A stretch of DNA of 64,000 bases, taken from contig JAHLKT010000001.1 in the NCBI GenBank assembly GCA_020444545.1, positions 558,001-622,000 of the forward strand, written 5' to 3'. The position numbers and the translations under genes were made by a program. The notes beneath the pieces are model-generated. The model saw only the letters and a program-made list of their open reading frames with translations. It searched no databases and had not been told where the DNA came from. Shown one piece after another: positions 1 to 64,000 of the stretch. The stretch comes from Desulfarculaceae bacterium. Lineage in GTDB: Bacteria; Desulfobacterota; Desulfarculia; Desulfarculales; Desulfarculaceae. Position 1 is the stretch's first letter; each line of letters begins with the position of its first letter.

Positions 1-602
1 CGGGCATGGCCATCCTCAGCCTGACCATCGAGCTGGTAAAGGTGCCCATGCTGCTGGAGGACCCGGTGGCCGCCGCGCTGTTGGCGGGCATCCTCTTTGG
101 CGGGGGCACCGGCCTGGTGCTGCGCTCCCAGGGCTCGGCCGGAGGCCTGGACATCCTCTCGGTGATCCTGATGCAGCGCTTTTCCCTGCGCCTGGGCACC
201 ACCCTGTTGGGGGCCAACGTCATCGTGCTGGGCTTGGGGGTGCTCTTGTTCCCCTTGGTCAAGGTGATCTACACCCTGATGGTGCTCTTCGTGGCCGCGC
301 GGGTGACCAACCTGGTGTTCACCGGCCTGAGCCAGCGCAAGGTGGTCACCATCATCAGCCACCACTGGCAAGAGATTGCCGACGCCCTGGTCAAGCAGGG
401 CGGCTCCTCCGGAGCCACCCTCATCCAGGCCCGGGGGGCCTTCCGGGGGCTGGACGAGCCCATGATCTACACCGTGGTCAACCTCAGGGAGTTGGGGCGG
501 CTCAAGGCGGTGGTGTCCTCGGTGGACCCGGACGCCTTCGTGGTGGTCAGCGACACCCTGGAGGTAACCGGCCAGCGCATAGGCCGGGCCACTCACTGGT
601 AG
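1..602 (+). CDS. YitT/DUF2179 family membrane protein (5' end outside window)
   Basis: The reading frame is open to the left window edge, so the N-terminus is missing. About 198 residues remain, against roughly 280 for a full YitT protein. The visible part has three to four hydrophobic segments, with the family-typical Gly-rich GGTGLVLRSQGSAGGLDIL stretch. It ends in a soluble domain of the DUF2179 type (about the last 90 residues, beginning near RKVVTIISHH). These are inner-membrane proteins of unknown function; the C-terminal domain has been proposed to bind a ligand. It converges on dnaK across a shared terminator hairpin. Family assignment is fairly safe; function is not known. Confidence 0.8.
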   Translation, partial: GMAILSLTIELVKVPMLLEDPVAAALLAGILFGGGTGLVLRSQGSAGGLDILSVILMQRFSLRLGTTLLGANVIVLGLGVLLFPLVKVIYTLMVLFVAARVTNLVFTGLSQRKVVTIISHHWQEIADALVKQGGSSGATLIQARGAFRGLDEPMIYTVVNLRELGRLKAVVSSVDPDAFVVVSDTLEVTGQRIGRATHW

Positions 603-625
603 AAGGCCGCCTCGCTAAAGCACGA

Positions 626-657
626 AAAAGCCGGCCCCCTCGCGGGAGCCGGCTTTT
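626..657. terminator. Bidirectional rho-independent terminator between yitT-like gene and dnaK
   Basis: An AAAAGCCGGC arm and a GCCGGCTTTT arm flank a GC-rich loop. The stem carries A residues on the left and T residues on the right, so it can terminate transcription from both converging genes. Confidence 0.8.
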
Positions 658-678
658 GTTTTGGTTGTATGCCGGAGC

Positions 679-2601
679 TTACTTCTCGGTGAACTCCGCG
701 TCCACCACGTCGTCGTCCGGGGGAGCCTGGCCGCCGCCGGGCTGGCCACCAGGCTGACCGCCGGGCTGACCACCAGGCTCGCCGCCGGGCTGCTGCTGGC
801 TCTGGTACAGGCTCTGGGCCATGGCGTGGGAGGCGTTTTGCAGGTTCTCGAAGGCGGCCTCCATCTGGGCCCGGTCGTCGCTCTCCAGGGCCTTCTTGGC
901 CTCGGCAATGGAGGCCTCCATGGTGCTCTTGGTGCCTTCGTCCAGCTTGTCCTCGTTCTCCTTCATGAGCTTCTCGGTCTGGTAGATCAAGCTGTCCAGC
1001 TTGTTCTTGGCCTCCACCGCCTGGCGCCGCTCCTTGTCCTCGTTGGCGAAGCGCTTGGCGTCGGTGACCATCTGGTCGATCTCGCCCTCTTCCAGGCCGC
1101 TGCTGGCCTTGATCTCGATGGACTGCTCCTTGCCGGTGGCCATGTCCTTGGCGCTCACGTTGACCATGCCGTTGGCGTCGATGTCAAAGGTGACCTCGAT
1201 CTGGGGCACGCCGCGCGGGGCCGGGGGCAGGCCGGTGAGCTGGAAGTTGCCCAGGGTGCGGTTGTCCTTGGCGAACTCGCGCTCGCCCTGGAGCACGTGA
1301 ATGTCCACCGCCGGCTGGTTGTCCGCCGCCGTGGAGAAGGTCTCGGACTTGCGGGTGGGGATGGTGGTGTTGCGCTCGATGAGCTTGGTCATCACCCCGC
1401 CCAGGGTCTCGATGCCTAGGCTCAGCGGAGTCACGTCCAGAAGCAGCACGTCGTTGACCTCGCCGCCCAGGACGCCGCCCTGGATGGCCGCGCCGACGGC
1501 CACCACCTCGTCGGGGTTCACGCCCTTGTGAGGCTCCTTGCCGAAGAACTCCTTGACCATCTCCTGGACCTTGGGGATGCGGGTGGAGCCGCCCACCAGG
1601 ACCACCTCGTCCACCGCGTTGGGGGCCAGGCCCGCGTCGCTCAGGGCCGCCTTGCAGGGGCCCAGGGTGCGCTGCAGCTCGGCGTCCACCAGGGACTCGA
1701 ACTTGCTGCGGCTCAGCTTCACGTTCAGGTGCTTGGGGCCGGACGCGTCGGCGGTGATGAAGGGCAGGTTGATGTCGGTCTCCACCGCGCTGGACAGCTC
1801 CATCTTGGCCTTTTCGGCGGCCTCCTTGAGGCGCTGCATGGCCATGGGGTCGCCGGAGAGGTCCACGCCGGAGTCCTTCTTGAACTCATCCACCAGCCAG
1901 TCGATGATCTTCTGGTCCAGGTTGTCGCCGCCCAGGTGGGTGTCGCCGTTGGTGGCCTTAACCTCCACCACGCCGTCGCCGACCTCCAGGACGGAGATGT
2001 CGAAGGTGCCGCCGCCAAAGTCGAACACCGCGATGGTCTCGTTGGTCTTCTTGTCCAGGCCGTAGGCCAGGGCCGCGGCGGTGGGCTCGTTGATGATGCG
2101 CTTTACCTCCAGGCCCGCGATCTTGCCCGCGTCCTTGGTGGCCTGGCGCTGGGAGTCGTTGAAGTAGGCCGGCACGGTGATGACCGCGGCGTCGACCTTC
2201 TGGCCCAGGTAGTCCTCGGCCGCCTTCTTGAGCTTGCCCAGGATCATGGCGCTGACCTCGGGGGGGCTGTACTCCTTGCCCTGCGCCTCGATCTTCACCT
2301 GATCCTGACCGGTGTCCACCACCTTGTAGGGCACCTGCTTGATCTCCTCGGCTACCTCGGAGAAGCGGCGTCCCATGAAGCGCTTGATGCTGTAGATGGT
2401 GTTGGTGGGGTTGGTGACCGCCTGACGCTTGGCCGAGGCGCCGACCAGGCGCTCGCCCTTGTCGGTGAAAGCCACCACGCTGGGGGTGGTGCGGTTGCCT
2501 TCCTCGTTGGTGATAACCTTGGCCTCGCCGCCCTCCATGACCGCCACAACACTGTTGGTGGTGCCCAGGTCAATACCGATAATTTTCTCGTTTGCCGCCA
2601 T
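679..2601 (-). CDS. dnaK: Molecular chaperone DnaK (Hsp70)
   Basis: ATP-dependent cytosolic chaperone of 640 residues, normal full length. The N-terminal ATPase domain opens with GIDLGTTNS at residues 9-17 and includes [11 protein letters not shown]. The substrate-binding domain and helical lid follow, then a Gly/Pro/Gln-rich linker of GGQP repeats and the acidic [12 protein letters not shown] tail. The start is supported by an AGGAGGA Shine-Dalgarno at about 2610-2616. No grpE, dnaJ or hrcA lies beside it; instead it diverges from hsp20-lon across 369 bp. No CIRCE operator is visible upstream, unlike groES here, so a sigma-32-type or other control is likely (inference). Confidence 0.98.
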
Positions 2602-2970
2602 GGTTAAAATGTCCTCCTAATGGATATCTTTAGCCGCCCGGCAGGCCGGGCTGAATCTTTGCCGTATTTTCAAGATGCTGGCCCGTTCGGGCCCATCGTT
2701 TCTCATGTCTTCACGTAAGTTAAGTACGCCTGGACCATAGTCAAGGGTTTCGGGTGGATAATTCTCTTTCTTGCCAAGGCCGCTTTGGCCAACCCCGAGC
2801 GGACACGGGGCTTTTTCCCGGCCCATGTCCGGGGAATTCCGGCTAAAAGAGTCTTTTATAGGGCCTTTGGGTTTGCTTATCATGTAACCATGCTTATGTT
2901 ATGAGCGATTCGGCAACTTATCCGGCGGGCTAAGGGCCCTCCGGCAAGCCCAACGAGGAGACAGACAGCC
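2602..2970. promoter_or_regulatory. Divergent promoter region between dnaK and hsp20
   Basis: This 369-bp gene-free stretch is less GC-rich than its flanks and must hold both promoters. For hsp20-lon a plausible sigma-70-like pair is TTGCTT (2873-2878) and TGTTAT (2897-2902) with an 18-bp spacer. For dnaK a TTGACT hexamer lies on the minus strand at 2739-2744, but no convincing -10 sits at 16-18 bp. No CIRCE sequence is present. Short open frames here show no coding character. Confidence 0.4.
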
Positions 2971-3369
2971 ATGTCCCGAGATTTCCCCCTGCCCGGCGGC
3001 GCGCTGGGCGTGCGTATGCGGCGGCTCCTGGATTCCCTGGAGCGCCCCGAGAGCGGCGGCGGCGAGGGCGGCTGGGCTCCGGCGGTGGACATCGTGGAAA
3101 CCCCCGAGGCGGTGGTCATCGTGGCCGAGCTGGCCGGGGTTAGCCGTTCCAGCATCAAGGTGATGGTGGACGGCGAGGTGGTCAGGCTCTACGGCCGCCG
3201 CGAGCCCACGGTGCAGGCGGGCATGGCCCAATACCACCGCATGGAGATCGAGAGCGGCGACTTCGTGCGCTCTTTCCGGGTCACGGTGCCTTTTGCCGCC
3301 GACCAGGTGAGCGCGGCCATGTCCGACGGCCTGTTGAAAGTGATATTGCCCAAACCGGGCCGGGGCTAG
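2971..3369 (+). CDS. Small heat shock protein, Hsp20/alpha-crystallin family
   Basis: ATP-independent holdase that binds unfolding proteins. The 132-residue product has a short, variable Gly/Glu-rich N-terminus (to about residue 35) and an alpha-crystallin domain running from WAPAVDIVETPEAVVI to the C-terminus. The typical strand pattern is visible (VVRLYGRRE, YHRMEIESGDFVRSFRVTVPF, GLLKVILPK). A GAGGAG Shine-Dalgarno precedes the ATG. It lies 54 bp upstream of lon on the same strand and is probably co-transcribed with it. The usual C-terminal IXI oligomerisation motif is reduced to VILPKP. Confidence 0.93.
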   Translation: MSRDFPLPGGALGVRMRRLLDSLERPESGGGEGGWAPAVDIVETPEAVVIVAELAGVSRSSIKVMVDGEVVRLYGRREPTVQAGMAQYHRMEIESGDFVRSFRVTVPFAADQVSAAMSDGLLKVILPKPGRG

Positions 3370-3423
3370 GCGAGGGACGAGGGAACCGGGCTGTTTCGCA
3401 AATATGAAGGCGAGCGAAAAATC

Positions 3424-5976
3424 ATGATCGAAAATCTGCTGCTACCCGAAGACGCAGTCAGCGTGAGCATAGGCGAGGGTCTCGACGGCATCGAGCCCAT
3501 GACCCGGCCAAGGGCCACCCTGCCCCCTGAGCTGCCCCTGCTGGCGGTCAAGGACATGAGCATGTTCCCGCGCATGGTGCTGCCCATGCTCATCTCCGAC
3601 CCCCGCCACCAGAAGCTGGTGGACCAGGTGCTGGGCGGCGACAAACTGGTGGGCCTGGTGGCCTTGAAGGGCGAGGTCGCCCCCGAGGACGTGAAGGGCA
3701 TGTCCGATCTGGGGGACATCGGGGTGGCCGCCCTGATCCTGCAAATGGCCAAGAGCGAGGACGGCGGCCTGCGCCTGGTGGCCCAGGGCCTGAGCCGCTT
3801 CCGGCTGCTGGAGATCACCCAGGTGGAGCCCTATCTCAAGGGCCGGGTGCAGGTGGTGAACGACATCACCTCCGACGACCTGGAGTCCAAGGCCCTGGTG
3901 AACAACCTGCGCTCCCTGTTCCGGCGGGTGCTCCAGCTGGCCCCCCATCTGCCCGACGAGCTCAACTCCCTGGTGGCCAGCGTGGACGACCCCGGCTCCC
4001 TGTGCGACATGGTGGCCAGCGCCATGAACCTGAGCCCCGAGGAGCGCCAGAGCATCGTGGAGGCCCTGGAGGTCAAGGAGCGCCTGCGCCGGGTGACCGC
4101 GCTGCTCAACCGCGAGATTCAGGTGCTGGAGCTGGGCAGCAAGATTCAGGAGCAGGTCAAGGAGGGCCTGGACAAGACCCAGCGCGAGTATTACCTGCGC
4201 CAGCAGCTCAAGGCCATCAAGGAGGAGTTGGGCGAGGAGGAGGCCGGCGACAGCGAGACCGACGACCTGCGCGAGCGCCTGGCCAAAAAGGCCCTGCCCG
4301 AGCAGGTGCGCACCGAGGCCGAGCGCGAGCTCAAGCGCCTGGAGGCCATGCACTCCTCCAGCGCCGAGTACCACGTGATCACCACCTACCTGGACTGGAT
4401 TCTAAACCTGCCCTGGGAGGAGGAGACCGAGGATCACCTGGACATCAAGCAGGCCCGGGACATCCTGAACAAGGACCACTACGACCTGGACAAGGTGAAG
4501 CGGCGCATTCTGGAGTATCTGGCGGTGCGCAAGCTCAACCCGGCCATGAAGGGCCCCATCCTGTGCTTCGTGGGCCCTCCCGGCGTGGGCAAGACCTCCC
4601 TGGGCCGCTCCATCGCCCGGGCCCTGGGGCGCAACTTCCAGCGCATCTCCCTGGGCGGGGTGCGCGACGAGGCCGAGATTCGCGGCCACCGGCGCACCTA
4701 CGTGGGGGCCATGCCCGGCCGCATCGTGCAGAGCCTCAGGCGCGCGGGCAGCATGAACCCGGTGTTCATGCTGGACGAGGTGGACAAGGTGGGCGCCGAC
4801 TTCCGGGGCGACCCGTCCTCGGCTCTGCTCGAGGTCCTGGACCCGGAGCAGAACTTCAGCTTCAGCGACCATTACCTGGACCTGCCCTTTGACCTGTCCA
4901 AGGTGATGTTCATAACCACGGCCAACGTGCTGGACACCATCCCCGCGCCCCTTCGGGACCGCATGGAGATCATCGAGCTGCCCGGCTACATCGCCGAGGA
5001 CAAGCTAAAGATCGCCAAGCGCTACCTGGTGCCCCGCCAGCGGAGCGAGCACGGCCTGAGCGCCAAGCAGCTCACCATCAGCGACGCGGCCCTCCGCCTG
5101 CTGATCACCGGCTACACCCGCGAGGCGGGCCTCAGAAACCTGGAGCGCGAGATCGGCTCCCTGTGTCGCTGGGCGGCCCGGGCCGTGGCCGAGGGCGAAA
5201 AAAAGCAGGTGAAGATCGGCAAGGACGACGTGGCCGAGATCCTGGGGCCGCAGCGCATCGTGCCCGACACCGCGCTGCGCACCGCCGTCCCCGGCGTGGC
5301 CACCGGCCTGGCCTGGACCCCCACCGGCGGCGACATCCTCTTTGTGGAGGCCAGCCGGATGCCGGGCAAGGGCGCCTTGAACCTCACCGGCCAGCTGGGC
5401 GACGTGATGAAGGAGTCGGCCCAGGCGGCGGTGACCTACCTCCGGGCCAATGCCAATGCCTGCGGCCTGGAAAACGGCTTCGCGGCCGACACCGACATCC
5501 ACGTGCACGTGCCGGCCGGGGCCATCCCCAAGGACGGCCCCAGCGCGGGGGTCACCTTGTTCGCGGCCCTGCTGAGCCTGTTCTCCAAGCGCCCGGTGCG
5601 CTCGAACCTGGCCATGACCGGCGAGATCACCCTTCGGGGCATGGTGCTGCCCGTCGGGGGCATCAAGGAGAAGGTGCTGGCCGCCCACCGCGCGGGCATC
5701 AAGACCGTCATCCTGCCCGCGGCCAACGAGCGCGACCTGGTGGAGGTGCCGGACAACGTGAAGAAGAAGATGAGCTTCAAGTTCGCCGAGCGCATGGACC
5801 AGGTGGCCGACTGGGCCCTGGAGCCCCTCAAGGGCCCCAAGAAGGCCAAGCCCAAGGCCGCGCCCAAGGCGGGCCCCAAAAAGGCCAAGGCGAATAAGGC
5901 CAAAAAGGCGGCCAAGACCAAGGCGGCCGGTATGCCCGCCAACGAGCGCAAGGCGGCGCGCAACAACAAGAGCTAG
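3424..5976 (+). CDS. lon: ATP-dependent protease Lon (La)
   Basis: Homo-oligomeric AAA+ serine protease degrading misfolded and regulatory proteins. In order: N-terminal LON substrate domain (about 35-230), coiled middle region, AAA+ module with Walker [10 protein letters not shown] at residues 384-392 and a FMLDEVDK Walker B, and a C-terminal peptidase domain with the Ser-Lys dyad Ser707 (KDGPSAG) and Lys750 (IKEKV). The 43-residue Ser-Lys spacing matches E. coli Lon. At 850 residues it is longer than usual because of a Lys/Ala-rich basic tail of about 45 residues. It ends in a strong terminator. Confidence 0.98.
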
Positions 5977-6006
5977 CCGCCGCGCCTACCAACAGACGCC
6001 AACACG

Positions 6007-6035
6007 CCCCCCGGCCGCAAAGGCCGGGGGGTTTT
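6007..6035 (+). terminator. Rho-independent terminator of hsp20-lon
   Basis: A perfect 10-bp stem, CCCCCCGGCC / GGCCGGGGGG, closes on a GCAAA loop and is followed by a TTTT run. Confidence 0.9.
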
Positions 6036-6179
6036 GTTTCGGCTTGGCCGGGGAGGTTTGGGCCCTGGGCGGGACAGGCCACCGGATTTCAGAAAGGCTG
6101 GCCGGCAACCGCCACGCGCGGGCCGATGGCGTGGAATCAAGGGGCAGCAGTTAATAAGGAATAAGCCTGCAAGCCAGTA

Positions 6180-6303
6180 CCGGCACAGCCAGCCGCCGGT
6201 AGACAAGGCTGCTGGCGAACGAGGGCCGCAGGCGTAGCTGGAGTGCTACGTCGAGGCCCGAGCGCGGCCAGCAGCGCAGTATAACGGTGTCTGGCGCAGC
6301 CGG
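6180..6303 (+). repeat. Dispersed long-hairpin repeat, copy A
   Basis: First of five copies of a ~120-bp imperfect palindrome. The outer arms begin CCGGCACAGCCAG and end CTGGCGCAGCCGG. The centre has a GGGCC/GGCCC stem around a GCGTAGC...GCTACGTC hairpin. The right end lies 27 bp from the stop codon of the minus-strand dodecin gene. Together with its flanks it accounts for the gene-free stretch between lon and that gene (about 6040-6330). Confidence 0.85.
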
Positions 6304-6330
6304 ACGGCCTGCCTTGCGGAAATTCGCGGG

Positions 6331-6543
6331 CTAGGACTCCAGCACGAAGATCACTTCCATGCGCACCCGGTACTCCATCACCTTGCCTTCGAGCAAGGAG
6401 ATGTTCTGCTCCAGGACCTTGAAGCCGGTGATGCCTCTGAGGGTGGCGCTGGCGCGGGAAATGCCCACGGTGATGGCGTCTTCAAAGCTGGTGGGGCTGC
6501 CGGCGATAATCTCGGTGACCCGGGCGACTCTTTTCTCTCCCAT
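6331..6543 (-). CDS. Dodecin family flavin-binding protein
   Basis: Small protein of 70 residues. Dodecins assemble into hollow dodecamers that bind FMN, FAD or riboflavin and are thought to buffer flavins. The start at 6543 (MGEKRVARVTEI) is chosen because AGGAGGAGAG lies just upstream; a longer frame to 6588 would add 15 unrelated residues. Family signatures are EIIAGSPTSFEDAI, SRASATLRGITGFKVLEQN and the final strand YRVRMEVIFVLE. It stands alone, followed by repeat copy A. Confidence 0.93.
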   Translation of the reverse strand: MGEKRVARVTEIIAGSPTSFEDAITVGISRASATLRGITGFKVLEQNISLLEGKVMEYRVRMEVIFVLES

Positions 6544-6725
6544 GACTCTCCTCCTACTTGGGGCCCAAAAAGGCTTGCGGCGGCTCACGGGTGATTGGCC
6601 ACGATGACCTGCTGGATTTTCGATGCTGATGGCTTCAGCCTAACACGCTGGAATAAATGCAAACAAGAGGCTTGCTCTGGAACGGGGCGCGGCCCGGCTT
6701 GCCTCCGGGCGGCCGGAGGTTTAGC

Positions 6726-7580
6726 TTGGAACCTATGGACCTGATCGACCTGCACACCCATTCCTCGGCCAGCGACGGGACCCTATCGCCCGCCGCCCTG
6801 GCCGACGAGGCCGCCAAAGCCGGGCTGGCCGCCGTGGCGCTCACCGACCACGACAGCGTGGACGGCCTGCCCGAGTTCCTCAGCGCGGCCGCCTCCGGCG
6901 GGCCGGAACTGGTGCCCGGGGTGGAGATAAGCGCGCAGCGCCCCGGCGGAGGGCCCATGCATCTGGTGGGCCTGTGGGTGGACCCCCACGACCCGGGCCT
7001 ACGGGACGGCCTGGCCTGGATGCAACGCGCCCGGGCCGAGCGCAACCCCAAGATCGCGGCCAAGCTCCAGGAACTGGGCCTGCCGGTGAGCCTGGAGGAG
7101 GTGGCGGCCCGGGCCGAGGGCCAGGTGGGGCGGCCCCATTTCGCCCAAGTGCTGGTGGACAAGGGCCTGGTGAGCAACGTGCCCGAGGCTTTTGCCCGCT
7201 ATCTCAGGCGCGGGGCCCCGGCCTACGTGGGCAAGGAGCGCATGAGCCCGGAGCAGGCCCTGAAGATGATCCGGGGGGCGGGCGGCCTGCCCATCCTGGC
7301 CCACCCCGGCCTGCTGGATATGCAGCCCGCCGTACTGGAGGCCCTGCTCAAAAAGCTCAAGGGCCAGGGCCTGGCCGGGATCGAGGCCTACTACTCCCAG
7401 CACGACTCGGCCCAGCAGCGGTGCTATCTGAACCTGGCCGCCCGCCTGGGCCTGGCGGTGAGCGGGGGCAGCGACTTCCACGGGGCCAGCAAGCCCGACA
7501 TCCGCCTGGGCACCGGCCTGGGCACCCTGCGCATTCCGGTCTCGGTCCTGGCCGCGCTGAAGAAGCTCCTGCCTAACTAA
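6726..7580 (+). CDS. PHP-domain metal-dependent phosphoesterase (Rnm/YciV-like)
   Basis: Predicted Mn/Fe-dependent phosphoesterase. Relatives act as 5'-3' exoribonucleases on short RNAs or as 3',5'-nucleotide bisphosphate phosphatases. PHP metal motifs are clear: DLHTHSSASDG near the N-terminus, ALTDHDSVDG, then LPILAHPGLL and GGSDFHGASKP. I chose a TTG start at 6726 because GGAGGT sits 5 nt upstream; the ATG at 6735 (MDLIDLHTH) is the alternative, with poorer spacing. The product is 284 residues, the usual size. It stands alone between dodecin and repeat copy B. Confidence 0.88.
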   Translation: MEPMDLIDLHTHSSASDGTLSPAALADEAAKAGLAAVALTDHDSVDGLPEFLSAAASGGPELVPGVEISAQRPGGGPMHLVGLWVDPHDPGLRDGLAWMQRARAERNPKIAAKLQELGLPVSLEEVAARAEGQVGRPHFAQVLVDKGLVSNVPEAFARYLRRGAPAYVGKERMSPEQALKMIRGAGGLPILAHPGLLDMQPAVLEALLKKLKGQGLAGIEAYYSQHDSAQQRCYLNLAARLGLAVSGGSDFHGASKPDIRLGTGLGTLRIPVSVLAALKKLLPN

Positions 7581-7701
7581 AGCTCAGCTGCCTTTTAACG
7601 AACAGAGCCCCGGCACAGTCAAAAGGGGCAAAACGAGACGGCCCGAGGCTTGGGCCGCCGTTGGGTTGACGCTCTGGCGCCTCTCGAAACCAATCAACCG
7701 A

Positions 7702-7822
7702 CTGGCACAGCCAGGCGGCGGCAGGCAAGGCGCGGGCAAGCGACAGCCGGAGGCGTAGGTGGACCTACGTCGAGGCTGGAGCGCCGCCCGCAACGCCGCA
7801 TCCCGCCGTCTGGCGAAGCCGG
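7702..7822 (+). repeat. Dispersed long-hairpin repeat, copy B
   Basis: Outer arms CTGGCACAGCCAGGCGGCGG and CCGCCGTCTGGCGAAGCCGG pair with few mismatches. The core hairpin is GGCGTAGGTGGACCTACGTC. The right end lies 5 bp from the stop codon of the minus-strand gene that ends at 7828. Confidence 0.88.
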
Positions 7823-7827
7823 CCGGT

Positions 7828-8232
7828 CTATTTTTTCCAGTTGAATACGATCTTGGTAATGAACAGGGGATCGGTGCTCTGGTCCTGCAAGGAGCCGTCT
7901 ATGGGGTTCTTGGTCTTGTAGGCGATCATGTCGGTGTAGCAGATGCCCATCTGGCCGGTGACCTTGAACTGCTTGCCCTTGACGGTCTGGATGATCACAT
8001 GCTCGCCCGCGTCCTCCAGGGTCAGGCTCTTGACGTCGGTCATGGGCACCCCGTCCTCGGAGTCCTCATATACAAAGGGATACTTGGGCAGCAGTTTCTC
8101 GAAGCGCTCCACCACGATCTTTTGGCCCTGGTTGTCGATCATGTAGCCGCTGGGCGCGGGGGGAGAGGCGGCCAGGGCCAGGGCGGCCGGGAGCAGCAAG
8201 ATCAGGCACAGGCAGATGACAAGGCGTTTCAT
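7828..8232 (-). CDS. Secreted or periplasmic hypothetical protein
   Basis: Product of 134 residues with a clear Sec signal peptide (MKRLVICLCLILLLPAALALA, cleavage near residue 22). No domain was recognised. The mature part is mostly predicted beta-strand (KIVVERFEKLLPKYPFV, EHVIIQTVKGKQFKVTGQMG) and has a single Cys. A GGAGGAAA Shine-Dalgarno precedes the ATG. It is a single-gene unit whose stop codon abuts repeat copy B. A real gene, judging by signal peptide, Shine-Dalgarno and base composition; function unknown. Confidence 0.75.
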   Translation of the reverse strand: MKRLVICLCLILLLPAALALAASPPAPSGYMIDNQGQKIVVERFEKLLPKYPFVYEDSEDGVPMTDVKSLTLEDAGEHVIIQTVKGKQFKVTGQMGICYTDMIAYKTKNPIDGSLQDQSTDPLFITKIVFNWKK

Positions 8233-8377
8233 GGGTCCATTTCCTCCGCTCCGGGGTGTTCGGCCGTTAGACCCATTCTAACCAAAGCGCGCCGCCCGGG
8301 GCCAGCCCTCCCGCGTCTTGCGCCAGGCGGTCCGCTTGCCTAGGATGGGGGCAGGCCATTTTAACAAGGGAGGGCAC

Positions 8378-9163
8378 ATGCTCCTGACCGTGTTGGGATC
8401 GGGCACCTGTGAGCTCAGGCCCGAGCGCTCCAGCCCGGCCTACCTGGTGCAGGCCGGGGAGGCCGCGCTCATGCTGGACCTGGGGCAAGGAGCCTGGCGG
8501 CGGCTCATGGAGCTGGGCCACGACCCGGCCAAGCTGAGCGGGGTGATCGTCAGCCATCCCCACATCGACCATCTGGCCGATTTGCTGCCTCTGTTGTTCG
8601 CCCTCAAGTACGACCCGCGCCTGAGCACGCATGCCCGTCTGAGCCTCCTGGCCCACCGGGGGGTGGGCGAGATGCTGGCCGGCCTTGGAACGGTGTTCGG
8701 GGCCTGGCTGGAGCCCGCCGACCCGCCGCTGCGCCGTCATTGGCTGGAGCCGGGCCAGGGCCTGGAGCTGGCCGGGGTGCATATAACCACCGCCGGGGCG
8801 GCGCACCACGCCCACAGCCTGGCCTGGCGCCTGGAAGCAAACGGGGCGTCCCTGGTCTATCTGGGCGACAGCGAAGCCAGCGGGGAGCTGGCCCAGTTCG
8901 CCTCGGGGGCCGGGCTTTTGATCTGCCACTGCGCGGGCAACGACGACGCGCCCAAGGAGGGGCACCTGCACCCCGCGGGCTGCGGCCGCCTGGCCGCCCG
9001 GGCCGGGGTGGGCGGGCTCTTGCTCAGCCACTTCTATGCCGAGGTGGACCCGGACGCGGCGCTTGCCTCGGTCCGGGAGCACTTCGCCGGGCCGGTCTGG
9101 GCCGCCCGCGACGGCATGATCCTGAGCCTGCAAAGCGGTTCACCAACCGAGACGCTTCCCTAG
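8378..9163 (+). CDS. MBL-fold metallo-hydrolase (RNase Z/phosphodiesterase-like)
   Basis: Predicted di-metal hydrolase of 261 residues. The metal motif HPHIDHL gives His60, His62, Asp64 and His65; further ligands are likely in AHHAHSLAW, YLGDSE and LLSHFY. The start at 8378 is fixed by GGGAGG just upstream and by the MLLTVLGSGT opening typical of the RNase Z-like branch. It lacks the long exosite arm of true tRNase Z, so another phosphodiester or a small-molecule substrate is possible. It stands alone. Confidence 0.85.
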   Translation: MLLTVLGSGTCELRPERSSPAYLVQAGEAALMLDLGQGAWRRLMELGHDPAKLSGVIVSHPHIDHLADLLPLLFALKYDPRLSTHARLSLLAHRGVGEMLAGLGTVFGAWLEPADPPLRRHWLEPGQGLELAGVHITTAGAAHHAHSLAWRLEANGASLVYLGDSEASGELAQFASGAGLLICHCAGNDDAPKEGHLHPAGCGRLAARAGVGGLLLSHFYAEVDPDAALASVREHFAGPVWAARDGMILSLQSGSPTETLP

Positions 9164-9481
9164 GAATCAGCCGGTGCTTTTGGCTTGACACCCGGTCAGC
9201 GGCTTTGATAGCTTCGTTTCGTAGCTGAATTATAGCTACATCGGTCCTTTTTCCCATAAGACACGCGCTTGATTCGGAGGTGGTCCGTGTCCCTTCCCTG
9301 CCCGGTCGGCTGTGCGCGCGCCAGGCGCGGGGGTGGGTTTCGGGCAGTTCGCGCCGTTGCGTCCTGGGGCGGCCCTTCCAATCGTTTTCAAGGGTTTAAA
9401 CCGCGCGGGGCTTGCATTTCAAGGGCCTTAAAGGGCAGTATTGAATAGCTCACTTGGCAATAGACAATTCAGAGGGTGACC
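9164..9481. promoter_or_regulatory. Regulatory intergenic region upstream of uspA
   Basis: 318 bp without a gene. It contains a TTGACA hexamer (9185-9190) with a weak TAGCTT at 18 bp, and an inverted repeat GTAGCT-N7-AGCTAC at 9221-9239 just downstream, placed like an operator. Nothing else was recognised up to the AGAGGG Shine-Dalgarno of uspA. Confidence 0.35.
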
Positions 9482-9973
9482 ATGAAAAGCAAGGTCCTCA
9501 TTCCCGTGGACACCGCCCGCAATTCCATCACCGCCGAGGAATACGCCATCAAGTTGAACTGGCGCATGCCCTTGGCGGTGACGCTTTTGAACGTGCTCAA
9601 CACCAAGCGGTTGCAGCAGCACGGCATCAGCCCTGACGACCAGGAACGCATCAAGAACGGCATGAAAAAACGGGCCGAGGCGGTGCTGACCGCGGCGGCC
9701 GAGCCGTTCAAAAAGGCCGACGTGGAGTACGAGACCAGGCTCGAGGAGGGACCGCCGGCCGCGGTCATCTGCCGGGTGGCCGAAGAGGGCGGCTTCGACA
9801 TGGTGATTCTGCCCCAGAGCGGCTTCAGCGAGCTGGAAGAGATACTGGGAGGCAGCGTGGTGCACAACGTGCTCTGGAAGTGCAGCACGCCGGTTCTCCT
9901 GGTCAAGCACAGCGAGCAACAGCTCGAGGCCCAGCGCAACAAGCTGGCCGAGAGCGAGCTTCTGCCCCGCTAG
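9482..9973 (+). CDS. Universal stress protein, UspA family
   Basis: Rossmann-like alpha/beta protein of 163 residues. The ATP-binding motif G-2X-G-9X-G(S/T) is partly kept: the segment PQSGFSELEEILGGSV retains the second Gly, the 9-residue spacing and GS, but has Pro where the first Gly belongs, so nucleotide binding is uncertain. ATG at 9482 is preferred over an in-frame GTG at 9476 because AGAGGG lies 5 nt upstream. It precedes a TRAP transporter operon on the same strand. UspA proteins such as TeaD are known to regulate TRAP transporters, so a link is plausible (inference). Confidence 0.92.
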   Translation: MKSKVLIPVDTARNSITAEEYAIKLNWRMPLAVTLLNVLNTKRLQQHGISPDDQERIKNGMKKRAEAVLTAAAEPFKKADVEYETRLEEGPPAAVICRVAEEGGFDMVILPQSGFSELEEILGGSVVHNVLWKCSTPVLLVKHSEQQLEAQRNKLAESELLPR

Positions 9974-10190
9974 GCCCCCGGGCCCGGCGGAGCGACATTT
10001 TCGGAAATCTCGAAGTCCCCCCGGGCGGGGACGCCCCGGAAAGGAGGTTCGGACACACATCGGTGGGCGACGGCGCCGCCGCCTTCCCAGGCGGAGGGCG
10101 GGCCGGGGGGTTAGGAGCCCCGGATAGCAGGAGCCGGCTTCGGGAACTCACAAAGGGTTGTATAGACTCGTCAAGCGAAAGGGAGGGGTT

Positions 10191-11270
10191 ATGCGTTTTT
10201 CTCGTCTGCTTTTGGTAGTGGTGGTGGCCCTGGCGGCCGTCGCCCTGTTGGCCCCGGTGGCCATGGCCAAGAAGCCTTCTTTGGATAAGTGGAAACCGGC
10301 CTTCGATTATTCGGGGGCCAAGTATAAGATCAAGGTCTCCAACGTCAGCCACCCGGCCATCAAGGGCGTGTACGCCGGCTTCGCCATCCGCGACGCCCTG
10401 TGGAAGGCCACCAACGGCCAGATCTACTTCGAGTATCTGCCCTTCAGCATGTTGGGCGGCGAGGTGGAGGTCTTGAACCAGCTGCAGATGGGCGCCATCC
10501 AGGGCATGGCCGTGTCCTCGGTGGCCTCCACCAACCTGGGGCCCCGCATGGGCCTGGTCAACCTGCCCTTCCTGGTCAACTCCTATGAGAAGTTGGACAA
10601 GTTCGTTGCCAACAAGAAGCTGTTCCAGCATTTCCTGGACGGCATGGAGCACCAGGGCATCATGGGCCTGGACGTGACCGCCTATGGCCGCTACGGCTGG
10701 GCCACCACCATCCCGGTGAAGAACATCGCCGACGCCAAGAAGGTGAAGTTCCGCATCGCCGAGGCGGCGGTCAACAAGATGCTCTACAAGGCCTGGGGCT
10801 TCAACCCCGTGGTCATGCCCTGGCCCGACGTGCCCACCGCCCTGAAGCAGGGCGTGATCACCGGTCTGGACCACACCTTGATCGTGAGCTACCTGACCCG
10901 CAAGTTCGAGGTTGCCAAGAACTTTACCCCGGTGAACTACGCCCAGGGCCTGTTCATCTGGATCTTCAACAAGGCCTGGTTCAAGAAGCTGCCCGCCGAC
11001 TTGCAGGCGACCTTCAAGAAGGTGGTCAACGAGCAGTGCGCCATCTACCGCAACGAGTGCAAGGCGCAGGAGGCCGCGGCCAAGAAGGGCGCCATCGAGA
11101 AGTCCGGCGTGAAGTTCTGGGAGCTGTCCGCCAAGGACCACCAGATCCTGCTCGACCAGGGCAACGTGGTGCACATGCAGTTCGCCAAGGAAATCGGCCC
11201 GCAGTACCTGGGCCAAGTCCAGAAGTTCCTGGGCTACAAGACCACCCGAGGCATGGGCGCCAAGAACTAA
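10191..11270 (+). CDS. dctP: TRAP transporter solute-binding protein, DctP family
   Basis: Periplasmic substrate receptor of a tripartite ATP-independent transporter, driven by an ion gradient and typically binding carboxylates. 359 residues: signal peptide MRFSRLLLVVVVALAAVALL with cleavage near AMA-KK, then a DctP domain with the GGEVEVLNQLQMGAI and KVKFRIAEA regions characteristic of the family. The ATG at 10191 is chosen for its GGGAGGGG Shine-Dalgarno and the signal peptide; an upstream in-frame start would add 11 residues. It is followed by dctQ and dctM. The substrate cannot be read from sequence. Confidence 0.94.
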   Translation: MRFSRLLLVVVVALAAVALLAPVAMAKKPSLDKWKPAFDYSGAKYKIKVSNVSHPAIKGVYAGFAIRDALWKATNGQIYFEYLPFSMLGGEVEVLNQLQMGAIQGMAVSSVASTNLGPRMGLVNLPFLVNSYEKLDKFVANKKLFQHFLDGMEHQGIMGLDVTAYGRYGWATTIPVKNIADAKKVKFRIAEAAVNKMLYKAWGFNPVVMPWPDVPTALKQGVITGLDHTLIVSYLTRKFEVAKNFTPVNYAQGLFIWIFNKAWFKKLPADLQATFKKVVNEQCAIYRNECKAQEAAAKKGAIEKSGVKFWELSAKDHQILLDQGNVVHMQFAKEIGPQYLGQVQKFLGYKTTRGMGAKN

Positions 11271-11287
11271 CCACCAGCCACTCATCC

Positions 11288-11317
11288 CCGGGCCGGGGGC
11301 TCCTGCCCCCGGCCCGG
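11288..11317 (+). promoter_or_regulatory. Intercistronic hairpin between dctP and dctQ
   Basis: A perfect 13-bp stem (CCGGGCCGGGGGC / GCCCCCGGCCCGG) with a TCCT loop and no T-run. Such hairpins after binding-protein genes commonly protect the upstream mRNA or attenuate read-through, giving more receptor than permease (inference). Confidence 0.7.
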
Positions 11318-11373
11318 CCGCTGATCCGACCGCTAGCGGCGCATACCTGGCGCCGTAAAAGGGAACCGCATCC

Positions 11374-12036
11374 ATGGCACAAGGGCGGACATATGTTTTC
11401 GGCTGGGTGGCCTTTGCCTTCATAGTGGCCGCGGCCGTTTTGGGTTATACCACCTTGCATCTCAAGGGCCTCACGTGGGGAGCCATCGCCACCTGGGGCT
11501 TTTTCATGCTCATCGCCGCCTTCACCGGGCAATGGAGCCGATTTCTTAAATTCCAGGACCAGGGCCTGAGCTTCTTCGAAGAGTGGACCCTTTACCTGGC
11601 GGTGATGGTGGGCCTGATCTCGCTGTTCATCAACGTTATCCTTCGTTACGTCTTTTCCTATTCCCTGTCCTGGTCCGAGGAGCTGATCCGGGAGATCATC
11701 ATCCTCACCACCTTCGTGGGCCTGGCCCCGGCAATCAAGAACCGCTCCATGATCACCATCGACGCGTTGGTGCAGCTGGTTCCCCGGCTGCGCACTCCGC
11801 TCACCTACTTCAGCCACCTGTCGGTGCTCACCTTCGCGGTGCTCATCACCAAGCTGGGCATCGACATGGCTCTCATGCAGGAGCGCACCTTCCAAAAGAC
11901 GATCATCCTGGAGATTCCCCTGGTGTTCGTCTACCTCATCCTCCCCTTGATGGGGGTGACCATGGGAGTGCGCACCATCCAGGTCCTCTGGTGGGACTAC
12001 CAAGAGGGCCGGGCCAAGCAGGAAACCGAGAGCTAG
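11374..12036 (+). CDS. dctQ: TRAP transporter small permease, DctQ family
   Basis: Small inner-membrane subunit of 220 residues. The core is a four-helix DctQ domain with the conserved segment RYVFSYSLSWSEELIRE and GLAPAIKNRSMITID. Two further hydrophobic segments precede the core (AFIVAAAVLGYTTL and AIATWGFFMLIAAF), so about six helices are predicted instead of the usual four. It lies 9 bp upstream of dctM. Confidence 0.92.
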   Translation: MAQGRTYVFGWVAFAFIVAAAVLGYTTLHLKGLTWGAIATWGFFMLIAAFTGQWSRFLKFQDQGLSFFEEWTLYLAVMVGLISLFINVILRYVFSYSLSWSEELIREIIILTTFVGLAPAIKNRSMITIDALVQLVPRLRTPLTYFSHLSVLTFAVLITKLGIDMALMQERTFQKTIILEIPLVFVYLILPLMGVTMGVRTIQVLWWDYQEGRAKQETES

Positions 12037-12045
12037 GGGGCGGGC

Positions 12046-13344
12046 ATGGAGACTAGCTACGCAATAATCATCCTGGTGCTCCTGGGGGCCATGGCCGCCA
12101 CGGTCCCCGTGTTCCTCTGCCTTTTCTTCACCGCGGTGATCGGCTTCGTGGCCTTCACCGACCTGCCGCTTCTGGTGCTGGCCCAGAGCCTCTTGCGCTC
12201 CATGGACAAGTTCGCCTTGGTGGTGGTGCTGTTCTTCATCCTATGCGGCAACATCATGACCAGCGGCTCCATCGTGGACAAGCTCATCCGCTTCGCCAAC
12301 GTGGTGGTGGGCTGGCTGCCGGGCGGCCTGGCCATGGCCGGTATTTTGGCCTGCGGCCTGTTCGGGGCCATCAGCGGCAGCACCGTGGCCACGGTGGTGG
12401 CTATCGGCGGGTTCATGATCCCCGCTCTGATCGACAACAAGTACAACATGCGCTTTTCCGTGGGCGTAATGACCTCGGCCCCCAACCTGGGGGTCATCAT
12501 CCCGCCCTCCATCGCCATGATCCTCTACTCCATGATCAGCGCGGTTAGCCTTGAGGGCCTGTTCCTCACCGGCTTCGTGCCCGGAGTGCTCATCATGGCC
12601 GGCATGTGCGCCTACTCCTACGTGTGGGCGGTGCGCAACCCCGGCTTCGTCCGGGCGCCCAAACCCACCTGGGCAGACGGCTGGCGTGCCTTCAAGGAGG
12701 GCTTCTGGTCCCTGATGCTGCCGGTGATCATCTTCGGCGGCATCTTCTCCGGGGCCTTCACCGCCAACGAAGCGGCGGTGGTGGCCTGCGTCTACGCCTT
12801 CATCGTGGAGCTGTTCATCCACAAGGACATGAAGTTCTCCACGGTCAAGAAGGTCATGGTCAACTCGGCGGTCACCAGCGCCACCCTGTTGATCATCGTG
12901 GCCGGGGCCACCTGCTTCGGCCGCTACCTGACCATGGAGGCCATACCCGCCAAGATCTCCGAGGCGGTGGTGAGCTCCATCTCTCAGCCCTGGATCTTCC
13001 TCCTGGCCATGAACGTCCTGTTGCTGATCATCGGCATGTTCATGGACATCATCAGCGCGACCTTGATCCTGGGCCCCATCTTCCTGCCCATGCTGGACTC
13101 CTACGGCATCAACGCGGTGCACTTCGGCCTCTTGATGACCGTAAACCTGGCCATCGGATACTGCACACCACCCCTTGGGGTGAGCTTGTACATAACCGGG
13201 GCCTTGGTGAACAAAGATTTGGTCTACGTTTCCCGGGCCGTGTTGCCCTGGATCGCCATCCAGATCACGGTGCTGTTGATAATGACCTATTTACCCGACA
13301 CCGTGCTCTGGCTGCCCAGGCTCATGGGCTGGAACGTGGATTAA
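12046..13344 (+). CDS. dctM: TRAP transporter large permease, DctM family
   Basis: Ion-coupled transport subunit of 432 residues with about 12 membrane segments. Family motifs include FFILCGNIMTSGSI, GLFGAISGSTVATVVAIG, the repeat-defining segment APNLGVIIPPSIAMILY and the GFCTPPLGV-like IGYCTPPLGVSLY near the C-terminus. Start by ATG 9 bp after dctQ. It completes the dctPQM operon, which ends in a strong terminator. Confidence 0.95.
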   Translation: METSYAIIILVLLGAMAATVPVFLCLFFTAVIGFVAFTDLPLLVLAQSLLRSMDKFALVVVLFFILCGNIMTSGSIVDKLIRFANVVVGWLPGGLAMAGILACGLFGAISGSTVATVVAIGGFMIPALIDNKYNMRFSVGVMTSAPNLGVIIPPSIAMILYSMISAVSLEGLFLTGFVPGVLIMAGMCAYSYVWAVRNPGFVRAPKPTWADGWRAFKEGFWSLMLPVIIFGGIFSGAFTANEAAVVACVYAFIVELFIHKDMKFSTVKKVMVNSAVTSATLLIIVAGATCFGRYLTMEAIPAKISEAVVSSISQPWIFLLAMNVLLLIIGMFMDIISATLILGPIFLPMLDSYGINAVHFGLLMTVNLAIGYCTPPLGVSLYITGALVNKDLVYVSRAVLPWIAIQITVLLIMTYLPDTVLWLPRLMGWNVD

Positions 13345-13371
13345 AATCCCGCCAAACCAAACCCGCTAGAC

Positions 13372-13408
13372 AGCGCGCCCGCCGGAGAACCGGCGGGCGC
13401 GCTCTTTT
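13372..13408 (+). terminator. Rho-independent terminator of the dctPQM operon
   Basis: A perfect 14-bp stem, AGCGCGCCCGCCGG / CCGGCGGGCGCGCT, around an AGAA loop, followed by CTTTT. Confidence 0.9.
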
Positions 13409-13409
13409 G

Positions 13410-13660
13410 AGCATAAGAAGTTTGCAAAAACGAGAAGGCCAGGGCCGCCTGTTTCGGCCCGGGCGGCAAGCCGCGCCGTGCGAGGATGGGGCGGGCCTCC
13501 AGCACATCCTCGCGGAAGAGCCAATAGCCTGTCCGGGGTGAGCCTGGCTGCTCAAGGCGGAGGCTATCGCGCGGCTGACTTAACCCGAGCCAGGCCCTCT
13601 GTGCCCGAAGGCCGCCCCCGGATGAGCGGCCGCCGGCCCCAGGCCCCATGCGCCTCCACG
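13410..13660. other. Gene-free region with several strong hairpins (possible structured RNA)
   Basis: About 250 bp lie between two terminators. Inverted repeats include GCGAGGATG (13480-13488) with CATCCTCGC (13505-13513), ATAGCCT (13524-13530) with AGGCTAT (13561-13567), and a GCCTGGCT/AGCCAGGC pair further right. No open frame here looks coding. A structured RNA is possible, but no known RNA family was recognised. Confidence 0.35.
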
Positions 13661-13688
13661 AAAAAGCCGCCCCCCGGAGGGAGCGGCT
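13661..13688 (-). terminator. Rho-independent terminator of mltD
   Basis: Read on the minus strand, AGCCGC and GCGGCT arms (inner CCC/GGG pairs) are followed by TTTTT. It lies about 50 nt beyond the mltD stop codon. Confidence 0.8.
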
Positions 13689-13741
13689 CTTGTTGGCTCG
13701 ATTGCTCGGGAGCGGCCCGGAGGCCCCGCCCCGCCGGCGGC

Positions 13742-15355
13742 CTAGGAGCCTCCGCCTTTGACCATGAGCTTATCGCCCGGGGTGATGGCGCTGGAGCGCA
13801 GGTTGTTCCAGCGCTTGAGCTGGCGGGTGCTCACGCCGTAGCGGCGGCCGATGCTCCAGAGGTTGTCGCCCCGCTTGACGATGTAGAACTGGGCGCTGGT
13901 GGTGGGCTTGGTGTCCACCTTGCCCTCGGCCTTGTTGCTGGGCACATAAAGCACCAGCTTCTGGCCCACGGCCAGGCGGGAGCTGTTCTTGCCGTTCCAG
14001 CGCAGGATGTCGCGCCAGTTGAGGTTGTAGGAGCGGGCGATGTGCCACATGGTGTCGCCCCGCCGCACCCGGTGGGTGATCTTGTGGGAGCCCTTGGGGC
14101 TGGTGGCCAGGCGCCGGGTGGAGCTGCTGCTCTTGCGGGAGCGGGCATAGGCCGCGGCCCCGCCCTTGGGCGGCACCACCACCTTCTGGCCGATGCGCAG
14201 GCGGCGCGGGTTCAGGCGGGGGTTCATGGCCATGAGGTCGTTCAAACGCACCCCGTGCACCTTGGCGATGCGCCCCAGGGTGTCGCCCCGGTGCACCCGC
14301 ACGGTGACCGCCCCCACCCGGGCCTGGCGCTCGGGCACGGGCAGCTTGGCGTAGGCCACCTCGAAGCTGGCCTTACGGCCTTGGGGGATGCGCAGGGCGT
14401 ATTTGCCGCCGGTGGGGGGCACGGCCCAGCGCCTGAGCTCGGGGTTCAGGTTGTTTAGCTGACGGCTGGAGATGCCGGCCAGCTTGGCCGCCACGCCCAA
14501 GGAGGTGCCGGGATGCACCTCCACTACGTCAAAGGCCATGGGCGCCTCGTAGACGATGTTGGTGAAGCCGTACTTATCGGGCTCCTTGGCGATGATGGCC
14601 GCGGCGATCATCTTGGGCACGTACTGGCGGGTCTCGCGCTTGAGGTAGTAGCGGCGGCCCTGGCTGATGGACCAGAAGTTGTCCGCCTTGTAGCGCTTGA
14701 GCGCCCGGCGGACCTTGCCCTCCCCGGAGTTGTAGGCCGCGGCGGCCAGATACCAGGAGCCGAACTCGTCGTGCAGGTCCTTCAAGTAGCGGGCCGCGGC
14801 GTGGGTGGACTTCACCGGGTCGCGGCGCTCATCCACCCAGTAGTTGATGGTAAGCCCATAGCGGCGGCCCGTGCCCCGGATGAACTGCCAGGGCCCCACC
14901 GCGTGGGCCCGGGAGTAGGCCTGGCAGGAGAAGCCGCTCTCGATGAGCGCCAGGTACACCAGATCCTCGGGCATACCGTGCTCTTTGAGAATGCCGCGCA
15001 TCATGGGCAGATAGCGCCCCGAGCGCGACAGCCAAATCTTGAAGCGCTTGGGAATCCGGGTCTGGAAGTACTCGATAAAGTACTCAACCCGGGAGTTGAT
15101 CACGATGGGAATGTCGTAGGAGACCTCTTCCGGCTGGTCCGCCTCGGCCGGCTTTTTGGTCTCGGTCACCACCTCTTTTTCGCCCAGCTCCCGGAGCTCG
15201 TGGGCCACCTTGGCCGAGATCTCCTCCTGGGGGGGCTTAAGAGGTTTTACGGTGAGTACCTGGGGCTGGGGAGCCTGGCTGGTGGTGGTGTTGGAAGCAC
15301 AACCAGCCGCGGCCAAGGCCAGGCAAGCGAGTACTAGGATTGGTTTTAAATTCAT
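13742..15355 (-). CDS. mltD: Membrane-bound lytic murein transglycosylase with LysM repeats (MltD-like)
   Basis: Lipoprotein that cleaves peptidoglycan glycan strands, giving 1,6-anhydro products. 537 residues: lipoprotein signal with lipobox LAAAGC and Cys19; SLT catalytic domain about 95-245 with the catalytic Glu139 in YLALIESGF, plus AVGPWQFI and YNSGEGKV; then three LysM modules for peptidoglycan binding, starting near VRVHRGDTLGRIAK, HRVRRGDTMWHIAR and YIVKRGDNLWSIGR. Two LysM is the E. coli number, so this protein has one more. Monocistronic, with its own terminator. Confidence 0.95.
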   Translation of the reverse strand: MNLKPILVLACLALAAAGCASNTTTSQAPQPQVLTVKPLKPPQEEISAKVAHELRELGEKEVVTETKKPAEADQPEEVSYDIPIVINSRVEYFIEYFQTRIPKRFKIWLSRSGRYLPMMRGILKEHGMPEDLVYLALIESGFSCQAYSRAHAVGPWQFIRGTGRRYGLTINYWVDERRDPVKSTHAAARYLKDLHDEFGSWYLAAAAYNSGEGKVRRALKRYKADNFWSISQGRRYYLKRETRQYVPKMIAAAIIAKEPDKYGFTNIVYEAPMAFDVVEVHPGTSLGVAAKLAGISSRQLNNLNPELRRWAVPPTGGKYALRIPQGRKASFEVAYAKLPVPERQARVGAVTVRVHRGDTLGRIAKVHGVRLNDLMAMNPRLNPRRLRIGQKVVVPPKGGAAAYARSRKSSSSTRRLATSPKGSHKITHRVRRGDTMWHIARSYNLNWRDILRWNGKNSSRLAVGQKLVLYVPSNKAEGKVDTKPTTSAQFYIVKRGDNLWSIGRRYGVSTRQLKRWNNLRSSAITPGDKLMVKGGGS

Positions 15356-15584
15356 ACATCCATCCGCCGGGGTACGGAAACACCCGTCCCATGGGCATTT
15401 TGGCTAAGATAGCAGAGCGGGCTGAAGCTGTAAAGTGTCTGGTTATATAAATGCTTGCGGGTCAAAGCCCTTTCAAGGGAGGGGCATTAAGGGTTTGACC
15501 CCACGGGGAGCCTCGGGTAGATTTTCTAGGCGCGCTAGGGGGTTTGAAACCCACCCCAAACCTTGGGAGACGCTCTACTTCGTC

Positions 15585-16907
15585 ATGCCAACAAAAACCG
15601 CCTCTTGGAGCCTGGGCCCGGCCCTGGCCGCTTTCGTGTGCCTTGTCCCCGGCCTGGCCCTGGCCGCCGTCCCGGCCGGAGCCGCCGACCCCTTCAGCGG
15701 CCAGAGCCTCTGGTGGACCCTGGCCCTGGTGTTCATCGGGGGCCTGGGCCTCAACCTCACCCCCTGCGTCTACCCCCTGATACCCATCACCGTGGGCTAT
15801 TTCGGCGGCCGCTCCAGCGGCAAGAAGGCGGTGGTGGCCGACGCCCTGGCCTACTGGCTGGGCATGACCGTCATGTACGCCGCCCTGGGCAGCCTGGTGG
15901 CCTTGGGAGGCTCCTTCTTGGGCCAGGCGCTCAGCCATCCGGCGGTGATCATCTTCCTGGCGGCGGTGCTCTTGGCCATGGCCGCCAGCATGTTCGGGCT
16001 CTGGGAGTTCCGGCTGCCCGCCTCGCTGAACAAGGTGGCCGCGGCCAACCGCAGCGGGGTTTTGGGGGCCTTTCTCATGGGCCTGACCTTGGGCCTGTTG
16101 GCCGCGCCCTGCGTGGGGCCCTTCGTTGTGGGGCTCATGGCCCACGTGGCCAAGGCGGGCTCGGTGGGCTACGGCCTGCTGGTGTTTTTCATCCTGGCCG
16201 CCGGCCTGGGCCTGCCCCTGGCGGTGCTGGCCGGTTTCTCGGGCTCCATCTCCCGCCTGCCCGGGGCGGGCGACTGGATGCTATGGGTGCGCAAATTCTT
16301 CGGCCTCATCCTGGTGGTGATGGCCGTCAACGTGGCCGCGCCCCTCTTGGGAGACGCGGCCGCCCGCTGGCTGACCATCCTCGCCGGGGTGGTGGGCGGC
16401 ATCTATCTGGGTTTCGTGGAAAAAAGCGGAAAGGGCACATTCGTGAGCTTCAAGAAAGTAGCCGGTCTGATCATCCTGGTGGCCGCCGCCAGCTTCTGGT
16501 GGTTCCTCTCGCCCAGCGGCGGACCGGACAAGACCGAGTGGGTGCACTACACGCCCCAGGTGCTGAGCGAGGCCCAGGCCCAGAAGAAGCCGGTGGCCGT
16601 GTTCTTCACCGCCGACTGGTGCAACCCCTGCAGGAAGCTCAAGGCCGAGACCCTGCCCGACCCCGAGGTGCAGACCCTTTTGGCCAACTTCCTGCCGGTC
16701 AAGGTGGACGTGACCAGCGACCCCGGCCCCGAGGCCCAGAACTACATGCGCCAGATGCGGGTGCGCGGGGTGCCCACCATGCTCTTTTTGGACGCGCAGG
16801 GCAACGAGATCGGCGAGAGCCGTTTGGTGGGCTTCCAGCCGCCCTCGCGCTTCATCCCCTTGCTGAAAATGGCCACGGCCCGAGCCAAAATGAGCGGAGC
16901 GCAGTAG
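15585..16907 (+). CDS. Short DsbD-like thiol:disulfide interchange protein (CcdA-like plus thioredoxin)
   Basis: Moves reducing equivalents from cytosolic thioredoxin across the inner membrane. 440 residues: signal-like N-terminus, eight-helix transmembrane domain with the redox pair Cys61 (NLTPCVYPL) and Cys176 (AAPCVGPF), and a C-terminal thioredoxin domain with Cys346-Asn-Pro-Cys349. The N-terminal immunoglobulin-like DsbD-alpha domain of E. coli DsbD is missing, so electrons must go to a separate partner. ATG at 15585 is chosen because the hydrophobic leader starts there; a GGGAGA lies about 15 nt upstream, which is rather far. Divergent from mltD. Confidence 0.9.
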   Translation: MPTKTASWSLGPALAAFVCLVPGLALAAVPAGAADPFSGQSLWWTLALVFIGGLGLNLTPCVYPLIPITVGYFGGRSSGKKAVVADALAYWLGMTVMYAALGSLVALGGSFLGQALSHPAVIIFLAAVLLAMAASMFGLWEFRLPASLNKVAAANRSGVLGAFLMGLTLGLLAAPCVGPFVVGLMAHVAKAGSVGYGLLVFFILAAGLGLPLAVLAGFSGSISRLPGAGDWMLWVRKFFGLILVVMAVNVAAPLLGDAAARWLTILAGVVGGIYLGFVEKSGKGTFVSFKKVAGLIILVAAASFWWFLSPSGGPDKTEWVHYTPQVLSEAQAQKKPVAVFFTADWCNPCRKLKAETLPDPEVQTLLANFLPVKVDVTSDPGPEAQNYMRQMRVRGVPTMLFLDAQGNEIGESRLVGFQPPSRFIPLLKMATARAKMSGAQ

Positions 16908-17010
16908 CCCACATCCTTCCCGGAGGGTGCGCGGCAGGGACAACTAAGACAAGATCAGGGGGGCTTTGAACATGGCCACACCGTTGTCAGAAGACCATTT
17001 GCCCCAAGGC

Positions 17011-17132
17011 CCGGCACAGCCAGGCGCCGGCAGACAAGGCGTCTGGCAAGCGAGGGCCGCGGGCGTAGCTGAAGCTACGTCGAGGCCCGAGCGCGGCCAG
17101 CAACACAGTATGCCGGGGGTTGGCGCAGCCGG
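17011..17132 (+). repeat. Dispersed long-hairpin repeat, copy C
   Basis: Begins CCGGCACAGCCAGGCGCCGG and ends TTGGCGCAGCCGG. The core GCGTAGCTGAAGCTACGTC lies inside GGGCC/GGCCC arms. It is the only copy placed upstream of a plus-strand gene, 33 bp before the start of the adenine-deaminase-like gene. Its right flank resembles that of copy A. Confidence 0.87.
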
Positions 17133-17165
17133 ACGCGCGCCCTTCGGAAAGGATGTGGGCTAAGC

Positions 17166-18932
17166 ATGAGCTTCCACCCGGAGCCCCTGGACGTTGCCGC
17201 GGTTGGCCGCCTGGTCCGGGTGGCTCTGGGGCAAGAGGCCGCCGACGCGATCATCCGCGACGCGCGGGTGGTGAGCGTATTCGATTACAGCATAAGCGAG
17301 CCCCAGGCCGTGGCCCTGGCCGCCGGACGGGTGGCCGCCATGGGCCAGGAGGCCGAGGCCTGGGCCGGGCCGGACACTGAAATCTGCGAGGCCGGGGGGC
17401 GCTATCTCATCCCCGGGCTCATCGACGCCCACACCCACCTGGATTCCATCTTCGGCCTGGAGACCTACGCGGACTACGCCCTGGCCTCGGGCAACACCAG
17501 CGCCATAAGCGAGATGGCCATGATCGCCGGGGCCTGGGGCCTGGCGGGCTGCCGCGCCTTTTTATCCGCCGCCCAGGCCAGCCCCCAGCGGGTGTTCCTC
17601 ACCGCGCCGCCCCTGGTGCCGCCCTTCCCGGCCTGGGAGACCAGCGCCGGGCTGGACCGGGCGGGCTTCGATGAAATCCTGGCCCATCCCGCCTGCCTGG
17701 GGGTGGGCGAGACCTACTGGCCGGCCATCGTGGACGGCGAAGAGCGGGCCCAGGCCAACTACGCCGCCGCCCTGGCCCTGGGCAAGCGCCTGGAGGGCCA
17801 CGGGGCCGGGGCGCGGGGGGCCAAGCTGATGGCCTACGCCGCCGCCGGGACCAGCAGTTGCCACGAGGCCATCAGCCCCGAGGACGCGGCCCAGCGCCTG
17901 GGCCTGGGCCTGGCGGTGCAGGTGCGCGAGGGCTTCGTGCGCCGCGAGATGGACGAGGTGGTCCCGGCCTTGCGCGACCTGCCCGAATGCGGCCAGGCCA
18001 TGCTGGTCACGGATTTGGCCGACTTCGACGACCTCATGTCCTGGGGGGCCATGAACCCGCTGTTGGCCAAGGCGGTGGCCCTGGGGGTGGACCCCGCCCG
18101 CGCCGTGGCCTGGTGCAGCCTCAACCCGGCGCGCTACTTCGGCCTGGAGCGCCTGGGCGCGGTGGCCCCCGGATGGGTGGCCGATCTGGTGCTGGTGGAG
18201 GATTTGGTCGAGTTCCGCGCCAGCCAGGTATGGCTGGAAGGCCGCACGGTGGCCCAAGGCGGCAAGCTGATCCGCTCGGACGAGCCCTTTGCCTATGCCC
18301 CCGAGGCGCGGGCCACCATGCGCTGCCCGGCGATCACCCCCGAGGCCTTCCATCTGCCCGCCAGGGGCGAAAGCGCGCTGGCCCGGGTGGTGGAGGTCTC
18401 CGGCCCCACCATCACCAAGGAGGGCGAGGCCACCGTGCCGGTGACCGAGGGCAACGCCCGGCCCGACCCGGCGCAAGACATCGTGAAGATCGCCCAAATC
18501 AACCGCCAGAGCCCCACGCTGGAGATGGCCGTGGGCCTGGCCCGGGGCTGGGGCCTCCGAGAGGGCGCCCTGGCCAGCAGCGTGATCTGGGACACCACCA
18601 ACATCTTCGTGGCCGGGGCCTCGGAGATTGACATGGCCGTGGCCGCCGAGGCGGTGCGGGCCATGGGCGGCGGCTGGGCCGTGGCCCAGGGTGGCCGTCT
18701 CGTGGCCTCGCTGGCCCTGCCCATCGCGGGGGTCATCTCCCCCGCGCCCCTCGCCGAGATACTCGCGGCGGCCGATTCCTGCCGCGCGGCCCTGGCCGAG
18801 CTGGGCTGCCCCCTGCCCCGGCCCTTCCTCACCGCCCAGACCTTTTGCTTCACCGGCCTGCCCTTCCTGCGCCTGACCAACAAGGGCCTGGTGGACATCC
18901 GCGCCCGCAAGTTCGTGGAGGTGATCAAATGA
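17166..18932 (+). CDS. Adenine deaminase-like amidohydrolase
   Basis: Related to AdeC, which converts adenine to hypoxanthine and ammonia. 588 residues: amidohydrolase barrel with the metal pair His89/His91 (DAHTHLD), Glu182 in GVGETYW and Asp283 in VTDLADFDD, then a C-terminal adenine-deaminase domain ending GGGWAVAQGGRLVASLALPI. Against the AdeC consensus as I remember it, the C-terminal HHGTG-type and HDSHN-type motifs are replaced by INRQSPTLE and WDTTN, so the substrate may differ. Its stop codon overlaps the next start (ATGA), indicating translational coupling to the phosphoesterase. Repeat copy C lies just upstream. Confidence 0.8.
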   Translation: MSFHPEPLDVAAVGRLVRVALGQEAADAIIRDARVVSVFDYSISEPQAVALAAGRVAAMGQEAEAWAGPDTEICEAGGRYLIPGLIDAHTHLDSIFGLETYADYALASGNTSAISEMAMIAGAWGLAGCRAFLSAAQASPQRVFLTAPPLVPPFPAWETSAGLDRAGFDEILAHPACLGVGETYWPAIVDGEERAQANYAAALALGKRLEGHGAGARGAKLMAYAAAGTSSCHEAISPEDAAQRLGLGLAVQVREGFVRREMDEVVPALRDLPECGQAMLVTDLADFDDLMSWGAMNPLLAKAVALGVDPARAVAWCSLNPARYFGLERLGAVAPGWVADLVLVEDLVEFRASQVWLEGRTVAQGGKLIRSDEPFAYAPEARATMRCPAITPEAFHLPARGESALARVVEVSGPTITKEGEATVPVTEGNARPDPAQDIVKIAQINRQSPTLEMAVGLARGWGLREGALASSVIWDTTNIFVAGASEIDMAVAAEAVRAMGGGWAVAQGGRLVASLALPIAGVISPAPLAEILAAADSCRAALAELGCPLPRPFLTAQTFCFTGLPFLRLTNKGLVDIRARKFVEVIK

Positions 18933-20143
18933 GACGCCTGGCGCGCCTCCTGTTGGTTCTGATCGTCGTCCTGTGTTTGGCCGCCCCGGCCTGGGCCCTG
19001 GAGGTTGCCGGCAAGGTGCTGGGCCCCAACGGCCAGCCGGTGGCCGGAGCTTTTATCAGTGACGGCGAGCGCATCGTGGCCACCGGGGCGGACGGAGCCT
19101 TCCGGTTGAGCAGCAAGCCCGGCCTGGTGGTGGCCCTCACCGCGCCGTCCAAGCTGCGCCCGGCCGGGCGCTGGTGGTGGCCCGCCGAGCAGGCGGCCAA
19201 GCTGGGCACCCTGCGCCTGGCGGCCGCGCCGCCCCACGGCGGGGGGCAGTACCGCCTGGCCGTGCTCAGCGACCCCCATCTTTACGTGGCCGCCCTGGAG
19301 CCCGGCTGGGCCAAGGGCCTAGTGGACCCCCGCTTGCCTATGCTCACCTGGCAGCGCATCGCCGCCCGTCTGCGAGCCTCCAAGCCCGCCCTGACCCTGA
19401 TCACCGGCGACATCGCCATGGACGCGGAAAAGGGCTCCGAGGAGCAGGGCCGGGCTTTCATGGAGATGACGGCGCGGGCGGCCAACCTGCTGCCCGGCGA
19501 CTGGCGGGCCACCCCGGGCAACCACGACGTGCGCTATGAGGGCGGCAAGGTGAGCCTGAAGTTTTGGCGGCAGTACATGGGCCCGGCGCGCAGCGTGACC
19601 CGCCTGGGGCCGGTGGCCGTCATCATGCTGGACAACGTGGGCCTGAGCCAGCACCGCGGCGGCAAGCCGCAGAACTGCGGCATCACCGGCCCGGCCGGCC
19701 TGGCCTGGCTGAAAGCCGTCCTGGCCCTATTGCCCCCGGACACCCCCCTGGTCATCGCCAGCCACTTCCCCCTGTTCTCTCCCCTGGCCGGGGCCAACCC
19801 CCTCTACCCCCGCTCGGTGGTCCAGGCCCCCGGGCCCGAGGGCCTGGCTCTCCGGGACGTGGACCAGTCCACGGTTAAGATTCTGGAGATGCTCAAGGGA
19901 CGCAACCTGATGGCCCACATCAGCGGGCACCAGCACGCCTGGTTCGACGACACGCTGCTCACCGTGCCCAAACCCATGCACCACATCGGCGCGCCGGCCA
20001 TCTGCGGCCGCTGGTGGCAAGGAGACATGCGCTACGGCCCGGTCAGCTTCAAGCCCGGCTATTTGGAAGGCTGGCTGGTGGAGCGGCGCGGCCAATGGCG
20101 GGTGCAGCTGTCCATGGTGCAGGTGAATATCCCCGCGAAATAA
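18929..20143 (+). CDS. Secreted calcineurin-like metallophosphoesterase
   Basis: Exported phosphoesterase of 404 residues. Signal peptide to about residue 23, then an N-terminal beta-sandwich (EVAGKVLGPNGQPVAGAFI, about 24-95) as in MetallophosN proteins, then the catalytic domain: Asp115/His117 (LSDPHLY), Gly160-Asp161 (ITGDIAMD), GNHD at 197-200, SHFPLF and SGHQHAW. A C-terminal domain of about 60 residues completes it. Start is at the ATGA overlap with the preceding deaminase-like gene, so the two are co-translated. Substrate unknown. Confidence 0.9.
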   Translation: MRRLARLLLVLIVVLCLAAPAWALEVAGKVLGPNGQPVAGAFISDGERIVATGADGAFRLSSKPGLVVALTAPSKLRPAGRWWWPAEQAAKLGTLRLAAAPPHGGGQYRLAVLSDPHLYVAALEPGWAKGLVDPRLPMLTWQRIAARLRASKPALTLITGDIAMDAEKGSEEQGRAFMEMTARAANLLPGDWRATPGNHDVRYEGGKVSLKFWRQYMGPARSVTRLGPVAVIMLDNVGLSQHRGGKPQNCGITGPAGLAWLKAVLALLPPDTPLVIASHFPLFSPLAGANPLYPRSVVQAPGPEGLALRDVDQSTVKILEMLKGRNLMAHISGHQHAWFDDTLLTVPKPMHHIGAPAICGRWWQGDMRYGPVSFKPGYLEGWLVERRGQWRVQLSMVQVNIPAK

Positions 20144-20221
20144 CCGCCCGCCGCGCCGCGCACATCCGGGGTGCCCCTCTAGCCTTTGGGCTGCTAAGAT
20201 AGGCTGCCGGAGGAGAGCAAC

Positions 20222-20869
20222 TTGGCAGCAGTAAACGATTTCGCGGTGCGCCGCCGCCGCATGGTGCAGGACCAGATCGCCGCCCGGGGCATCCGCGACC
20301 AGCGCCTCTTGCAGGCTCTGAACGACGTGCCCCGCCATCTGTTCATGGACCAGACCTTGTGGCGGCGGGCCTACGAGGACCACCCCCTGCCCATCGGCCA
20401 GGGCCAGACCATAAGCCAGCCCTACATAGTGGCCCTGATGACCGACGCCATGGGCCTCACCGGCAAGGAGAAGGTGCTGGAGATCGGCACCGGCTCCGGG
20501 TATCAGACCGCCATCCTGGCCAAGCTGGCCGACTGGGTCTTCAGCATCGAGCGCCTGCAAGAGCTCAGCCGCGCGGCCCAGCGCGTCTTGGAAGAGCTCA
20601 AGATCTTCAACGTGAACCTCATCGTGGGCGACGGCACCAAGGGCTGGCCCGAGGAAGGCCCCTACGACGCCATCATCGTCACCGCCGGAGCCCCGGTCAC
20701 GCCCCGCCCCCTGGTGGAGCAGCTGGTGGACGGCGGACGCCTGCTCATCCCCGTGGGCGAGCGGGGGATGCAGACCCTCATGCGCCTGACCAGGAAGGGC
20801 GACAAGGTGGTCACCGAAGACCTGGGCGGCTGCCGCTTCGTGGACTTGATCGGAGAGCACGGATGGTAG
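20222..20869 (+). CDS. pcm: Protein-L-isoaspartate O-methyltransferase
   Basis: SAM-dependent repair enzyme that methylates L-isoaspartyl residues in damaged proteins. 215 residues, usual length. Motif I VLEIGTGSGYQTAILA binds SAM; PIGQGQTISQPYIVALM and DAIIVTAGAPVTP are family signatures. Translation starts at TTG 20222, supported by GGAGGAG 6 nt upstream; no ATG or GTG gives a better fit. The stop codon overlaps the start of the next gene. Confidence 0.95.
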   Translation: MAAVNDFAVRRRRMVQDQIAARGIRDQRLLQALNDVPRHLFMDQTLWRRAYEDHPLPIGQGQTISQPYIVALMTDAMGLTGKEKVLEIGTGSGYQTAILAKLADWVFSIERLQELSRAAQRVLEELKIFNVNLIVGDGTKGWPEEGPYDAIIVTAGAPVTPRPLVEQLVDGGRLLIPVGERGMQTLMRLTRKGDKVVTEDLGGCRFVDLIGEHGW

Positions 20870-21321
20870 AGCAAGAGCGCCTGATCAGCGTCATCGGCGC
20901 GGGCGCGCCCACGGCCGAGCAGGAGCAGCACGCCTTCATGGTGGGCGAGCTTTTGGCCGCGCGGGGCTGGGGCGTGGTCTGCGGCGGGCTGGGCGGGGTG
21001 ATGACCGCCGCGGCCCGGGGCTGCGCCGAGGGAGGCGGGCTCACCGTGGGCATCCTGCCGGGCAGCGACCGCCGCGACGCCAACCCCTGGTGCAAGGTGG
21101 TGATCCCCACCGGCCTGGGCCAGGCGCGCAATTTGCTGGTGGTCATGAGCGGCCAGGGCGCCCTCGCCGTGGGCGGCGGGGCGGGAACGCTCAGCGAGAT
21201 CGGCCACGCCCTGAAGATGGGCCGCCCGGTGGTGGGCCTGGGTTCCTGGCAGGTGGAGGGCATGCACCAGGCCCAGGAGCCCGAGGAGGCGGTGGCCATG
21301 ATTCTGCGGCTGGTGGGGTGA
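20863..21321 (+). CDS. TIGR00725-type Rossmann-fold protein (LOG/DprA-like)
   Basis: 152-residue protein with a nucleotide-binding fold related to the LOG/lysine-decarboxylase-like group. Seen: ISVIGAGAP at the start, VVCGGLGGVMTAAARG, and the AVGGGAGTLSEIGHALK segment corresponding to the PGGxGTxxE motif of LOG proteins. Whether it hydrolyses a nucleotide is not known. The ATG at 20863 lies inside the last codons of pcm (7-bp overlap), so the pair is translationally coupled. Confidence 0.8.
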   Translation: MVEQERLISVIGAGAPTAEQEQHAFMVGELLAARGWGVVCGGLGGVMTAAARGCAEGGGLTVGILPGSDRRDANPWCKVVIPTGLGQARNLLVVMSGQGALAVGGGAGTLSEIGHALKMGRPVVGLGSWQVEGMHQAQEPEEAVAMILRLVG

Positions 21322-21354
21322 GCTAAGAGAAGAGGTTGGGGAAAATAGATTTGG

Positions 21355-21428
21355 TGTAGGGGCGGGGTTTATCCCCGCCTTTTGCTTTTTCCGGGCTCTC
21401 TCGGGCGGGGATAAACCCCGCCCCTACA
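21355..21428. repeat. Perfect 25-bp inverted repeat
   Basis: Arms at 21355-21379 and 21404-21428 are perfect reverse complements (starting TGTAGGGGCGGGGTTTATCC). They are separated by a 24-nt loop containing a T-run. It lies about 33 bp after the preceding stop codon and could act as a terminator, but its form is that of a mobile palindromic element. Confidence 0.85.
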
Positions 21429-21480
21429 TTTCCCCGCTCAAAACAACCTTTGTCATTGGGAGCAACGCACGGTCCCTCTC

Positions 21481-21639
21481 TGCTGGCCCCGATAGCTTGT
21501 CTATCGGGGCCGCGACGCTTTAGCGGCGCGGCAAGAAATCCGGCGGTAGTGGGTCCGGGCGGGAGTGGCCCTGCCGCCAGATTTCTTGTTGCCTCGCATC
21601 CGCTCGGCAACCCCGACAGGCCAGCTGTCGGGGCCAGCA
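21481..21639. repeat. Nested multi-hairpin palindromic element
   Basis: Outer arms TGCTGGCCCCGATAG (21481-21495) and CTGTCGGGGCCAGCA (21625-21639) pair at 14 of 15 positions. Each arm is also half of a side hairpin (CCCCGATAG/CTATCGGGG and CCCCGACAG/CTGTCGGGG). Inner arms CAAGAAATCCGGCGG (21532-21546) and CCGCCAGATTTCTTG (21574-21588) pair at 14 of 15. No coding potential. Confidence 0.75.
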
Positions 21640-21656
21640 GAAAATACAGAAACAGC

Positions 21657-21945
21657 CGTCATCGCGAGGAGCGGCGGTGGAAGAAGTAGTTATGAAAAAG
21701 GCGATGCTCCCGCCGCGAGGTGGCGATCTTCCCTGGTGATCGTCAGGCGCGGGTTCGCAGGAAATTCTTTTTCAAGCCCAGGGGAGACGAGACCAAGGAA
21801 GATTGCCACGGCCCGCCGCACGGTGCCTTCTTCCTTCAACAACCTCTTGCGGGCGGCGGCCCTCGCAATGACCCGCTAATCTGAAAAGGCCTCTGTCATT
21901 GCGAGGAGCGGCGAACGCCGCGAGGAAGCAATCTCTGCCTGCAAG
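21657..21945. repeat. Cluster of GTCATTGCGAGGAG-type dispersed repeats
   Basis: Units read GTCATCGCGAGGAGCGGCG (near 21658), the inverted form CCTCGCAATGACC (21861-21873), and GTCATTGCGAGGAGCGGCG (21894-21912) followed by a GAAGCAATCTC tail. This motif recurs as an interspersed repeat in many bacterial genomes. With the two palindromes to the left it makes up the whole gene-free stretch 21322-21970. Confidence 0.7.
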
Positions 21946-21970
21946 AAATGGTCGGCTGAAACCCGGCGGC

Positions 21971-22564
21971 TTATCCCACCACCCGCTTCAGCGCGGCCTT
22001 GATGATCTCCTCCAGGCCCGCGCCCTCGCCCGCTTCCTTGAGCGCCTTCTCGACGGCCTTCTTGGCCTTGGCCTCGGGATAGCCCAGGTTCATCAGGGCG
22101 CTGGCCGCGTCGTCCAGAAGCGGGGCGGCCTCCTCGGCCGGGGCCTCGCCCTCGCCCGCGCCCTGGGGCAGGCGGCCCTCCAGTTCCACCACCAAACGGG
22201 CGGCGGTCTTTTTGCCCACGCCGGGTATGGCGGTGAGCTTGGCCGCGTCCCCGGCCCGGATGGCCGCGAACAGGTCGCCCGGCGGCATGCCGGACAGGAT
22301 CGCCTGGGCCAGCTTGGGCCCCACTCCGCTCACCCCCACCAGATGCCCGAAGGCCTGCCACTCGGCCTCGGACATGAAGCCGTGCAGATGGATGTGGTCG
22401 TCGCGCACCACGGTGTGAATGAGTAGCTGCACGCTGTCGCCGGTGTCGGGCAGGTCGCAGAAGGTGGTCAGGCTCACGAAAACGCGGTAGCCCACCCCGC
22501 CGCACTCCACCACCACGTGGTCGGGCCGGCGGGTGATTATGGTCCCGCTCACCGAGGCGATCAC
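21971..22564 (-). CDS. ruvA: Holliday junction DNA helicase subunit RuvA
   Basis: Binds four-way DNA junctions and loads the RuvB motor. 197 residues: OB-fold domain I (MIASVSGTIITRRPDHVVVE), domain II with two helix-hairpin-helix motifs (LVGVSGVGPKLAQAILS and LTAIPGVGKKTAARLVVEL), an acidic Glu/Ala-rich linker, and domain III (ALMNLGYPEAKAKKAVEKAL) that contacts RuvB. Its start overlaps the ruvC stop by 4 bp. ruvB is not in this window downstream; the operon ends here. Confidence 0.97.
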   Translation of the reverse strand: MIASVSGTIITRRPDHVVVECGGVGYRVFVSLTTFCDLPDTGDSVQLLIHTVVRDDHIHLHGFMSEAEWQAFGHLVGVSGVGPKLAQAILSGMPPGDLFAAIRAGDAAKLTAIPGVGKKTAARLVVELEGRLPQGAGEGEAPAEEAAPLLDDAASALMNLGYPEAKAKKAVEKALKEAGEGAGLEEIIKAALKRVVG

Positions 22565-23073
22565 TTGAGCTTCTCCAGGGTGGCCGCCAGGCGGCGGCTT
22601 TGCAGATGGGTCAGTGCCAGGGCCAGGGCGTCGCTGGCGTCCAGGGGCAGGTCCTTGCCGCCCATGCCCACCAGGCGCTGGGCCATGGCCCGCACCTGCT
22701 CCTTGCTGGCGCGGCCGTTGCCCACCAGGGACTTCTTCACCGTGGCCGGGGGGTACTCGTGGATGGAAAGGCCGGCGTTGACCCCGGCCAGGATGGCCAC
22801 CCCCCGCGCCTGGCCCAGCACCAGGGCGGTGCGGGCGTTCTTGGCGGTGAACACCCCCTCCACCGCCATCTCGGCGGGGCGCAGGGCGGCGATGATGGCG
22901 CTGAGCTCGTTGTGGATGATCCCCAGGCGCTGGGGCACCGAAAGCTTGGCCGGGGCGCTTATCACCCCGGCCTTGATCAGCTTGAGCCGCCCGCCCTCGC
23001 CGGGAGCCACCACCGCGTAACCGGTGCGCTGGCTGCCGGGGTCCAGCCCCAGCACGGCGGGGGCGGGGGCCAT
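22561..23073 (-). CDS. ruvC: Crossover junction endodeoxyribonuclease RuvC
   Basis: Dimeric resolvase that nicks Holliday junctions symmetrically. 170 residues with all four acidic metal ligands: Asp11 (LGLDPGSQRTG), Glu72 (AVEGVF), Asp145 and Asp148 (LPLDASDALA). It lies 4 bp after yebC and overlaps ruvA, inside the rlmE-yebC-ruvC-ruvA operon. Confidence 0.97.
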   Translation of the reverse strand: MAPAPAVLGLDPGSQRTGYAVVAPGEGGRLKLIKAGVISAPAKLSVPQRLGIIHNELSAIIAALRPAEMAVEGVFTAKNARTALVLGQARGVAILAGVNAGLSIHEYPPATVKKSLVGNGRASKEQVRAMAQRLVGMGGKDLPLDASDALALALTHLQSRRLAATLEKLK

Positions 23074-23077
23074 GGGT

Positions 23078-23833
23078 CTAGTCTTCCTCCAGCTCCGCCA
23101 GGATCGCCTCGTCGATGTCGAAGTTGGAGTATACGTTCTGGGCGTCGTCGGCCTCGTCCAGGGCCTCCATCAGGGCCATGATCTTGGCCGCCTCGCCCTT
23201 GTCGGCGATGTCCACCGTGGTGGAGGCCTGCTTGGTTATCTCGGCCTCCACCGGCTCCAGGCCGGCCTCGCCCAGGGCCTCGTTCACCGCGTTGAAGTCG
23301 CTGGGCGCGCAGTGCACTTCCCACACGTCGCCCTCGTCCACCACGTCCTCGGCCCCGGCTTCCAGGGCCGCTTCCATCAGGGCGTCCTCGCTCACCGCCT
23401 CCTTTTCGAAGGTGATGATGCCCTTGGCCTCGAAGAGGTAGCCCACCGCCCCGGCCTTGGCCAGGGAGCCGCCCCGCTTGGTAAAGATATGGCGGATCTC
23501 GCTGGCCGCGCGGTTCTTGTTGTCGGTGAGGCACTCGACCAAAAAGGCCACGCCGCCGGGGCCGTAGCCCTCGTAGGTGATCTCCTCGTAGGTGACCCCC
23601 TCCAACTCGCCGGTGCCCTTTTTGATGGCCCGCTCGATGTTGTCCTTGGGCATGTTCTGGGCCTTGGCCGCCGCCACCGCGGTTCGCAGGCGGGGGTTGC
23701 CGTCCACGTCGCCGCCGCCGGTTTTGGCGGCCACGGTGATTTCCCGCATCATCCGGGTGAAGACCTGGCCCCGCTTGGCATCGGCGGCGCCCTTCTTGCG
23801 CTTAATGGTGCTCCATTTGGAGTGACCCGACAT
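23078..23833 (-). CDS. yebC: YebC/PmpR family translation or transcription regulator
   Basis: 251-residue three-domain protein. It opens with [22 protein letters not shown] and contains [25 protein letters not shown] and [22 protein letters not shown], all hallmarks of the family. YebC proteins were described as transcription regulators and more recently linked to relief of ribosome stalling. The classic yebC-ruvC-ruvA order is kept here. Confidence 0.96.
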
Positions 23834-23848
23834 GGCAGTCTCCTGAAA

Positions 23849-24466
23849 CTATGTTTCTTTGGCCTGGGCCGCCTTTTTCAGGCCCTTGCCCAGGATGTAT
23901 ATTTCCTTGCTGGCCGAGCGGCTGGCATCGGGCTTGTGCCCCTTGCCCAGCTTGAAGGCCCTTTTCACCCGGCGGATGAGCTCATCCACCCCCGGTCCGA
24001 AATAGACCTTGGCCAAAAACGAGCCGCCCGGCTTGAGCAGGCCCAGGGCCATATCCAGGGCCGCCTCGCTCAGCTCCAGGCTGGCCGCCGCGTCGCGGTC
24101 CTTGATGCCGGTGGTGCGCGGGGCCACGTCGCTTAGCACCAAGTCAAAGGACTCGATGCCCGTTTGCTCCCGGATGTCTCCGGGGCTTATCGCTAGTACG
24201 TCGGCCTGGATAAAATGCGCTCCGGGCGGCATCTGTACCCCCGGCGGCTGCAGGTCCACTCCCACCAAACGGCCCTTTTTACCCACCTTTTGGGCGGCGA
24301 ACTGCAACCAGGAGCCGGGATGGCATCCGAGATCCAGCACCGCCTGCCCGGACTTTAATAACCCGTAGCGCCGGTCCATTTCCTGGAGCTTGTACACCGA
24401 ACGGGCGGCATAGCCCTGGCTTTTAGCCCGGCGGTAATAGGCGTCAGGGTGTCCTGGGCGGGTCAT
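23849..24466 (-). CDS. rlmE: 23S rRNA 2'-O-ribose methyltransferase RlmE (FtsJ/RrmJ)
   Basis: SAM-dependent methylation of the A-loop uridine of 23S rRNA; a heat-shock gene in E. coli. 205 residues with the full catalytic tetrad Lys26, Asp113, Lys153 and Glu188, whose spacing matches the E. coli enzyme, and the SAM motif VLDLGCHPGSW. First gene of the four-gene minus-strand operon, 15 bp before yebC. Confidence 0.95.
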   Translation of the reverse strand: MTRPGHPDAYYRRAKSQGYAARSVYKLQEMDRRYGLLKSGQAVLDLGCHPGSWLQFAAQKVGKKGRLVGVDLQPPGVQMPPGAHFIQADVLAISPGDIREQTGIESFDLVLSDVAPRTTGIKDRDAAASLELSEAALDMALGLLKPGGSFLAKVYFGPGVDELIRRVKRAFKLGKGHKPDASRSASKEIYILGKGLKKAAQAKET

Positions 24467-24567
24467 GGCTGGTCAAATCTAGCACAGGCCACCCGAGGGC
24501 ACAAGGGGCCAGAAATGCTGCAATGTCGCCTTGGCAGGGGAAAAGGGGACGGGTTATAGTGGGGCCC

Positions 24568-24927
24568 ATGGAAGATCTGGCCCCCCAAATCTACCGCCAA
24601 CGCCTGCTGGTGGAAGGCCATTACGGCCGCGAGCTGGACGAGGCGGCGGTTAGCCACTTTTTGCCCGAGCTGGCCCACGCTTGCGGGCTCACCCCCTATG
24701 GCCGGACCCTGGTGCACTCGCCCGGCGGCCAGGGCAAAGAGATCAACCAGGGCTTCGACGCCTTCCTGCCCCTGGTGGACAGCGGCATCGCGGCCTATTT
24801 CTGGACCGGGCCCCGCTTCTTCAGCATAGTCATCTACTCCTGCGCGCCTTTCCCCGAGGCCTCGGCCCTGGAGTTCTGCGCCGCAGCCCTGAACGCCACC
24901 AGCCCCCTGGCCAGTAAGTCTTTCTAG
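24568..24927 (+). CDS. SpeD-like (AdoMet decarboxylase fold) protein with altered processing site
   Basis: 119-residue protein resembling a class 1b AdoMetDC monomer. The segment LVDSGIAAYFWTGPRFFSIVIYSC aligns with the family's LAESHxxxHTWPExxyxxVDxxTC block: Ser72 sits where the pyruvoyl-forming Ser is, with Asp71 for Glu, and Cys92 matches the catalytic Cys, but the two His residues and the TWPE motif are gone. An unusual HSPGGQGKEINQGFDAF motif (50-66) precedes it. Start by ATG 24568; the upstream extension looks non-coding. Ten bp upstream of an MBL gene. Known SpeD paralogs include neofunctionalised decarboxylases; activity here is open. Confidence 0.6.
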   Translation: MEDLAPQIYRQRLLVEGHYGRELDEAAVSHFLPELAHACGLTPYGRTLVHSPGGQGKEINQGFDAFLPLVDSGIAAYFWTGPRFFSIVIYSCAPFPEASALEFCAAALNATSPLASKSF

Positions 24928-24937
24928 GAGAGACGTC

Positions 24938-25705
24938 ATGTCCTCTTGGGAAATATACGCGCTACGCTACGCCGGACCGGTGGAGACCAGCCGGGCCATG
25001 GTGCTCTGGAACCAGGACTACGACCAGACCCACCGCCGGGCCTACTATTTCTGGTGCCTCCTGGGCCCGGGCGGGCCGGTGGTGGTGGACGCGGGCACCC
25101 ACCCGGACACCGCGCGGGAGCGGGGCCTGCCCGATTATGAGAGCCCGGACGCGGTGTTGGCCCGCCTGGGAGTGCAAGCCGACCAGGTGCCCCACCTGGT
25201 GCTCACCCATCTGCACTGGGACCACGCCGGGGGCGCGGGCCTGTTCCCCGCGGCCCAGGTGCACCTGCACCGCGAGGAGTGGCGTTTCTGGAGCGAGGAC
25301 CCGGTCTCGCGGCGGGCGCCCTTGCAGTGGCTCCGGGACGAGCCCAGCTTCCGGGCCCTGGAGCAGGCCCAGAGCGAGGGCCGTTTGGTCTTGCACCAGG
25401 ACGGCGACACCCTGCTGCCCGGCCTGGGGCTTATCGCCGCGCCGGGGCACACCCCGGGGCTCATGGCCCTGACCGCCGAGACCGCCAAAGGCCGCGCGAT
25501 CCTGGGCAGTGACTGCGGCCACACCTGGGAGAACTACGCCCGGGATTGGCCCAGCTCCTTTATCTGCGACATGCCCGCCTGGCTGCGCTCCATGGACAAG
25601 CTGCGCGCCCTGGCCGGCAGCGAGCGCCTGCTCATCCCTGGCCACGACCTGGCCATGAGCACCGACTTCCCGGAAAAGGTTCCCGGGGTCACCCGCCTGG
25701 CCTGA
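24938..25705 (+). CDS. MBL-fold hydrolase, N-acyl-homoserine-lactonase-like
   Basis: 255 residues. Metal motif THLHWDHAGG gives His91, His93, Asp95 and His96; APGHTPGLMAL, ILGSDCGHTW and LIPGHD supply the remaining ligands. The layout is that of AiiA-type lactonases, but such folds cover many esters and lactones. AGGAGA precedes the ATG. It follows the SpeD-like gene after 10 bp, so the two are likely one operon. Confidence 0.8.
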   Translation: MSSWEIYALRYAGPVETSRAMVLWNQDYDQTHRRAYYFWCLLGPGGPVVVDAGTHPDTARERGLPDYESPDAVLARLGVQADQVPHLVLTHLHWDHAGGAGLFPAAQVHLHREEWRFWSEDPVSRRAPLQWLRDEPSFRALEQAQSEGRLVLHQDGDTLLPGLGLIAAPGHTPGLMALTAETAKGRAILGSDCGHTWENYARDWPSSFICDMPAWLRSMDKLRALAGSERLLIPGHDLAMSTDFPEKVPGVTRLA

Positions 25706-25755
25706 TTCCGGCTCGGGCGCCCAAAAATTTTTCTCAAAAAAATTCGGGCTAGCTC

Positions 25756-25784
25756 TTGCAAACCAGACACTTGGTGCTTATGGT
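25756..25784 (+). promoter_or_regulatory. sigma-70-type promoter of groESL
   Basis: TTGCAA and TATGGT hexamers are spaced by exactly 17 bp. The CIRCE operator begins 8 bp after the -10 element, at the expected transcription start. Confidence 0.7.
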
Positions 25785-25791
25785 TCTGTTG

Positions 25792-25818
25792 TTAGCACTC
25801 GCGGTCAGAGAGTGCTAA
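25792..25818 (+). promoter_or_regulatory. CIRCE operator (HrcA binding site)
   Basis: TTAGCACTC-N9-GAGTGCTAA, a perfect 9-9-9 match to the CIRCE consensus. It lies 101 bp before groES. HrcA should repress groESL here and release it on heat shock; hrcA is not in the window. Confidence 0.97.
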
Positions 25819-25919
25819 CGCCTGGGGGCCAGAGGGGGCCCCGAAGCGAAACAGTTATCAGCAAGGCAATACTTTAGACCTCATATCTTCTATTTAACCA
25901 AGATCAAGGAGAGGGACGC

Positions 25920-26207
25920 ATGAAGATTAAACCGCTGCAGGACCGCGTAATCGTGGAGCGGCTCGAGGAGGAAACCAAGACCGCCGGTGGCATCATCATC
26001 CCCGACTCGGCCAAGGAGAAGCCCCAGCAGGGCAAGATTCTCGCCGTGGGCCCCGGCAAGGTCATGGACAACGGTACCAAGCTCGAGATGACCGTGAAGA
26101 AGGGCGACGTGGTGCTCTTCGGTAAGTACTCCGGCTCCGAGGTCAAGATCGACGGCAAGGAAGTCCTCATTATGCGCGAGGACGACATCCTGGGCATCCT
26201 CGACTAA
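25920..26207 (+). CDS. groES: Co-chaperonin GroES (Hsp10)
   Basis: 95-residue lid of the GroEL chamber. It opens [18 protein letters not shown] and contains the mobile loop [26 protein letters not shown] and LFGKYSG. AAGGAGAGG precedes the ATG. First gene of the CIRCE-controlled operon. Confidence 0.98.
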
Positions 26208-26273
26208 GCCCTTTCGCCAATCAGGCAAATCAGAATCTAACAAAATCCATATATTGGAGAGGAAGATAGCACT

Positions 26274-27923
<1,650 letters not shown>

Positions 27924-27950
27924 GCCGACCCCCCCGCTTAGCGACAAGCA

Positions 27951-27982
27951 AAACCCCCGCTCTTCGGAGCGGGGGTTTCTTA
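27951..27982 (+). terminator. Rho-independent terminator of groESL
   Basis: A perfect 12-bp stem AAACCCCCGCTC / GAGCGGGGGTTT on a stable TTCG tetraloop, with T-rich sequence after it. Confidence 0.92.
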
Positions 27983-28037
27983 TTGCCCGCCGTCAGCGGG
28001 CGTTCTTTTTTCTTCTCTTAAATCCCCCACCAGAGCC

Positions 28038-28158
28038 CCGGCACAGCCAGACGTGGCTAGGCAAGGCATCCGGGGAGCGACAGCCGGAGGCGTAGCTGAA
28101 GCTACGTCGAGGCTGGAGCGAGCCGGTAACGCAGCATAGCCGCGTCTGGATGCGCCGG
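28038..28158 (+). repeat. Dispersed long-hairpin repeat, copy D
   Basis: The best-paired copy: outer arms CCGGCACAGCCAGACGTGGC and GCCGCGTCTGGATGCGCCGG. The core GGCGTAGCTGAAGCTACGTC lies within CAGCC/GGCTG arms. The right end is 4 bp from the stop codon of the minus-strand gene ending at 28163. Confidence 0.88.
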
Positions 28159-28162
28159 CCGG

Positions 28163-28834
28163 TTACTTGCTGGCCGCCACGTCCTCCGGAGAAGCGACCG
28201 AAACAAGCAACCCGTTGCAGTCGGTACAGTACTCGGGCTTGCGCACCTTCTCGTCGTGGAATACCTTGTCGGGCCGCATCCGGTCCAAGAAGCGCTTGGC
28301 CTCGTCCCAGGCCGCCTGGGGGCTGAACTCGATGGCCGCCATTTGCAGCGATTGCAGCACCTGGCCGTCGCTGGTGTGCTGTGCCACGGTCATCACCTCG
28401 GGGGTGTCCTCGTCCTCGCCGAAGACGGTGATGGTGGCCAGGCCGCCCAGGCCGTCGAAGTCGGAGTTGAGCGAGCCGTGGCGGCAGGCGGAGACCGGGG
28501 TCTCGGGGTCGTTGACATACTCGCCCACCGCGTGGCCTAGCTCGTGGCCGTCGCTGAGCTTGTGGTCGGTGCCCTTGGCCCAGGCCGCGAAGGGCCCGGC
28601 GGCCACGGGCACGGGCAGAACCTCCACCCCCATCTCCCTGAGGAAGTGCATGAGGTACCAGTTCTGCTTCACCTGGCGGCGGTAGTCGGCCAGGGCGGTG
28701 CCGTCGCTGGGGCGGTCATACACCGCGCGCCAGTCGTCAAAGGAAAACACCGGCAGGCGCACCGCATCGTGGCCCTTGGCCACAAAGCGCTGGGCCAGGG
28801 AGCGCGAGTTCTGAATTATCTTGTTAAGGTCCAA
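28163..28834 (-). CDS. Hypothetical protein with an HELGH motif
   Basis: 223 residues, no signal peptide. The segment SDGHELGHAVGEYVND carries His97-Glu98-x-x-His101, matching the HExxH zinc-protease pattern, but no third ligand or protease domain was recognised and the match may be chance. The C-terminus has a CTDC pair (EYCTDCNG). TTG start at 28834 is supported by GGAGGG just upstream. The stop codon abuts repeat copy D. Cytosolic location likely; function unknown. Confidence 0.7.
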   Translation of the reverse strand: MDLNKIIQNSRSLAQRFVAKGHDAVRLPVFSFDDWRAVYDRPSDGTALADYRRQVKQNWYLMHFLREMGVEVLPVPVAAGPFAAWAKGTDHKLSDGHELGHAVGEYVNDPETPVSACRHGSLNSDFDGLGGLATITVFGEDEDTPEVMTVAQHTSDGQVLQSLQMAAIEFSPQAAWDEAKRFLDRMRPDKVFHDEKVRKPEYCTDCNGLLVSVASPEDVAASK

Positions 28835-28889
28835 GGGGCCCTCCTATTGAGAAACATTTTCGTTTAAGTTTGACCTCCCGGGGCCATAT

Positions 28890-28919
28890 GGTCAAGGCGC
28901 GCTTGCGCCCAGGGCCGCG
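28890..28919 (+). repeat. 30-bp direct repeat, left copy
   Basis: Identical over 30 bp to 29819-29848 (both begin GGTCAAGGCGCGCTTGCGCC). The two copies bracket the beta-barrel protein gene. Confidence 0.9.
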
Positions 28920-28931
28920 GGAGGCCATCGT

Positions 28932-29735
28932 CTAGTCGCCCTTTTCAGGCGGTCCCCAGGTGAGCTGGAAGGCCAGGTAAAAGTACAGGTCCGCCTCGCC
29001 GTGCAGGTCGCTGCCGGCCGAGAGGAGCAGGTGTTGCTCCGGGCTGAAGTCGATGATGGCGCCCAGGTTGTATCCTGTGGCGTCCCCGCCGTCCACAGTG
29101 TCGGCGGTGGTGTGGAACAGCTCGCCGCCCAGGGTGAGCCATCCGGTGATCCGGCGTTGCAACAGCCACCCCGCGAACCAATAGTTTTGGTTGCCCGCCC
29201 CGGGATTGATCCAGTAGCCCCCGCCGCCGTAGGAAGTCCATGGCCCCCAACTCTTTTGCAGCCACACCGGCAAAAAGGCCTGGGTTTGGCCGTTGCCCAG
29301 GCCGCGCTCCTGATCGCCGGAGGGTAGGATCAATAGGGGGAAGACACCCACCTGGGGCCGGTAGTCGCCTTCCCGAATGAAGCGGTACTTGGCCCCCAGT
29401 TCCAGGTCCCCCAGGCCGTAGTCAGCGGAGCCGCCATGGGGGTTGTTCCAGACCAGGGGAGCTATCAGGTGGAGTTGCAGCTCGGGCAGGGCACCGTAGT
29501 TGATCTCGAAGTGGGGGGCGGTGCTGGCCGCGCCATCCTGTCCTTTAATCCCCTGGGCAGCGGCGTAGAACTCCCAGTGCCGAAAGGGCACGGGCTCGGG
29601 ATCGTCGGTGAAAAATGGTGGCCCCGCCCAGGCCCGGCCGGTTGCCAGCAAACAAAGCAGTAATACCAGGAGCGTGGCCAGGCAGCCCCGACTGAAGGAG
29701 CAGATTCCGGACCTGGCGGGGGATGTGGCTAACAT
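28932..29735 (-). CDS. Outer-membrane beta-barrel protein (transporter-like)
   Basis: About 267 residues. Signal peptide ends near residue 38 (ATGRAWA). The mature part has alternating amphipathic strands rich in Gly, Tyr and Trp (GLGDLELGAKYRFI, YGGGGYWIN, WFAGWLLQRRI, LYFYLAFQLTW) and an aromatic-containing final strand, as in MetA-like/PF13557-type barrels. ATG 29735 is preferred over 29762 because GAGGA sits 7 nt upstream; the outer ATG has only 2 nt after its GGAGG. Single gene between identical 30-bp repeats. Confidence 0.72.
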   Translation of the reverse strand: MLATSPARSGICSFSRGCLATLLVLLLCLLATGRAWAGPPFFTDDPEPVPFRHWEFYAAAQGIKGQDGAASTAPHFEINYGALPELQLHLIAPLVWNNPHGGSADYGLGDLELGAKYRFIREGDYRPQVGVFPLLILPSGDQERGLGNGQTQAFLPVWLQKSWGPWTSYGGGGYWINPGAGNQNYWFAGWLLQRRITGWLTLGGELFHTTADTVDGGDATGYNLGAIIDFSPEQHLLLSAGSDLHGEADLYFYLAFQLTWGPPEKGD

Positions 29736-29818
29736 GGGCGGTCCTCGTGTATTGCTCGGCATTTCCTCCGGCGGGGAGGCGGCTGCCGGTTACAGTCTCG
29801 CGCCGCTTTGCTCAAAGG

Positions 29819-29848
29819 GTCAAGGCGCGCTTGCGCCCAGGGCCGCGC
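29819..29848 (+). repeat. 30-bp direct repeat, right copy
   Basis: Second copy of the 30-bp sequence at 28890-28919, in the same orientation, 929 bp away, upstream of the beta-barrel gene and of the divergent E2-like gene. Confidence 0.9.
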
Positions 29849-29889
29849 CCGGGTAATGCTGTAGGGCGACGCGCAACCCTGGAGAGAGC

Positions 29890-30573
29890 ATGACCCAGCC
29901 CACAGTCCCCCGCCCCTACCCCGTGGCCAGCGAAGGCAGCCGTTTCGCGCGGCGGGCCTGGTGGAGCGGCTGGGAGCTGACTCCGGGGGTCACCCTGCGG
30001 GCCACGGCCACCTTGCGCCCTTTCCTGGCCGGGGCCGACCCCTGGCGGCGCCTGGCGGCCATTAGCTGGGCCGCCTCGGCCGCGCTGTCGCTGCACCCGC
30101 GCCTGAACTTCTTCACCTTCTGGGGCCGCCTGGCCTGGGCGGGGTGGCCGGTCAGGGTGGCGGCGGTGCTGGAGAACGGCGACTCCTCCTGCGACATGGT
30201 AGTGCTCTCCGGGGCCCACCAGATGAGCCTGGACCAGCTGACCATGCGCCTGGCCGCCCGCCAGGGGGCCCTGGGCCCGCCCGGGGCGCGGGCCCGTTTG
30301 CGCGAGGCCCTGCCGCTGGCCGCCTACTGGGCCGAGCGCCTGAGCGGGGCATTCGCCCGCGACTACGCCAGGCGTAACGCGCCTCTGTTCATCAGCATGG
30401 TGGGGCTAAAGGACATCGAGAGCGCGGCCTTCACCCCGGCCCACTCCATGGCCCTGTATCCCGGCCCGGTGGAGCACGGCCGCCTGCCCCTGGTGCTGTG
30501 CTTCAACCACCAGCTGACCAACGCCCGCCCGGCGGGCCGCTTCCTGAGCTGCATCAAGTCCCTGCTGGAGTGA
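29890..30573 (+). CDS. Degenerate 2-oxoacid dehydrogenase E2-like acyltransferase domain
   Basis: 227-residue stand-alone domain resembling the catalytic domain of dihydrolipoyl acyltransferases (chloramphenicol acetyltransferase fold). The end FNHQLTNARPAGRFL corresponds to the family's DHRxxDGxxAAxFL: His207 is kept but the catalytic Asp is Asn211. There is no lipoyl or subunit-binding domain. N-terminal KxTRK-like features are replaced by Arg-rich SRFARRAWWSGWE. No partner E1 or E3 nearby. Function unknown; possibly a non-catalytic or differently specific CoA-dependent protein. Confidence 0.6.
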   Translation: MTQPTVPRPYPVASEGSRFARRAWWSGWELTPGVTLRATATLRPFLAGADPWRRLAAISWAASAALSLHPRLNFFTFWGRLAWAGWPVRVAAVLENGDSSCDMVVLSGAHQMSLDQLTMRLAARQGALGPPGARARLREALPLAAYWAERLSGAFARDYARRNAPLFISMVGLKDIESAAFTPAHSMALYPGPVEHGRLPLVLCFNHQLTNARPAGRFLSCIKSLLE

Positions 30574-30638
30574 CCGCCCGGTCCCGGCTTCCCGCTGAAA
30601 AAATCTGGTTTTGAACTATAGATAAAGCAATGGCCTGG

Positions 30639-30780
30639 CGGCACAGCCAGGCGGCGACAGACAAGGCGGCCCAAGGCTTGGGCTCCCAAAAGGCTTCAAC
30701 GGGAGCAACTGCGGCCAGGGAGAGACGCGATGGTTTCTCGACCCGCTTTGGGAGCAGCGGCACGCTGCCTGGCGAAGCCG
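30639..30780 (+). repeat. Dispersed long-hairpin repeat, variant copy E
   Basis: The outer arms (CGGCACAGCCAGGCGGCG and CGCTGCCTGGCGAAGCCG) match the family. The usual CGTAGC core is replaced by an unrelated stem, GCTCCCAAA (30682-30690) with TTTGGGAGC (30746-30754), making it about 20 bp longer. The right end is 7 bp from the stop codon of the minus-strand gene ending at 30788. Confidence 0.8.
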
Positions 30781-30787
30781 CCGCCCG

Positions 30788-31294
30788 CTAGAAACCGCTA
30801 CGGATGGCCTTCTTGACTTGCCCCAAGTCAGGCTTGAGCTCCTGGGCCAACACCAGCTTGCCGTCCTTGTCCAACACCAATACCGCCGGGGTGGCGATGA
30901 GGTCGTAGGCGTCGGCCAGGGGTAGGGTGTCCTTGGGGCCGGTGTCCATGAGCCAGGGCTGGGGCAGGCCGGACTGGGCGGCATAGGCCTTCACCGCCGG
31001 GGTCATGGCCTTGCCGTCGGTGTTCACTGTGAGCAATACGAAGGGGTTGCCCTCGAAGCTCCGCCCCAGGCTTAGAAGCTTGGGCATCTCGATGCGGCAG
31101 TGGGGGCAGGTGACGGACCAATAGACGATCAGCGCCACCTTGCCCTTGACCAGATCGGCCAGGGAATGGTTTTGCCCGCTGGTGTCGGGCATGGTCACGT
31201 CTTTGAGGGGCTCGCCCGGCCCCACCAGGGCGGCGGCCGGGGCTGCGGCCAAGAGGCTGATGGCCAGCGCCAATATGATAAACTTGCTCACCAA
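30788..31294 (-). CDS. TlpA/ResA-like periplasmic thiol-disulfide protein
   Basis: 168 residues. Signal peptide (SKFIILALAISLLAAAPAAA), then a redoxin-type thioredoxin fold with the active site Cys63-Pro-His-Cys66. CPHC is the DsbA dipeptide in a TlpA-like frame, which may raise the redox potential. The cis-Pro region is IATPAVLVLD. The start is TTG 31294 or GTG 31291; AGGAG lies 3 and 6 nt upstream respectively, so GTG may be the true one. A possible electron-transfer partner for the DsbD-like protein at 15.6 kb (inference). Confidence 0.85.
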   Translation of the reverse strand: MVSKFIILALAISLLAAAPAAALVGPGEPLKDVTMPDTSGQNHSLADLVKGKVALIVYWSVTCPHCRIEMPKLLSLGRSFEGNPFVLLTVNTDGKAMTPAVKAYAAQSGLPQPWLMDTGPKDTLPLADAYDLIATPAVLVLDKDGKLVLAQELKPDLGQVKKAIRSGF

Positions 31295-31363
31295 TGGCTC
31301 CTAATCTCCAGGGGTCGCCTGTCAGTGTAGCAGAGCCCGCACGGCACTTCCAAGGAGACCTCT

Positions 31364-32170
31364 TTGCTTGAGCGCCTTCAGCACGGCCCGGTGACCCGTT
31401 TCAAGATGGGCCGCGAGGTAAACGGCGAAGTCATCTATTGGTGCGCCGCCTATCTGGTGGACGGCCTCCTGATCGACAGCGGCTGTGTGCACACCGCCCC
31501 GGAGCTCTTGGAGGCCGTGCGCCCCAGCGGGGTCAAGCGGGTGGTGAACACTCACAGCCACGAGGACCACATCGGGGGCAACGCCCTGTTGGCCGCCGAG
31601 CTGGGGGTGGAGCTCCTGGCCCCGGCCGGAGGCCTGGACTACATCGCGGGCAACGCGCCGCCCATCTATCCTTATCAGGAGATGCTCTGGGGCAAGGCCC
31701 CGGCCAGCCGCCCCGCGCCCCTGGGCGAGCTGGTGAACACGCCCTCCTATCGCTTCGAGGTGGTGCCCACCCCGGGGCACAGCTCGGACTCGGTGGTGCT
31801 CTGGGAGCCCCATGAGGGCTGGGCCTTTGTGGGTGACCTGTGGCTGGTGCCCAAGCCCAAGACCAGCCGCGACTTCGAGAACAACCGCCAAACCATGGCC
31901 TCTTTACGCAAGCTCCGGGACCTGGGGCCCGAGACCCTGTTCACCGGCCTGGGCGACGTGGTGAGCGGCGGGGTGGCCGCCCTGGGCCGGACCATCGCCT
32001 GGCTGGAGGAGCAGCAGGGCCGCATCGAATACCTGGCCGCCCAAGGGGTGGAGCCGGCCGAGATGGTGCAGCGGCTCTACGGCGGCGAGAGCGTCATGCA
32101 CGCCTTCACCCAGGGCCAGTTCTGCTATGAGAATTTCGTGCGCTCGTTCCTCAAGGGAACAGGAAATTAA
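31364..32170 (+). CDS. MBL-fold metallo-hydrolase
   Basis: 268 residues. Metal motif NTHSHEDHIGGN gives His64, His66, Asp68 and His69; PTPGHSSDSVVL and FVGDLWL supply other ligands. It ends in a helical tail like those of lactamase-like proteins that remodel small molecules. TTG start at 31364, with AGGAG 6 nt upstream. Divergent from the TlpA-like gene. Substrate unknown. Confidence 0.82.
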   Translation: MLERLQHGPVTRFKMGREVNGEVIYWCAAYLVDGLLIDSGCVHTAPELLEAVRPSGVKRVVNTHSHEDHIGGNALLAAELGVELLAPAGGLDYIAGNAPPIYPYQEMLWGKAPASRPAPLGELVNTPSYRFEVVPTPGHSSDSVVLWEPHEGWAFVGDLWLVPKPKTSRDFENNRQTMASLRKLRDLGPETLFTGLGDVVSGGVAALGRTIAWLEEQQGRIEYLAAQGVEPAEMVQRLYGGESVMHAFTQGQFCYENFVRSFLKGTGN

Positions 32171-32267
32171 TTATTTTTTGCAGTTAATAAAAATGCAGTT
32201 GCTCTATATAAAACTAATTGCGATAAGATTAACTAGATCTTCACACTCTTAATGGGGGGATTACGCA
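32171..32267 (+). promoter_or_regulatory. AT-rich leader upstream of the zinc-finger mini-gene
   Basis: Markedly AT-rich compared with the rest of the window (runs such as TTATTTTTTG and CTATATAAAACTAATTG). It probably holds the promoter of the small zinc-finger gene, but no single -35/-10 pair stands out. Confidence 0.35.
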
Positions 32268-32492
32268 ATGGGAGAGCTGGTCAAATGCGCTTATTGTCGG
32301 GGGAGCGGCGATGATCGACATAAATACCAACCATGTCGGGCATGTGGCGGGTCCGGGCAAATATACCTTCCCTACGACAATGCAGTCAAGTGCGGTTATT
32401 GTAGAGGTTCTGGTGACGACCGTCGCGAGAACAAACCGTGTCGTGCTTGCGGCGGAGCCGGCCGTATCGCCCCAGGAATACAGCGATTATAA
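32268..32492 (+). CDS. DnaJ-type zinc-finger mini-protein
   Basis: 74 residues almost entirely made of four CxxCxGxG-type motifs: CAYCRGSG, CRACGGSG, CGYCRGSG and CRACGGAG. They form two near-identical 33-residue halves, which suggests internal duplication. This is the Cys-rich zinc domain of DnaJ without J-domain or substrate domain. GGGGGGA precedes the ATG. The region is less GC-rich than its neighbours, hinting at transfer. Function unknown; RNA, peptide or protein binding are possible. Confidence 0.72.
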   Translation: MGELVKCAYCRGSGDDRHKYQPCRACGGSGQIYLPYDNAVKCGYCRGSGDDRRENKPCRACGGAGRIAPGIQRL

Positions 32493-32748
32493 GATTACTC
32501 AAAGGGTTGATTGCATCTGGGCTAGTTTCCCTGGCTTGCCTCCACGCAGGGTAGCAATGTATGAGGTATAAAGCTCGCCCAAGACAAGCATTTACACTGC
32601 CTTATTTGCCCTCTTTATGACAGTTACTAAAGGCATAATTGATCAGCCTTGCTCATTCCTAGCCACCAGAGATAGAGTAAAGACCTACGTATGCGCAGCC
32701 CGCACGAGCGCCGGGGCCGGAGTCCCCATTTTACGGGAGAGGTAAAAT
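32493..32748. other. Gene-free, AT-richer spacer
   Basis: No recognisable gene, repeat or terminator. Overlapping frames from the zinc-finger gene run in but look non-coding. It ends in the GGGAGAGG Shine-Dalgarno of the following gene. Confidence 0.4.
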
Positions 32749-33501
32749 ATGCCGTCCATCGCCAAAAAAACCGTCCTGTTCTTTGCCGTGAGCCTCCTGG
32801 CCCTGTGCCTGGCGGGCGCGGCCTTGGCGGCCGGCGCCGCCGAGCTGATCCAGCAGGCCGACGCCGCTTATGCCCTGCGGACCGACCTGGCCAAGGCCAA
32901 AGAGGCGGCGGCGCTCTACGAGAAGGCCCTGGCCGCGGACCCCAAGAGCGAGGAGGCGGCCTGGAAGCTGGCCCGGGCGGAGTACTGGGTGGGCATGCAC
33001 AGCCCCAAGGACGCAAAGCTGGCCATCTTTGAAAAGGGCGTGAACGCGGCCAAGCGGGCCATCGCCATCAACCCCAAGAGCCTTCCCGGCCACTACTGGC
33101 TGGGGGTGAGCTACGGGGTCTACGGCAGCGCCAAGGGCATCATGGAGAGCCTGTCGTTGGTGGACCCCATCAAGGAGGAGATGGCCACGGTCATCAAGCT
33201 GGACCCCAACTATGAGGCTGGCGGGCCCTACCGTGTGCTGGGGCGGCTCTACTTCAAGCTGCCCGGCCTGTTCGGGGGCGACAATGACAAGGCCATCGAG
33301 AATCTGAAGATCGCGGTGAAAAAGGGACCCCACCGCTATATCAACCAGATCTATTTGGCCGAGATCTACTACGACGAGGACATGGTGGGCGAGGCCAAGG
33401 CCCTGTTGGACGCGGTGGTGGCCGGTCCGGTGGAGCCGGGCTACGAGCCCGAGACCGTGGAGTGGAAGGCCCAGGCCAGGAAGATGCTCTCCAGCCACTA
33501 G
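32749..33501 (+). CDS. TatT-like TPR protein (TRAP-T associated family)
   Basis: 250 residues with a signal peptide (cleaved near LAGAALAA) and several TPR-like helical pairs: ALYEKALAADPKSEEAAWKLARAEYW, RAIAINPKSLPGHYWLGVSYGVYG and NLKIAVKKGPHRYINQIYLAEIYY. The TatT family was defined as periplasmic partner of some TRAP binding proteins. The dctPQM operon lies about 19 kb away, so a functional link is only possible. Start supported by GGGAGAGG. Confidence 0.78.
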   Translation: MPSIAKKTVLFFAVSLLALCLAGAALAAGAAELIQQADAAYALRTDLAKAKEAAALYEKALAADPKSEEAAWKLARAEYWVGMHSPKDAKLAIFEKGVNAAKRAIAINPKSLPGHYWLGVSYGVYGSAKGIMESLSLVDPIKEEMATVIKLDPNYEAGGPYRVLGRLYFKLPGLFGGDNDKAIENLKIAVKKGPHRYINQIYLAEIYYDEDMVGEAKALLDAVVAGPVEPGYEPETVEWKAQARKMLSSH

Positions 33502-33515
33502 AAGCGGCCCGATCA

Positions 33516-33553
33516 AACCCGGGCCGGTCCCGCCGGGGCCGGCCCGGTTTTTT
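33516..33553 (+). terminator. Rho-independent terminator after the TatT-like gene
   Basis: CCGGGCCGG and CCGGCCCGG arms around an 11-nt loop, followed by six T residues. Confidence 0.88.
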
Positions 33554-33574
33554 AACAGCGAGGCGAATGACATA

Positions 33575-33769
33575 ATGCGACGCCCGGTGGTGGACATGGC
33601 CGCCTGCACCATGTGCGAGGGCTGCCTGGATCTGGTGCCCGAGGTCTTTGCGCTCAACCAGGCCGGGGGCTACATCGAGGTGGCCGATCTGGAGAGCTAC
33701 CCCGAGGAGGCGGTGCAAGAGGCCATGGCCGACTGCCCCGCCGAGGCCATCTTCTGGGAGGAGGCGTGA
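33575..33769 (+). CDS. Single-cluster [4Fe-4S] ferredoxin
   Basis: 64-residue electron carrier. Cluster ligands Cys11, Cys14 and Cys17 (CTMCEGC) and Cys54 (DCPAEAI); the second cluster motif of bacterial 2[4Fe-4S] ferredoxins is absent. Its stop codon overlaps the start of the rubrerythrin gene by one base (TGATG), so the two are co-translated. It may pass electrons to the rubrerythrin (inference). Confidence 0.92.
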   Translation: MRRPVVDMAACTMCEGCLDLVPEVFALNQAGGYIEVADLESYPEEAVQEAMADCPAEAIFWEEA

Positions 33770-34380
33770 TGAAGCGCTGGCGCTGCACGGTATGCGGTTA
33801 TCTGCACGAGGGCAAGAGCCCGCCGGACAAGTGCCCCCAGTGCGGGGCGGACATGAACCGCTTCGTGTTGGATGCGCCCCTGGAGCCCGAGCTGGAGGAG
33901 ATGGTGCGCGCCGCCTTTGCCGGCGAGGCCAAGGCCGCCGCGCGCAACAGCGCCTTTGCCCGCCGGGCCCGGGCCGAGGGCCTGCCCCAGGTGGCCGCCC
34001 TGTTCGCGGCGGTGGCCGAGGCCGAGCGGGTGCACGCGGGCGAGCTGCTGCCCTACCTGGAAGGCGCGGTAATGAGCACCGAAGAGAACCTGCAAGCCGC
34101 CTTTGAGCACGAGATCGCGGCCAAGGGCGAGCACTACCCGCCCATCCTGGCCGCGGCGGTGAAGGCCAAGCGGCCGGATTTGGAGTGGGCCCTGGTGCGG
34201 GCCCGCGACGTGGAGGCGCGCCACGCCGAGCTTTACAAGCGTGCGCTCAGCGCCCTGGCTGCGGACCGCCAGGTCACCTACCACGTGTGCGAGGTCTGCG
34301 GCTACGTGTTCGACGGCTCACTGCCCGAGACCTGCCCGGTTTGCCGGAGCGGCAAGGATCAGTTCAAGAAGATCGGTTGA
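33769..34380 (+). CDS. Rubrerythrin with rubredoxin-like domains at both ends
   Basis: Non-haem diiron peroxidase protecting anaerobes from H2O2. 203 residues: N-terminal rubredoxin-like knuckles (Cys6/Cys9, Cys22/Cys25), a central ferritin-like four-helix bundle (about 38-165) with carboxylate/His ligands in AAFAGEAKA, EAERVHAGEL, AFEHEIAAKGEHYP and RDVEARHAELY, and a C-terminal rubredoxin domain (Cys174/Cys177, Cys189/Cys192). Usual rubrerythrins have only one rubredoxin domain. ATG at 33769 overlaps the ferredoxin stop. Confidence 0.93.
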   Translation: MKRWRCTVCGYLHEGKSPPDKCPQCGADMNRFVLDAPLEPELEEMVRAAFAGEAKAAARNSAFARRARAEGLPQVAALFAAVAEAERVHAGELLPYLEGAVMSTEENLQAAFEHEIAAKGEHYPPILAAAVKAKRPDLEWALVRARDVEARHAELYKRALSALAADRQVTYHVCEVCGYVFDGSLPETCPVCRSGKDQFKKIG

Positions 34381-34448
34381 GCGAGCGGAGGAGAGTCCGA
34401 GGGGGAACGTGAGTCGCGGGGCAGAGTCCGGTTTTCAGGGTCAGCGGT

Positions 34449-34607
34449 CTAGTCGCCGATGGCCACCCCGGCGGTGGCGTCGTCGATGCAGCCGTCCAAC
34501 TCTTCCTTGCTGGCGTTCTTGGGGTCCTTTAGCGCCGACACCGGGCAGATGAACTGATTGCCCGCATTGTCCTTCACCCACACGAATCCTTCATGCGTCT
34601 CGGCCAT
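34449..34607 (-). CDS. Conserved small hypothetical protein
   Basis: 52 residues with two Cys (QFICPVSAL and LDGCIDDA). Start at 34607 (MAETHEGFVWVKDN) is fixed by GGAGGT upstream; a longer frame adds only 19 implausible residues. The FVWVKDNAGNQF-CP pattern resembles small proteins I associate with sulfate-reducing bacteria. Function unknown. Confidence 0.7.
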   Translation of the reverse strand: MAETHEGFVWVKDNAGNQFICPVSALKDPKNASKEELDGCIDDATAGVAIGD

Positions 34608-34712
34608 TGCTACCAACCTCCATGTAATTAGGAATCTCATTACCAGGTTGGGGGCGAGGCCCACCGAATGTCAAGTGAAACACAGGTGTATGATGCGGGA
34701 GACGGTCTCCGC

Positions 34713-35186
34713 CTAGTAGCGCAGCTTCAGGCCGCCCCGCCGGGGATCGGAGACCCCGCCCAGGGTGAGCCAGCGGCCGGGCCACACGACGAGCCACAGG
34801 GCGGGCAGGAGCATCAGGGCGTCGCGCAGCGCGGCCTCGTAGCCGGCGGGGTGGCTCGCCTGGCCCGGGAAGCAGCCGCAGTCAAAGCCCGCCCCGGTTA
34901 TACCCGCGTAGACCATCAGGCCGGTGAAGAACAGAAGCATCCCCGAGGCCCACACCGCCGCCGCCCGGGTGGCCAGCCCCAACAAGAGGCACGCCCCCAA
35001 CACCAGCTCCAGCCAGGCCATGAGCACGCTGCCCCCGTTGACCATCCAAAGGGGGATAAGGCCGTATTGGGCCACCGAGGCGGCGAAGGTGGCCGGGTCC
35101 CATACCTTGTCGTGAGCCGCCCACAGGAAGAGCCCGGCCAAAAACAGGCGGCTGAGCAGGGAGACGAACTCGGCCAGGCTTCTCAT
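34713..35186 (-). CDS. MauE/DoxX-like membrane protein
   Basis: 157 residues with four membrane segments (SLLSRLFLAGLFLWAA, VLMAWLELVLGACLLLG, AVWASGMLLFFTGLMVY and ALMLLPALWLVVW). The FDCGCFPG motif is typical of the MauE branch, whose members assist periplasmic disulfide formation or quinone-linked redox steps. ATG at 35186 overlaps the upstream rhodanese-like stop by 4 bp. A much longer frame reaching 35720 is an artefact of that overlap. Confidence 0.83.
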   Translation of the reverse strand: MRSLAEFVSLLSRLFLAGLFLWAAHDKVWDPATFAASVAQYGLIPLWMVNGGSVLMAWLELVLGACLLLGLATRAAAVWASGMLLFFTGLMVYAGITGAGFDCGCFPGQASHPAGYEAALRDALMLLPALWLVVWPGRWLTLGGVSDPRRGGLKLRY

Positions 35187-35662
35187 GGCCGCGCCCTCCG
35201 GGGGGCCTTCACCGGCAGGCCGGCGGCCCGCCAGGCGTCGAAGCCCGCGTCCAAGACATAGACCCGCTCCAGGCCCTGCTCGCGCAAATACTGCCCGATC
35301 TGGGCGGCGGGCCAGCGGCTGGCGCTGCGGCCATAGACCAGCACCGCCGGGGCGGCCGACACCGTGTCTTTGAGCAGGGGCCAGAGCAGCTTGAGTTCCT
35401 GGGGGTAGAGGTTCACCGCGCCGGCGGCATGGGCCAGCTTGTATGGACCGGCCTCGCGGGCGTCCACCAGCAGGGCGCCCTGCTCGCGCAGGGCGGCCGC
35501 CTGGGCCAGGCCCGCCTTTTGCCACAAGGGGCGCTCGATGTAGGGAGGCATCCAGCCCACGCCCTGGGGCATGAACAGGTTGAAGGCCAAACCCCCGGCC
35601 GCGGCCACCACCAGGATGAAGGCCATGGACAATAAAACTGGCAACGAGCGGCGGCGGCTCAA
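35183..35662 (-). CDS. Membrane-anchored rhodanese-like protein lacking the active-site Cys
   Basis: 159 residues: N-terminal membrane anchor (LPVLLSMAFILVVAAAGGLAF), then one rhodanese domain (LLVDAREAGPYKLAHAAGAVN, YVLDAGFDAWRAAGLPV). The active-site loop reads LVYGRSASRW, with Gly111 where the sulfur-carrying Cys should be, so sulfurtransferase activity is unlikely. TTG start at 35662 with GGAG 7 nt upstream. Coupled to the MauE/DoxX gene by a 4-bp overlap; the pair probably works at the periplasmic face. Confidence 0.85.
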   Translation of the reverse strand: MSRRRSLPVLLSMAFILVVAAAGGLAFNLFMPQGVGWMPPYIERPLWQKAGLAQAAALREQGALLVDAREAGPYKLAHAAGAVNLYPQELKLLWPLLKDTVSAAPAVLVYGRSASRWPAAQIGQYLREQGLERVYVLDAGFDAWRAAGLPVKAPRRARP

Positions 35663-35759
35663 GAATAGACTCCAGCAGGGGTGTCCGTTTCAGTGTAGCC
35701 CCCCCGTGTCCGGGCCGCAAGCCGCCCTCGGGGCGGCCGATTCACAAGCGTCAAATCTA

Positions 35760-35788
35760 TTGTCACAAGGGAATTATGGTGCTACATT
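35760..35788 (+). promoter_or_regulatory. sigma-70-type promoter of the SGNH lipoprotein gene
   Basis: TTGTCA and TACATT with a 17-bp spacer, 64 bp upstream of the start codon, in a locally AT-rich stretch. Confidence 0.6.
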
Positions 35789-35851
35789 TTCTGATCAATA
35801 CTTATTCCTTAAATCGGCGGCTTGCCGGGGTGTCCGCATAGGAGGAGCTGC

Positions 35852-36475
35852 GTGAAGCGCTTGCCTGCCATAGTGATGGTGTTGTTCCTGGCCGTGTTCT
35901 CGCTCAGCGCTTGCGGCGGCGGGGGCGGCGGGGGGGGCGGCAACACCCTGTCCAAGGACGACATCGTCATCATGCTGGGCAACTCCATCACCCGGCGGGG
36001 CGACTGGTCCGGCCTGTTCCCCAACAACACCTTCCTGAACTACGGCGTGGACGGCGCCGAGACCAGCCAGATCCTCTCGCGGCTCAGCGCGGCCCTGTCG
36101 CGGAACCCCAAGGTGCTCTGCGTCATGGGCGGCATCAACGACTTCATCCACGGCCTGTCCGTGGGCACCGCCTACAACAACCTGCGCCAGATCGTGGTGC
36201 GCACCAAGGCGGCGGGGGTCATCTGCATCGTGCAGTCCACCCTGTACACCGGCGAGGGCTATCCCCATTCGGCCACCATCAACGCCAAGGTGACCGAGCT
36301 CAACAGCATGCTGGCCGGCTTGGCCAACTCCGAGGGGCAGCGCTGGCTGGACCTCAACTCCTCCATGGCCGAGGGCGGATACCTCAAGGTGCAATACCTG
36401 CTCAGCGACAACCTGCACCCCAACGGCGAGGGCTATGCCCACTGGGCCGACCGCCTCAACGGCGCCCTGCCCTAG
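35852..36475 (+). CDS. SGNH/GDSL-family hydrolase lipoprotein
   Basis: Predicted esterase/lipase-like enzyme anchored by lipid. 207 residues: lipoprotein signal with Cys21 (FSLSAC), then an uninterrupted run of nine Gly as a flexible tether, then the SGNH domain with Ser45 (MLGNSITRRG), Gly-x-Asn96-Asp (MGGINDF) and the Asp186/His189 pair (SDNLHPNG). The GTG at 35852 is chosen for its GGAGGAG Shine-Dalgarno; upstream codons do not fit a signal peptide. Confidence 0.88.
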   Translation: MKRLPAIVMVLFLAVFSLSACGGGGGGGGGNTLSKDDIVIMLGNSITRRGDWSGLFPNNTFLNYGVDGAETSQILSRLSAALSRNPKVLCVMGGINDFIHGLSVGTAYNNLRQIVVRTKAAGVICIVQSTLYTGEGYPHSATINAKVTELNSMLAGLANSEGQRWLDLNSSMAEGGYLKVQYLLSDNLHPNGEGYAHWADRLNGALP

Positions 36476-36500
36476 CCCGGCCCGATCCCACAATAAACAA

Positions 36501-36530
36501 CGCCCCGGCCAGAGCTGGCCGGGGCGTTTC
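36501..36530 (+). terminator. Rho-independent terminator after the SGNH gene
   Basis: CGCCCCGGCCAG and CTGGCCGGGGCG arms with a minimal loop, followed by TTTCT. Confidence 0.85.
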
Positions 36531-36565
36531 TATGTGCTAGGGGTACCTCTTTATTCGCCTGTCTC

Positions 36566-37720
36566 TTATAGACTATAGCATTTTTCATACCCCACAGATT
36601 GCCATAGCATATCCAAGATAGGCTTAATAATTTGTTGCGGTTCCACTCCATAATTATTTATCTCGAATGCAGGGAAAACGAGATGGCTCTCTTTAATTGT
36701 ATGTCTGTGCTCCATACCCTTGACGGCCAAAACATAACCTTTTATATCTATTAAGGCATAGGAAAAGTATAAAGGAGTCGGTACTTGCCTCCTCTTTAAT
36801 GATTCTAAGTAGTTACGCAAAGCCCTTATTAAGTGCTCCTGTAAAATCTGACTTGCTATATATTTTTCAGGTCCATTTTCCTTGCCGGGGTAATACGGTG
36901 TACAGTAGGAATCTACAGCTTCAAGCGCCCCATTTCTAAACATTTGGGTGTAACCATTCGCATGGTATAACAAATAACCATCAAAATTATGCCTCGAATT
37001 CCAACTGGATGCGCTTATTGGCGGAAATCCTTTCCCATTCTCCAGTGAAATGTCAAAGAATTGTGGTTGAGAATAATCAAAAGATGCTAATGGTAAAATA
37101 TGCAAGACACTTTTCCCGCCTTCATTAACCTGAGTCGGCACTTCACCTGCAATGATTTTACCGATCCTTTCGTTTATAAATCGTTTTATTCTTTTAATAT
37201 TTTCTTCAGCACCCACAAACGCAGCCCTGATTTCAGCAACATCTAATGGGTAAGTACCGTTGCTACTCCTAGCATAGAATTGAGATCTCTTGCTTAGCCA
37301 TACCATATGGGGCCTCGCGATGCTCCTCGGGACACGCACAACAAAAACAGGCCCTCTTTCAAACCCTTCAATGGACTGAAAAGAAACTTCGGGGATTATT
37401 CTGGGTTCAACCCCAACTCTTATTACCTGCTGCAGTTGTAGTTTTGTTTGGTCAGCGTTGCCCGCCTCAACGCCGATTGCATCTTCTGGCTTTCCAGAGT
37501 TTTTCCCATTTTCTTGAGCCTCAACTATTCCATACACAATATCTCCGCCGGCCGAATTGGCCAACGAAGACACCAGGCCCAAGAATTTTTCTTTTTTGAT
37601 ACTGTCTTCTAGCCGAGGAAGATTTCGCTTGTATTCCAGCGTCTTGTCTTCTTCGCGCTGTTGCGCAACAAGAGCCTCGATATCTTCCTTGGTGATCTGG
37701 TCTATCGGCTTGGGTATCAC
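36566..37720 (-). CDS. AlbA_2 (Schlafen-like) domain protein in an AT-rich island
   Basis: 384 residues. The N-terminal domain carries the AlbA_2 signature: Glu29 in TLEYKRNLP and VSSLANSAGGDIVYGIVE at 50-67, a divergent putative nucleic-acid or nucleotide-binding fold also found in Schlafen proteins and in some phage-defence genes. The C-terminal half (about 170-384) matched nothing I recognise. GTG start at 37720 with GGGGG upstream. Codon use and base composition are clearly AT-richer than the flanks, consistent with recent transfer. No partner gene sits beside it. A defence role is speculation. Confidence 0.72.
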   Translation of the reverse strand: MIPKPIDQITKEDIEALVAQQREEDKTLEYKRNLPRLEDSIKKEKFLGLVSSLANSAGGDIVYGIVEAQENGKNSGKPEDAIGVEAGNADQTKLQLQQVIRVGVEPRIIPEVSFQSIEGFERGPVFVVRVPRSIARPHMVWLSKRSQFYARSSNGTYPLDVAEIRAAFVGAEENIKRIKRFINERIGKIIAGEVPTQVNEGGKSVLHILPLASFDYSQPQFFDISLENGKGFPPISASSWNSRHNFDGYLLYHANGYTQMFRNGALEAVDSYCTPYYPGKENGPEKYIASQILQEHLIRALRNYLESLKRRQVPTPLYFSYALIDIKGYVLAVKGMEHRHTIKESHLVFPAFEINNYGVEPQQIIKPILDMLWQSVGYEKCYSL

Positions 37721-37776
37721 GGCTAGCCCCCCAGCTAACTCCCATTAACGATTAGTCGCGGGCCGTCCGTGGCGGC

Positions 37777-39606
37777 CTACCGGTACATCATGTTGATCAG
37801 CTCGGCATAGGTCTCATTGATGTACTTGCGCTTGACCTTCATGGTGGGGGTCACCTCGCCGTCCTCTTCCAACAGCTTCTTGGGCAGGATGGTGAAGCGC
37901 TTGATCTGCTCCACCCGGGCCAGGGTCTTGTTCACGTCGTCGATCTCCTGGCCGATGAGCTGGTTGATCTCCTTGTCCTTGGTCAGGCTGGCGTAGGTGG
38001 TGAAGGGAATCTTGTGGTCCTGGGCGTACTTGACCACGTTGTCCTCGTCGATGAAGACCAGGGCGCTGACGAATTTGCGCTGGTCGCCGATGACCACCGC
38101 GTCGTTGATGTAGGGGCTGAACTTGAGCTTGTTCTCGATGTACTGCGGCGCGATGTTCTTGCCGCCGCTGGTGATGATCAGGTCCTTCTTGCGGTCGGTG
38201 ATGGTCAGATAGCCGCGCTCGTCCAGCTGGCCCACGTCGCCCGAGTGCAGCCAGCCGTCCTCCAGGGTCTCGGCCGTGGCCTCGGGGTTGTGGTAGTAGC
38301 CCAAGAACACGTTCTCGCCCTTGACCAGGATCTCGCCGTCCTCGGCGATCTGCACCGTGACCCCCGGAATCTCGGGGCCCACGTTGTCCGCCTCGATGAT
38401 GTCGCCCTGGTGGATGGTGGTGGGGCCGGTGTCCTCGGTCTGGCCGTAGACCTGCCTAAGCGGCAGGCCGATGGCGTGGTAGAACCTGAGCACGTCCGGG
38501 CCGATGGGCGCCGCGCCGCTGACCGCCAGGCGCACCCGCTCCAGGCCCAGGCGCTCCTTGAGCTTCTTGAACACCAAAAAGTGGGCCAGGTTGAAGGCCA
38601 GCTTGAGGCCCCCGCCCACTCCGCCGGGGGAGAGGCGGGCCGCCGCCCGGCGTCTGCCGATCTTCAGGGCCAGGCCGAAGACCAGGCGCTTGAACCAGGT
38701 GGCGTCCTTCATCTTGATGAAGATGGAACTGGAGTATTTCTCCCAGATGCGCGGCACCGCGAAGAACACGGTGGGGCTCACCTCCACCACGTTCTCGGTC
38801 ACCGTGTCCACGTTCTCGATGAAGTTGATGGTGTACATGAACCTCAGGTGCATGTAGACCGAGAACATGCGCTCGGCGATGTGGCTCAGCGGCAGGAACG
38901 AGAGTAGCTCGTCGTCCTCGTACACCGGGATGGCCTTGGCCAGGGCCTTGGTGGTCCAGAGCACGTTGTTGTGGCTGAGCATGGCCCCCTTGGGCGGGCC
39001 GGTGGTGCCGCTGGTGTAGATGAGCAGGGCCAGGTCGTCGCGCTGCCTGCTCTGCAGGCGCTGTTCGAACAGGCCCGGGTTGGCCTGGTCGTGCTCGGCC
39101 CCCAGGACCAGAAGCTCCTCGAAGCTCATCACCATGGGGTCCACAAAGTGCCTGAGGCCCTCGGTGTCGATGACCACGATCTTTTTCAGGTGGGGGCAGT
39201 CGCCGCGCACCTGGAGCGCCTTGTCCAGCTGCTCCTCGTCCTCCACCACGTAGACCTTGGCCTCGGAGTGGCCCAGGATGTAGCCGCACTCCTCGGCCGC
39301 GTTGGTGGTGTAGATGCCCGTGGTCACCCCGCCGGCGGCCATGGTGCCCATGTCGGCGTAGAGCCACTCGGGCCGGTTCTCGCCGATCACGGCCACGATG
39401 TCCCCGGAGCCGATGCCCAGGGCGGCCAGACCCATGGCCGTGGCCCGCACCTTGGCCCCGTAGTCGTTCCAGGAGATGTCGTGCCAGAGGCCGAACTCCT
39501 TGACCCGCATGGCGGTGCGCTGGCCCAGGCGGGCCACCCGCTCGAAAAGCAACTGGGGAATATTTTGAATAGCCGGGGATGCGGGGGGCGGGGCGGGGCT
39601 CGTCAT
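37777..39606 (-). CDS. Long-chain fatty acid--CoA ligase (AMP-forming)
   Basis: Activates fatty acids to acyl-CoA through an acyl-adenylate. 609 residues, typical of bacterial LC-FACS. P-loop YTSGTTGPPKGAMLSH, A5 motif YGQTEDTGPTT, A7/A8 GWLHSGDVGQLDERGYLTITDRKKDLI, and a C-terminal Lys in MKVKRKYI. In YGQTE the second Glu-Thr pair is kept. AAGGGAG precedes the ATG. It ends just downstream of the AT-rich island and lies 20 bp after pcnB. Confidence 0.95.
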   Translation of the reverse strand: MTSPAPPPASPAIQNIPQLLFERVARLGQRTAMRVKEFGLWHDISWNDYGAKVRATAMGLAALGIGSGDIVAVIGENRPEWLYADMGTMAAGGVTTGIYTTNAAEECGYILGHSEAKVYVVEDEEQLDKALQVRGDCPHLKKIVVIDTEGLRHFVDPMVMSFEELLVLGAEHDQANPGLFEQRLQSRQRDDLALLIYTSGTTGPPKGAMLSHNNVLWTTKALAKAIPVYEDDELLSFLPLSHIAERMFSVYMHLRFMYTINFIENVDTVTENVVEVSPTVFFAVPRIWEKYSSSIFIKMKDATWFKRLVFGLALKIGRRRAAARLSPGGVGGGLKLAFNLAHFLVFKKLKERLGLERVRLAVSGAAPIGPDVLRFYHAIGLPLRQVYGQTEDTGPTTIHQGDIIEADNVGPEIPGVTVQIAEDGEILVKGENVFLGYYHNPEATAETLEDGWLHSGDVGQLDERGYLTITDRKKDLIITSGGKNIAPQYIENKLKFSPYINDAVVIGDQRKFVSALVFIDEDNVVKYAQDHKIPFTTYASLTKDKEINQLIGQEIDDVNKTLARVEQIKRFTILPKKLLEEDGEVTPTMKVKRKYINETYAELINMMYR

Positions 39607-39625
39607 GTCGCGCTCCCTTGCGGGG

Positions 39626-40903
39626 TTAACCTTGGGCCGGGGTGGTGGACTTGCGGCGGGGCCGGCGGCGCCGGCGGCGGCGCTTGTTCTTGGCGCCTCC
39701 CCGCGAGCTTTGGCGGTCCAGGGCGGCCAGGTCGTGGCCCAAAAGCCGGGCCAGTTCGCAGGCCACCGGGAAATATCCCTTGGTGGTCACCTTGCGGGGC
39801 AGGCTTTGGCCGGGCTGCTCCCAGCGCACGAAGGACATGAGCCCGGCGATCTGTCCGGCCCGCTCCATCACCCGCTTGGCGAAAGCCACCGGCTTGGTCA
39901 GGGCGGGCAGGGCGTCGCGCACGAACAGGGACCACTGGGCCCGGCCCTGACGGCCGGGGTCGAACTCGCGAGTGGAGGCCTCTTCCTCCAGGGCGGGCCA
40001 GAACAACAGGCAGACCACCACCGGGTCCTCTACATCCTTGCCCGCGGCCAGCTCCTTATCCACCTTGGCCATCAGATCCACCGCCCGGGCCCGGGCGGCG
40101 CTGTCGTCCGCCCCGTAATAGGGCTCCAAGGTGGGCAGCAGGTGATAGAGCACCCCGGTGTGGTGGGCCAGCTCCAGCCAGGAGGCCGAAGCCCCGCCCT
40201 TGAGGTCGCGCATCAGCTCGTCGCGCACCCGGCTGGTGGGACACAGGGCCAGCTTGTCGCCATGGGCCTGGATGGCCTCCAGGGTGTCGGGGGTCAGGGT
40301 GAGGGAGGCGCGGGCCGCGTGGCGGATGGCCCGAAGCACCCGCACCGGGTCGCGGTGGAAACGCACCTGGGCGTCGCCCACCCCCCGGATGAGGCCGGCC
40401 TTCAGGTCGGCCAGGCCGTTCACGTAGTCCACCACGCTGTAATCGGCGATGTTGTAGAACAGGGCGTTGATGGTCAGGTCGCGGCGCAAGGCGTCCTCGG
40501 CCGGGGTGCCGTAGGTGTTGTTGTCGCAGAGCACCTCGTTCTCGCCGTCGGTCTCGTCGCCGGCCCGGCGGAAGGTGCTCACCTCGATGATCTTGTTGCC
40601 CCGGAAAAACACCTGCACCAGGCGGAAACGCTTGCCGATGACCCGGCTGTTCTTGAACAAACGGCGCACCTCGCCCGGCGTGGCGTCGGTGCTGATATCG
40701 AAATCCTTGGGCCGGCGCCCTAGGAGCAGGTCACGCACCCCACCGCCCACCAGATAGGCCCTATGGCCGTGGTTGTGCAGGCGGTAGAGAACCTTCAAGG
40801 CATCGTCGTCGATGTTCTTGCGGCTTATCCCGTGCTCTGCCCTGGGGATAATGAGCGGCTCGGGTAGGTTGTCACACGAAGTAGGGGGGACGGCTGAACT
40901 CAC
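39626..40903 (-). CDS. pcnB: Poly(A) polymerase / CCA-adding-type nucleotidyltransferase (PcnB-like)
   Basis: Adds 3' A tails to RNA, promoting decay. 425 residues: nucleotidyltransferase core with GGGVRDLL (53-60) and the metal-binding Asp67/Asp69 (RPKDFDIST), RRDLTINALFYN, head-domain RFHRDPVRVLRAIR, then a variable domain and a very basic C-terminal tail (KNKRRRRRRRPRRKS) typical of PcnB-type enzymes. GTG start at 40903 has only a weak Shine-Dalgarno. A CCA-adding function cannot be excluded from sequence. Confidence 0.9.
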   Translation of the reverse strand: MSSAVPPTSCDNLPEPLIIPRAEHGISRKNIDDDALKVLYRLHNHGHRAYLVGGGVRDLLLGRRPKDFDISTDATPGEVRRLFKNSRVIGKRFRLVQVFFRGNKIIEVSTFRRAGDETDGENEVLCDNNTYGTPAEDALRRDLTINALFYNIADYSVVDYVNGLADLKAGLIRGVGDAQVRFHRDPVRVLRAIRHAARASLTLTPDTLEAIQAHGDKLALCPTSRVRDELMRDLKGGASASWLELAHHTGVLYHLLPTLEPYYGADDSAARARAVDLMAKVDKELAAGKDVEDPVVVCLLFWPALEEEASTREFDPGRQGRAQWSLFVRDALPALTKPVAFAKRVMERAGQIAGLMSFVRWEQPGQSLPRKVTTKGYFPVACELARLLGHDLAALDRQSSRGGAKNKRRRRRRRPRRKSTTPAQG

Positions 40904-40985
40904 TGGCGCTTCCGGCTGGGGTATGCCTCTGACCTAAATTGGGCTATTATCATATAGCATAGCATCCTGAAAATAAAGGGGTTGT

Positions 40986-41831
40986 ATGCGGCCCGCCGAC
41001 CAGGGGGAGAATAAGGCCTTGCAGAACCTGGAGCAATATCTGGACAGCGCCCGCGCCGCCGCCAAAGCCGGGGCCGAGGCGCTCATGGAGCGTTGGGGCC
41101 ACCGCCTCAACGTGGAGGCCAAGAGCAGCTTCGATTATGTGACCGATGCCGATTTGGCCAGTGAAAACGTGGTGTTGGAAGTTCTACGCACCCGTCACCC
41201 CGAGCACGACATCCTCTCGGAGGAGACCCCGGCCGACCTGGCCCGGGCCCAGGCCCTCAAGGGCCCCCTCTGGGTGGTGGACCCCTTGGACGGCACCACC
41301 AACTTCATCCACGGCTTCCCCCACGTGGCGGTGAGCGTGGGCCTGCTGCTGGATGGCCGCCCGGCGGTGGGCGTGGTGCGCGACGTGACCAAGGGCGAGG
41401 AGTTCTTCGCCATCCTGGGCGGGGGGGCCTGGCTGGGCCGGACCCGGCTCAAGACGGCTGAGCTGCCCATGGAGCGGGCCCTGTTGATGACCGGCTTCCC
41501 TTTCCGGGAGAAAAACCTTCTGGATCGCTATCTGGAGCTGTTCAAGGCCCTGTTCACCCGCTGCGCCGGGGTGCGCCGGGCCGGGGCCGCTGCTTTGGAT
41601 TTGGCCTACGTGGCCGCCGGGCGGGGTCAGGGCTTCTGGGAGCTGGGGCTCAAGCCCTGGGATTTGGCCGCGGGGGTGCTTTTGGTCAGCGAGGCCGGGG
41701 GAGTGGTCACGGACTTCGTGGGCGGAGACAAGGCGCTATGGTCCGGTGACGTGGTGGCCGCCGCGCAGGGAACCCACCCTTGGGTGCTGGAGCAATGCCG
41801 CGCGTTCTTCGGGGACAGGGAGGGCGCTTAG
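40986..41831 (+). CDS. Inositol monophosphatase family protein (SuhB-like)
   Basis: Mg-dependent phosphatase of 281 residues for inositol phosphates or related sugar and nucleotide phosphates. Metal site: ILSEETPAD, DPLDGTTNFIHGFP and KPWDLAAGVLLVSEAGG. AAAGGGG precedes the ATG. Divergent from pcnB across 82 bp of AT-rich promoter DNA. Its last four bases overlap a small antisense gene. Confidence 0.93.
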   Translation: MRPADQGENKALQNLEQYLDSARAAAKAGAEALMERWGHRLNVEAKSSFDYVTDADLASENVVLEVLRTRHPEHDILSEETPADLARAQALKGPLWVVDPLDGTTNFIHGFPHVAVSVGLLLDGRPAVGVVRDVTKGEEFFAILGGGAWLGRTRLKTAELPMERALLMTGFPFREKNLLDRYLELFKALFTRCAGVRRAGAAALDLAYVAAGRGQGFWELGLKPWDLAAGVLLVSEAGGVVTDFVGGDKALWSGDVVAAAQGTHPWVLEQCRAFFGDREGA

Positions 41832-42055
41832 CCGCTGCCTCCCCAGATGTCTTCCCAGCCGGGGGCGCAAAGGTCGAGGTCTTCGATCTTCTTATCGCCC
41901 TTGGTCTTCTTGTAGATGCAGAAGTGGCAGGTAAAGTTGGGCCACATATTGGCCGCGGCTATGTCCAGGCAGAAGACGTAGTGCGGACACTCGAAGTTCC
42001 GTTCCCCCAGGTGGTTGCGGGGGTTGGCATCATCTGGCAGATACAAATGTTTCAA
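41828..42055 (-). CDS. Small Cys-rich hypothetical protein
   Basis: Up to 75 residues with two Cys pairs, Cys23/Cys29 (ECPHYVFCL) and Cys43/Cys46 (FTCHFC), a likely metal-binding pattern. Start uncertain: TTG 42055 has GGAG directly adjacent, while TTG 42046 has GGAG 9 nt upstream and may be better. It converges with the inositol phosphatase gene, overlapping by 4 bp. Function unknown. Confidence 0.6.
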   Translation of the reverse strand: MKHLYLPDDANPRNHLGERNFECPHYVFCLDIAAANMWPNFTCHFCIYKKTKGDKKIEDLDLCAPGWEDIWGGSG

Positions 42056-42123
42056 CTCCAGATGCTGAAGGGGCCCGTAGCAAGCTAGGTTGCGAAACTA
42101 GCACAGTTTTCCCTTGGAGGCAA

Positions 42124-43332
42124 GTGTTGGGCGTAGAGCCGGGCCGGCTGCTGGCCCACGTGGACATGGACGCCTTTTACGCGGCGGTGGAAAGGCTGGA
42201 TGACCCCACCCTCGCGGGCAAGCCCATCATCGTGGGCGGCGGCAAGCGAGGGGTGGTTTCGGCCGCTTCCTACGAGGCCCGCCGCTACGGGGTGCGCTCG
42301 GCCATGCCCATGTTCCAGGCCCGGGCCCGCTGCCCCCAAGGCGTGTACCTGCGCCCGCGCATGGAGCGCTACGTGGAACTCAGCCGCCAGGTCATGGCCG
42401 TGCTGGCCGGCTTCAGCCCCCTGGTGGAGCCGGTGAGCGTGGACGAGGCCTACCTGGACCTTAGCGGCACCGCCCGCCTCTGGGGCCCGCCCCACCAGAC
42501 CGGCAGGGCCATCAAGCAGGCGGTGCGATCGGCCACGGGCCTCACCTGCTCGGTGGGCCTGGCCCCGGTGAGGTTCCTGGCCAAGATCGCCTCCGACCGC
42601 GACAAGCCCGACGGCCTCACCGTGGTGAGCGATCTGGAGGCCTTTCTGGCCACGGTGAGCCTGGCCGAGGTGCCGGGCGTGGGGGCCAAGGCCCGTGAGC
42701 GCCTGGGGGCCATGGGCCTCACCCGGCTCGTCGAGGCGCGTGGGCTGGGGGCCGAGCGCCTGGAGCGGGCCCTGGGGGTGTTCGGCCGTCGCCTGTGGGA
42801 TTTGGCCTGGGGGCGCGACGATACGCCGGTGAGCCCGGGGCGCGAGGTGAAAAGCGTGAGCAACGAGCGCACCCTGGAGGGCGACACCACCGACCGCGAG
42901 CTCTTGGCCGCCCACCTGCTGGGCCTGAGCCAGAAGGTGGCCCGGCGGCTGCGGCGCGGCGGCCTGGTGGGGCGCACCGTGACCCTGAAGCTCAAGCACG
43001 CCGACCACCGCCTGGTGACGCGCAGCGAAACCCTGGCCGGGCCCATCGACGGGGCCGAGGAGATCTACGCCGCCGCCCGCGGCCTGCTGGAAGCCTACGC
43101 CTTGCCCGGCCCCTTCCGCCTCATCGGGGTGGGGGTCAGCCACCTGGCCGAGCCCGGCGCGGGCCAGGCCGGGCTCTTCGCCGCGCCGGCCAAGGAGCGG
43201 CGCGGCGCCCTGGGCAAGGCCGAGGACGCCATCGTGGCCCGCTTCGGAGAAAAGGCCCTCACCCGGGCGGGCAGCCTCGGCGCCCTGGACCAGCGCCCTT
43301 CCAAGCGGCATAATAGGGACGAAACCGAATAA
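42124..43332 (+). CDS. dinB: DNA polymerase IV (Y-family, DinB)
   Basis: Error-prone translesion polymerase. 402 residues: palm motif LLAHVDMDAFYAAVE and catalytic PVSVDEAYLDL, fingers, thumb with helix-hairpin-helix (VPGVGAKARERLGAMG), and a little-finger domain. The C-terminal end (GQAGLFAAP) resembles a beta-clamp-binding QxxLF motif. Starts at GTG 42124 (GGAGG 3 nt upstream) or TTG 42127 (6 nt). No lexA-like operator was recognised upstream. Confidence 0.95.
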   Translation: MLGVEPGRLLAHVDMDAFYAAVERLDDPTLAGKPIIVGGGKRGVVSAASYEARRYGVRSAMPMFQARARCPQGVYLRPRMERYVELSRQVMAVLAGFSPLVEPVSVDEAYLDLSGTARLWGPPHQTGRAIKQAVRSATGLTCSVGLAPVRFLAKIASDRDKPDGLTVVSDLEAFLATVSLAEVPGVGAKARERLGAMGLTRLVEARGLGAERLERALGVFGRRLWDLAWGRDDTPVSPGREVKSVSNERTLEGDTTDRELLAAHLLGLSQKVARRLRRGGLVGRTVTLKLKHADHRLVTRSETLAGPIDGAEEIYAAARGLLEAYALPGPFRLIGVGVSHLAEPGAGQAGLFAAPAKERRGALGKAEDAIVARFGEKALTRAGSLGALDQRPSKRHNRDETE

Positions 43333-43377
43333 TCGAATTCATCCGGGGAGCCCTCTCCCCAAGGAGCCCGTTTTTTT

Positions 43378-44739
43378 ATGCCCAGCTTTGCCCAGACCCA
43401 CTCTCGAGTCACCAGCTACTACGTCCTGCAAGACAAACAGGACATCCTGCAGCAATTGGTGCATGCGGCCCGCTGGAAGAAACCCGTGCTCATCGTGCCG
43501 GCCCTGGCCAGCGAATTCACCGATCCCGAAAACCGCCCGGTGTTCGAAAACATCGTGAACGAGCTGGCCGGAGCCAAGTATTTGGCTCACGTGATCTTTG
43601 GCCTGGACCAAGCCAGCGAACAAGACGTGCGCACCTGCATAGACATCTGCCACAAAGGCGGACTTCACAACTCCATAATTCAGTGGAACGACGGTCCGGC
43701 GGTGAGCGGCATCTACCAGATGCTCGAAGACGGCGGCTTTGATTTGTCGCGCCGGGGCAAGGGCCGCAACGTTTTCATGGGCTTCGGGGTGGCCATGGCC
43801 CTGGGCGCCACCTGCGTGGGCCTGTTGGACGCGGACATCAAGACCTTCCAGCGCCGCCAACTGGACCGGCTGTTCTACCCGGTATTGGTGCATAACTACC
43901 CGTTCTCTAAAGCCTTCTACGCCCGCTGGAACGGCCAGCGCCTCTTTGGGCGGGTCAAGCGCCTGCTCTTGGACCCCATCCTTTTGGCCCTGAAGCGCAA
44001 GTTCAGCGAGGGCAGCGAAGAAAAGATGCTCCGGCTGGTGGACTTCCTGCTCAGCTTCGACTACCAGCTTTCAGGCGAGGTCTGCCTGGACATGTGGCTG
44101 CTCCGGAAGATGCGCTACTCTTTGAACTGGGGCGTGGAGATATTCACCCTCATCGAGGTGTTCCGCAAGGCCTCCCACGTGGCCCAGGTGGAGTTCACCC
44201 GCAAGAGCTTTGACCACAAGCACCAGCGGGTGAGCACCGATGACCCCCAAAAAGGGCTGCACAAGATGTCCCTGGACATCATCCAAACCCTATTGCACGC
44301 CCTTATCGTGGAAGAGGGCCTGGAAGTGGGCGAGGAGTTCTTCCGCGACCTGGCTCTCACCTACGAGTCCATCGCCGAGGAGACCATCAAGAAGTACTCG
44401 GACAACGCCGAGTTCAACAACCTGACCTACGACCGCGATACCGAGGAGAGCATGGTCTACGAGGTGCTCTCCCGGGCCATCGTGCAGACCGCCGACCACT
44501 TGGCCGCCCCCTCGCACATCGCGGAAAAAATGCTCCGGCTCACCGCGGCCTACGATGATTTCAAGCCGTACGTGGATCAGGGCCTGCAACAGACCATTCT
44601 GCGCCTGGAGGAAAAGCTCCGGGAGGAATCCCTGGAGGTGCGCAACCTGCCCTCCTGGGAGCGCATCCTATGGAAGCTTCCCGAGGTGTCCGCTCACATC
44701 GTGGATGCTCTGGAAGAGGACAAGCAGCGCTTCAAATAG
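43378..44739 (+). CDS. GT81-like glycosyltransferase (glucosyl-3-phosphoglycerate synthase-like)
   Basis: 453 residues with a GT-A fold. The block RRGKGRNVFMGFGVAMALG...LLDADIKTF carries a DxD-type motif (Asp151-Ala-Asp153) for metal and sugar nucleotide. The following NYPFSKAFYARW and FGRVKRLLLDPILLALKRKF match the pattern of GpgS-type enzymes that make glucosylglycerate, a compatible solute. The C-terminal third is helical and not assigned. AAGGAG lies 11 nt before the ATG. Exact product uncertain. Confidence 0.7.
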   Translation: MPSFAQTHSRVTSYYVLQDKQDILQQLVHAARWKKPVLIVPALASEFTDPENRPVFENIVNELAGAKYLAHVIFGLDQASEQDVRTCIDICHKGGLHNSIIQWNDGPAVSGIYQMLEDGGFDLSRRGKGRNVFMGFGVAMALGATCVGLLDADIKTFQRRQLDRLFYPVLVHNYPFSKAFYARWNGQRLFGRVKRLLLDPILLALKRKFSEGSEEKMLRLVDFLLSFDYQLSGEVCLDMWLLRKMRYSLNWGVEIFTLIEVFRKASHVAQVEFTRKSFDHKHQRVSTDDPQKGLHKMSLDIIQTLLHALIVEEGLEVGEEFFRDLALTYESIAEETIKKYSDNAEFNNLTYDRDTEESMVYEVLSRAIVQTADHLAAPSHIAEKMLRLTAAYDDFKPYVDQGLQQTILRLEEKLREESLEVRNLPSWERILWKLPEVSAHIVDALEEDKQRFK

Positions 44740-44813
44740 GCGCGCCCCCATACAGTCACAACGCCTGCCCTCCCCGCGACTGGGCCGGGTGGAACGCAAC
44801 GAGAGGAATAAAC

Positions 44814-45095
44814 GTGGCCAGCGATTACGATGAATTGACCGTGCAATACGAGGAAGACGGCCAGGTCCTGGTGGAGGAGCTGGACAAGCAGATACTCAAC
44901 AAGGGCCTGTGGACCACGGTGCTGTTCCTCTACCGCGAGCTGGACAAGAAGACCGGCGAGTTCAAGGAGCCCAAGGCTGGCTTCCGGCGCTACCAGAAGG
45001 TGGGCGGCGTGTTCCGCAAGCGCGACGCCATCAACCTGAGCGAGAAGACCGCGCCCCAGGTGGTGGAGCAGCTCAAGGCCTGGTTCAAGATTTAA
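44814..45095 (+). CDS. Conserved hypothetical protein
   Basis: 93 residues, no Cys, no signal peptide; acidic start followed by a basic second half. It contains LWTTVLFLYRELDKKTGEFKEPKAGFRRYQK, which looks like a small family conserved in related deltaproteobacteria, function unknown. GTG start at 44814 with GAGAGGA upstream. It lies between the glycosyltransferase and the asparagine-synthetase-like gene, in the same direction and closely spaced. Confidence 0.72.
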   Translation: MASDYDELTVQYEEDGQVLVEELDKQILNKGLWTTVLFLYRELDKKTGEFKEPKAGFRRYQKVGGVFRKRDAINLSEKTAPQVVEQLKAWFKI

Positions 45096-45126
45096 GCCCG
45101 CCCTTTTCCTGCCCCCCGGAGCTATA

Positions 45127-46737
45127 ATGGCCGCCGTGGGGCGTTTTTTTGTCTGTTTGGGGGATGCGCAGGTGGAACTGAGCTTTTCCAACGCCCGGGT
45201 CGCCCTGACCCGCCTGTTCGAGCTGGAGCCGGTGGCCGATTACCACATCGCCGGCCGCCGGGTCATCGTGTGCGGGCGGCCGGACTGGCTGGTGGACTAC
45301 GAGGGGCTTTCCTACCAGAGCGAGCCCGGCGCGGTGGAGCGCGCCCTGGAGGCGGCCCTGGCCGCCTGGCTGGAGCGGGGCCAGCTCAGCGCCATGGCCG
45401 CTCTCTCCGGGGCCTTTTTGGTGCTGGTGGCCTCGGGCGAGGCCCTGGAGCAGGTGCTGGCCTCGGACGAGCTGCCCAACACCGTCTACTGGTGGCAAGG
45501 CGGGGGCGGCGTGGTGATCTGCGACGACTGGCGGCGCTACACCGCGGGCGTCGATCCCCTGGCCTGGGACTCCTACGACCCCGGGCAGCTGGCCTGGTTC
45601 AGCCGCCGCAAGACCTGCGCCCCGGGGCGCACCTACTTTAAGGGCCTCAACCGCCTCAGCGCGGCGGTGCTCTACGCGGTGGGGCCCGAGGGCCTGAGCG
45701 CCACGTCCGCCGCCCTGCCCGAGCCCCCGGCCGAGAACCGCGCCTTTTCCTGGGACGACCTCTACGCCGTGGTGGGCCGCCGCCTGGACCAGGGCCCCTA
45801 CAGCCTGTGCTACTCCACGGGCATCGACTCGCATTATCTGCTCATGAGCCGGCACGAGGGCATCGACGACGTGCTGACCATCTACTACGCCGCGCCCTAT
45901 CACGACACCGAGCGCAGCAAGGAGGCGGCCGCCGCCCTGGTCAACTGCCTGGCCGCGGCCAAGCCCTACACCCCGGTGGAGGTGGATTTCGCCGACCCGG
46001 TGCACCGGCCCCGTTTGGAGCACTCGGTGGCCACCGACCCCTTCGCGGCCCATTACGCGGCCTCCATGTACCAGCTCTTCGGCGCGGCCCGGCAGGAAAC
46101 GGTGCTCAGCGGGCAGAACGCGGACACCATGCAGTTCTTCGCGCTCACCTCGCGCATGGGGCCGCGTCAGCTCTTGTTCAAGAGCCCGGCCTCGCCCCAG
46201 CGCCCCCTGGCCCGGGTGGCCTACCGCCGCGAGGCGGCGGGCTCCTTCGGGGGGGTCAAGCCCGGCGGCATGTTGGACCAGCGCATGCTCCTGGGCCACG
46301 CCGAGCAGCTCAACCGCCTGAGCGGCGGGCGCGGCTACTGGCCCATATTGCAGTTCAAGCGCATGCACAACATGACCACGGGCAACACCGCCTTGTTTAA
46401 GAACGCGGCCCGCTTCTGGGGCAAGACGGTGTGCTTCCCCTATCTGGAGCCCCTGGTGTTCTACGTGTCCGCCTACTTCCGGCGGCCCCTGGGCGACATC
46501 CTGGACCCCAAGGGCCATTTGCGGCGGCGCTACCACCGGGTGGAGCACCACGCCATCCCCCTGCCCATGGGCCAGGGCGAACCCTTCGCGGCCAGCCCCC
46601 TGTTCGCTTGGGCCGCCGGCGGCCTGGAGTCCCTGGCCCCGGAGCTGAAGCAACGCATCGACCAAGCGGTGAGCGAGCCCCTGGCCCGGGTGGCGCTCTA
46701 CACCTTCGCCCGCCTGGCGACCGCCGAGGGGGCCTAG
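45127..46737 (+). CDS. Asparagine-synthetase-like protein without glutaminase Cys
   Basis: 536 residues. The C-terminal synthetase domain has a PP-loop variant YSTGIDS (229-235; consensus SGGxDS) and LSGQNADTMQFF where AsnB has LSGxGxDExFxGY. The N-terminal region resembles a class II amidotransferase domain, but the protein starts MAAVGRF with no Cys at position 2, so glutamine hydrolysis is not expected. GGAG precedes the ATG. Such divergent members often act in glycan or secondary-metabolite pathways. Substrate unknown. Confidence 0.75.
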   Translation: MAAVGRFFVCLGDAQVELSFSNARVALTRLFELEPVADYHIAGRRVIVCGRPDWLVDYEGLSYQSEPGAVERALEAALAAWLERGQLSAMAALSGAFLVLVASGEALEQVLASDELPNTVYWWQGGGGVVICDDWRRYTAGVDPLAWDSYDPGQLAWFSRRKTCAPGRTYFKGLNRLSAAVLYAVGPEGLSATSAALPEPPAENRAFSWDDLYAVVGRRLDQGPYSLCYSTGIDSHYLLMSRHEGIDDVLTIYYAAPYHDTERSKEAAAALVNCLAAAKPYTPVEVDFADPVHRPRLEHSVATDPFAAHYAASMYQLFGAARQETVLSGQNADTMQFFALTSRMGPRQLLFKSPASPQRPLARVAYRREAAGSFGGVKPGGMLDQRMLLGHAEQLNRLSGGRGYWPILQFKRMHNMTTGNTALFKNAARFWGKTVCFPYLEPLVFYVSAYFRRPLGDILDPKGHLRRRYHRVEHHAIPLPMGQGEPFAASPLFAWAAGGLESLAPELKQRIDQAVSEPLARVALYTFARLATAEGA

Positions 46738-46753
46738 GCGCGGTGGCCGGGGG

Positions 46754-46771
46754 GATTATCTCGTGATAATC
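46754..46771. promoter_or_regulatory. Short perfect palindrome upstream of an MBL gene
   Basis: GATTATC-TCGT-GATAATC, 7-bp arms, in a short AT-rich spacer 37 bp before the next start. Possible operator or weak terminator. Confidence 0.4.
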
Positions 46772-46808
46772 TAATTACATTGATCAACCGAAGCATGAAG
46801 AGGGCCGC

Positions 46809-47654
46809 GTGAAGTTTCGCTTTTGGGGAACCCGGGGATCGCTTCCCGCGCCGGGGCCGGACACCCTGGTCTACGGCGGCAACAGCACCTGCTGCGCCAT
46901 CGAGCACCAGGGACGCCATCTGGTCATCGACGCGGGCAGCGGCATCCGCGCCCTGGGCATGGAGCTGATGGGCCCCGGCGTGATGGGCGGAAGCCAGTCC
47001 TCCGAGGGCCTGGATGTCGCCCTGCTCATGACCCACCTGCACTTCGACCACATCATGGGCTTCCCCTTCTTCGCCCCGGCCTACACCCCCGGCGCCAAGG
47101 TCCGCCTGGGCGGCTGGCCCAAGGGCATGGCCGGCATAAAGGGCATGTTCAAGAACGGCCGCTACGACGGCGGCTTCCCGGTAGCCTTCTCCGACCTGCC
47201 CAGCGAGGTCTTCCACGACGAGGCCCTGACCCCGCCGCGCTTCTCCTGGCAGGGGCTGGAGATACGCACCACTCCGCTCAACCATCCCCAGGGGGCCATC
47301 GGCTACCGCTTCGAGGCCCCGGGCGGGGCCCTGGTGTTCATCACCGACAACGAGCTGCCCGTGGGCGGGCCGCCCCCGGCCGAGCTGGTGGAGTTCTGCC
47401 GGGGAGCGGCGGTACTCATCCACGACGCGCAGTACCTGCCCGGCGAGATGGACATCTGCGTCGGGCGGGGCCACTCCGAGTTCCGCGCCTGTCTGGCCCT
47501 GGCCAAGGCCGCCGGGGCCGACCGCCTCATCCTGACTCACCACGACCCCGGGCGCAGCGACGCCCAGATTGACGCCATGATCGCCGAGGCCCGCGCCGAA
47601 GCGGGCAGCCTGCCAGTGGAAGGAGCCCGCGAGGGCCAGACTCTGGAACTCTGA
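46809..47654 (+). CDS. MBL-fold hydrolase of the GTRGS (PhnP/cyclic phosphodiesterase-like) group
   Basis: 281 residues opening MKFRFWGTRGSLPAPG, the signature of a phosphodiesterase-like MBL subgroup. Metal motif MTHLHFDHIMGFPFF gives His76, His78, Asp80 and His81; HDAQYLPGE and LTHHDPGRSD complete it. GTG start with AGAGGG upstream. It lies 23 bp before an adenylate cyclase gene. In similar proteins the MBL domain sits beside cyclase or signalling modules, so a cyclic-nucleotide or signalling role is possible. Confidence 0.82.
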   Translation: MKFRFWGTRGSLPAPGPDTLVYGGNSTCCAIEHQGRHLVIDAGSGIRALGMELMGPGVMGGSQSSEGLDVALLMTHLHFDHIMGFPFFAPAYTPGAKVRLGGWPKGMAGIKGMFKNGRYDGGFPVAFSDLPSEVFHDEALTPPRFSWQGLEIRTTPLNHPQGAIGYRFEAPGGALVFITDNELPVGGPPPAELVEFCRGAAVLIHDAQYLPGEMDICVGRGHSEFRACLALAKAAGADRLILTHHDPGRSDAQIDAMIAEARAEAGSLPVEGAREGQTLEL

Positions 47655-47677
47655 GCCAAGCCGAGGGGGGGCGCCGG

Positions 47678-49225
47678 ATGAACCGGCCAAGACGCTTCAT
47701 TCTGGCCAACGCCATGCTTTTAGGCAACATGATGGCCAACTTCATGGGCGTGGTCATCATGGGCCTGCTGGACCGCTTCGGCTACATGGTCCCGCTGCCC
47801 CGCACCAAAGCGGTGGTCACCCTCATCATCTCCTACGACCTCTTCGCCTTCTGCCTGGGGGTGGGGATACTGCTCTTTTGGGAGCGGCCAATCCGCCGCC
47901 ACCTCAAGGACCTGTACCGGGGCACCCAGACCCCGCGCCCGGCGTTGAGCCTGGCCCGCCGCCGCCTGCTCAACGAGCCCTGGCTGGCCATGGGCCTGAA
48001 CCTGGGCCTGTGGGTCCTGGCGGCCATCATCTTCCCGGTGGTGCTCTGGCAAGACCCCGCCTCCGCCCCCCTGGCCGCGGTGATGGCCATGCGCTCCCTG
48101 CTGGTGGGGCTCATCACCATGACCTCGGCCTTTTTCCTGCTGGAGCACATGCTCCAGCACCGCCTGGCCCCGGTGTTCTTCCCCCAGGGGGGCATCACCC
48201 GGGTGCGCGGCGTCCGGCACATGAAGATCGGGCTGCGCCTGAGCATGTTGACCATGGCCGCCAGCATGTTGCCTCTTTTCGCCATTCTCTCCACCATCCA
48301 CTCCTCGCGCCGCCTGCTGGCCAAGGGAATACTGCCTCCGGAGCAGATGCTCGCCGACCTGCAAAACTCGGTGGCCTTTCTGTGCTTCATCTTCATGCTC
48401 AACGCGGCGGGGCTCACCCTTCTCACCCGCCTGAACATGGTGCGGCCCCTTCGGGAGATCGTCCGCGCCCTGCTGCGCGTCCGCGAGGGCGACTTCAGCG
48501 CCCGGGTGGAGGTGATGTCCAACGACGAGATCGGCTACACCGCCGAGGCCATCAACCAGATGACCGCCGGCCTGGCCGAGCGCGAGCGCATCAAGGACAC
48601 CTTCGGCAAGTACGTGTCCCAGCAGGTGCGCGACGAGATATTGGCCGGGCGCATCCCCCTGGACGGCGAGATCAAGCAGGTGACCATGCTCTTCGCCGAC
48701 CTTCGGGACTTCACCCCCCTGGTGGAAAACACTGAGCCCAAGAAGGTGGTGAGCATCATCAACGGCTACTTCACCCGCATGACCGAGGCGGTGGAGAATA
48801 GCAGCGGCCTGGTGCTGCAATACGTGGGCGACGAGATCGAGGCGGTGTTCGGCGCGCCCCTGGCCCTGGCGGGCCATCCCCGCCTGGCCCTGGAGGCGGC
48901 CTGGAACATGCGCGCCGCCCTGGCCGAGTACAACGCCGTCCTGGCCGCCCAGGGCGGGCCCCAGCTGCGCCACGGCATCGGCATCCACACCGGCGCGGCC
49001 ATGGCGGCCAACATCGGCGGCGGGGGGCGGCTCTCCTATGCCCTGGTGGGCGACACGGTTAACCTGGCCGCCCGCCTGCAAGACCTCACCAAGGTGCTGG
49101 GCCGCGACATTCTCCTGAGCGGGGACACCGCCGCGGCCCTGGAGCCGGGGAGCCGGGTGGAGTACCTGGAAAACACCCTGGTCAAGGGCCGCACCCAGCC
49201 CGTGGAGGTCTACGCCGCCCTATAA
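47678..49225 (+). CDS. Membrane class III adenylate cyclase with HAMP linker
   Basis: 515 residues: about six membrane helices (1-270), HAMP domain (about 250-310, NMVRPLREIVRALLRVREGDFSARVEV) and a class III cyclase domain. Metal-binding Asp341 and Gly/Asp in LFADLRDFTPL and YVGDEIEAVFGAP; ribose/transition-state segment LVGDTVNLAARLQ. The purine-selecting Lys region is IKQVTMLFADL. Converts ATP to cAMP. A cyclic-nucleotide-binding protein is encoded about 2 kb downstream on the other strand and could be its effector. Confidence 0.9.
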   Translation: MNRPRRFILANAMLLGNMMANFMGVVIMGLLDRFGYMVPLPRTKAVVTLIISYDLFAFCLGVGILLFWERPIRRHLKDLYRGTQTPRPALSLARRRLLNEPWLAMGLNLGLWVLAAIIFPVVLWQDPASAPLAAVMAMRSLLVGLITMTSAFFLLEHMLQHRLAPVFFPQGGITRVRGVRHMKIGLRLSMLTMAASMLPLFAILSTIHSSRRLLAKGILPPEQMLADLQNSVAFLCFIFMLNAAGLTLLTRLNMVRPLREIVRALLRVREGDFSARVEVMSNDEIGYTAEAINQMTAGLAERERIKDTFGKYVSQQVRDEILAGRIPLDGEIKQVTMLFADLRDFTPLVENTEPKKVVSIINGYFTRMTEAVENSSGLVLQYVGDEIEAVFGAPLALAGHPRLALEAAWNMRAALAEYNAVLAAQGGPQLRHGIGIHTGAAMAANIGGGGRLSYALVGDTVNLAARLQDLTKVLGRDILLSGDTAAALEPGSRVEYLENTLVKGRTQPVEVYAAL

Positions 49226-49354
49226 CCAACCGGGCGTTTCTGTTAGAGTGGGGGGCGAGGAGGGGTGAGCGGGGGCTCCCCCCTGGGCCGCGCCGAGGCG
49301 GCCCGTTCAGCGCCCTGGTAGGGGGGCGTTTTCCCCAAAATTTGGTGCCTAGGT

Positions 49355-50359
49355 ATGATCATCGCCTTTATGATGGACCCGCTGGAGTCCATCGAGCCGG
49401 AGAACGAAACCACCTCCTGGTTGATGTACGAGTGCAACCAGCGGGGGCACACGGTTTTCTTCCTGGAACCCCACGACATCTACGTGCGCGGCTCCCGCCT
49501 GGTGGCCCGTATGCGTAACGTCAGCGTGGCGCCGGGCCTGTCCATGCGGGAATACTGGGACCTGGTGCTGGGCTGCTTGCAGCGCGACGAGCTGATCTTC
49601 GAGGATATCACCGACATCGACGCGCTGTTTTTACGCAAGGACCCGCCGCTCAACTACCAGACCATGGAATACCTGCACCACGTGGGCAAGGACGTGTTCA
49701 TCATCAACTCCACCCACGGGCAGATGGTGGCCTCCTCCAAGCTTTACCTGCTCAACTTCCCGGGGATCATCCCCGAGACCCACGTAAGCCGCGACCCCAA
49801 GCGCCTGCGCAAGATCATCGACGAGTTCGGCGGAGCCATGGTGGTCAAGCCGCTGAGCCGCTCCAAGGGCGAGGGGGTGATCAAGGTCTCCAGCGCGGAC
49901 CGCGACAACCTGAACTCCCTGATCCACTACTACGTGAACTCCTACAAGCCCTATCCCGACCGCGAGGCCATCATGGTGCAGGAGTACCTCAGCCAGGTGC
50001 GTGAGCACGGCGACGTGCGCATCATGCTCCTGAACGGCGAGATCCTGGGGGCCATGCGGCGCATCCCGGCCGAGGGCGACTTCCGCACCAACATCCACGC
50101 CGGGGCCAGCCCGGCCAAGCACGTGATCAGCGACAGCGACCGCCGCATCTGCGAGACCATCAAGCCGCGGCTCATCACCGACGGGCTCTATTTCGTGGGC
50201 CTGGACATCATCGGCGACAAGCTGGTGGAGATCAACGTGGTGAGCCCCGGCGGCATCCCGCGCATCAACCGCCTGGACAACATCAAGATCGAGGCCTCGG
50301 TCATCGACTTCGTGGAAGAGCAGGTGGAGGCGCTCAAGGGGGGCTCCGCCATATCGTGA
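49355..50359 (+). CDS. gshB: Glutathione synthetase-like ATP-grasp ligase
   Basis: 334 residues, close to E. coli GshB. N-terminal pre-ATP-grasp (MIIAFMMDPLESIEPENETT), ATP-grasp core with VVKPLSRSKGEGVIKV, VQEYLSQVREHGDVRIM and metal-binding LVEINVVSPGG. Joins gamma-glutamylcysteine (or an analogue) with glycine. gshA is not in the window. It overlaps the next gene by 4 bp (GTGA). Confidence 0.88.
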   Translation: MIIAFMMDPLESIEPENETTSWLMYECNQRGHTVFFLEPHDIYVRGSRLVARMRNVSVAPGLSMREYWDLVLGCLQRDELIFEDITDIDALFLRKDPPLNYQTMEYLHHVGKDVFIINSTHGQMVASSKLYLLNFPGIIPETHVSRDPKRLRKIIDEFGGAMVVKPLSRSKGEGVIKVSSADRDNLNSLIHYYVNSYKPYPDREAIMVQEYLSQVREHGDVRIMLLNGEILGAMRRIPAEGDFRTNIHAGASPAKHVISDSDRRICETIKPRLITDGLYFVGLDIIGDKLVEINVVSPGGIPRINRLDNIKIEASVIDFVEEQVEALKGGSAIS

Positions 50360-51123
50360 CCCTGCCCCTGGTCATCACCCTGCCCCACGCCTCGGCAAAG
50401 CTGCCCCCCGAGGCGGCCGCCCGCCTGGCCCTGGGGCCGGTGGAGGCTCAGGAGTCGGTGGACCTGGGCTCCAGCGAGGTCTTCGGCCCCCTGCCGGTGC
50501 TCTCCCTGATCCCCGCCCCCTTTTCCCGCCTGGCGGTGGACCTGAACCGCGCCCCGGAGGACTTCGGCCCCAAGGGGGTCATGGCCCTCACCGACTACGC
50601 GGGGCGCGAGGTGTTCCGGCCGGGGCGGGTGCCGGGACGGGCGGAGGTGGCGGCCGGGGTGGCAGACTGGTGGCGGCCCTGGCATGCGGCGGTGGCCAAG
50701 GCCCTGGCCGCGCCGGGGGTGGCCGCGCTCATCGACGGGCACAGCCTGGACGGGGTGGGCCCGGCCGGAGCCCCGGACCCGGGAAAGAAGCGGGCCGACG
50801 TGGTGCTGAGCAACCGGGGCGGCGCGGGCGGCGAGGCCACGCCGGACAAGGAGCTATCCTGCCCCCCTAAGCTCCTGCGCCGCCTGGGCGCGGCCCTGGA
50901 GGCCGAGGGGCTCTCGGTGGCCTACAACACCCCCTACTCCGGGGGGCACGTCATAGCCCGCTACGGCCCGGGGCTCATGGCCCAAGGCCGGGCCGCGGTG
51001 CAAATTGAGTTGAACAAGGATCTATACGCCGACCCGGCCTACAGCCGGGTGGACGCGGACAGGGCGGCGAAACTCAGTCGCCGCTTGGAGCGGGCCCTTC
51101 GCTCGGTGTTCCTTCGTCGTTGA
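50356..51123 (+). CDS. N-formylglutamate amidohydrolase-like protein
   Basis: 255 residues of the PF05013-type zinc hydrolase fold: ITLPHASAKLPPEA, VDLNRAPED, LIDGHSLDG (metal-site His) and QIELNKDLYAD. Family members act on N-formyl amino acids or related amides. GTG start overlaps gshB stop, so it is translationally coupled to it; a link to glutathione or gamma-glutamyl metabolism is inference. Its 3' end overlaps the convergent cyclic-nucleotide-binding gene by 50 bp. Confidence 0.82.
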   Translation: MTLPLVITLPHASAKLPPEAAARLALGPVEAQESVDLGSSEVFGPLPVLSLIPAPFSRLAVDLNRAPEDFGPKGVMALTDYAGREVFRPGRVPGRAEVAAGVADWWRPWHAAVAKALAAPGVAALIDGHSLDGVGPAGAPDPGKKRADVVLSNRGGAGGEATPDKELSCPPKLLRRLGAALEAEGLSVAYNTPYSGGHVIARYGPGLMAQGRAAVQIELNKDLYADPAYSRVDADRAAKLSRRLERALRSVFLRR

Positions 51124-51601
51124 AGAAAGAGGGCGGCAGGTCGCACACCGGCATGGCGTGAATCTTCTCGTGCAAACGGCGTAGGCGCCGGGAGAGCTCC
51201 TTGCACATCTGCAGGGCCACCTGGGGATACTCGCGCACCGTCTCCTCGAACTCGCGCTTGTACAGCACCAACAGCTGCACCTCGCCGTCGGCGGTCACCG
51301 TGGCCGAGCGGGGCGCGTCGTCGAACAGGGCCATCTCGCCCACGTAGTCGCCCCCTCCCAGCTCGGCCAGCTCCAGGGAGCAGCCGTCCTCGCCGGACTG
51401 GCTCACCTTCACCTTGCCCTTGACGATGAGGTACATGGACTCGCCCACGTCGCCCTCGGCGATGATCTTCTCGCCGGGCGCGGCCAGGTAGTCTTCGCAC
51501 ACCGTGGCCACCGCGGCCAGCTCGGCCACGGCCAGGCCCTCGAATATCTCCATGCCCCTGAGCAGCAGAATCTTTTCGGACAAACTGGTTTGGGCGGGCA
51601 T
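51074..51601 (-). CDS. Cyclic-nucleotide-binding domain protein
   Basis: 175 residues, a single cNMP-binding domain without a DNA-binding domain. The phosphate-binding cassette reads GEMALFDDAPRSATVTA, with Glu and Arg expected to hold the ribose and cyclic phosphate. A helical tail (LCKELSRRLRRLHEKI) follows. It lies 1 bp after the stop-side neighbour gene for the NTT/HEAT protein and is probably its regulatory partner. Confidence 0.9.
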   Translation of the reverse strand: MPAQTSLSEKILLLRGMEIFEGLAVAELAAVATVCEDYLAAPGEKIIAEGDVGESMYLIVKGKVKVSQSGEDGCSLELAELGGGDYVGEMALFDDAPRSATVTADGEVQLLVLYKREFEETVREYPQVALQMCKELSRRLRRLHEKIHAMPVCDLPPSFFNDEGTPSEGPAPSGD

Positions 51602-51602
51602 G

Positions 51603-54365
51603 TCAGCTCCTCCCTTCGCCGCCGCGCGCCCGGGCCAGCAGACGGCCGGCCTCCTGGCGCACGTAGGGGTTTTTGTTTTCGGCCAGGTGCTCCAGCTCGG
51701 GCAGGAAGGGTTCGATCTCCAGCTCCTGCCCGGCCAGCACCAGCAGGCTCAGGTATAGGGTGACCCAGTTCTTCTTGGCCAAAAGATCCGCGAAAAGCTC
51801 CGTGGGATCGGCGAAGCGCAGGGGCTGCTTGAACAGCTTGCGTCCGATGCCCAGGGTCTCGTTCACCGGGCCGTCCTCCAAAAGGGGAATCATGGCCTGG
51901 CTGATGTCCTGGCCCACCATGGACTCCAGGGCCTCCACCGCGTTGGAGCGCAGCTTGGCGTTGGCCGAGGAGAGCCCCCGGATGATCAGGCGCATCTGGT
52001 CCGACTCCTCCTGGGTGGCCAGCACCCGGAGGATGGTGTTAATGCGAATCTTGATGCGCTCGCGTAAATGCTGGGTCAGCAGGTCGCGCTCCGGGCTCTC
52101 GGCCAGCTTGCCCAGGGCCTTCATCTCGGCCAGGTTGAGGTAGGCCACCTCCAGATAGGAGCGGGCAAAGGCGATGATCTCGCGGTCGCTGATCTTCAAC
52201 TCGGCCATGAGCGCGTAGAGGCCGTCGCGGATGCGCCGGTTGGGCAGGGCCATGGACTCGATGAGCAGGGCGCTGTCCAGCTCCTCCAGCTCCTCCAGGC
52301 GGGCCAGGGCCAGCTCGTGGCGCTCGGAGTCCTCGCTGCCCAGCAGGTGGATGAAGGCCTTTATGTCGGCCTCGCTCTCCAGATTGAAATTCCTGAGCAC
52401 CTCCAGGGGCACCGAGGAGGGGTCCTCGGCCAGGCGGGCCTGCACCAGCTCGTGCAGGTGGGGGTCGTCCAGGCGGTTGAGGGCCACCAGGATCATGCCT
52501 CTGAGCTGGCGGTCGTTTTCGGTGCCCAGCATCTCCCGGAGGCGGGGGCGGAACTCCTGGTTGGCCGAGCCGCCGGCGGCCACCGCTCCGGCCCGCCTCT
52601 GATCCAGGTCCTCGCTGTCCAGCCACTGCTCGATCACCGGCTGGTACTTCACCGGGTCGTGATGGTAGAGCCCCACCACCGCCTGGGCCCGCACCAGCGG
52701 GTCGCTGTGCTCGTCGTAGAGCCGCTGCAAGAAGGCGCCCGAGATCTCCCAAGGCAGGCGGGCCGCCGCCTCGGCCAGGGCGGCGCAGAGCAGGGGCTTG
52801 GCCGGGTCGGCCAGCTCCTGGTAGGCCGCCACCGCCGCCTCGCCCGCGCTGGCCGGGATCAGGGGCAGCAGGCTTATGGCGGTCTGCTCGTCCTTGGTGC
52901 GCACCAGGGTGACCAGGTGGTGCTCCAGGTCGGGCACCTGCTGCACCCGCATCATCTCGGCGTACCACAGGCAGGCCCGGCCCTGGGAGTTCAGGCAGGC
53001 GTCCACCAACTGCTCCTGGGCCCGCTTGTCCTTGAAGATCACCCCCACGTCCTGCTCTTCCAACGACTTCAGGTCAATGACGTTGGTGCCGATGAGCCCC
53101 AGGAGAATGTCGGAGTAGGAGCGCTTGAGCCAGATGGTGCTGACCACCCAGGTAAGGCCCACCACCACGCCCACCAGCGATAGCCAGCGGGGGTGGAACA
53201 GGTGCTCGGAGAGGAAGATCACCCCCGAGCCCAAGAGGATGCCCACGCGCACCACGGTGCCCCGGAGGAAGGGGCGCAAAAGGGCGCGAAACTGATCCGG
53301 GAACAGGCCCACCAGGATGTTGCGGGCCGGGTTGTTGATGGTCACCAGGAGCACCCGCGTGCTGATGCGGGCGTACATGGCCGAGTAGATGCTGAAGTTG
53401 AACAAGAAGGCGAAAAAGGCGATGACGTAGTTGATGGGGTGGAACATCAAGGCCACGGGCAGGCCCCAGCGGCTGTAGAGCTTGCTCACGAACAGGAGGA
53501 TGATCAGGCTGATAATGTTGAGCACGCCCCGGAAATAGCCGAAGAAGGTCACCATGCCGCCTTCGGTGGCATAGGTCTCGTTCACCGCGTAGTTGAACTG
53601 GTAGTTCATTATGGGCAGGACGATGTTGGGCAACAGGGTGAGGAGCACCAGGATCTTGAGCAGGGTCGACTCCTTGAGCATGGGGACGACCTGCTTGATC
53701 TCCTGGATCATGTTCGTCTTCTTGCCGCCCTTTTTGGCGTCGCGCTCGGGCATGTTGAGCACAGGGTAGAGCCGCGACATCTGCCACACGCACAGGGCGC
53801 CCATGCTCGCCACCACCCCGTAGGCCAGCATGAGGTTGTCGAAGTTGATGGTCCGGGCCAGACCGGGGGTGATGAAGCTGCCCACGATGGCCCCGATGAC
53901 CCCGCCCGCGGTGATCAGCGGGAAGATGCGCTTGGACTGGCGGGTGTTGAACAGGTCGTTGGCCAGGTTCCAGAACACCAGGGCCAAAAGCCCCTCGTAC
54001 TGGGCCTTCAAGAGGAACAACACCGGGTAGATCAGGTCGATGCCCATCTCCAAGACCGGCCTGAGCGCGGCCACCGAAACCCCGCAGAAGAGCATCATGT
54101 AGGCCAGCATGCGCCCGGAGGGCAGCTTGCGCAGCAGCCCGGTGATGGCGGCCATGATAATGAAGGTGGTCAGGGAGTTGGCCACATAGACGATGGGCAG
54201 ATATTCCACCCCGAAGCGCTTGAGGAACGCGGTCTCGGCGAAGTTGTTGAAGAAGATGTTGGCCGTGCGTATCAGGTAGAGCAACGCGGCGGACCACAGG
54301 AATAGCCCGATCTCCTCGGGCTGCACCTTCAGCCAACGGCCCACCGTGGCGGCTGCTTTGTTCAT
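51603..54365 (-). CDS. NTT-like (ATP/ADP translocase-type) membrane protein with HEAT repeats
   Basis: 920 residues. N-terminal ~430: about 12 membrane helices of the Npt/NTT type (FLWSAALLYLIRTANIFFNNFAE, ANDLFNTRQSKRIFPLITAGG), related to nucleotide exchangers of intracellular bacteria but found widely in free-living ones with unknown substrate. C-terminal ~480: soluble helical HEAT-like repeats (e.g. LRGMILVALNRLDDPHLHELV, LRSNAVEALESMVGQD). It is followed after 1 bp by the cNMP-binding gene; in other bacteria such domains can be fused. Likely cAMP-linked inner-membrane system (inference). Confidence 0.82.
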   Translation of the reverse strand: MNKAAATVGRWLKVQPEEIGLFLWSAALLYLIRTANIFFNNFAETAFLKRFGVEYLPIVYVANSLTTFIIMAAITGLLRKLPSGRMLAYMMLFCGVSVAALRPVLEMGIDLIYPVLFLLKAQYEGLLALVFWNLANDLFNTRQSKRIFPLITAGGVIGAIVGSFITPGLARTINFDNLMLAYGVVASMGALCVWQMSRLYPVLNMPERDAKKGGKKTNMIQEIKQVVPMLKESTLLKILVLLTLLPNIVLPIMNYQFNYAVNETYATEGGMVTFFGYFRGVLNIISLIILLFVSKLYSRWGLPVALMFHPINYVIAFFAFLFNFSIYSAMYARISTRVLLVTINNPARNILVGLFPDQFRALLRPFLRGTVVRVGILLGSGVIFLSEHLFHPRWLSLVGVVVGLTWVVSTIWLKRSYSDILLGLIGTNVIDLKSLEEQDVGVIFKDKRAQEQLVDACLNSQGRACLWYAEMMRVQQVPDLEHHLVTLVRTKDEQTAISLLPLIPASAGEAAVAAYQELADPAKPLLCAALAEAAARLPWEISGAFLQRLYDEHSDPLVRAQAVVGLYHHDPVKYQPVIEQWLDSEDLDQRRAGAVAAGGSANQEFRPRLREMLGTENDRQLRGMILVALNRLDDPHLHELVQARLAEDPSSVPLEVLRNFNLESEADIKAFIHLLGSEDSERHELALARLEELEELDSALLIESMALPNRRIRDGLYALMAELKISDREIIAFARSYLEVAYLNLAEMKALGKLAESPERDLLTQHLRERIKIRINTILRVLATQEESDQMRLIIRGLSSANAKLRSNAVEALESMVGQDISQAMIPLLEDGPVNETLGIGRKLFKQPLRFADPTELFADLLAKKNWVTLYLSLLVLAGQELEIEPFLPELEHLAENKNPYVRQEAGRLLARARGGEGRS

Positions 54366-54452
54366 CTTCCCGCTCGCATTAGGAATCGCTTCGGAACCCG
54401 GCGCATTATCTTATTACGCGGCCCCAAGGGACACAAGGGTCTGGCGCGCGCT

Positions 54453-55490
54453 TCAGCCCCCCAGACGGCATTCGCCGCCGTCCGGCGGCGGGGACTCGCC
54501 GCCTTGTCCCGCGAAGTGACACAGGCACAGCTGGTCCTCGGCCACCTCGTGCCACTGGGGATAGGTCGCCGAGCAGCGGTGGCGCTCGGCCAGGGAGCAG
54601 CGCCGGAAAAAGGGGCAACCGGCCAGGCGGGTGGCCTCACGGGGAGCGGGCAGATAGGTGCCGTAGGTGGGCACCCCCTCGCAGCGTCCGAACTTGGGCG
54701 TCGCGTCGATCAGGGCCTTGGTGTAGGGGTGGCTGGGCGAGTTGATCACCGCCTCGGCCGGACCCTGCTCCACCAGATGGCCGTGATAGATCACCGCGAT
54801 GCGGTCGCAGAGATAGCGGGCCGCGGCCATGGAGTGGGTGATGAAAATGATGGTGGCTCCCAGCTGGTCGCGCACCCCTTGCAGAATCTCGAAGATCTGG
54901 GCCGAGTAGGAGGCGTCGAGCATGCTGGTGGGCTCGTCGGCCACCAGCAGGCTGGGCTCCAACACGATGGCCCGGGCGATGGCCACCCGCTGGCGCTGGC
55001 CCCCGGAGAGCTGGTGGGGGAAGCGGTACACGAAGTCCTCGGCCGGGGAGAGCCCTGCCGTGTCCAGCACCGCCAGCACCCGCTCCAGGTGATCGGCCGG
55101 ATCGCCCACCTTGTTGGTGATCAGGGGCTCGGCCACCGCGTCGGCGATGGTCATCTGAGGGTTCAGGGACTGGTAGGGGTCCTGGAAGACCATCTGCACC
55201 TTGCGGCGGTAGTCCCGCATACCCTTGCCCTTGAGGTGGGTGATGTCCGCGCCGTCCAAGGTTATGCGCCCCTCGCTGGGCTCCTCCAGGCGCACCACCA
55301 GGCGGCCGGCGGTGGTCTTGCCGGAGCCGCTTTCGCCCACCAGGCCGAAAATCTCGCCCCGCCGGAAGTTGAGGTTCACCTTGCTCAGCGCCACCACCGT
55401 CCCCGCGCCCTTGCCGTAGCGGTTGCCCCGGGTGCGGTAGAACTTGCTCACTCCTTCCAGCTTGAGGATGGCCTTGTGGTTCGAGCTCAT
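54453..55490 (-). CDS. dppF: Dipeptide/oligopeptide ABC transporter ATPase (DppF/OppF-like)
   Basis: 345 residues. Walker A GESGSGKTT (52-60), Q-loop FQDPYQSLNP, signature LSGGQ (161-165), Walker B LLVADEP (181-187) and switch His in FITHS. The C-terminal oligopeptide-transporter domain carries a four-Cys region (GCPFFRRCSL...CSATYP...CLCHF) that in this family can bind a [4Fe-4S] cluster. Last gene of the dppABCDF operon. Confidence 0.93.
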   Translation of the reverse strand: MSSNHKAILKLEGVSKFYRTRGNRYGKGAGTVVALSKVNLNFRRGEIFGLVGESGSGKTTAGRLVVRLEEPSEGRITLDGADITHLKGKGMRDYRRKVQMVFQDPYQSLNPQMTIADAVAEPLITNKVGDPADHLERVLAVLDTAGLSPAEDFVYRFPHQLSGGQRQRVAIARAIVLEPSLLVADEPTSMLDASYSAQIFEILQGVRDQLGATIIFITHSMAAARYLCDRIAVIYHGHLVEQGPAEAVINSPSHPYTKALIDATPKFGRCEGVPTYGTYLPAPREATRLAGCPFFRRCSLAERHRCSATYPQWHEVAEDQLCLCHFAGQGGESPPPDGGECRLGG

Positions 55491-55512
55491 GAGGCGGCTT
55501 CCCTTCCCGGCC

Positions 55513-56466
55513 CTAGCAATGGTCGCACAGGACCCAGTGACGCTCGCTGACCTGCTGCCACTTAGGAGGCTGAAGCTTGCAGGAGGCGGTGTCCTTGGGG
55601 CAGCGGTCGCAGAAACGGCAGCCCGGGATGGTGCCGACCAGGTTGGGCGGTTCCCCGGGAATGGGGGTCAGTTTGCTCTTGGGCCCGGCCAGGGTGGGGA
55701 AGGAGCCCACCAGGGCCTGGGTGTAGGGGTGCTTGGAGTTGAAAAACACCTCCTGCGCCGGGCCGGACTCCACCAGCTGACCGGCGTACATCACCCCGAT
55801 GTCGTGGCACACCTCGGCCACGATGGAGATGTCGTGGCTGATGAAGATGATGCCGATATCGAACTGCTCTTGCAGGGCCTTGGTCTCTTTGAGTATCTGG
55901 TCCTGCACGATCACGTCCAGGGCGGTGGTGGGCTCGTCGGCGATGATCAGCTTGGGGTTCAGGGCCAGGGCCATGGCGATGATGGCCCGCTGCTTCATGC
56001 CCCCGGAGTATTGGTGGGGGAAGTCGTGCAGCCGCTCCAGGGGCAGGCCCACCAGATTGAACAGCCCCTCCACCCGCTCCAGAATAGCGTCGTCGTCCAT
56101 GTCCGGGCGGTGGGTCTTGATGGCCTCGATCATCTGGGCGCTGATGCGGATCACCGGGTTCAGGGCGTTCATGGCCGCCTGGAAGATCATGGCCACCTGG
56201 TTCCAGCGCACCTCCCGGAGCTGCTCCTCGTTCAGGGCGCTTATCTCCAGGCCGTCCAGGACGATGCGGCCGCCGGTGATCTCGCCGTTGGGGGGCAGCA
56301 GGCCCATAAGGGCCATGCCGATGGTGGTCTTGCCGCAGCCGCTCTCGCCCACCAGGCCCAGGGAGCGTCCCTCTTCCAGGGTGATGTTCACCCCATCCAC
56401 CGCCTTGAGCACCCCGTTCTTGGTGCGGTAGCCGATGCAAAGGTTTTCTACGTTGAGTAGCGCCAT
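55513..56466 (-). CDS. dppD: Dipeptide/oligopeptide ABC transporter ATPase (DppD/OppD-like)
   Basis: 317 residues. Walker A GESGCGKTT (40-48), signature YSGGMKQRA, Walker B LIIADEPTTALD and FISHD switch. The C-terminal domain has the Cys-rich segment PGCRFCDRCPKDTASC, a probable cluster site. Starts directly after dppC and lies 22 bp before dppF. Confidence 0.94.
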   Translation of the reverse strand: MALLNVENLCIGYRTKNGVLKAVDGVNITLEEGRSLGLVGESGCGKTTIGMALMGLLPPNGEITGGRIVLDGLEISALNEEQLREVRWNQVAMIFQAAMNALNPVIRISAQMIEAIKTHRPDMDDDAILERVEGLFNLVGLPLERLHDFPHQYSGGMKQRAIIAMALALNPKLIIADEPTTALDVIVQDQILKETKALQEQFDIGIIFISHDISIVAEVCHDIGVMYAGQLVESGPAQEVFFNSKHPYTQALVGSFPTLAGPKSKLTPIPGEPPNLVGTIPGCRFCDRCPKDTASCKLQPPKWQQVSERHWVLCDHC

Positions 56467-56467
56467 G

Positions 56468-57400
56468 TCAGCCCGCCTGGGTCTCGTCGCGCAGCCGGGG
56501 GTCCAGGACCTCGTCCATGGCCCGGCCCAGCATGTAGAACGACAGGGTGATGAGGCTGATGCAGATGCCCGGCGGCAGGAGCCAATAGGGCGCGGTGAAC
56601 ATGTGGCCCGTCTTCCACACCCATTGCAGCATCATGCCCCAGCTCACGGTGCCCGGATCGCCGAAGCCCAGGAAGGCCAGGCCCGCCTCGATGACGATGG
56701 CGCTGGTGACCCGGAAGGTCATGTAAAGAAACGCCAGGGGCAAGACGTTGGGCATGATGTGCCGGAAAATGATGCGGCTGTGGCTGGCCCCTGCCACCCG
56801 GGCCGCGTCGATGAAGGGCCGCTGCTTAAGGCTGAGCGTCTGGGCCCGGATGACCCGGCTGACCCCCGGCCAGCGGAACAGGGCGATCATGAGCACGATC
56901 ATCCAGATGGACAGGCGGCCGAACAGGGCGGCCAGCATCAAGACCACCAAGAGGGTGGGCAGCACCATTATCATGTCGGCCAGGCGCATGAGGATAGTGT
57001 CGGGCAGCTTGCCCATGTAGCCGGCGGTCATGCCCACCGCGGTGCCCAGCACCACGGACATGAAGGCCGCCGACACGCCCACCATGAAGGCCACCCGCGC
57101 CCCGGCCAACAGCTGGGCCAGGATGTCGCGCCCCATGAAGTCGGTGCCCAGCCAGTGCTGCCAGCTGGGGCCCACCGAGGAGACCACCTTGGGGTCCACC
57201 CCGGTCATGGGATGGTACATGGGGTCGATCATGGGCGGGATGTAGCTCAGGGCGGCCATGAGCCCGAACATGACCAACAGGCTCAGGCCGATCTTGCCCA
57301 GGAGGTTGCCCCGGAACACCCGCCAGTTTTCGGCCAGGCGCTGGCGCCACAGGGCGCGGCGGCCCGCTTTCAATGATTGCAGGGTTGCTTCAGCGCTCAT
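56468..57400 (-). CDS. dppC: Dipeptide/oligopeptide ABC transporter permease (DppC/OppC-like)
   Basis: 310 residues, N-terminal cytoplasmic segment (RRALWRQRLAENWRVFRGN) and six membrane helices. The EAA-like cytoplasmic loop DAARVAGASHSRIIFRHIMPN contacts the ATPases. The LGTDFMGRDILAQLLAGARV segment is a DppC hallmark. Two bp after dppB. Confidence 0.94.
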   Translation of the reverse strand: MSAEATLQSLKAGRRALWRQRLAENWRVFRGNLLGKIGLSLLVMFGLMAALSYIPPMIDPMYHPMTGVDPKVVSSVGPSWQHWLGTDFMGRDILAQLLAGARVAFMVGVSAAFMSVVLGTAVGMTAGYMGKLPDTILMRLADMIMVLPTLLVVLMLAALFGRLSIWMIVLMIALFRWPGVSRVIRAQTLSLKQRPFIDAARVAGASHSRIIFRHIMPNVLPLAFLYMTFRVTSAIVIEAGLAFLGFGDPGTVSWGMMLQWVWKTGHMFTAPYWLLPPGICISLITLSFYMLGRAMDEVLDPRLRDETQAG

Positions 57401-57402
57401 GG

Positions 57403-58374
57403 CTAGTACCGGATCCGGGGGTCGAGGTAGGCGTAGAGCACGTCCACCACCACGTTAGAGAACAGCACCACCGTGGAGATGAGCAGGAACGAGGCCTGGG
57501 CCAGGGGGTAGTCGTTCTGGCTGACCGCGAAGACCAGCTCCCGGCCGATGCCCGGCCAGGAGAACACCGTCTCGGTGAGCGCCCCGCCGTTGATGGAAAA
57601 GGCCAGGGAAAGCCCCACGCTGGTCACCACCGGCAGCCAGGCGTTGGGCGCGGCGTGCTTGTTTCTGATGTCGCGGTCCTTGAGGCCCTTGGCCCGGGCC
57701 AGGACGATGTAGTCCTCCTTGAGCGTCTCCAGCATGGAAGAGCGCATCACCAGCAGATAGGAGCCGAAGTGGATCAGGAACAGGGTGGCCAGGGGCAGGA
57801 CCATGTGATAGCCCACGTCCATGGCCTTGGCCCAGAACCCGGCATCCGGGTCCAGGAACACCTCCTCGGAAACCATGCCGGTGATGGGGAACCAGTCCAA
57901 CTGGTAGGCGAAGACCCATACCAGCAAGAGAGCCAACCAGGGTAGGAACAGAGTGTGGGTCACCAGGGCGGCGATGGTCATGCCGATGTCGGCGCCCTTG
58001 CCCTTCTTCCAGGCGGCTATCTTGCCCCAGGATATGCCCACCATGGCCGAGAGGATCACCGCCGTGGTGAACAGCAGGATGGTGTTGGGCAGCTTCTCCC
58101 AGATGATCTTGGCCACCGGCTCTCCATAGTGGATGGAGTAGCCGAACTCGCCCGAGGCGAAGTTCTTCAGGTAGACCAGGTACTGCTTCCAGATAGGCTG
58201 GTCCAGGCCAAGCTGCTCGATGAGGTGCTGGGCGTCCTCGGGAGTCATCTCCGGGTCCACCATGCGCGACACCGGATCGCCCGGGGCCAGACGGAACAGC
58301 ACGAACAGGATGGTGAGGATAAAGAACAGGATCACCACCACCTGCGCCAGGCGTTTTATGATGTATTTCCTCAT
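57403..58374 (-). CDS. dppB: Dipeptide/oligopeptide ABC transporter permease (DppB/OppB-like)
   Basis: 323 residues with six membrane helices. Opens MRKYIIKRLAQVVVILFFIL; RLAPGDPVSRMVDPEMTPE and the EAA loop LKEDYIVLARAKGLKDRDI are typical; ends VLYAYLDPRIRY as family members do. GAGGGAG precedes the ATG. 43 bp after dppA. Confidence 0.95.
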   Translation of the reverse strand: MRKYIIKRLAQVVVILFFILTILFVLFRLAPGDPVSRMVDPEMTPEDAQHLIEQLGLDQPIWKQYLVYLKNFASGEFGYSIHYGEPVAKIIWEKLPNTILLFTTAVILSAMVGISWGKIAAWKKGKGADIGMTIAALVTHTLFLPWLALLLVWVFAYQLDWFPITGMVSEEVFLDPDAGFWAKAMDVGYHMVLPLATLFLIHFGSYLLVMRSSMLETLKEDYIVLARAKGLKDRDIRNKHAAPNAWLPVVTSVGLSLAFSINGGALTETVFSWPGIGRELVFAVSQNDYPLAQASFLLISTVVLFSNVVVDVLYAYLDPRIRY

Positions 58375-58417
58375 GCTCCCTCGGCGGACCGGATGCCGAC
58401 CCTGATCGCCTCCCCCT

Positions 58418-60145
58418 TTACTTGGCCTTTATCTCGCACAGGGACCAGATGTTGCCCACGCCGCCCAGCCCAGGCACCCAGCCGGTGAAGCGGTCGGAAC
58501 GCACGCCCTCGACAACCTGGGGATTGTACAGGGGCACGTAGGGCACCGCGTTCATGAGCATGACCTGCATCTGGAAGATCATCTCCCGCCGCAGGTTGGG
58601 GTCCATGGCGTTGTTGGACTCGGTGGACAGGGCGTCGAAGGCGGCGCTCTCGTAGCCGCTCATGTTGTAGCCCCGCTCCTTGTTGAACCTGGAGTGGAAG
58701 AAGGCCCTGAGGTAGCCCGGGTCCAGGGACAGCTTGCCGTAGCCCAGGATGAAGGCGTCGAAGTCATGCTGGCCCTTGACCTTCTGGATCAGGGCCCCGA
58801 AGGCCATGGGGCGGCTCACCGCGGGCATGCCGGCGGCGCGCAGCCACTCCTGGATCATCTGGCCGCTCATGGCCCGGTGGGGGTCGTAGTCGGCCGGCGG
58901 GGTGAGGATGGTGAACTCCTTCATGGGGTCGCCGTTGGGCAGGCGAATGCCCACGCCCCTGACCACCTTGCCGTTGGCGTCCACCGGCGGGGTCTCCCAG
59001 GTGTAGCCCGCCTGGCGCAAGATGTCGTAGGCCATCTTCATGCGCTGGTCCATGGACAGGCCGTAGCCGTACTTGGGCACGTCGGGGTTGTAGTAGAAAT
59101 CGTTGCCCGGCGGGATCATGGAGTGCAGCACCTCGCCGTAGCCCTGGAGGATGCGCTTGATGATGAATTCCTTGCTCACCAGGGTGGCCACCGCGCGCCG
59201 GAGGGCCACGTCGTCGAAGGGCTCCTTGCGCAGGTTGAAGCCCAGGTAGTACAGGCCGCTCTTGTTGTTCACGAACAGCTTGATGTCCTTGTCGTCCTTG
59301 AGCTGCTCAAGGTAACCGGCCTGGATGCTGTTCCAGTAGAAGTCGATGCTGCCCTTCCTGAGCGCCAGGATGGCCGCGTCGGCGGTGCCGTAGACCTTGA
59401 AGATGATGCCCTTGATATGGGGCCCCAGCTTGTGGCCGGAGATGGTCTGGCCCTTGCCGAAGAAGTAGGGGTTGGCCTTCATGAACACGAAGACGCCCTT
59501 TTGCCACTTGCTCACCGTGAAGGGCCCGGTGCCGATGGGGTTTTCCAGCTTGTGGCGCAGGATGACCGTGAGCGGCTTCTCGGCGCCCTTGGCGCTGGCC
59601 ACGATCTTCTCCCACTGCTTCTTCTGCACGATGGGGGTGACCAGGGTGCGGGTGAGGAAGATGGCCTTGGGCCGCTTGAGCTCGAAGCGCACCGTGTGCT
59701 TGTCCACGGCCACCACTTCCTCGATGAAGCTCCACTTGGAGCTGTGGCGAGGCATGCGGAACTTCTTGATCAAATTGCCGGTGAAGACCACGTCCTCGGC
59801 GGTGAACTCGCTGCCGTCGGACCATTTGGCCGGGCGGAGTTTGACGGTGTAGGTCATCTTGCCCGCGTCGTAGACCGGCTCGCCGGCGGCCAGCCAGGGC
59901 ACCAGCTTGTTGGTCTTGGGCTCACGGATAAACAGAGGCTCGTAGATCAGGCTAAGCACCCGGTTGGACCAAGCGTCGGTGGCCAGCCACAGGTTGAGGC
60001 TCTTGGGCTCCTCGAGCACCCCGATCTTGAGCATGCCGTTGGCGGCCGCCGCCGGGGTGACGGCCAGGCCGCCCAATAAAACCACCGCCATGACCGCCAG
60101 GGCCAGGCCGCGGGCCAAATAGCTCCGCTTAAGACACTTCACCAC
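58418..60145 (-). CDS. dppA: Peptide ABC transporter substrate-binding protein (DppA/OppA-like, SBP_bac_5)
   Basis: Periplasmic receptor of 575 residues. Signal peptide (about 1-34, ending TPAAAA), no lipobox, then the class C binding fold: LKIGVLEEPKSLNLWLA, LRPAKWSDGSEFTAEDVVF, NPIGTGPF and VYGTADAAILALRKGSIDFYW. GTG start at 60145 with AGAGAGG upstream. First gene of the operon. Ligand (peptide, nickel chelate or sugar oligomer) cannot be fixed by sequence alone. Confidence 0.93.
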   Translation of the reverse strand: MVKCLKRSYLARGLALAVMAVVLLGGLAVTPAAAANGMLKIGVLEEPKSLNLWLATDAWSNRVLSLIYEPLFIREPKTNKLVPWLAAGEPVYDAGKMTYTVKLRPAKWSDGSEFTAEDVVFTGNLIKKFRMPRHSSKWSFIEEVVAVDKHTVRFELKRPKAIFLTRTLVTPIVQKKQWEKIVASAKGAEKPLTVILRHKLENPIGTGPFTVSKWQKGVFVFMKANPYFFGKGQTISGHKLGPHIKGIIFKVYGTADAAILALRKGSIDFYWNSIQAGYLEQLKDDKDIKLFVNNKSGLYYLGFNLRKEPFDDVALRRAVATLVSKEFIIKRILQGYGEVLHSMIPPGNDFYYNPDVPKYGYGLSMDQRMKMAYDILRQAGYTWETPPVDANGKVVRGVGIRLPNGDPMKEFTILTPPADYDPHRAMSGQMIQEWLRAAGMPAVSRPMAFGALIQKVKGQHDFDAFILGYGKLSLDPGYLRAFFHSRFNKERGYNMSGYESAAFDALSTESNNAMDPNLRREMIFQMQVMLMNAVPYVPLYNPQVVEGVRSDRFTGWVPGLGGVGNIWSLCEIKAK

Positions 60146-60203
60146 GGTTTTTCCTCTCTTTCCCGTCCCAAAATTCTCCGTCAGGGAAAATAACGTAATT
60201 CCG

Positions 60204-60209
60204 ATTATA
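60204..60209 (-). promoter_or_regulatory. -10 element of the dpp operon promoter
   Basis: A perfect TATAAT on the minus strand, 59 nt upstream of the dppA start, in an AT-rich 130-bp gap. The -35 at 17 bp (ATGCAG) is poor, so an activator may be needed. Confidence 0.5.
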
Positions 60210-60278
60210 AGGAATCATAAGGGAACCTGCATAACTATTATATAATAACGGTTACTAGGAGTAAATGTGCTGTAATTT

Positions 60279-61151
60279 TCAGGAGTTTGCCAGGGCGAAA
60301 TCCAACAGCCTCCCGGCGAAATCCAAGCCGGTGGCTTCTTCCAGCCCCTTGAAACCAGGGGAGAAGTTCACTTCCATGACCATCAGCTCGCCGCTGGCGG
60401 AGCGCACCAGGTCCACCCCGGCCGCGTCCAAACCCACCGCCGCCGTGGCCTCCAGGGCCAGGCGGGCGGTGTCGCCCGTCGGCGGGTGGTTCACCGGCGC
60501 GCCGCCCAGGTGCACGTTGGCCCGGAAGTCTCCCGGCGGCGGGCTCAGCTCCACCCCGGCCACGGCCTCGCCCCCCAAGACCAGCACCCGGTAGTCGCGG
60601 CGGCCTTCGGGAGGCAGGTAGCGCTGCAAGAGCACCCCCCGCCGCTGCTGGAGCCACATTTGCCTGGCCAGGGCGGCCTGGTCCTCGTCGCGCAGCAGGG
60701 CCACCCCGGTGCCCTGGCGGCCCTGGGGCAGCTTGGCCACCAGGGGATAGCCGCCCAGGCGCTCAACGGCCAGCTCCCAGCTCTCGGCCCGGTTGACCAG
60801 GCAGGTGTCCGGGGTGGGGCATCCGGCCGCGGCCATGGCCTGGGCGCAGAGGTACTTGTGGCTGGCCCGGGCGATGGGGCCCGGCCGGTTGACCAGGCGC
60901 ACGCCCAGAAGCTCCAGGTGATGAAGATAGGCCAGGGTGTAGGGGCTGATGGTGGAGCCCACCCGGGGCAGGGCCGCCGGCGGGGGCTCCGGGCCGCCCA
61001 GCAGGCCGGCGGCATCGTCGTCCAGGGCGCACCCGGCGCGGAAGGGATGCATGAGCACCAGCTCCACTCCGCGCTCCCGGGCGGCCTGCATCAGCCGCCG
61101 GTTGGGATGGAACTCCTCCCCGTGCACCGAGACCACGCCCAGGCGCCTCAC
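60279..61151 (-). CDS. RimK-like ATP-grasp ligase
   Basis: 290 residues. Predicted ATP-dependent carboxylate-amine ligase. Pre-ATP-grasp start RRLGVVSVHGEEFHPNRRLM; KYLCAQAMAAAGCPTPDTCLV; ATP loop YPLVAKLPQGRQGTGVALL; LLQRYLPPEGRRDYRVLVLGG; metal site MVMEVNFSPGFKGLE (Glu260, Asn262). All core elements look intact. GTG start at 61151 overlaps the stop of the upstream GNAT fusion gene by 4 bp, so the products are made together. A longer frame to 61772 runs antiphase through that gene and is not real. Substrates unknown; RimK relatives add amino acids to proteins, peptides or cofactors. Confidence 0.88.
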   Translation of the reverse strand: MRRLGVVSVHGEEFHPNRRLMQAARERGVELVLMHPFRAGCALDDDAAGLLGGPEPPPAALPRVGSTISPYTLAYLHHLELLGVRLVNRPGPIARASHKYLCAQAMAAAGCPTPDTCLVNRAESWELAVERLGGYPLVAKLPQGRQGTGVALLRDEDQAALARQMWLQQRRGVLLQRYLPPEGRRDYRVLVLGGEAVAGVELSPPPGDFRANVHLGGAPVNHPPTGDTARLALEATAAVGLDAAGVDLVRSASGELMVMEVNFSPGFKGLEEATGLDFAGRLLDFALANS

Positions 61152-63067
61152 GGCCAGGCCTCCTCGCCCATCTCGGGGTCCTGCTCGCGGGGCATCCAGA
61201 GCTGCATGTCCTTTTGCAGGCGCAGGCTGAAGTAGGTTTTCACCAGGCGCTGGCCGTTGCGGGCCAGGATGCGCTGGCCCGCGATATTGTCCGCCCCGGT
61301 GATGATGACCATCTTGCGGCCCTCGCTGCGCGCCACCAGCCCCTGGATGAGCTGGTTGCCCACTCCCAGGGCGCGGTACTCCGGCCTCACCGAGATGTAG
61401 CCGCGCTCGGTGTAGCCGGTGAGGTCCACCCCGCTCTGCTTTTTGATGCGCTCTATGTACTCTGGCCGGGGGCGCTTGAGGGTGTCGGTGCCCACGATCA
61501 CCCCATCTTCCTCGACATAGCTCACCAAATAGGCATGGGCCAGGTTGTGGCGCACCCACTTGGGCTTGACCTTGCCCGCGGCCAAGACCAGCAAGGCGAT
61601 CTCTTCCAGGCGTTTGGGGTCGATCTCTTCGGGCCGGGCAAAGACATAGTTGAGGTTTTCGCCCAGGGCGTGCACCCCGCCTCCGTCGCGCACCCGCCAG
61701 CGCACCAAACGGCGGCAGCCGTGGCGCTGCAAGTAGAGCAACAAATGGGCCGGCTCGGCCATGAAGCGCCACAGGGGCCGCCCGGGCAGGGGGGGCACCT
61801 GGCGATAGGCCCGGGCCTGGGGCTCACCGATGATCTGGCGGGGCCGGGGAGACCAGGGCCACAGCGCGGGGCGGCTCCAGGAGTGCACCACCTGGGGGTT
61901 GGACCCGGTGAAGTCCAGCAGGCCGGCGGCCAGGGGGTCGGAGGCCTCGGCGGGCAGCACCAGATGGTTCCACAGCCCGGCCCGGGCCGAGAGGGCCAGG
62001 GTCCGTTCCATGCGGGCCAGGCGCCGCTCCGGGTCCAAGGCGGCCGAGGCCTCGGCCCGCCACTGGAGCAGGCGCAGGCCCCCGGCGGCCAGCTCCTTGA
62101 ACAGCTCTTCGCCGGGCGGATCGTCCAGGGAGGCGGCCAGGCCCAAGGGGGTCTGGTTGTCCTTTATGGCTGGGGCCAGCTCGGCCAGATAGGCGGCGGA
62201 CATCTCCTGGCGCAGGGAAAGGAAGCCGGCCGCGCCCCGCTCGGCCTGCCGGGACAGGCCCTGGGCCAGGGGGGCGGGGGGCATGAGCCGGGGCACGGCG
62301 ATGGACTGTTCTCGCCAGTCGTGCAGCTCCAGGTCCATGCCCAGCACCGGGCGCAGGCTCATCACTTGGGCGGGCAGGAGGTACTGGCCCGGCAGCGGCT
62401 CCAGGTCGCGCAGCACGCAGCCCTCGGCGGGCTGGGCCCCGCACAGCTCGGCGGCCAGGGAGCGCAGGGGATCGGGGTACAGCAGAGGCAGGGCGTGGTC
62501 CCAGGCCTGGCCGCCGCCGCCGGGAGCGCCGGCCTGCTCCAGGCAGTCGCCCACCAAGGCGATCACGCAATCGGGGCGGTGCTGTTTGAGCCAGGCCCCG
62601 GCGCACAGGGCGCCCAGCCATTGCCCCGGGTTCTCCAGGGTGATCAGGGCCAGGGCCGGGGAACCGGCGGGCAGACGCTCACTCAGCCCGGCGGCCAAAA
62701 AGGCGGTAAGGGGATTGTCCTCCTCCTTGGCCCAGGCCAGGGAGCTTTCCGAGTCCAGGCTGGCCGGATGCTCCAGGCCCTCCCAGGTGTAGCGCCCCGG
62801 AGCCACCTCGGCCGAGAGCACCTCCAGGCGTTCCCGGAGGGCGCGGCGGGCCTGCACGTAGGCGTCGGGATCAAAAAAGGCCTCGCCCCCGAGCAGGGCG
62901 GCCGCTTCCTCCCCCGGGCCGGGCAGCAGGCGCTCGCGCCAATAATCCAGGTTGGCGTCCCACAGCCCCAACGGCTCCAGGCCGGTCAGCATGGCCCGCA
63001 CCCGTAAGGGGGCGCAAGGCGCGGCGGCCGGCGAGGCCAGGGGGGGATTGACCACGATTATGCGCAA
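61148..63067 (-). CDS. Cluster-less radical-SAM/B12-binding-like protein fused to a GNAT acetyltransferase
   Basis: 639 residues. About 1-210 resembles the cobalamin-binding-like N-domain of B12 radical SAM enzymes (IIVVNPPLASP, WDANLDYW, ALCAGAWLKQHRPDCVIALVGD). About 245-420 resembles the radical-SAM barrel (EELFKELAAGGLRLLQWRAEAS, RTLALSARAGLWNHLVL), but the CxxxCxxC loop is absent, as is a B12 DxHxxG motif. From about 506 a GNAT domain follows, with acetyl-CoA motif RPEYRALGVGNQL (R565-G570) and GADNIAGQRILARNGQ. TTG start at 63067 with GAGGGA upstream. Coupled to the ATP-grasp gene. Confidence 0.72.
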   Translation of the reverse strand: MRIIVVNPPLASPAAAPCAPLRVRAMLTGLEPLGLWDANLDYWRERLLPGPGEEAAALLGGEAFFDPDAYVQARRALRERLEVLSAEVAPGRYTWEGLEHPASLDSESSLAWAKEEDNPLTAFLAAGLSERLPAGSPALALITLENPGQWLGALCAGAWLKQHRPDCVIALVGDCLEQAGAPGGGGQAWDHALPLLYPDPLRSLAAELCGAQPAEGCVLRDLEPLPGQYLLPAQVMSLRPVLGMDLELHDWREQSIAVPRLMPPAPLAQGLSRQAERGAAGFLSLRQEMSAAYLAELAPAIKDNQTPLGLAASLDDPPGEELFKELAAGGLRLLQWRAEASAALDPERRLARMERTLALSARAGLWNHLVLPAEASDPLAAGLLDFTGSNPQVVHSWSRPALWPWSPRPRQIIGEPQARAYRQVPPLPGRPLWRFMAEPAHLLLYLQRHGCRRLVRWRVRDGGGVHALGENLNYVFARPEEIDPKRLEEIALLVLAAGKVKPKWVRHNLAHAYLVSYVEEDGVIVGTDTLKRPRPEYIERIKKQSGVDLTGYTERGYISVRPEYRALGVGNQLIQGLVARSEGRKMVIITGADNIAGQRILARNGQRLVKTYFSLRLQKDMQLWMPREQDPEMGEEAWP

Positions 63068-63311
63068 AGCGTCCCTCGGATCGGGGTGGATATCAGGTTC
63101 GCGCGGGATAATCCGCAGGTTAGGTCACATCTTTGAGCAAGAGCGGGGCCCAGGTCAAGACCCTGGCCCCGGAACTCGTGCCCTATTGTTACACCATGTT
63201 CACTTTTTTGTAGCTAACAATCATCCTCCCACCGGTGAGCACTCCGCCAGGCCGCCGAGGCCGCATATCCGCGGCGAGGCGCGCGCCGCGGAACGGATAG
63301 GCGGCCCCGGC
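63068..63311. other. Spacer with a hairpin lacking a T-run
   Basis: Arms TCCGCGGCG (63268-63276) and CGCCGCGGA (63284-63292) form a perfect 9-bp stem just after the acyl-CoA synthetase stop. No T-run follows on the minus strand, so termination is doubtful. The promoter of the GNAT/ATP-grasp pair should lie here but was not pinpointed. Confidence 0.45.
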
Positions 63312-64000
63312 CTACACCTTGAACTCGGCGTCCCCCCAGTATTGGTCCCTGAGCTTGCGCTTGAGCACCTTGCCCACCGGGCTGCGGGGCAGCTCGGCCA
63401 CGAAGTCCACCGTGCGCGGCTTCAGGTAGTCGGCCAGCTTGTCGGCGCAGTACTCGGCGATCTCCTCGTAGCTGCTCTGCTGGCCATTTTTCAGCACCAC
63501 CACCGCCTTGAGCGTCTCGCCCCATTTCTCGTCCGGCACCCCGATCACAGCCACCTCGGCGACCTTGGGATGCCTCAGGAGCACCTCCTCCACCTCGCTG
63601 GGGTAGATGTTTTCCCCCCCGCTGATCACCATGTCGGTGCGGCGGTCCACGATGTAGAGGAAGCCCTCTTCGTCCAGGCGGCCCATGTCGCCCAGGGTGA
63701 ACCAGCCGTCCCTGAAGGAGGCGGCGGTCTTTTCCGGGTCGCGGTAATAGCCGCTGAACAGGCTGGGGCAGCGCATGTACACCTCGCCCACCTGGCCCTG
63801 GGGGGTGGGGCGGCCCTTGTCGTCCAGGAGCTTGACGTAAGAGTCCCACACCGGGCGGCCCACCGAGCGGGTCTTGCGGGTCATTTCCCGGGCGTTGATG
63901 CTGGTCACGATGAGCGTTTCGGTGGCCGCGTAGAACTCGTTGAGCACCGGGCCGAAGCGCCTGAGGGCCGCCTCCTTGACCGGGGTGGGCAGGGGCGAGC
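63312..64000 (-). CDS. AMP-forming acyl-CoA synthetase (5' end outside window)
   Basis: The frame stays open to the right window edge, so only the C-terminal ~229 residues are present. Seen: FYAATETLIVTSINAREM (A5), GEVYMRCPSLFSGYYRDPEKT, DGWFTLGDMGRLDEEGFLYIVDRRTDMVISGGENIYPSEVE (A7/A8), and the catalytic Lys in PVGKVLKRKLRDQY. Resembles medium/short-chain or 4-coumarate-type ligases more than the LC-FACS at 37.8 kb. Substrate unknown. Confidence 0.92.
   Translation of the reverse strand, partial: SPLPTPVKEAALRRFGPVLNEFYAATETLIVTSINAREMTRKTRSVGRPVWDSYVKLLDDKGRPTPQGQVGEVYMRCPSLFSGYYRDPEKTAASFRDGWFTLGDMGRLDEEGFLYIVDRRTDMVISGGENIYPSEVEEVLLRHPKVAEVAVIGVPDEKWGETLKAVVVLKNGQQSSYEEIAEYCADKLADYLKPRTVDFVAELPRSPVGKVLKRKLRDQYWGDAEFKV

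Follow-up and report, generated by a model that had tools for sequence, protein, structure and literature searches.

A SpeD-like protein family lacking the processing histidines, probably with a new function

Can a protein with the fold of the pyruvoyl enzyme SpeD still cleave and activate itself when both histidines used in these reactions have been replaced, and which chemistry would it then serve? This question is raised by a 119-aa protein encoded in a window of 64,000 nucleotides (the whole stretch of DNA that was analysed: assembly GCA_020444545.1, contig JAHLKT010000001.1, positions 558,001 to 622,000) from a Desulfarculaceae bacterium. A preliminary description of the locus, made from the sequence, proposed a SpeD fold with a rewritten processing site, retention of the serine and of Cys92, a novel HSPGGQGKE motif and a pathway shared with the AiiA-like MBL gene that follows. 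The features concerned are given below, with positions counted from the first letter of the window.

24568..24927, + strand: gene of the SpeD-fold 'DSG' family, 119 aa
24715..24753, + strand: HSPGGQGKEINQG, spanning residues 50-62, the form that the family motif [FH]SPxGxGKEENQG takes here (from alignment column counts)
24757..24759, + strand: Asp64 codon, aligned with T. maritima Ser55 (Asp in 81/83 members, Glu in 2/83)
24778..24786, + strand: Asp71-Ser72-Gly73, predicted cleavage site and pyruvoyl Ser (Glu62-Ser63-His64 in T. maritima)
24796..24798, + strand: Tyr77 codon, aligned with the processing/catalytic His68 (Tyr in 81/83)
24841..24843, + strand: Cys92 codon, aligned with the catalytic Cys83 (Cys in 83/83)
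24938..25705, + strand: MBL-fold hydrolase, AiiA/AttM-like, 255 aa, with HLHWDH; judged to be no functional partner

The ORF at 24568-24927 (+) starts with MEDLAPQIYRQRLLVEGHY, continues with HSPGGQGKEINQGFDAFLPLVDSGIAAYFWTGPRFFSIVIYSCAPF and ends in SKSF; VDSGIAAYFWTGPRF, C92 and HSPGGQGKE are all present in its product. The sole Pfam match of this protein is AdoMet_dc (E 1.9e-4), whose 22.2 bits fall just short of the curated cut-off of 25 bits, a value that most relatives elsewhere pass. A scan of the protein against NCBIfam gave no match, TIGR03330 included, and three relatives scored 15-19 bits with TIGR03330 against an equivalog cut-off of 75.65 bits. Matches to TAL effector repeats in phmmer were rejected as an artefact, because each adds up many repeat matches within residues 11-76 that are individually below threshold.

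The AlphaFold2 model of the protein (pLDDT 95.9, pTM 0.89) superimposes on T. maritima AdoMetDC (1tmi, 1tlu) with Z 14.5-14.6 and 2.0 Å over 105 residues in VIA-align, and Foldseek returns the same enzyme with E 7e-6. Next, at Z about 9, come class 2 AdoMetDCs and spermine synthase with its AdoMetDC-like domain, and unrelated folds reach Z about 6 in the same comparison. Judging from this model, the protein has the class 1b AdoMetDC (SpeD) fold. Structure prediction, proposed as a check in the preliminary description, thus bears out the fold assignment with a strong similarity to AdoMetDC. Pfam, profile-profile and model comparisons all place the relation to SpeD above chance.

We mapped the residues by profile alignment to 1tlu, in which the Ser-to-Cys register is ungapped and spans 20 residues in both proteins. 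The S55-S63-C83 register of T. maritima SpeD corresponds to D64-S72-C92 without gaps, Glu62 to Asp71 and Trp70 to Trp79. The DSG protein therefore shares with class 1b SpeD (1tlu/1tmi; TIGR03330; PF02675) the fold, the acid-Ser processing pair, the Ser-Cys spacing, the Cys83 equivalent and the Trp of HTW. It differs by the changes His64 to Gly73, His68 to Tyr77 and Ser55 to Asp64, and by the loss of the Pro-Glu that follows this Trp. The loss of both processing/catalytic His residues noticed at the outset is thus confirmed. His68 is kept in the canonical SpeD alignment and in 17 divergent homologues from the phylum sample. Pro71-Glu72 is invariant in the canonical alignment; it is Thr-Gly in the window's protein and variable across the DSG family. 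The C-terminal Arg-Gly tail of SpeD is also missing, the N-terminal AP-x-I-x-RQR is additional, TIGR03330 scores lie far under the cut-off, and there is no regular spermidine synthase partner.

The rewritten site belongs to a family. A profile scan of genome contigs, based on an 8-row alignment, yielded 106 confirmed DSG loci; we examined 83 members, namely 80 of these loci and three plasmid copies. All 83 have S72, G73, W79, F84 and C92, and all carry an acid, Asp or Glu, at position 71, so that the retention of Ser and Cys at the T. maritima spacing holds for every member. Conservation over residues 71-119 is free of any influence of the search patterns, while these patterns account in part for the invariance of R10, R12, E16, N60, G62, D64, A65 and F66. 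Features fixed family-wide are the AP-x-I-x-RQR N-terminus, the GxGKEENQG loop and a C-terminal Phe (81/83). HSPGGQGKE is indeed present, but it is the local form of [FH]SPxGxGKEENQG and not unique to this protein. The only members without Tyr77 are those of Solitalea agri (L066) and S. longa (L071), which carry a tyrosine at position 75 (DSGIYIAVW). Positions 75 and 77 lie two residues apart on one strand of the model (72-79), as if a tyrosine hydroxyl were required there, and Tyr75 is possibly a relocated catalytic Tyr.

Bacterial hosts of the family comprise Burkholderiales and other Proteobacteria, Cyanobacteria, Bacteroidota, Actinomycetota, Zixibacteria, Gemmatimonadota, Elusimicrobia and one Chlamydiae MAG; further hosts belong to several CPR phyla and, among DPANN, to Micrarchaeota, Woesearchaeota and Pacearchaeota. 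Plasmids of Halioglobus, Nostoc and Acaryochloris encode proteins that are 45-49% identical. In the window's phylum, 395 genomes were searched, and the strong matches, of 149-155 bits, came only from the window's genus; among 60 relatives searched, four other members of that genus carry the gene and one more keeps a decayed remnant of it. Weaker matches in the phylum (42-52 bits) were rejected as DSG members, the 17 that were read being His-containing SpeD types; one further weaker match is the decayed remnant of the genus. The phage and viral contigs searched gave no DSG match, and a phage or viral origin of the gene was rejected for this reason; the E. coli search gave no match either. Literature searches, with subscription papers outside their scope, found no account of the family. 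Altogether, the DSG family is a real and well-bounded SpeD subfamily that is apparently undescribed, and the finding is more general than the preliminary description saw.

Other divergent SpeD-like proteins were encountered along the way. A Peregrinibacteria ORF of 293 aa (L146, G089:C18:22400-23083) holds two tandem divergent SpeD-like domains, the first with EGGHMAVHT for ESH. Two Micrarchaeota genomes (L144 and L148 in G079 and G104) encode, co-resident with DSG, a separate divergent SpeD-fold lineage with TTSHCSLH. In two Cyanobacteria (L140 and L141 in G072 and G095), genes of short SpeD-like proteins that carry ESHVALH[VI]W are found at most 2 kb from a Spermine_synth match.

In a tree of 106 rows, the 83 DSG members form a single clade (SH-aLRT 100) whose stem measures 8.9 changes per column. 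The placement of this stem is unsure because the alignment has 119 columns and the branches are long; the unity of the family is not in doubt. The window's genus falls among proteobacterial sequences, and the Desulfarculaceae copy was probably acquired horizontally. Within the genus dN/dS is 0.15-0.32; DSG genes are thus under purifying selection and maintained where present. The gene is nevertheless dispensable, since one species (G006) has only a decayed copy and a sister species (G002) has none, like the rest of the phylum sample. The G006 remnant (L008:1501-1626; G006:C1:3972091-3972216) sits at the syntenic place upstream of an intact MBL gene; its N-terminal part is gone and the catalytic Cys has become Arg.

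Does the neighbouring hydrolase reveal the function? The MBL ORF begins 10 bp past the stop codon of the SpeD-like gene. Its product scores 67.7 bits with Lactamase_B (cut-off 22.7), its HLHWDH satisfies HxHxDH, and its best solved relatives are AHL lactonases. It resembles AiiA/AttM-type N-acyl homoserine lactonases in the MBL fold and in HxHxDH, but reaches only 61-64 bits with the AiiA/AttM/AidB NCBIfam equivalogs, far under their cut-offs of 360-390, and membership in that group is unsupported. A shared pathway of the SpeD-like protein and the hydrolase is suggested by the common strand and 10-bp spacing of their genes, but this arrangement is found in two species only, the window's own and G001. 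In the genus, yebC-rlmE lie on one strand and the SpeD-like gene, where present a sufC-sufB-like pair, the MBL gene and groES-groEL on the other. The suf-like pair separates the SpeD-like gene (in G006, its remnant) from the MBL gene in G004, G005, G006 and G007; the 10-bp spacing exists because this pair is absent from the window's genome and from G001. The MBL gene is found between rlmE/yebC and groES in the genus with or without the SpeD-like gene: it occupies the same place in G002, where no SpeD-like gene is present, and it is intact in G006 where the SpeD-like gene has decayed. An MBL gene without a SpeD-like gene is also found in G010, G014 and G020. Outside the genus, no MBL neighbour recurs among DSG loci. 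The pair, whose conservation had been suggested as a check, is therefore not conserved in relatives, and synteny largely refutes the idea of a common pathway, which we now hold to be most improbable. The MBL gene is the older resident, and the two are neighbours by history and not evidently by function.

Nor do the neighbourhoods elsewhere name a partner. Clustering of the neighbour ORFs of the 83 loci showed recurrence only among close relatives and for common superfamilies, and among 59 operon-like neighbours scanned with Pfam no family was present in more than three. In Nostoc (L010, L055, L058) the DSG gene is followed by a conserved run encoding a GFA protein, an alpha/beta hydrolase, an NTF2-like protein and a DJ-1/PfpI protein; in Nostoc sp. 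NIES-3756 the gene and this run are on a plasmid.

SpeD has given rise to arginine and ornithine decarboxylases that spread horizontally, CPR and DPANN included (Li et al. 2023, PMC10407285), and DSG could be a further lineage of the SpeDA/SpeDC kind serving polyamine synthesis. Indeed, SpeDC-type profiles are its nearest relatives (hhalign E 3e-11, against 3e-4 for SpeD), Cys-Lys-x-[FY]-Asp is common to DSG and the pyruvoyl L-ornithine decarboxylase SpeDC, and both SpeDC and SpeDA are, like DSG, patchy, horizontally spread and present in CPR and DPANN (PMC10407285). The pyruvoyl L-arginine decarboxylase SpeDA likewise combines a SpeD fold and a changed substrate with loss of the Pro after Trp. 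However, SpeDC keeps His68 and the diagnostic Gln/Thr/Phe/Tyr, where the DSG family has Tyr for the His and [VIL]/Asp/[VIF]/Ser. The window's protein has Leu67, Asp71, Phe78 and Ser86 at these positions (mapped by inference from the text of PMC10407285 and from SpeDC-type sequences) plus Tyr77 for His68, so that it has only one of the four diagnostic residues and the conserved His is absent too. SpeDA is otherwise SpeD-like, keeping S63, H68 and C83 where DSG has Tyr for His68, and its hosts have agmatinase or AguA/AguB.

The host itself also argues against such a role. The window's genome carries PvlArgDC divergently adjacent to agmatinase (G000:C8:75898-77455), an OKR-type decarboxylase and, on a separate contig, a canonical speD followed by speE (SpeD scoring 133 bits with TIGR03330). 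From this gene content, the host is predicted to make spermidine from arginine independently of the DSG gene, and the idea that the latter fills a gap in polyamine synthesis there was discarded. The PvlArgDC-agmatinase pair is present in 8/8 genus members searched. Because this route is complete and independent, the DSG protein is probably not a source of agmatine or putrescine. Among 50 other hosts, many of them incomplete MAGs, 30 have at most one PF02675 match, the DSG member itself, and 11, with the same reservation on completeness, have a Spermine_synth match above 100 bits. These counts weakly disfavour arginine or ornithine decarboxylation, polyamine genes are not recurrent beside DSG loci, and we regard this origin of the family as unlikely.

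The same counts disfavour AdoMet decarboxylation and a role in regulating SpeD. The latter deserves mention since the trypanosomatid prozyme (ADL) is an AdoMetDC-fold homologue with an altered processing site that activates AdoMetDC without autoprocessing (PMC3686867), and a canonical SpeD is there to be regulated in the window's genome. Prozymes, however, have lost the Glu-Ser pair and act on a co-resident AdoMetDC, whereas the DSG family keeps acid and Ser and, in the genomes searched, many of them incomplete, often stands without a co-resident SpeD. A catalytically dead partner of SpeD is consequently a very unlikely identity for the DSG protein.

The reading that we favour, to which we give about half of our belief, is that DSG is a fourth SpeD subfamily whose members are still self-processing pyruvoyl decarboxylases acting on a substrate other than AdoMet. 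What goes beyond a SpeD fold with conserved Ser and Cys, that is, cleavage and substrate, we infer from the residues and the hosts. In T. maritima SpeD, Glu62 may act as a base, and the S55A variant is still activated (Webb et al., PMC3975893). By analogy, Asp71 would act as the base and the Ser72 hydroxyl would attack the Asp71 carbonyl, with cleavage between Asp71 and Ser72; Asp64 would stand in for Ser55, and Tyr77 would replace His68 when the ester is broken. Cleavage would leave a pyruvoyl group on Ser72, and Cys92 would donate the proton during decarboxylation. AdoMet is probably not the substrate, since the DSG protein lacks two features of AdoMetDC, the Pro-Glu after Trp and the Arg-Gly tail at the C-terminus. 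Most likely, the substrate is a small amino acid or amine precursor that many unrelated hosts can use without a dedicated partner gene.

Would such a protein process without histidine? S63, H68 and C83 are essential for processing, involved in catalysis and conserved across SpeD, SpeDA and SpeDC (Li et al., PMC10407285). Human His243 acts at ester cleavage, and H243A gave an ester structure (cited in PMC3975893). As His68 is conserved in all these characterised enzymes and the human variant stalls as an ester, a His-less enzyme may not process at all. The neighbourhoods, which give no metabolic hint, also count against the proposal. We nevertheless give processing with Tyr in place of His about an even chance, because acid, Ser and Cys are kept, Asp64 and Tyr77 are available, and other pyruvoyl families do without His. 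In PvlArgDC, pyruvoyl processing proceeds without an equivalent histidine. The same is true of PanD (PMC3975893).

Ranked next is an intact chain, in which the SpeD fold would do without self-processing and serve another kind of enzyme, such as a hydrolase or an isomerase, or a small-molecule binding protein, using Ser72, Cys92, Tyr77 and the invariant Arg10, Arg12 and Glu16 directly. The joint replacement of both His and of the Ser55 equivalent on one long stem is consistent with this, as are the newly fixed features of the N-terminus, the loop and the C-terminal Phe, and non-catalytic AdoMetDC-fold domains do exist (the prozyme and the N-terminal domain of spermine synthase). Yet giving up pyruvoyl chemistry would free Ser72, Cys92 and the acid to vanish, and Ser and Cys are absolute at the T. 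maritima spacing with the acid before Ser kept. We therefore view an intact-chain function as a tentative possibility, and rather an improbable one.

The window's protein probably has a new function. Pyruvoyl enzymes form a small group whose self-processing is a textbook example; about a hundred natural proteins that keep Ser and Cys without the His and the auxiliary Ser make the roles of these residues in ester cleavage directly testable. The annotation of DSG genes as 'S-adenosylmethionine decarboxylase', as on the Acaryochloris plasmid, is probably wrong. On a reading that we hold to be about as likely as not, the family would form a fourth functional class of the SpeD fold, with Tyr for His, Asp for the auxiliary Ser and a substrate outside polyamine synthesis, encoded by one self-sufficient gene that has spread through Bacteria, CPR and DPANN. 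The DSG family points to a yet undescribed reaction that moves between domains as a single gene.
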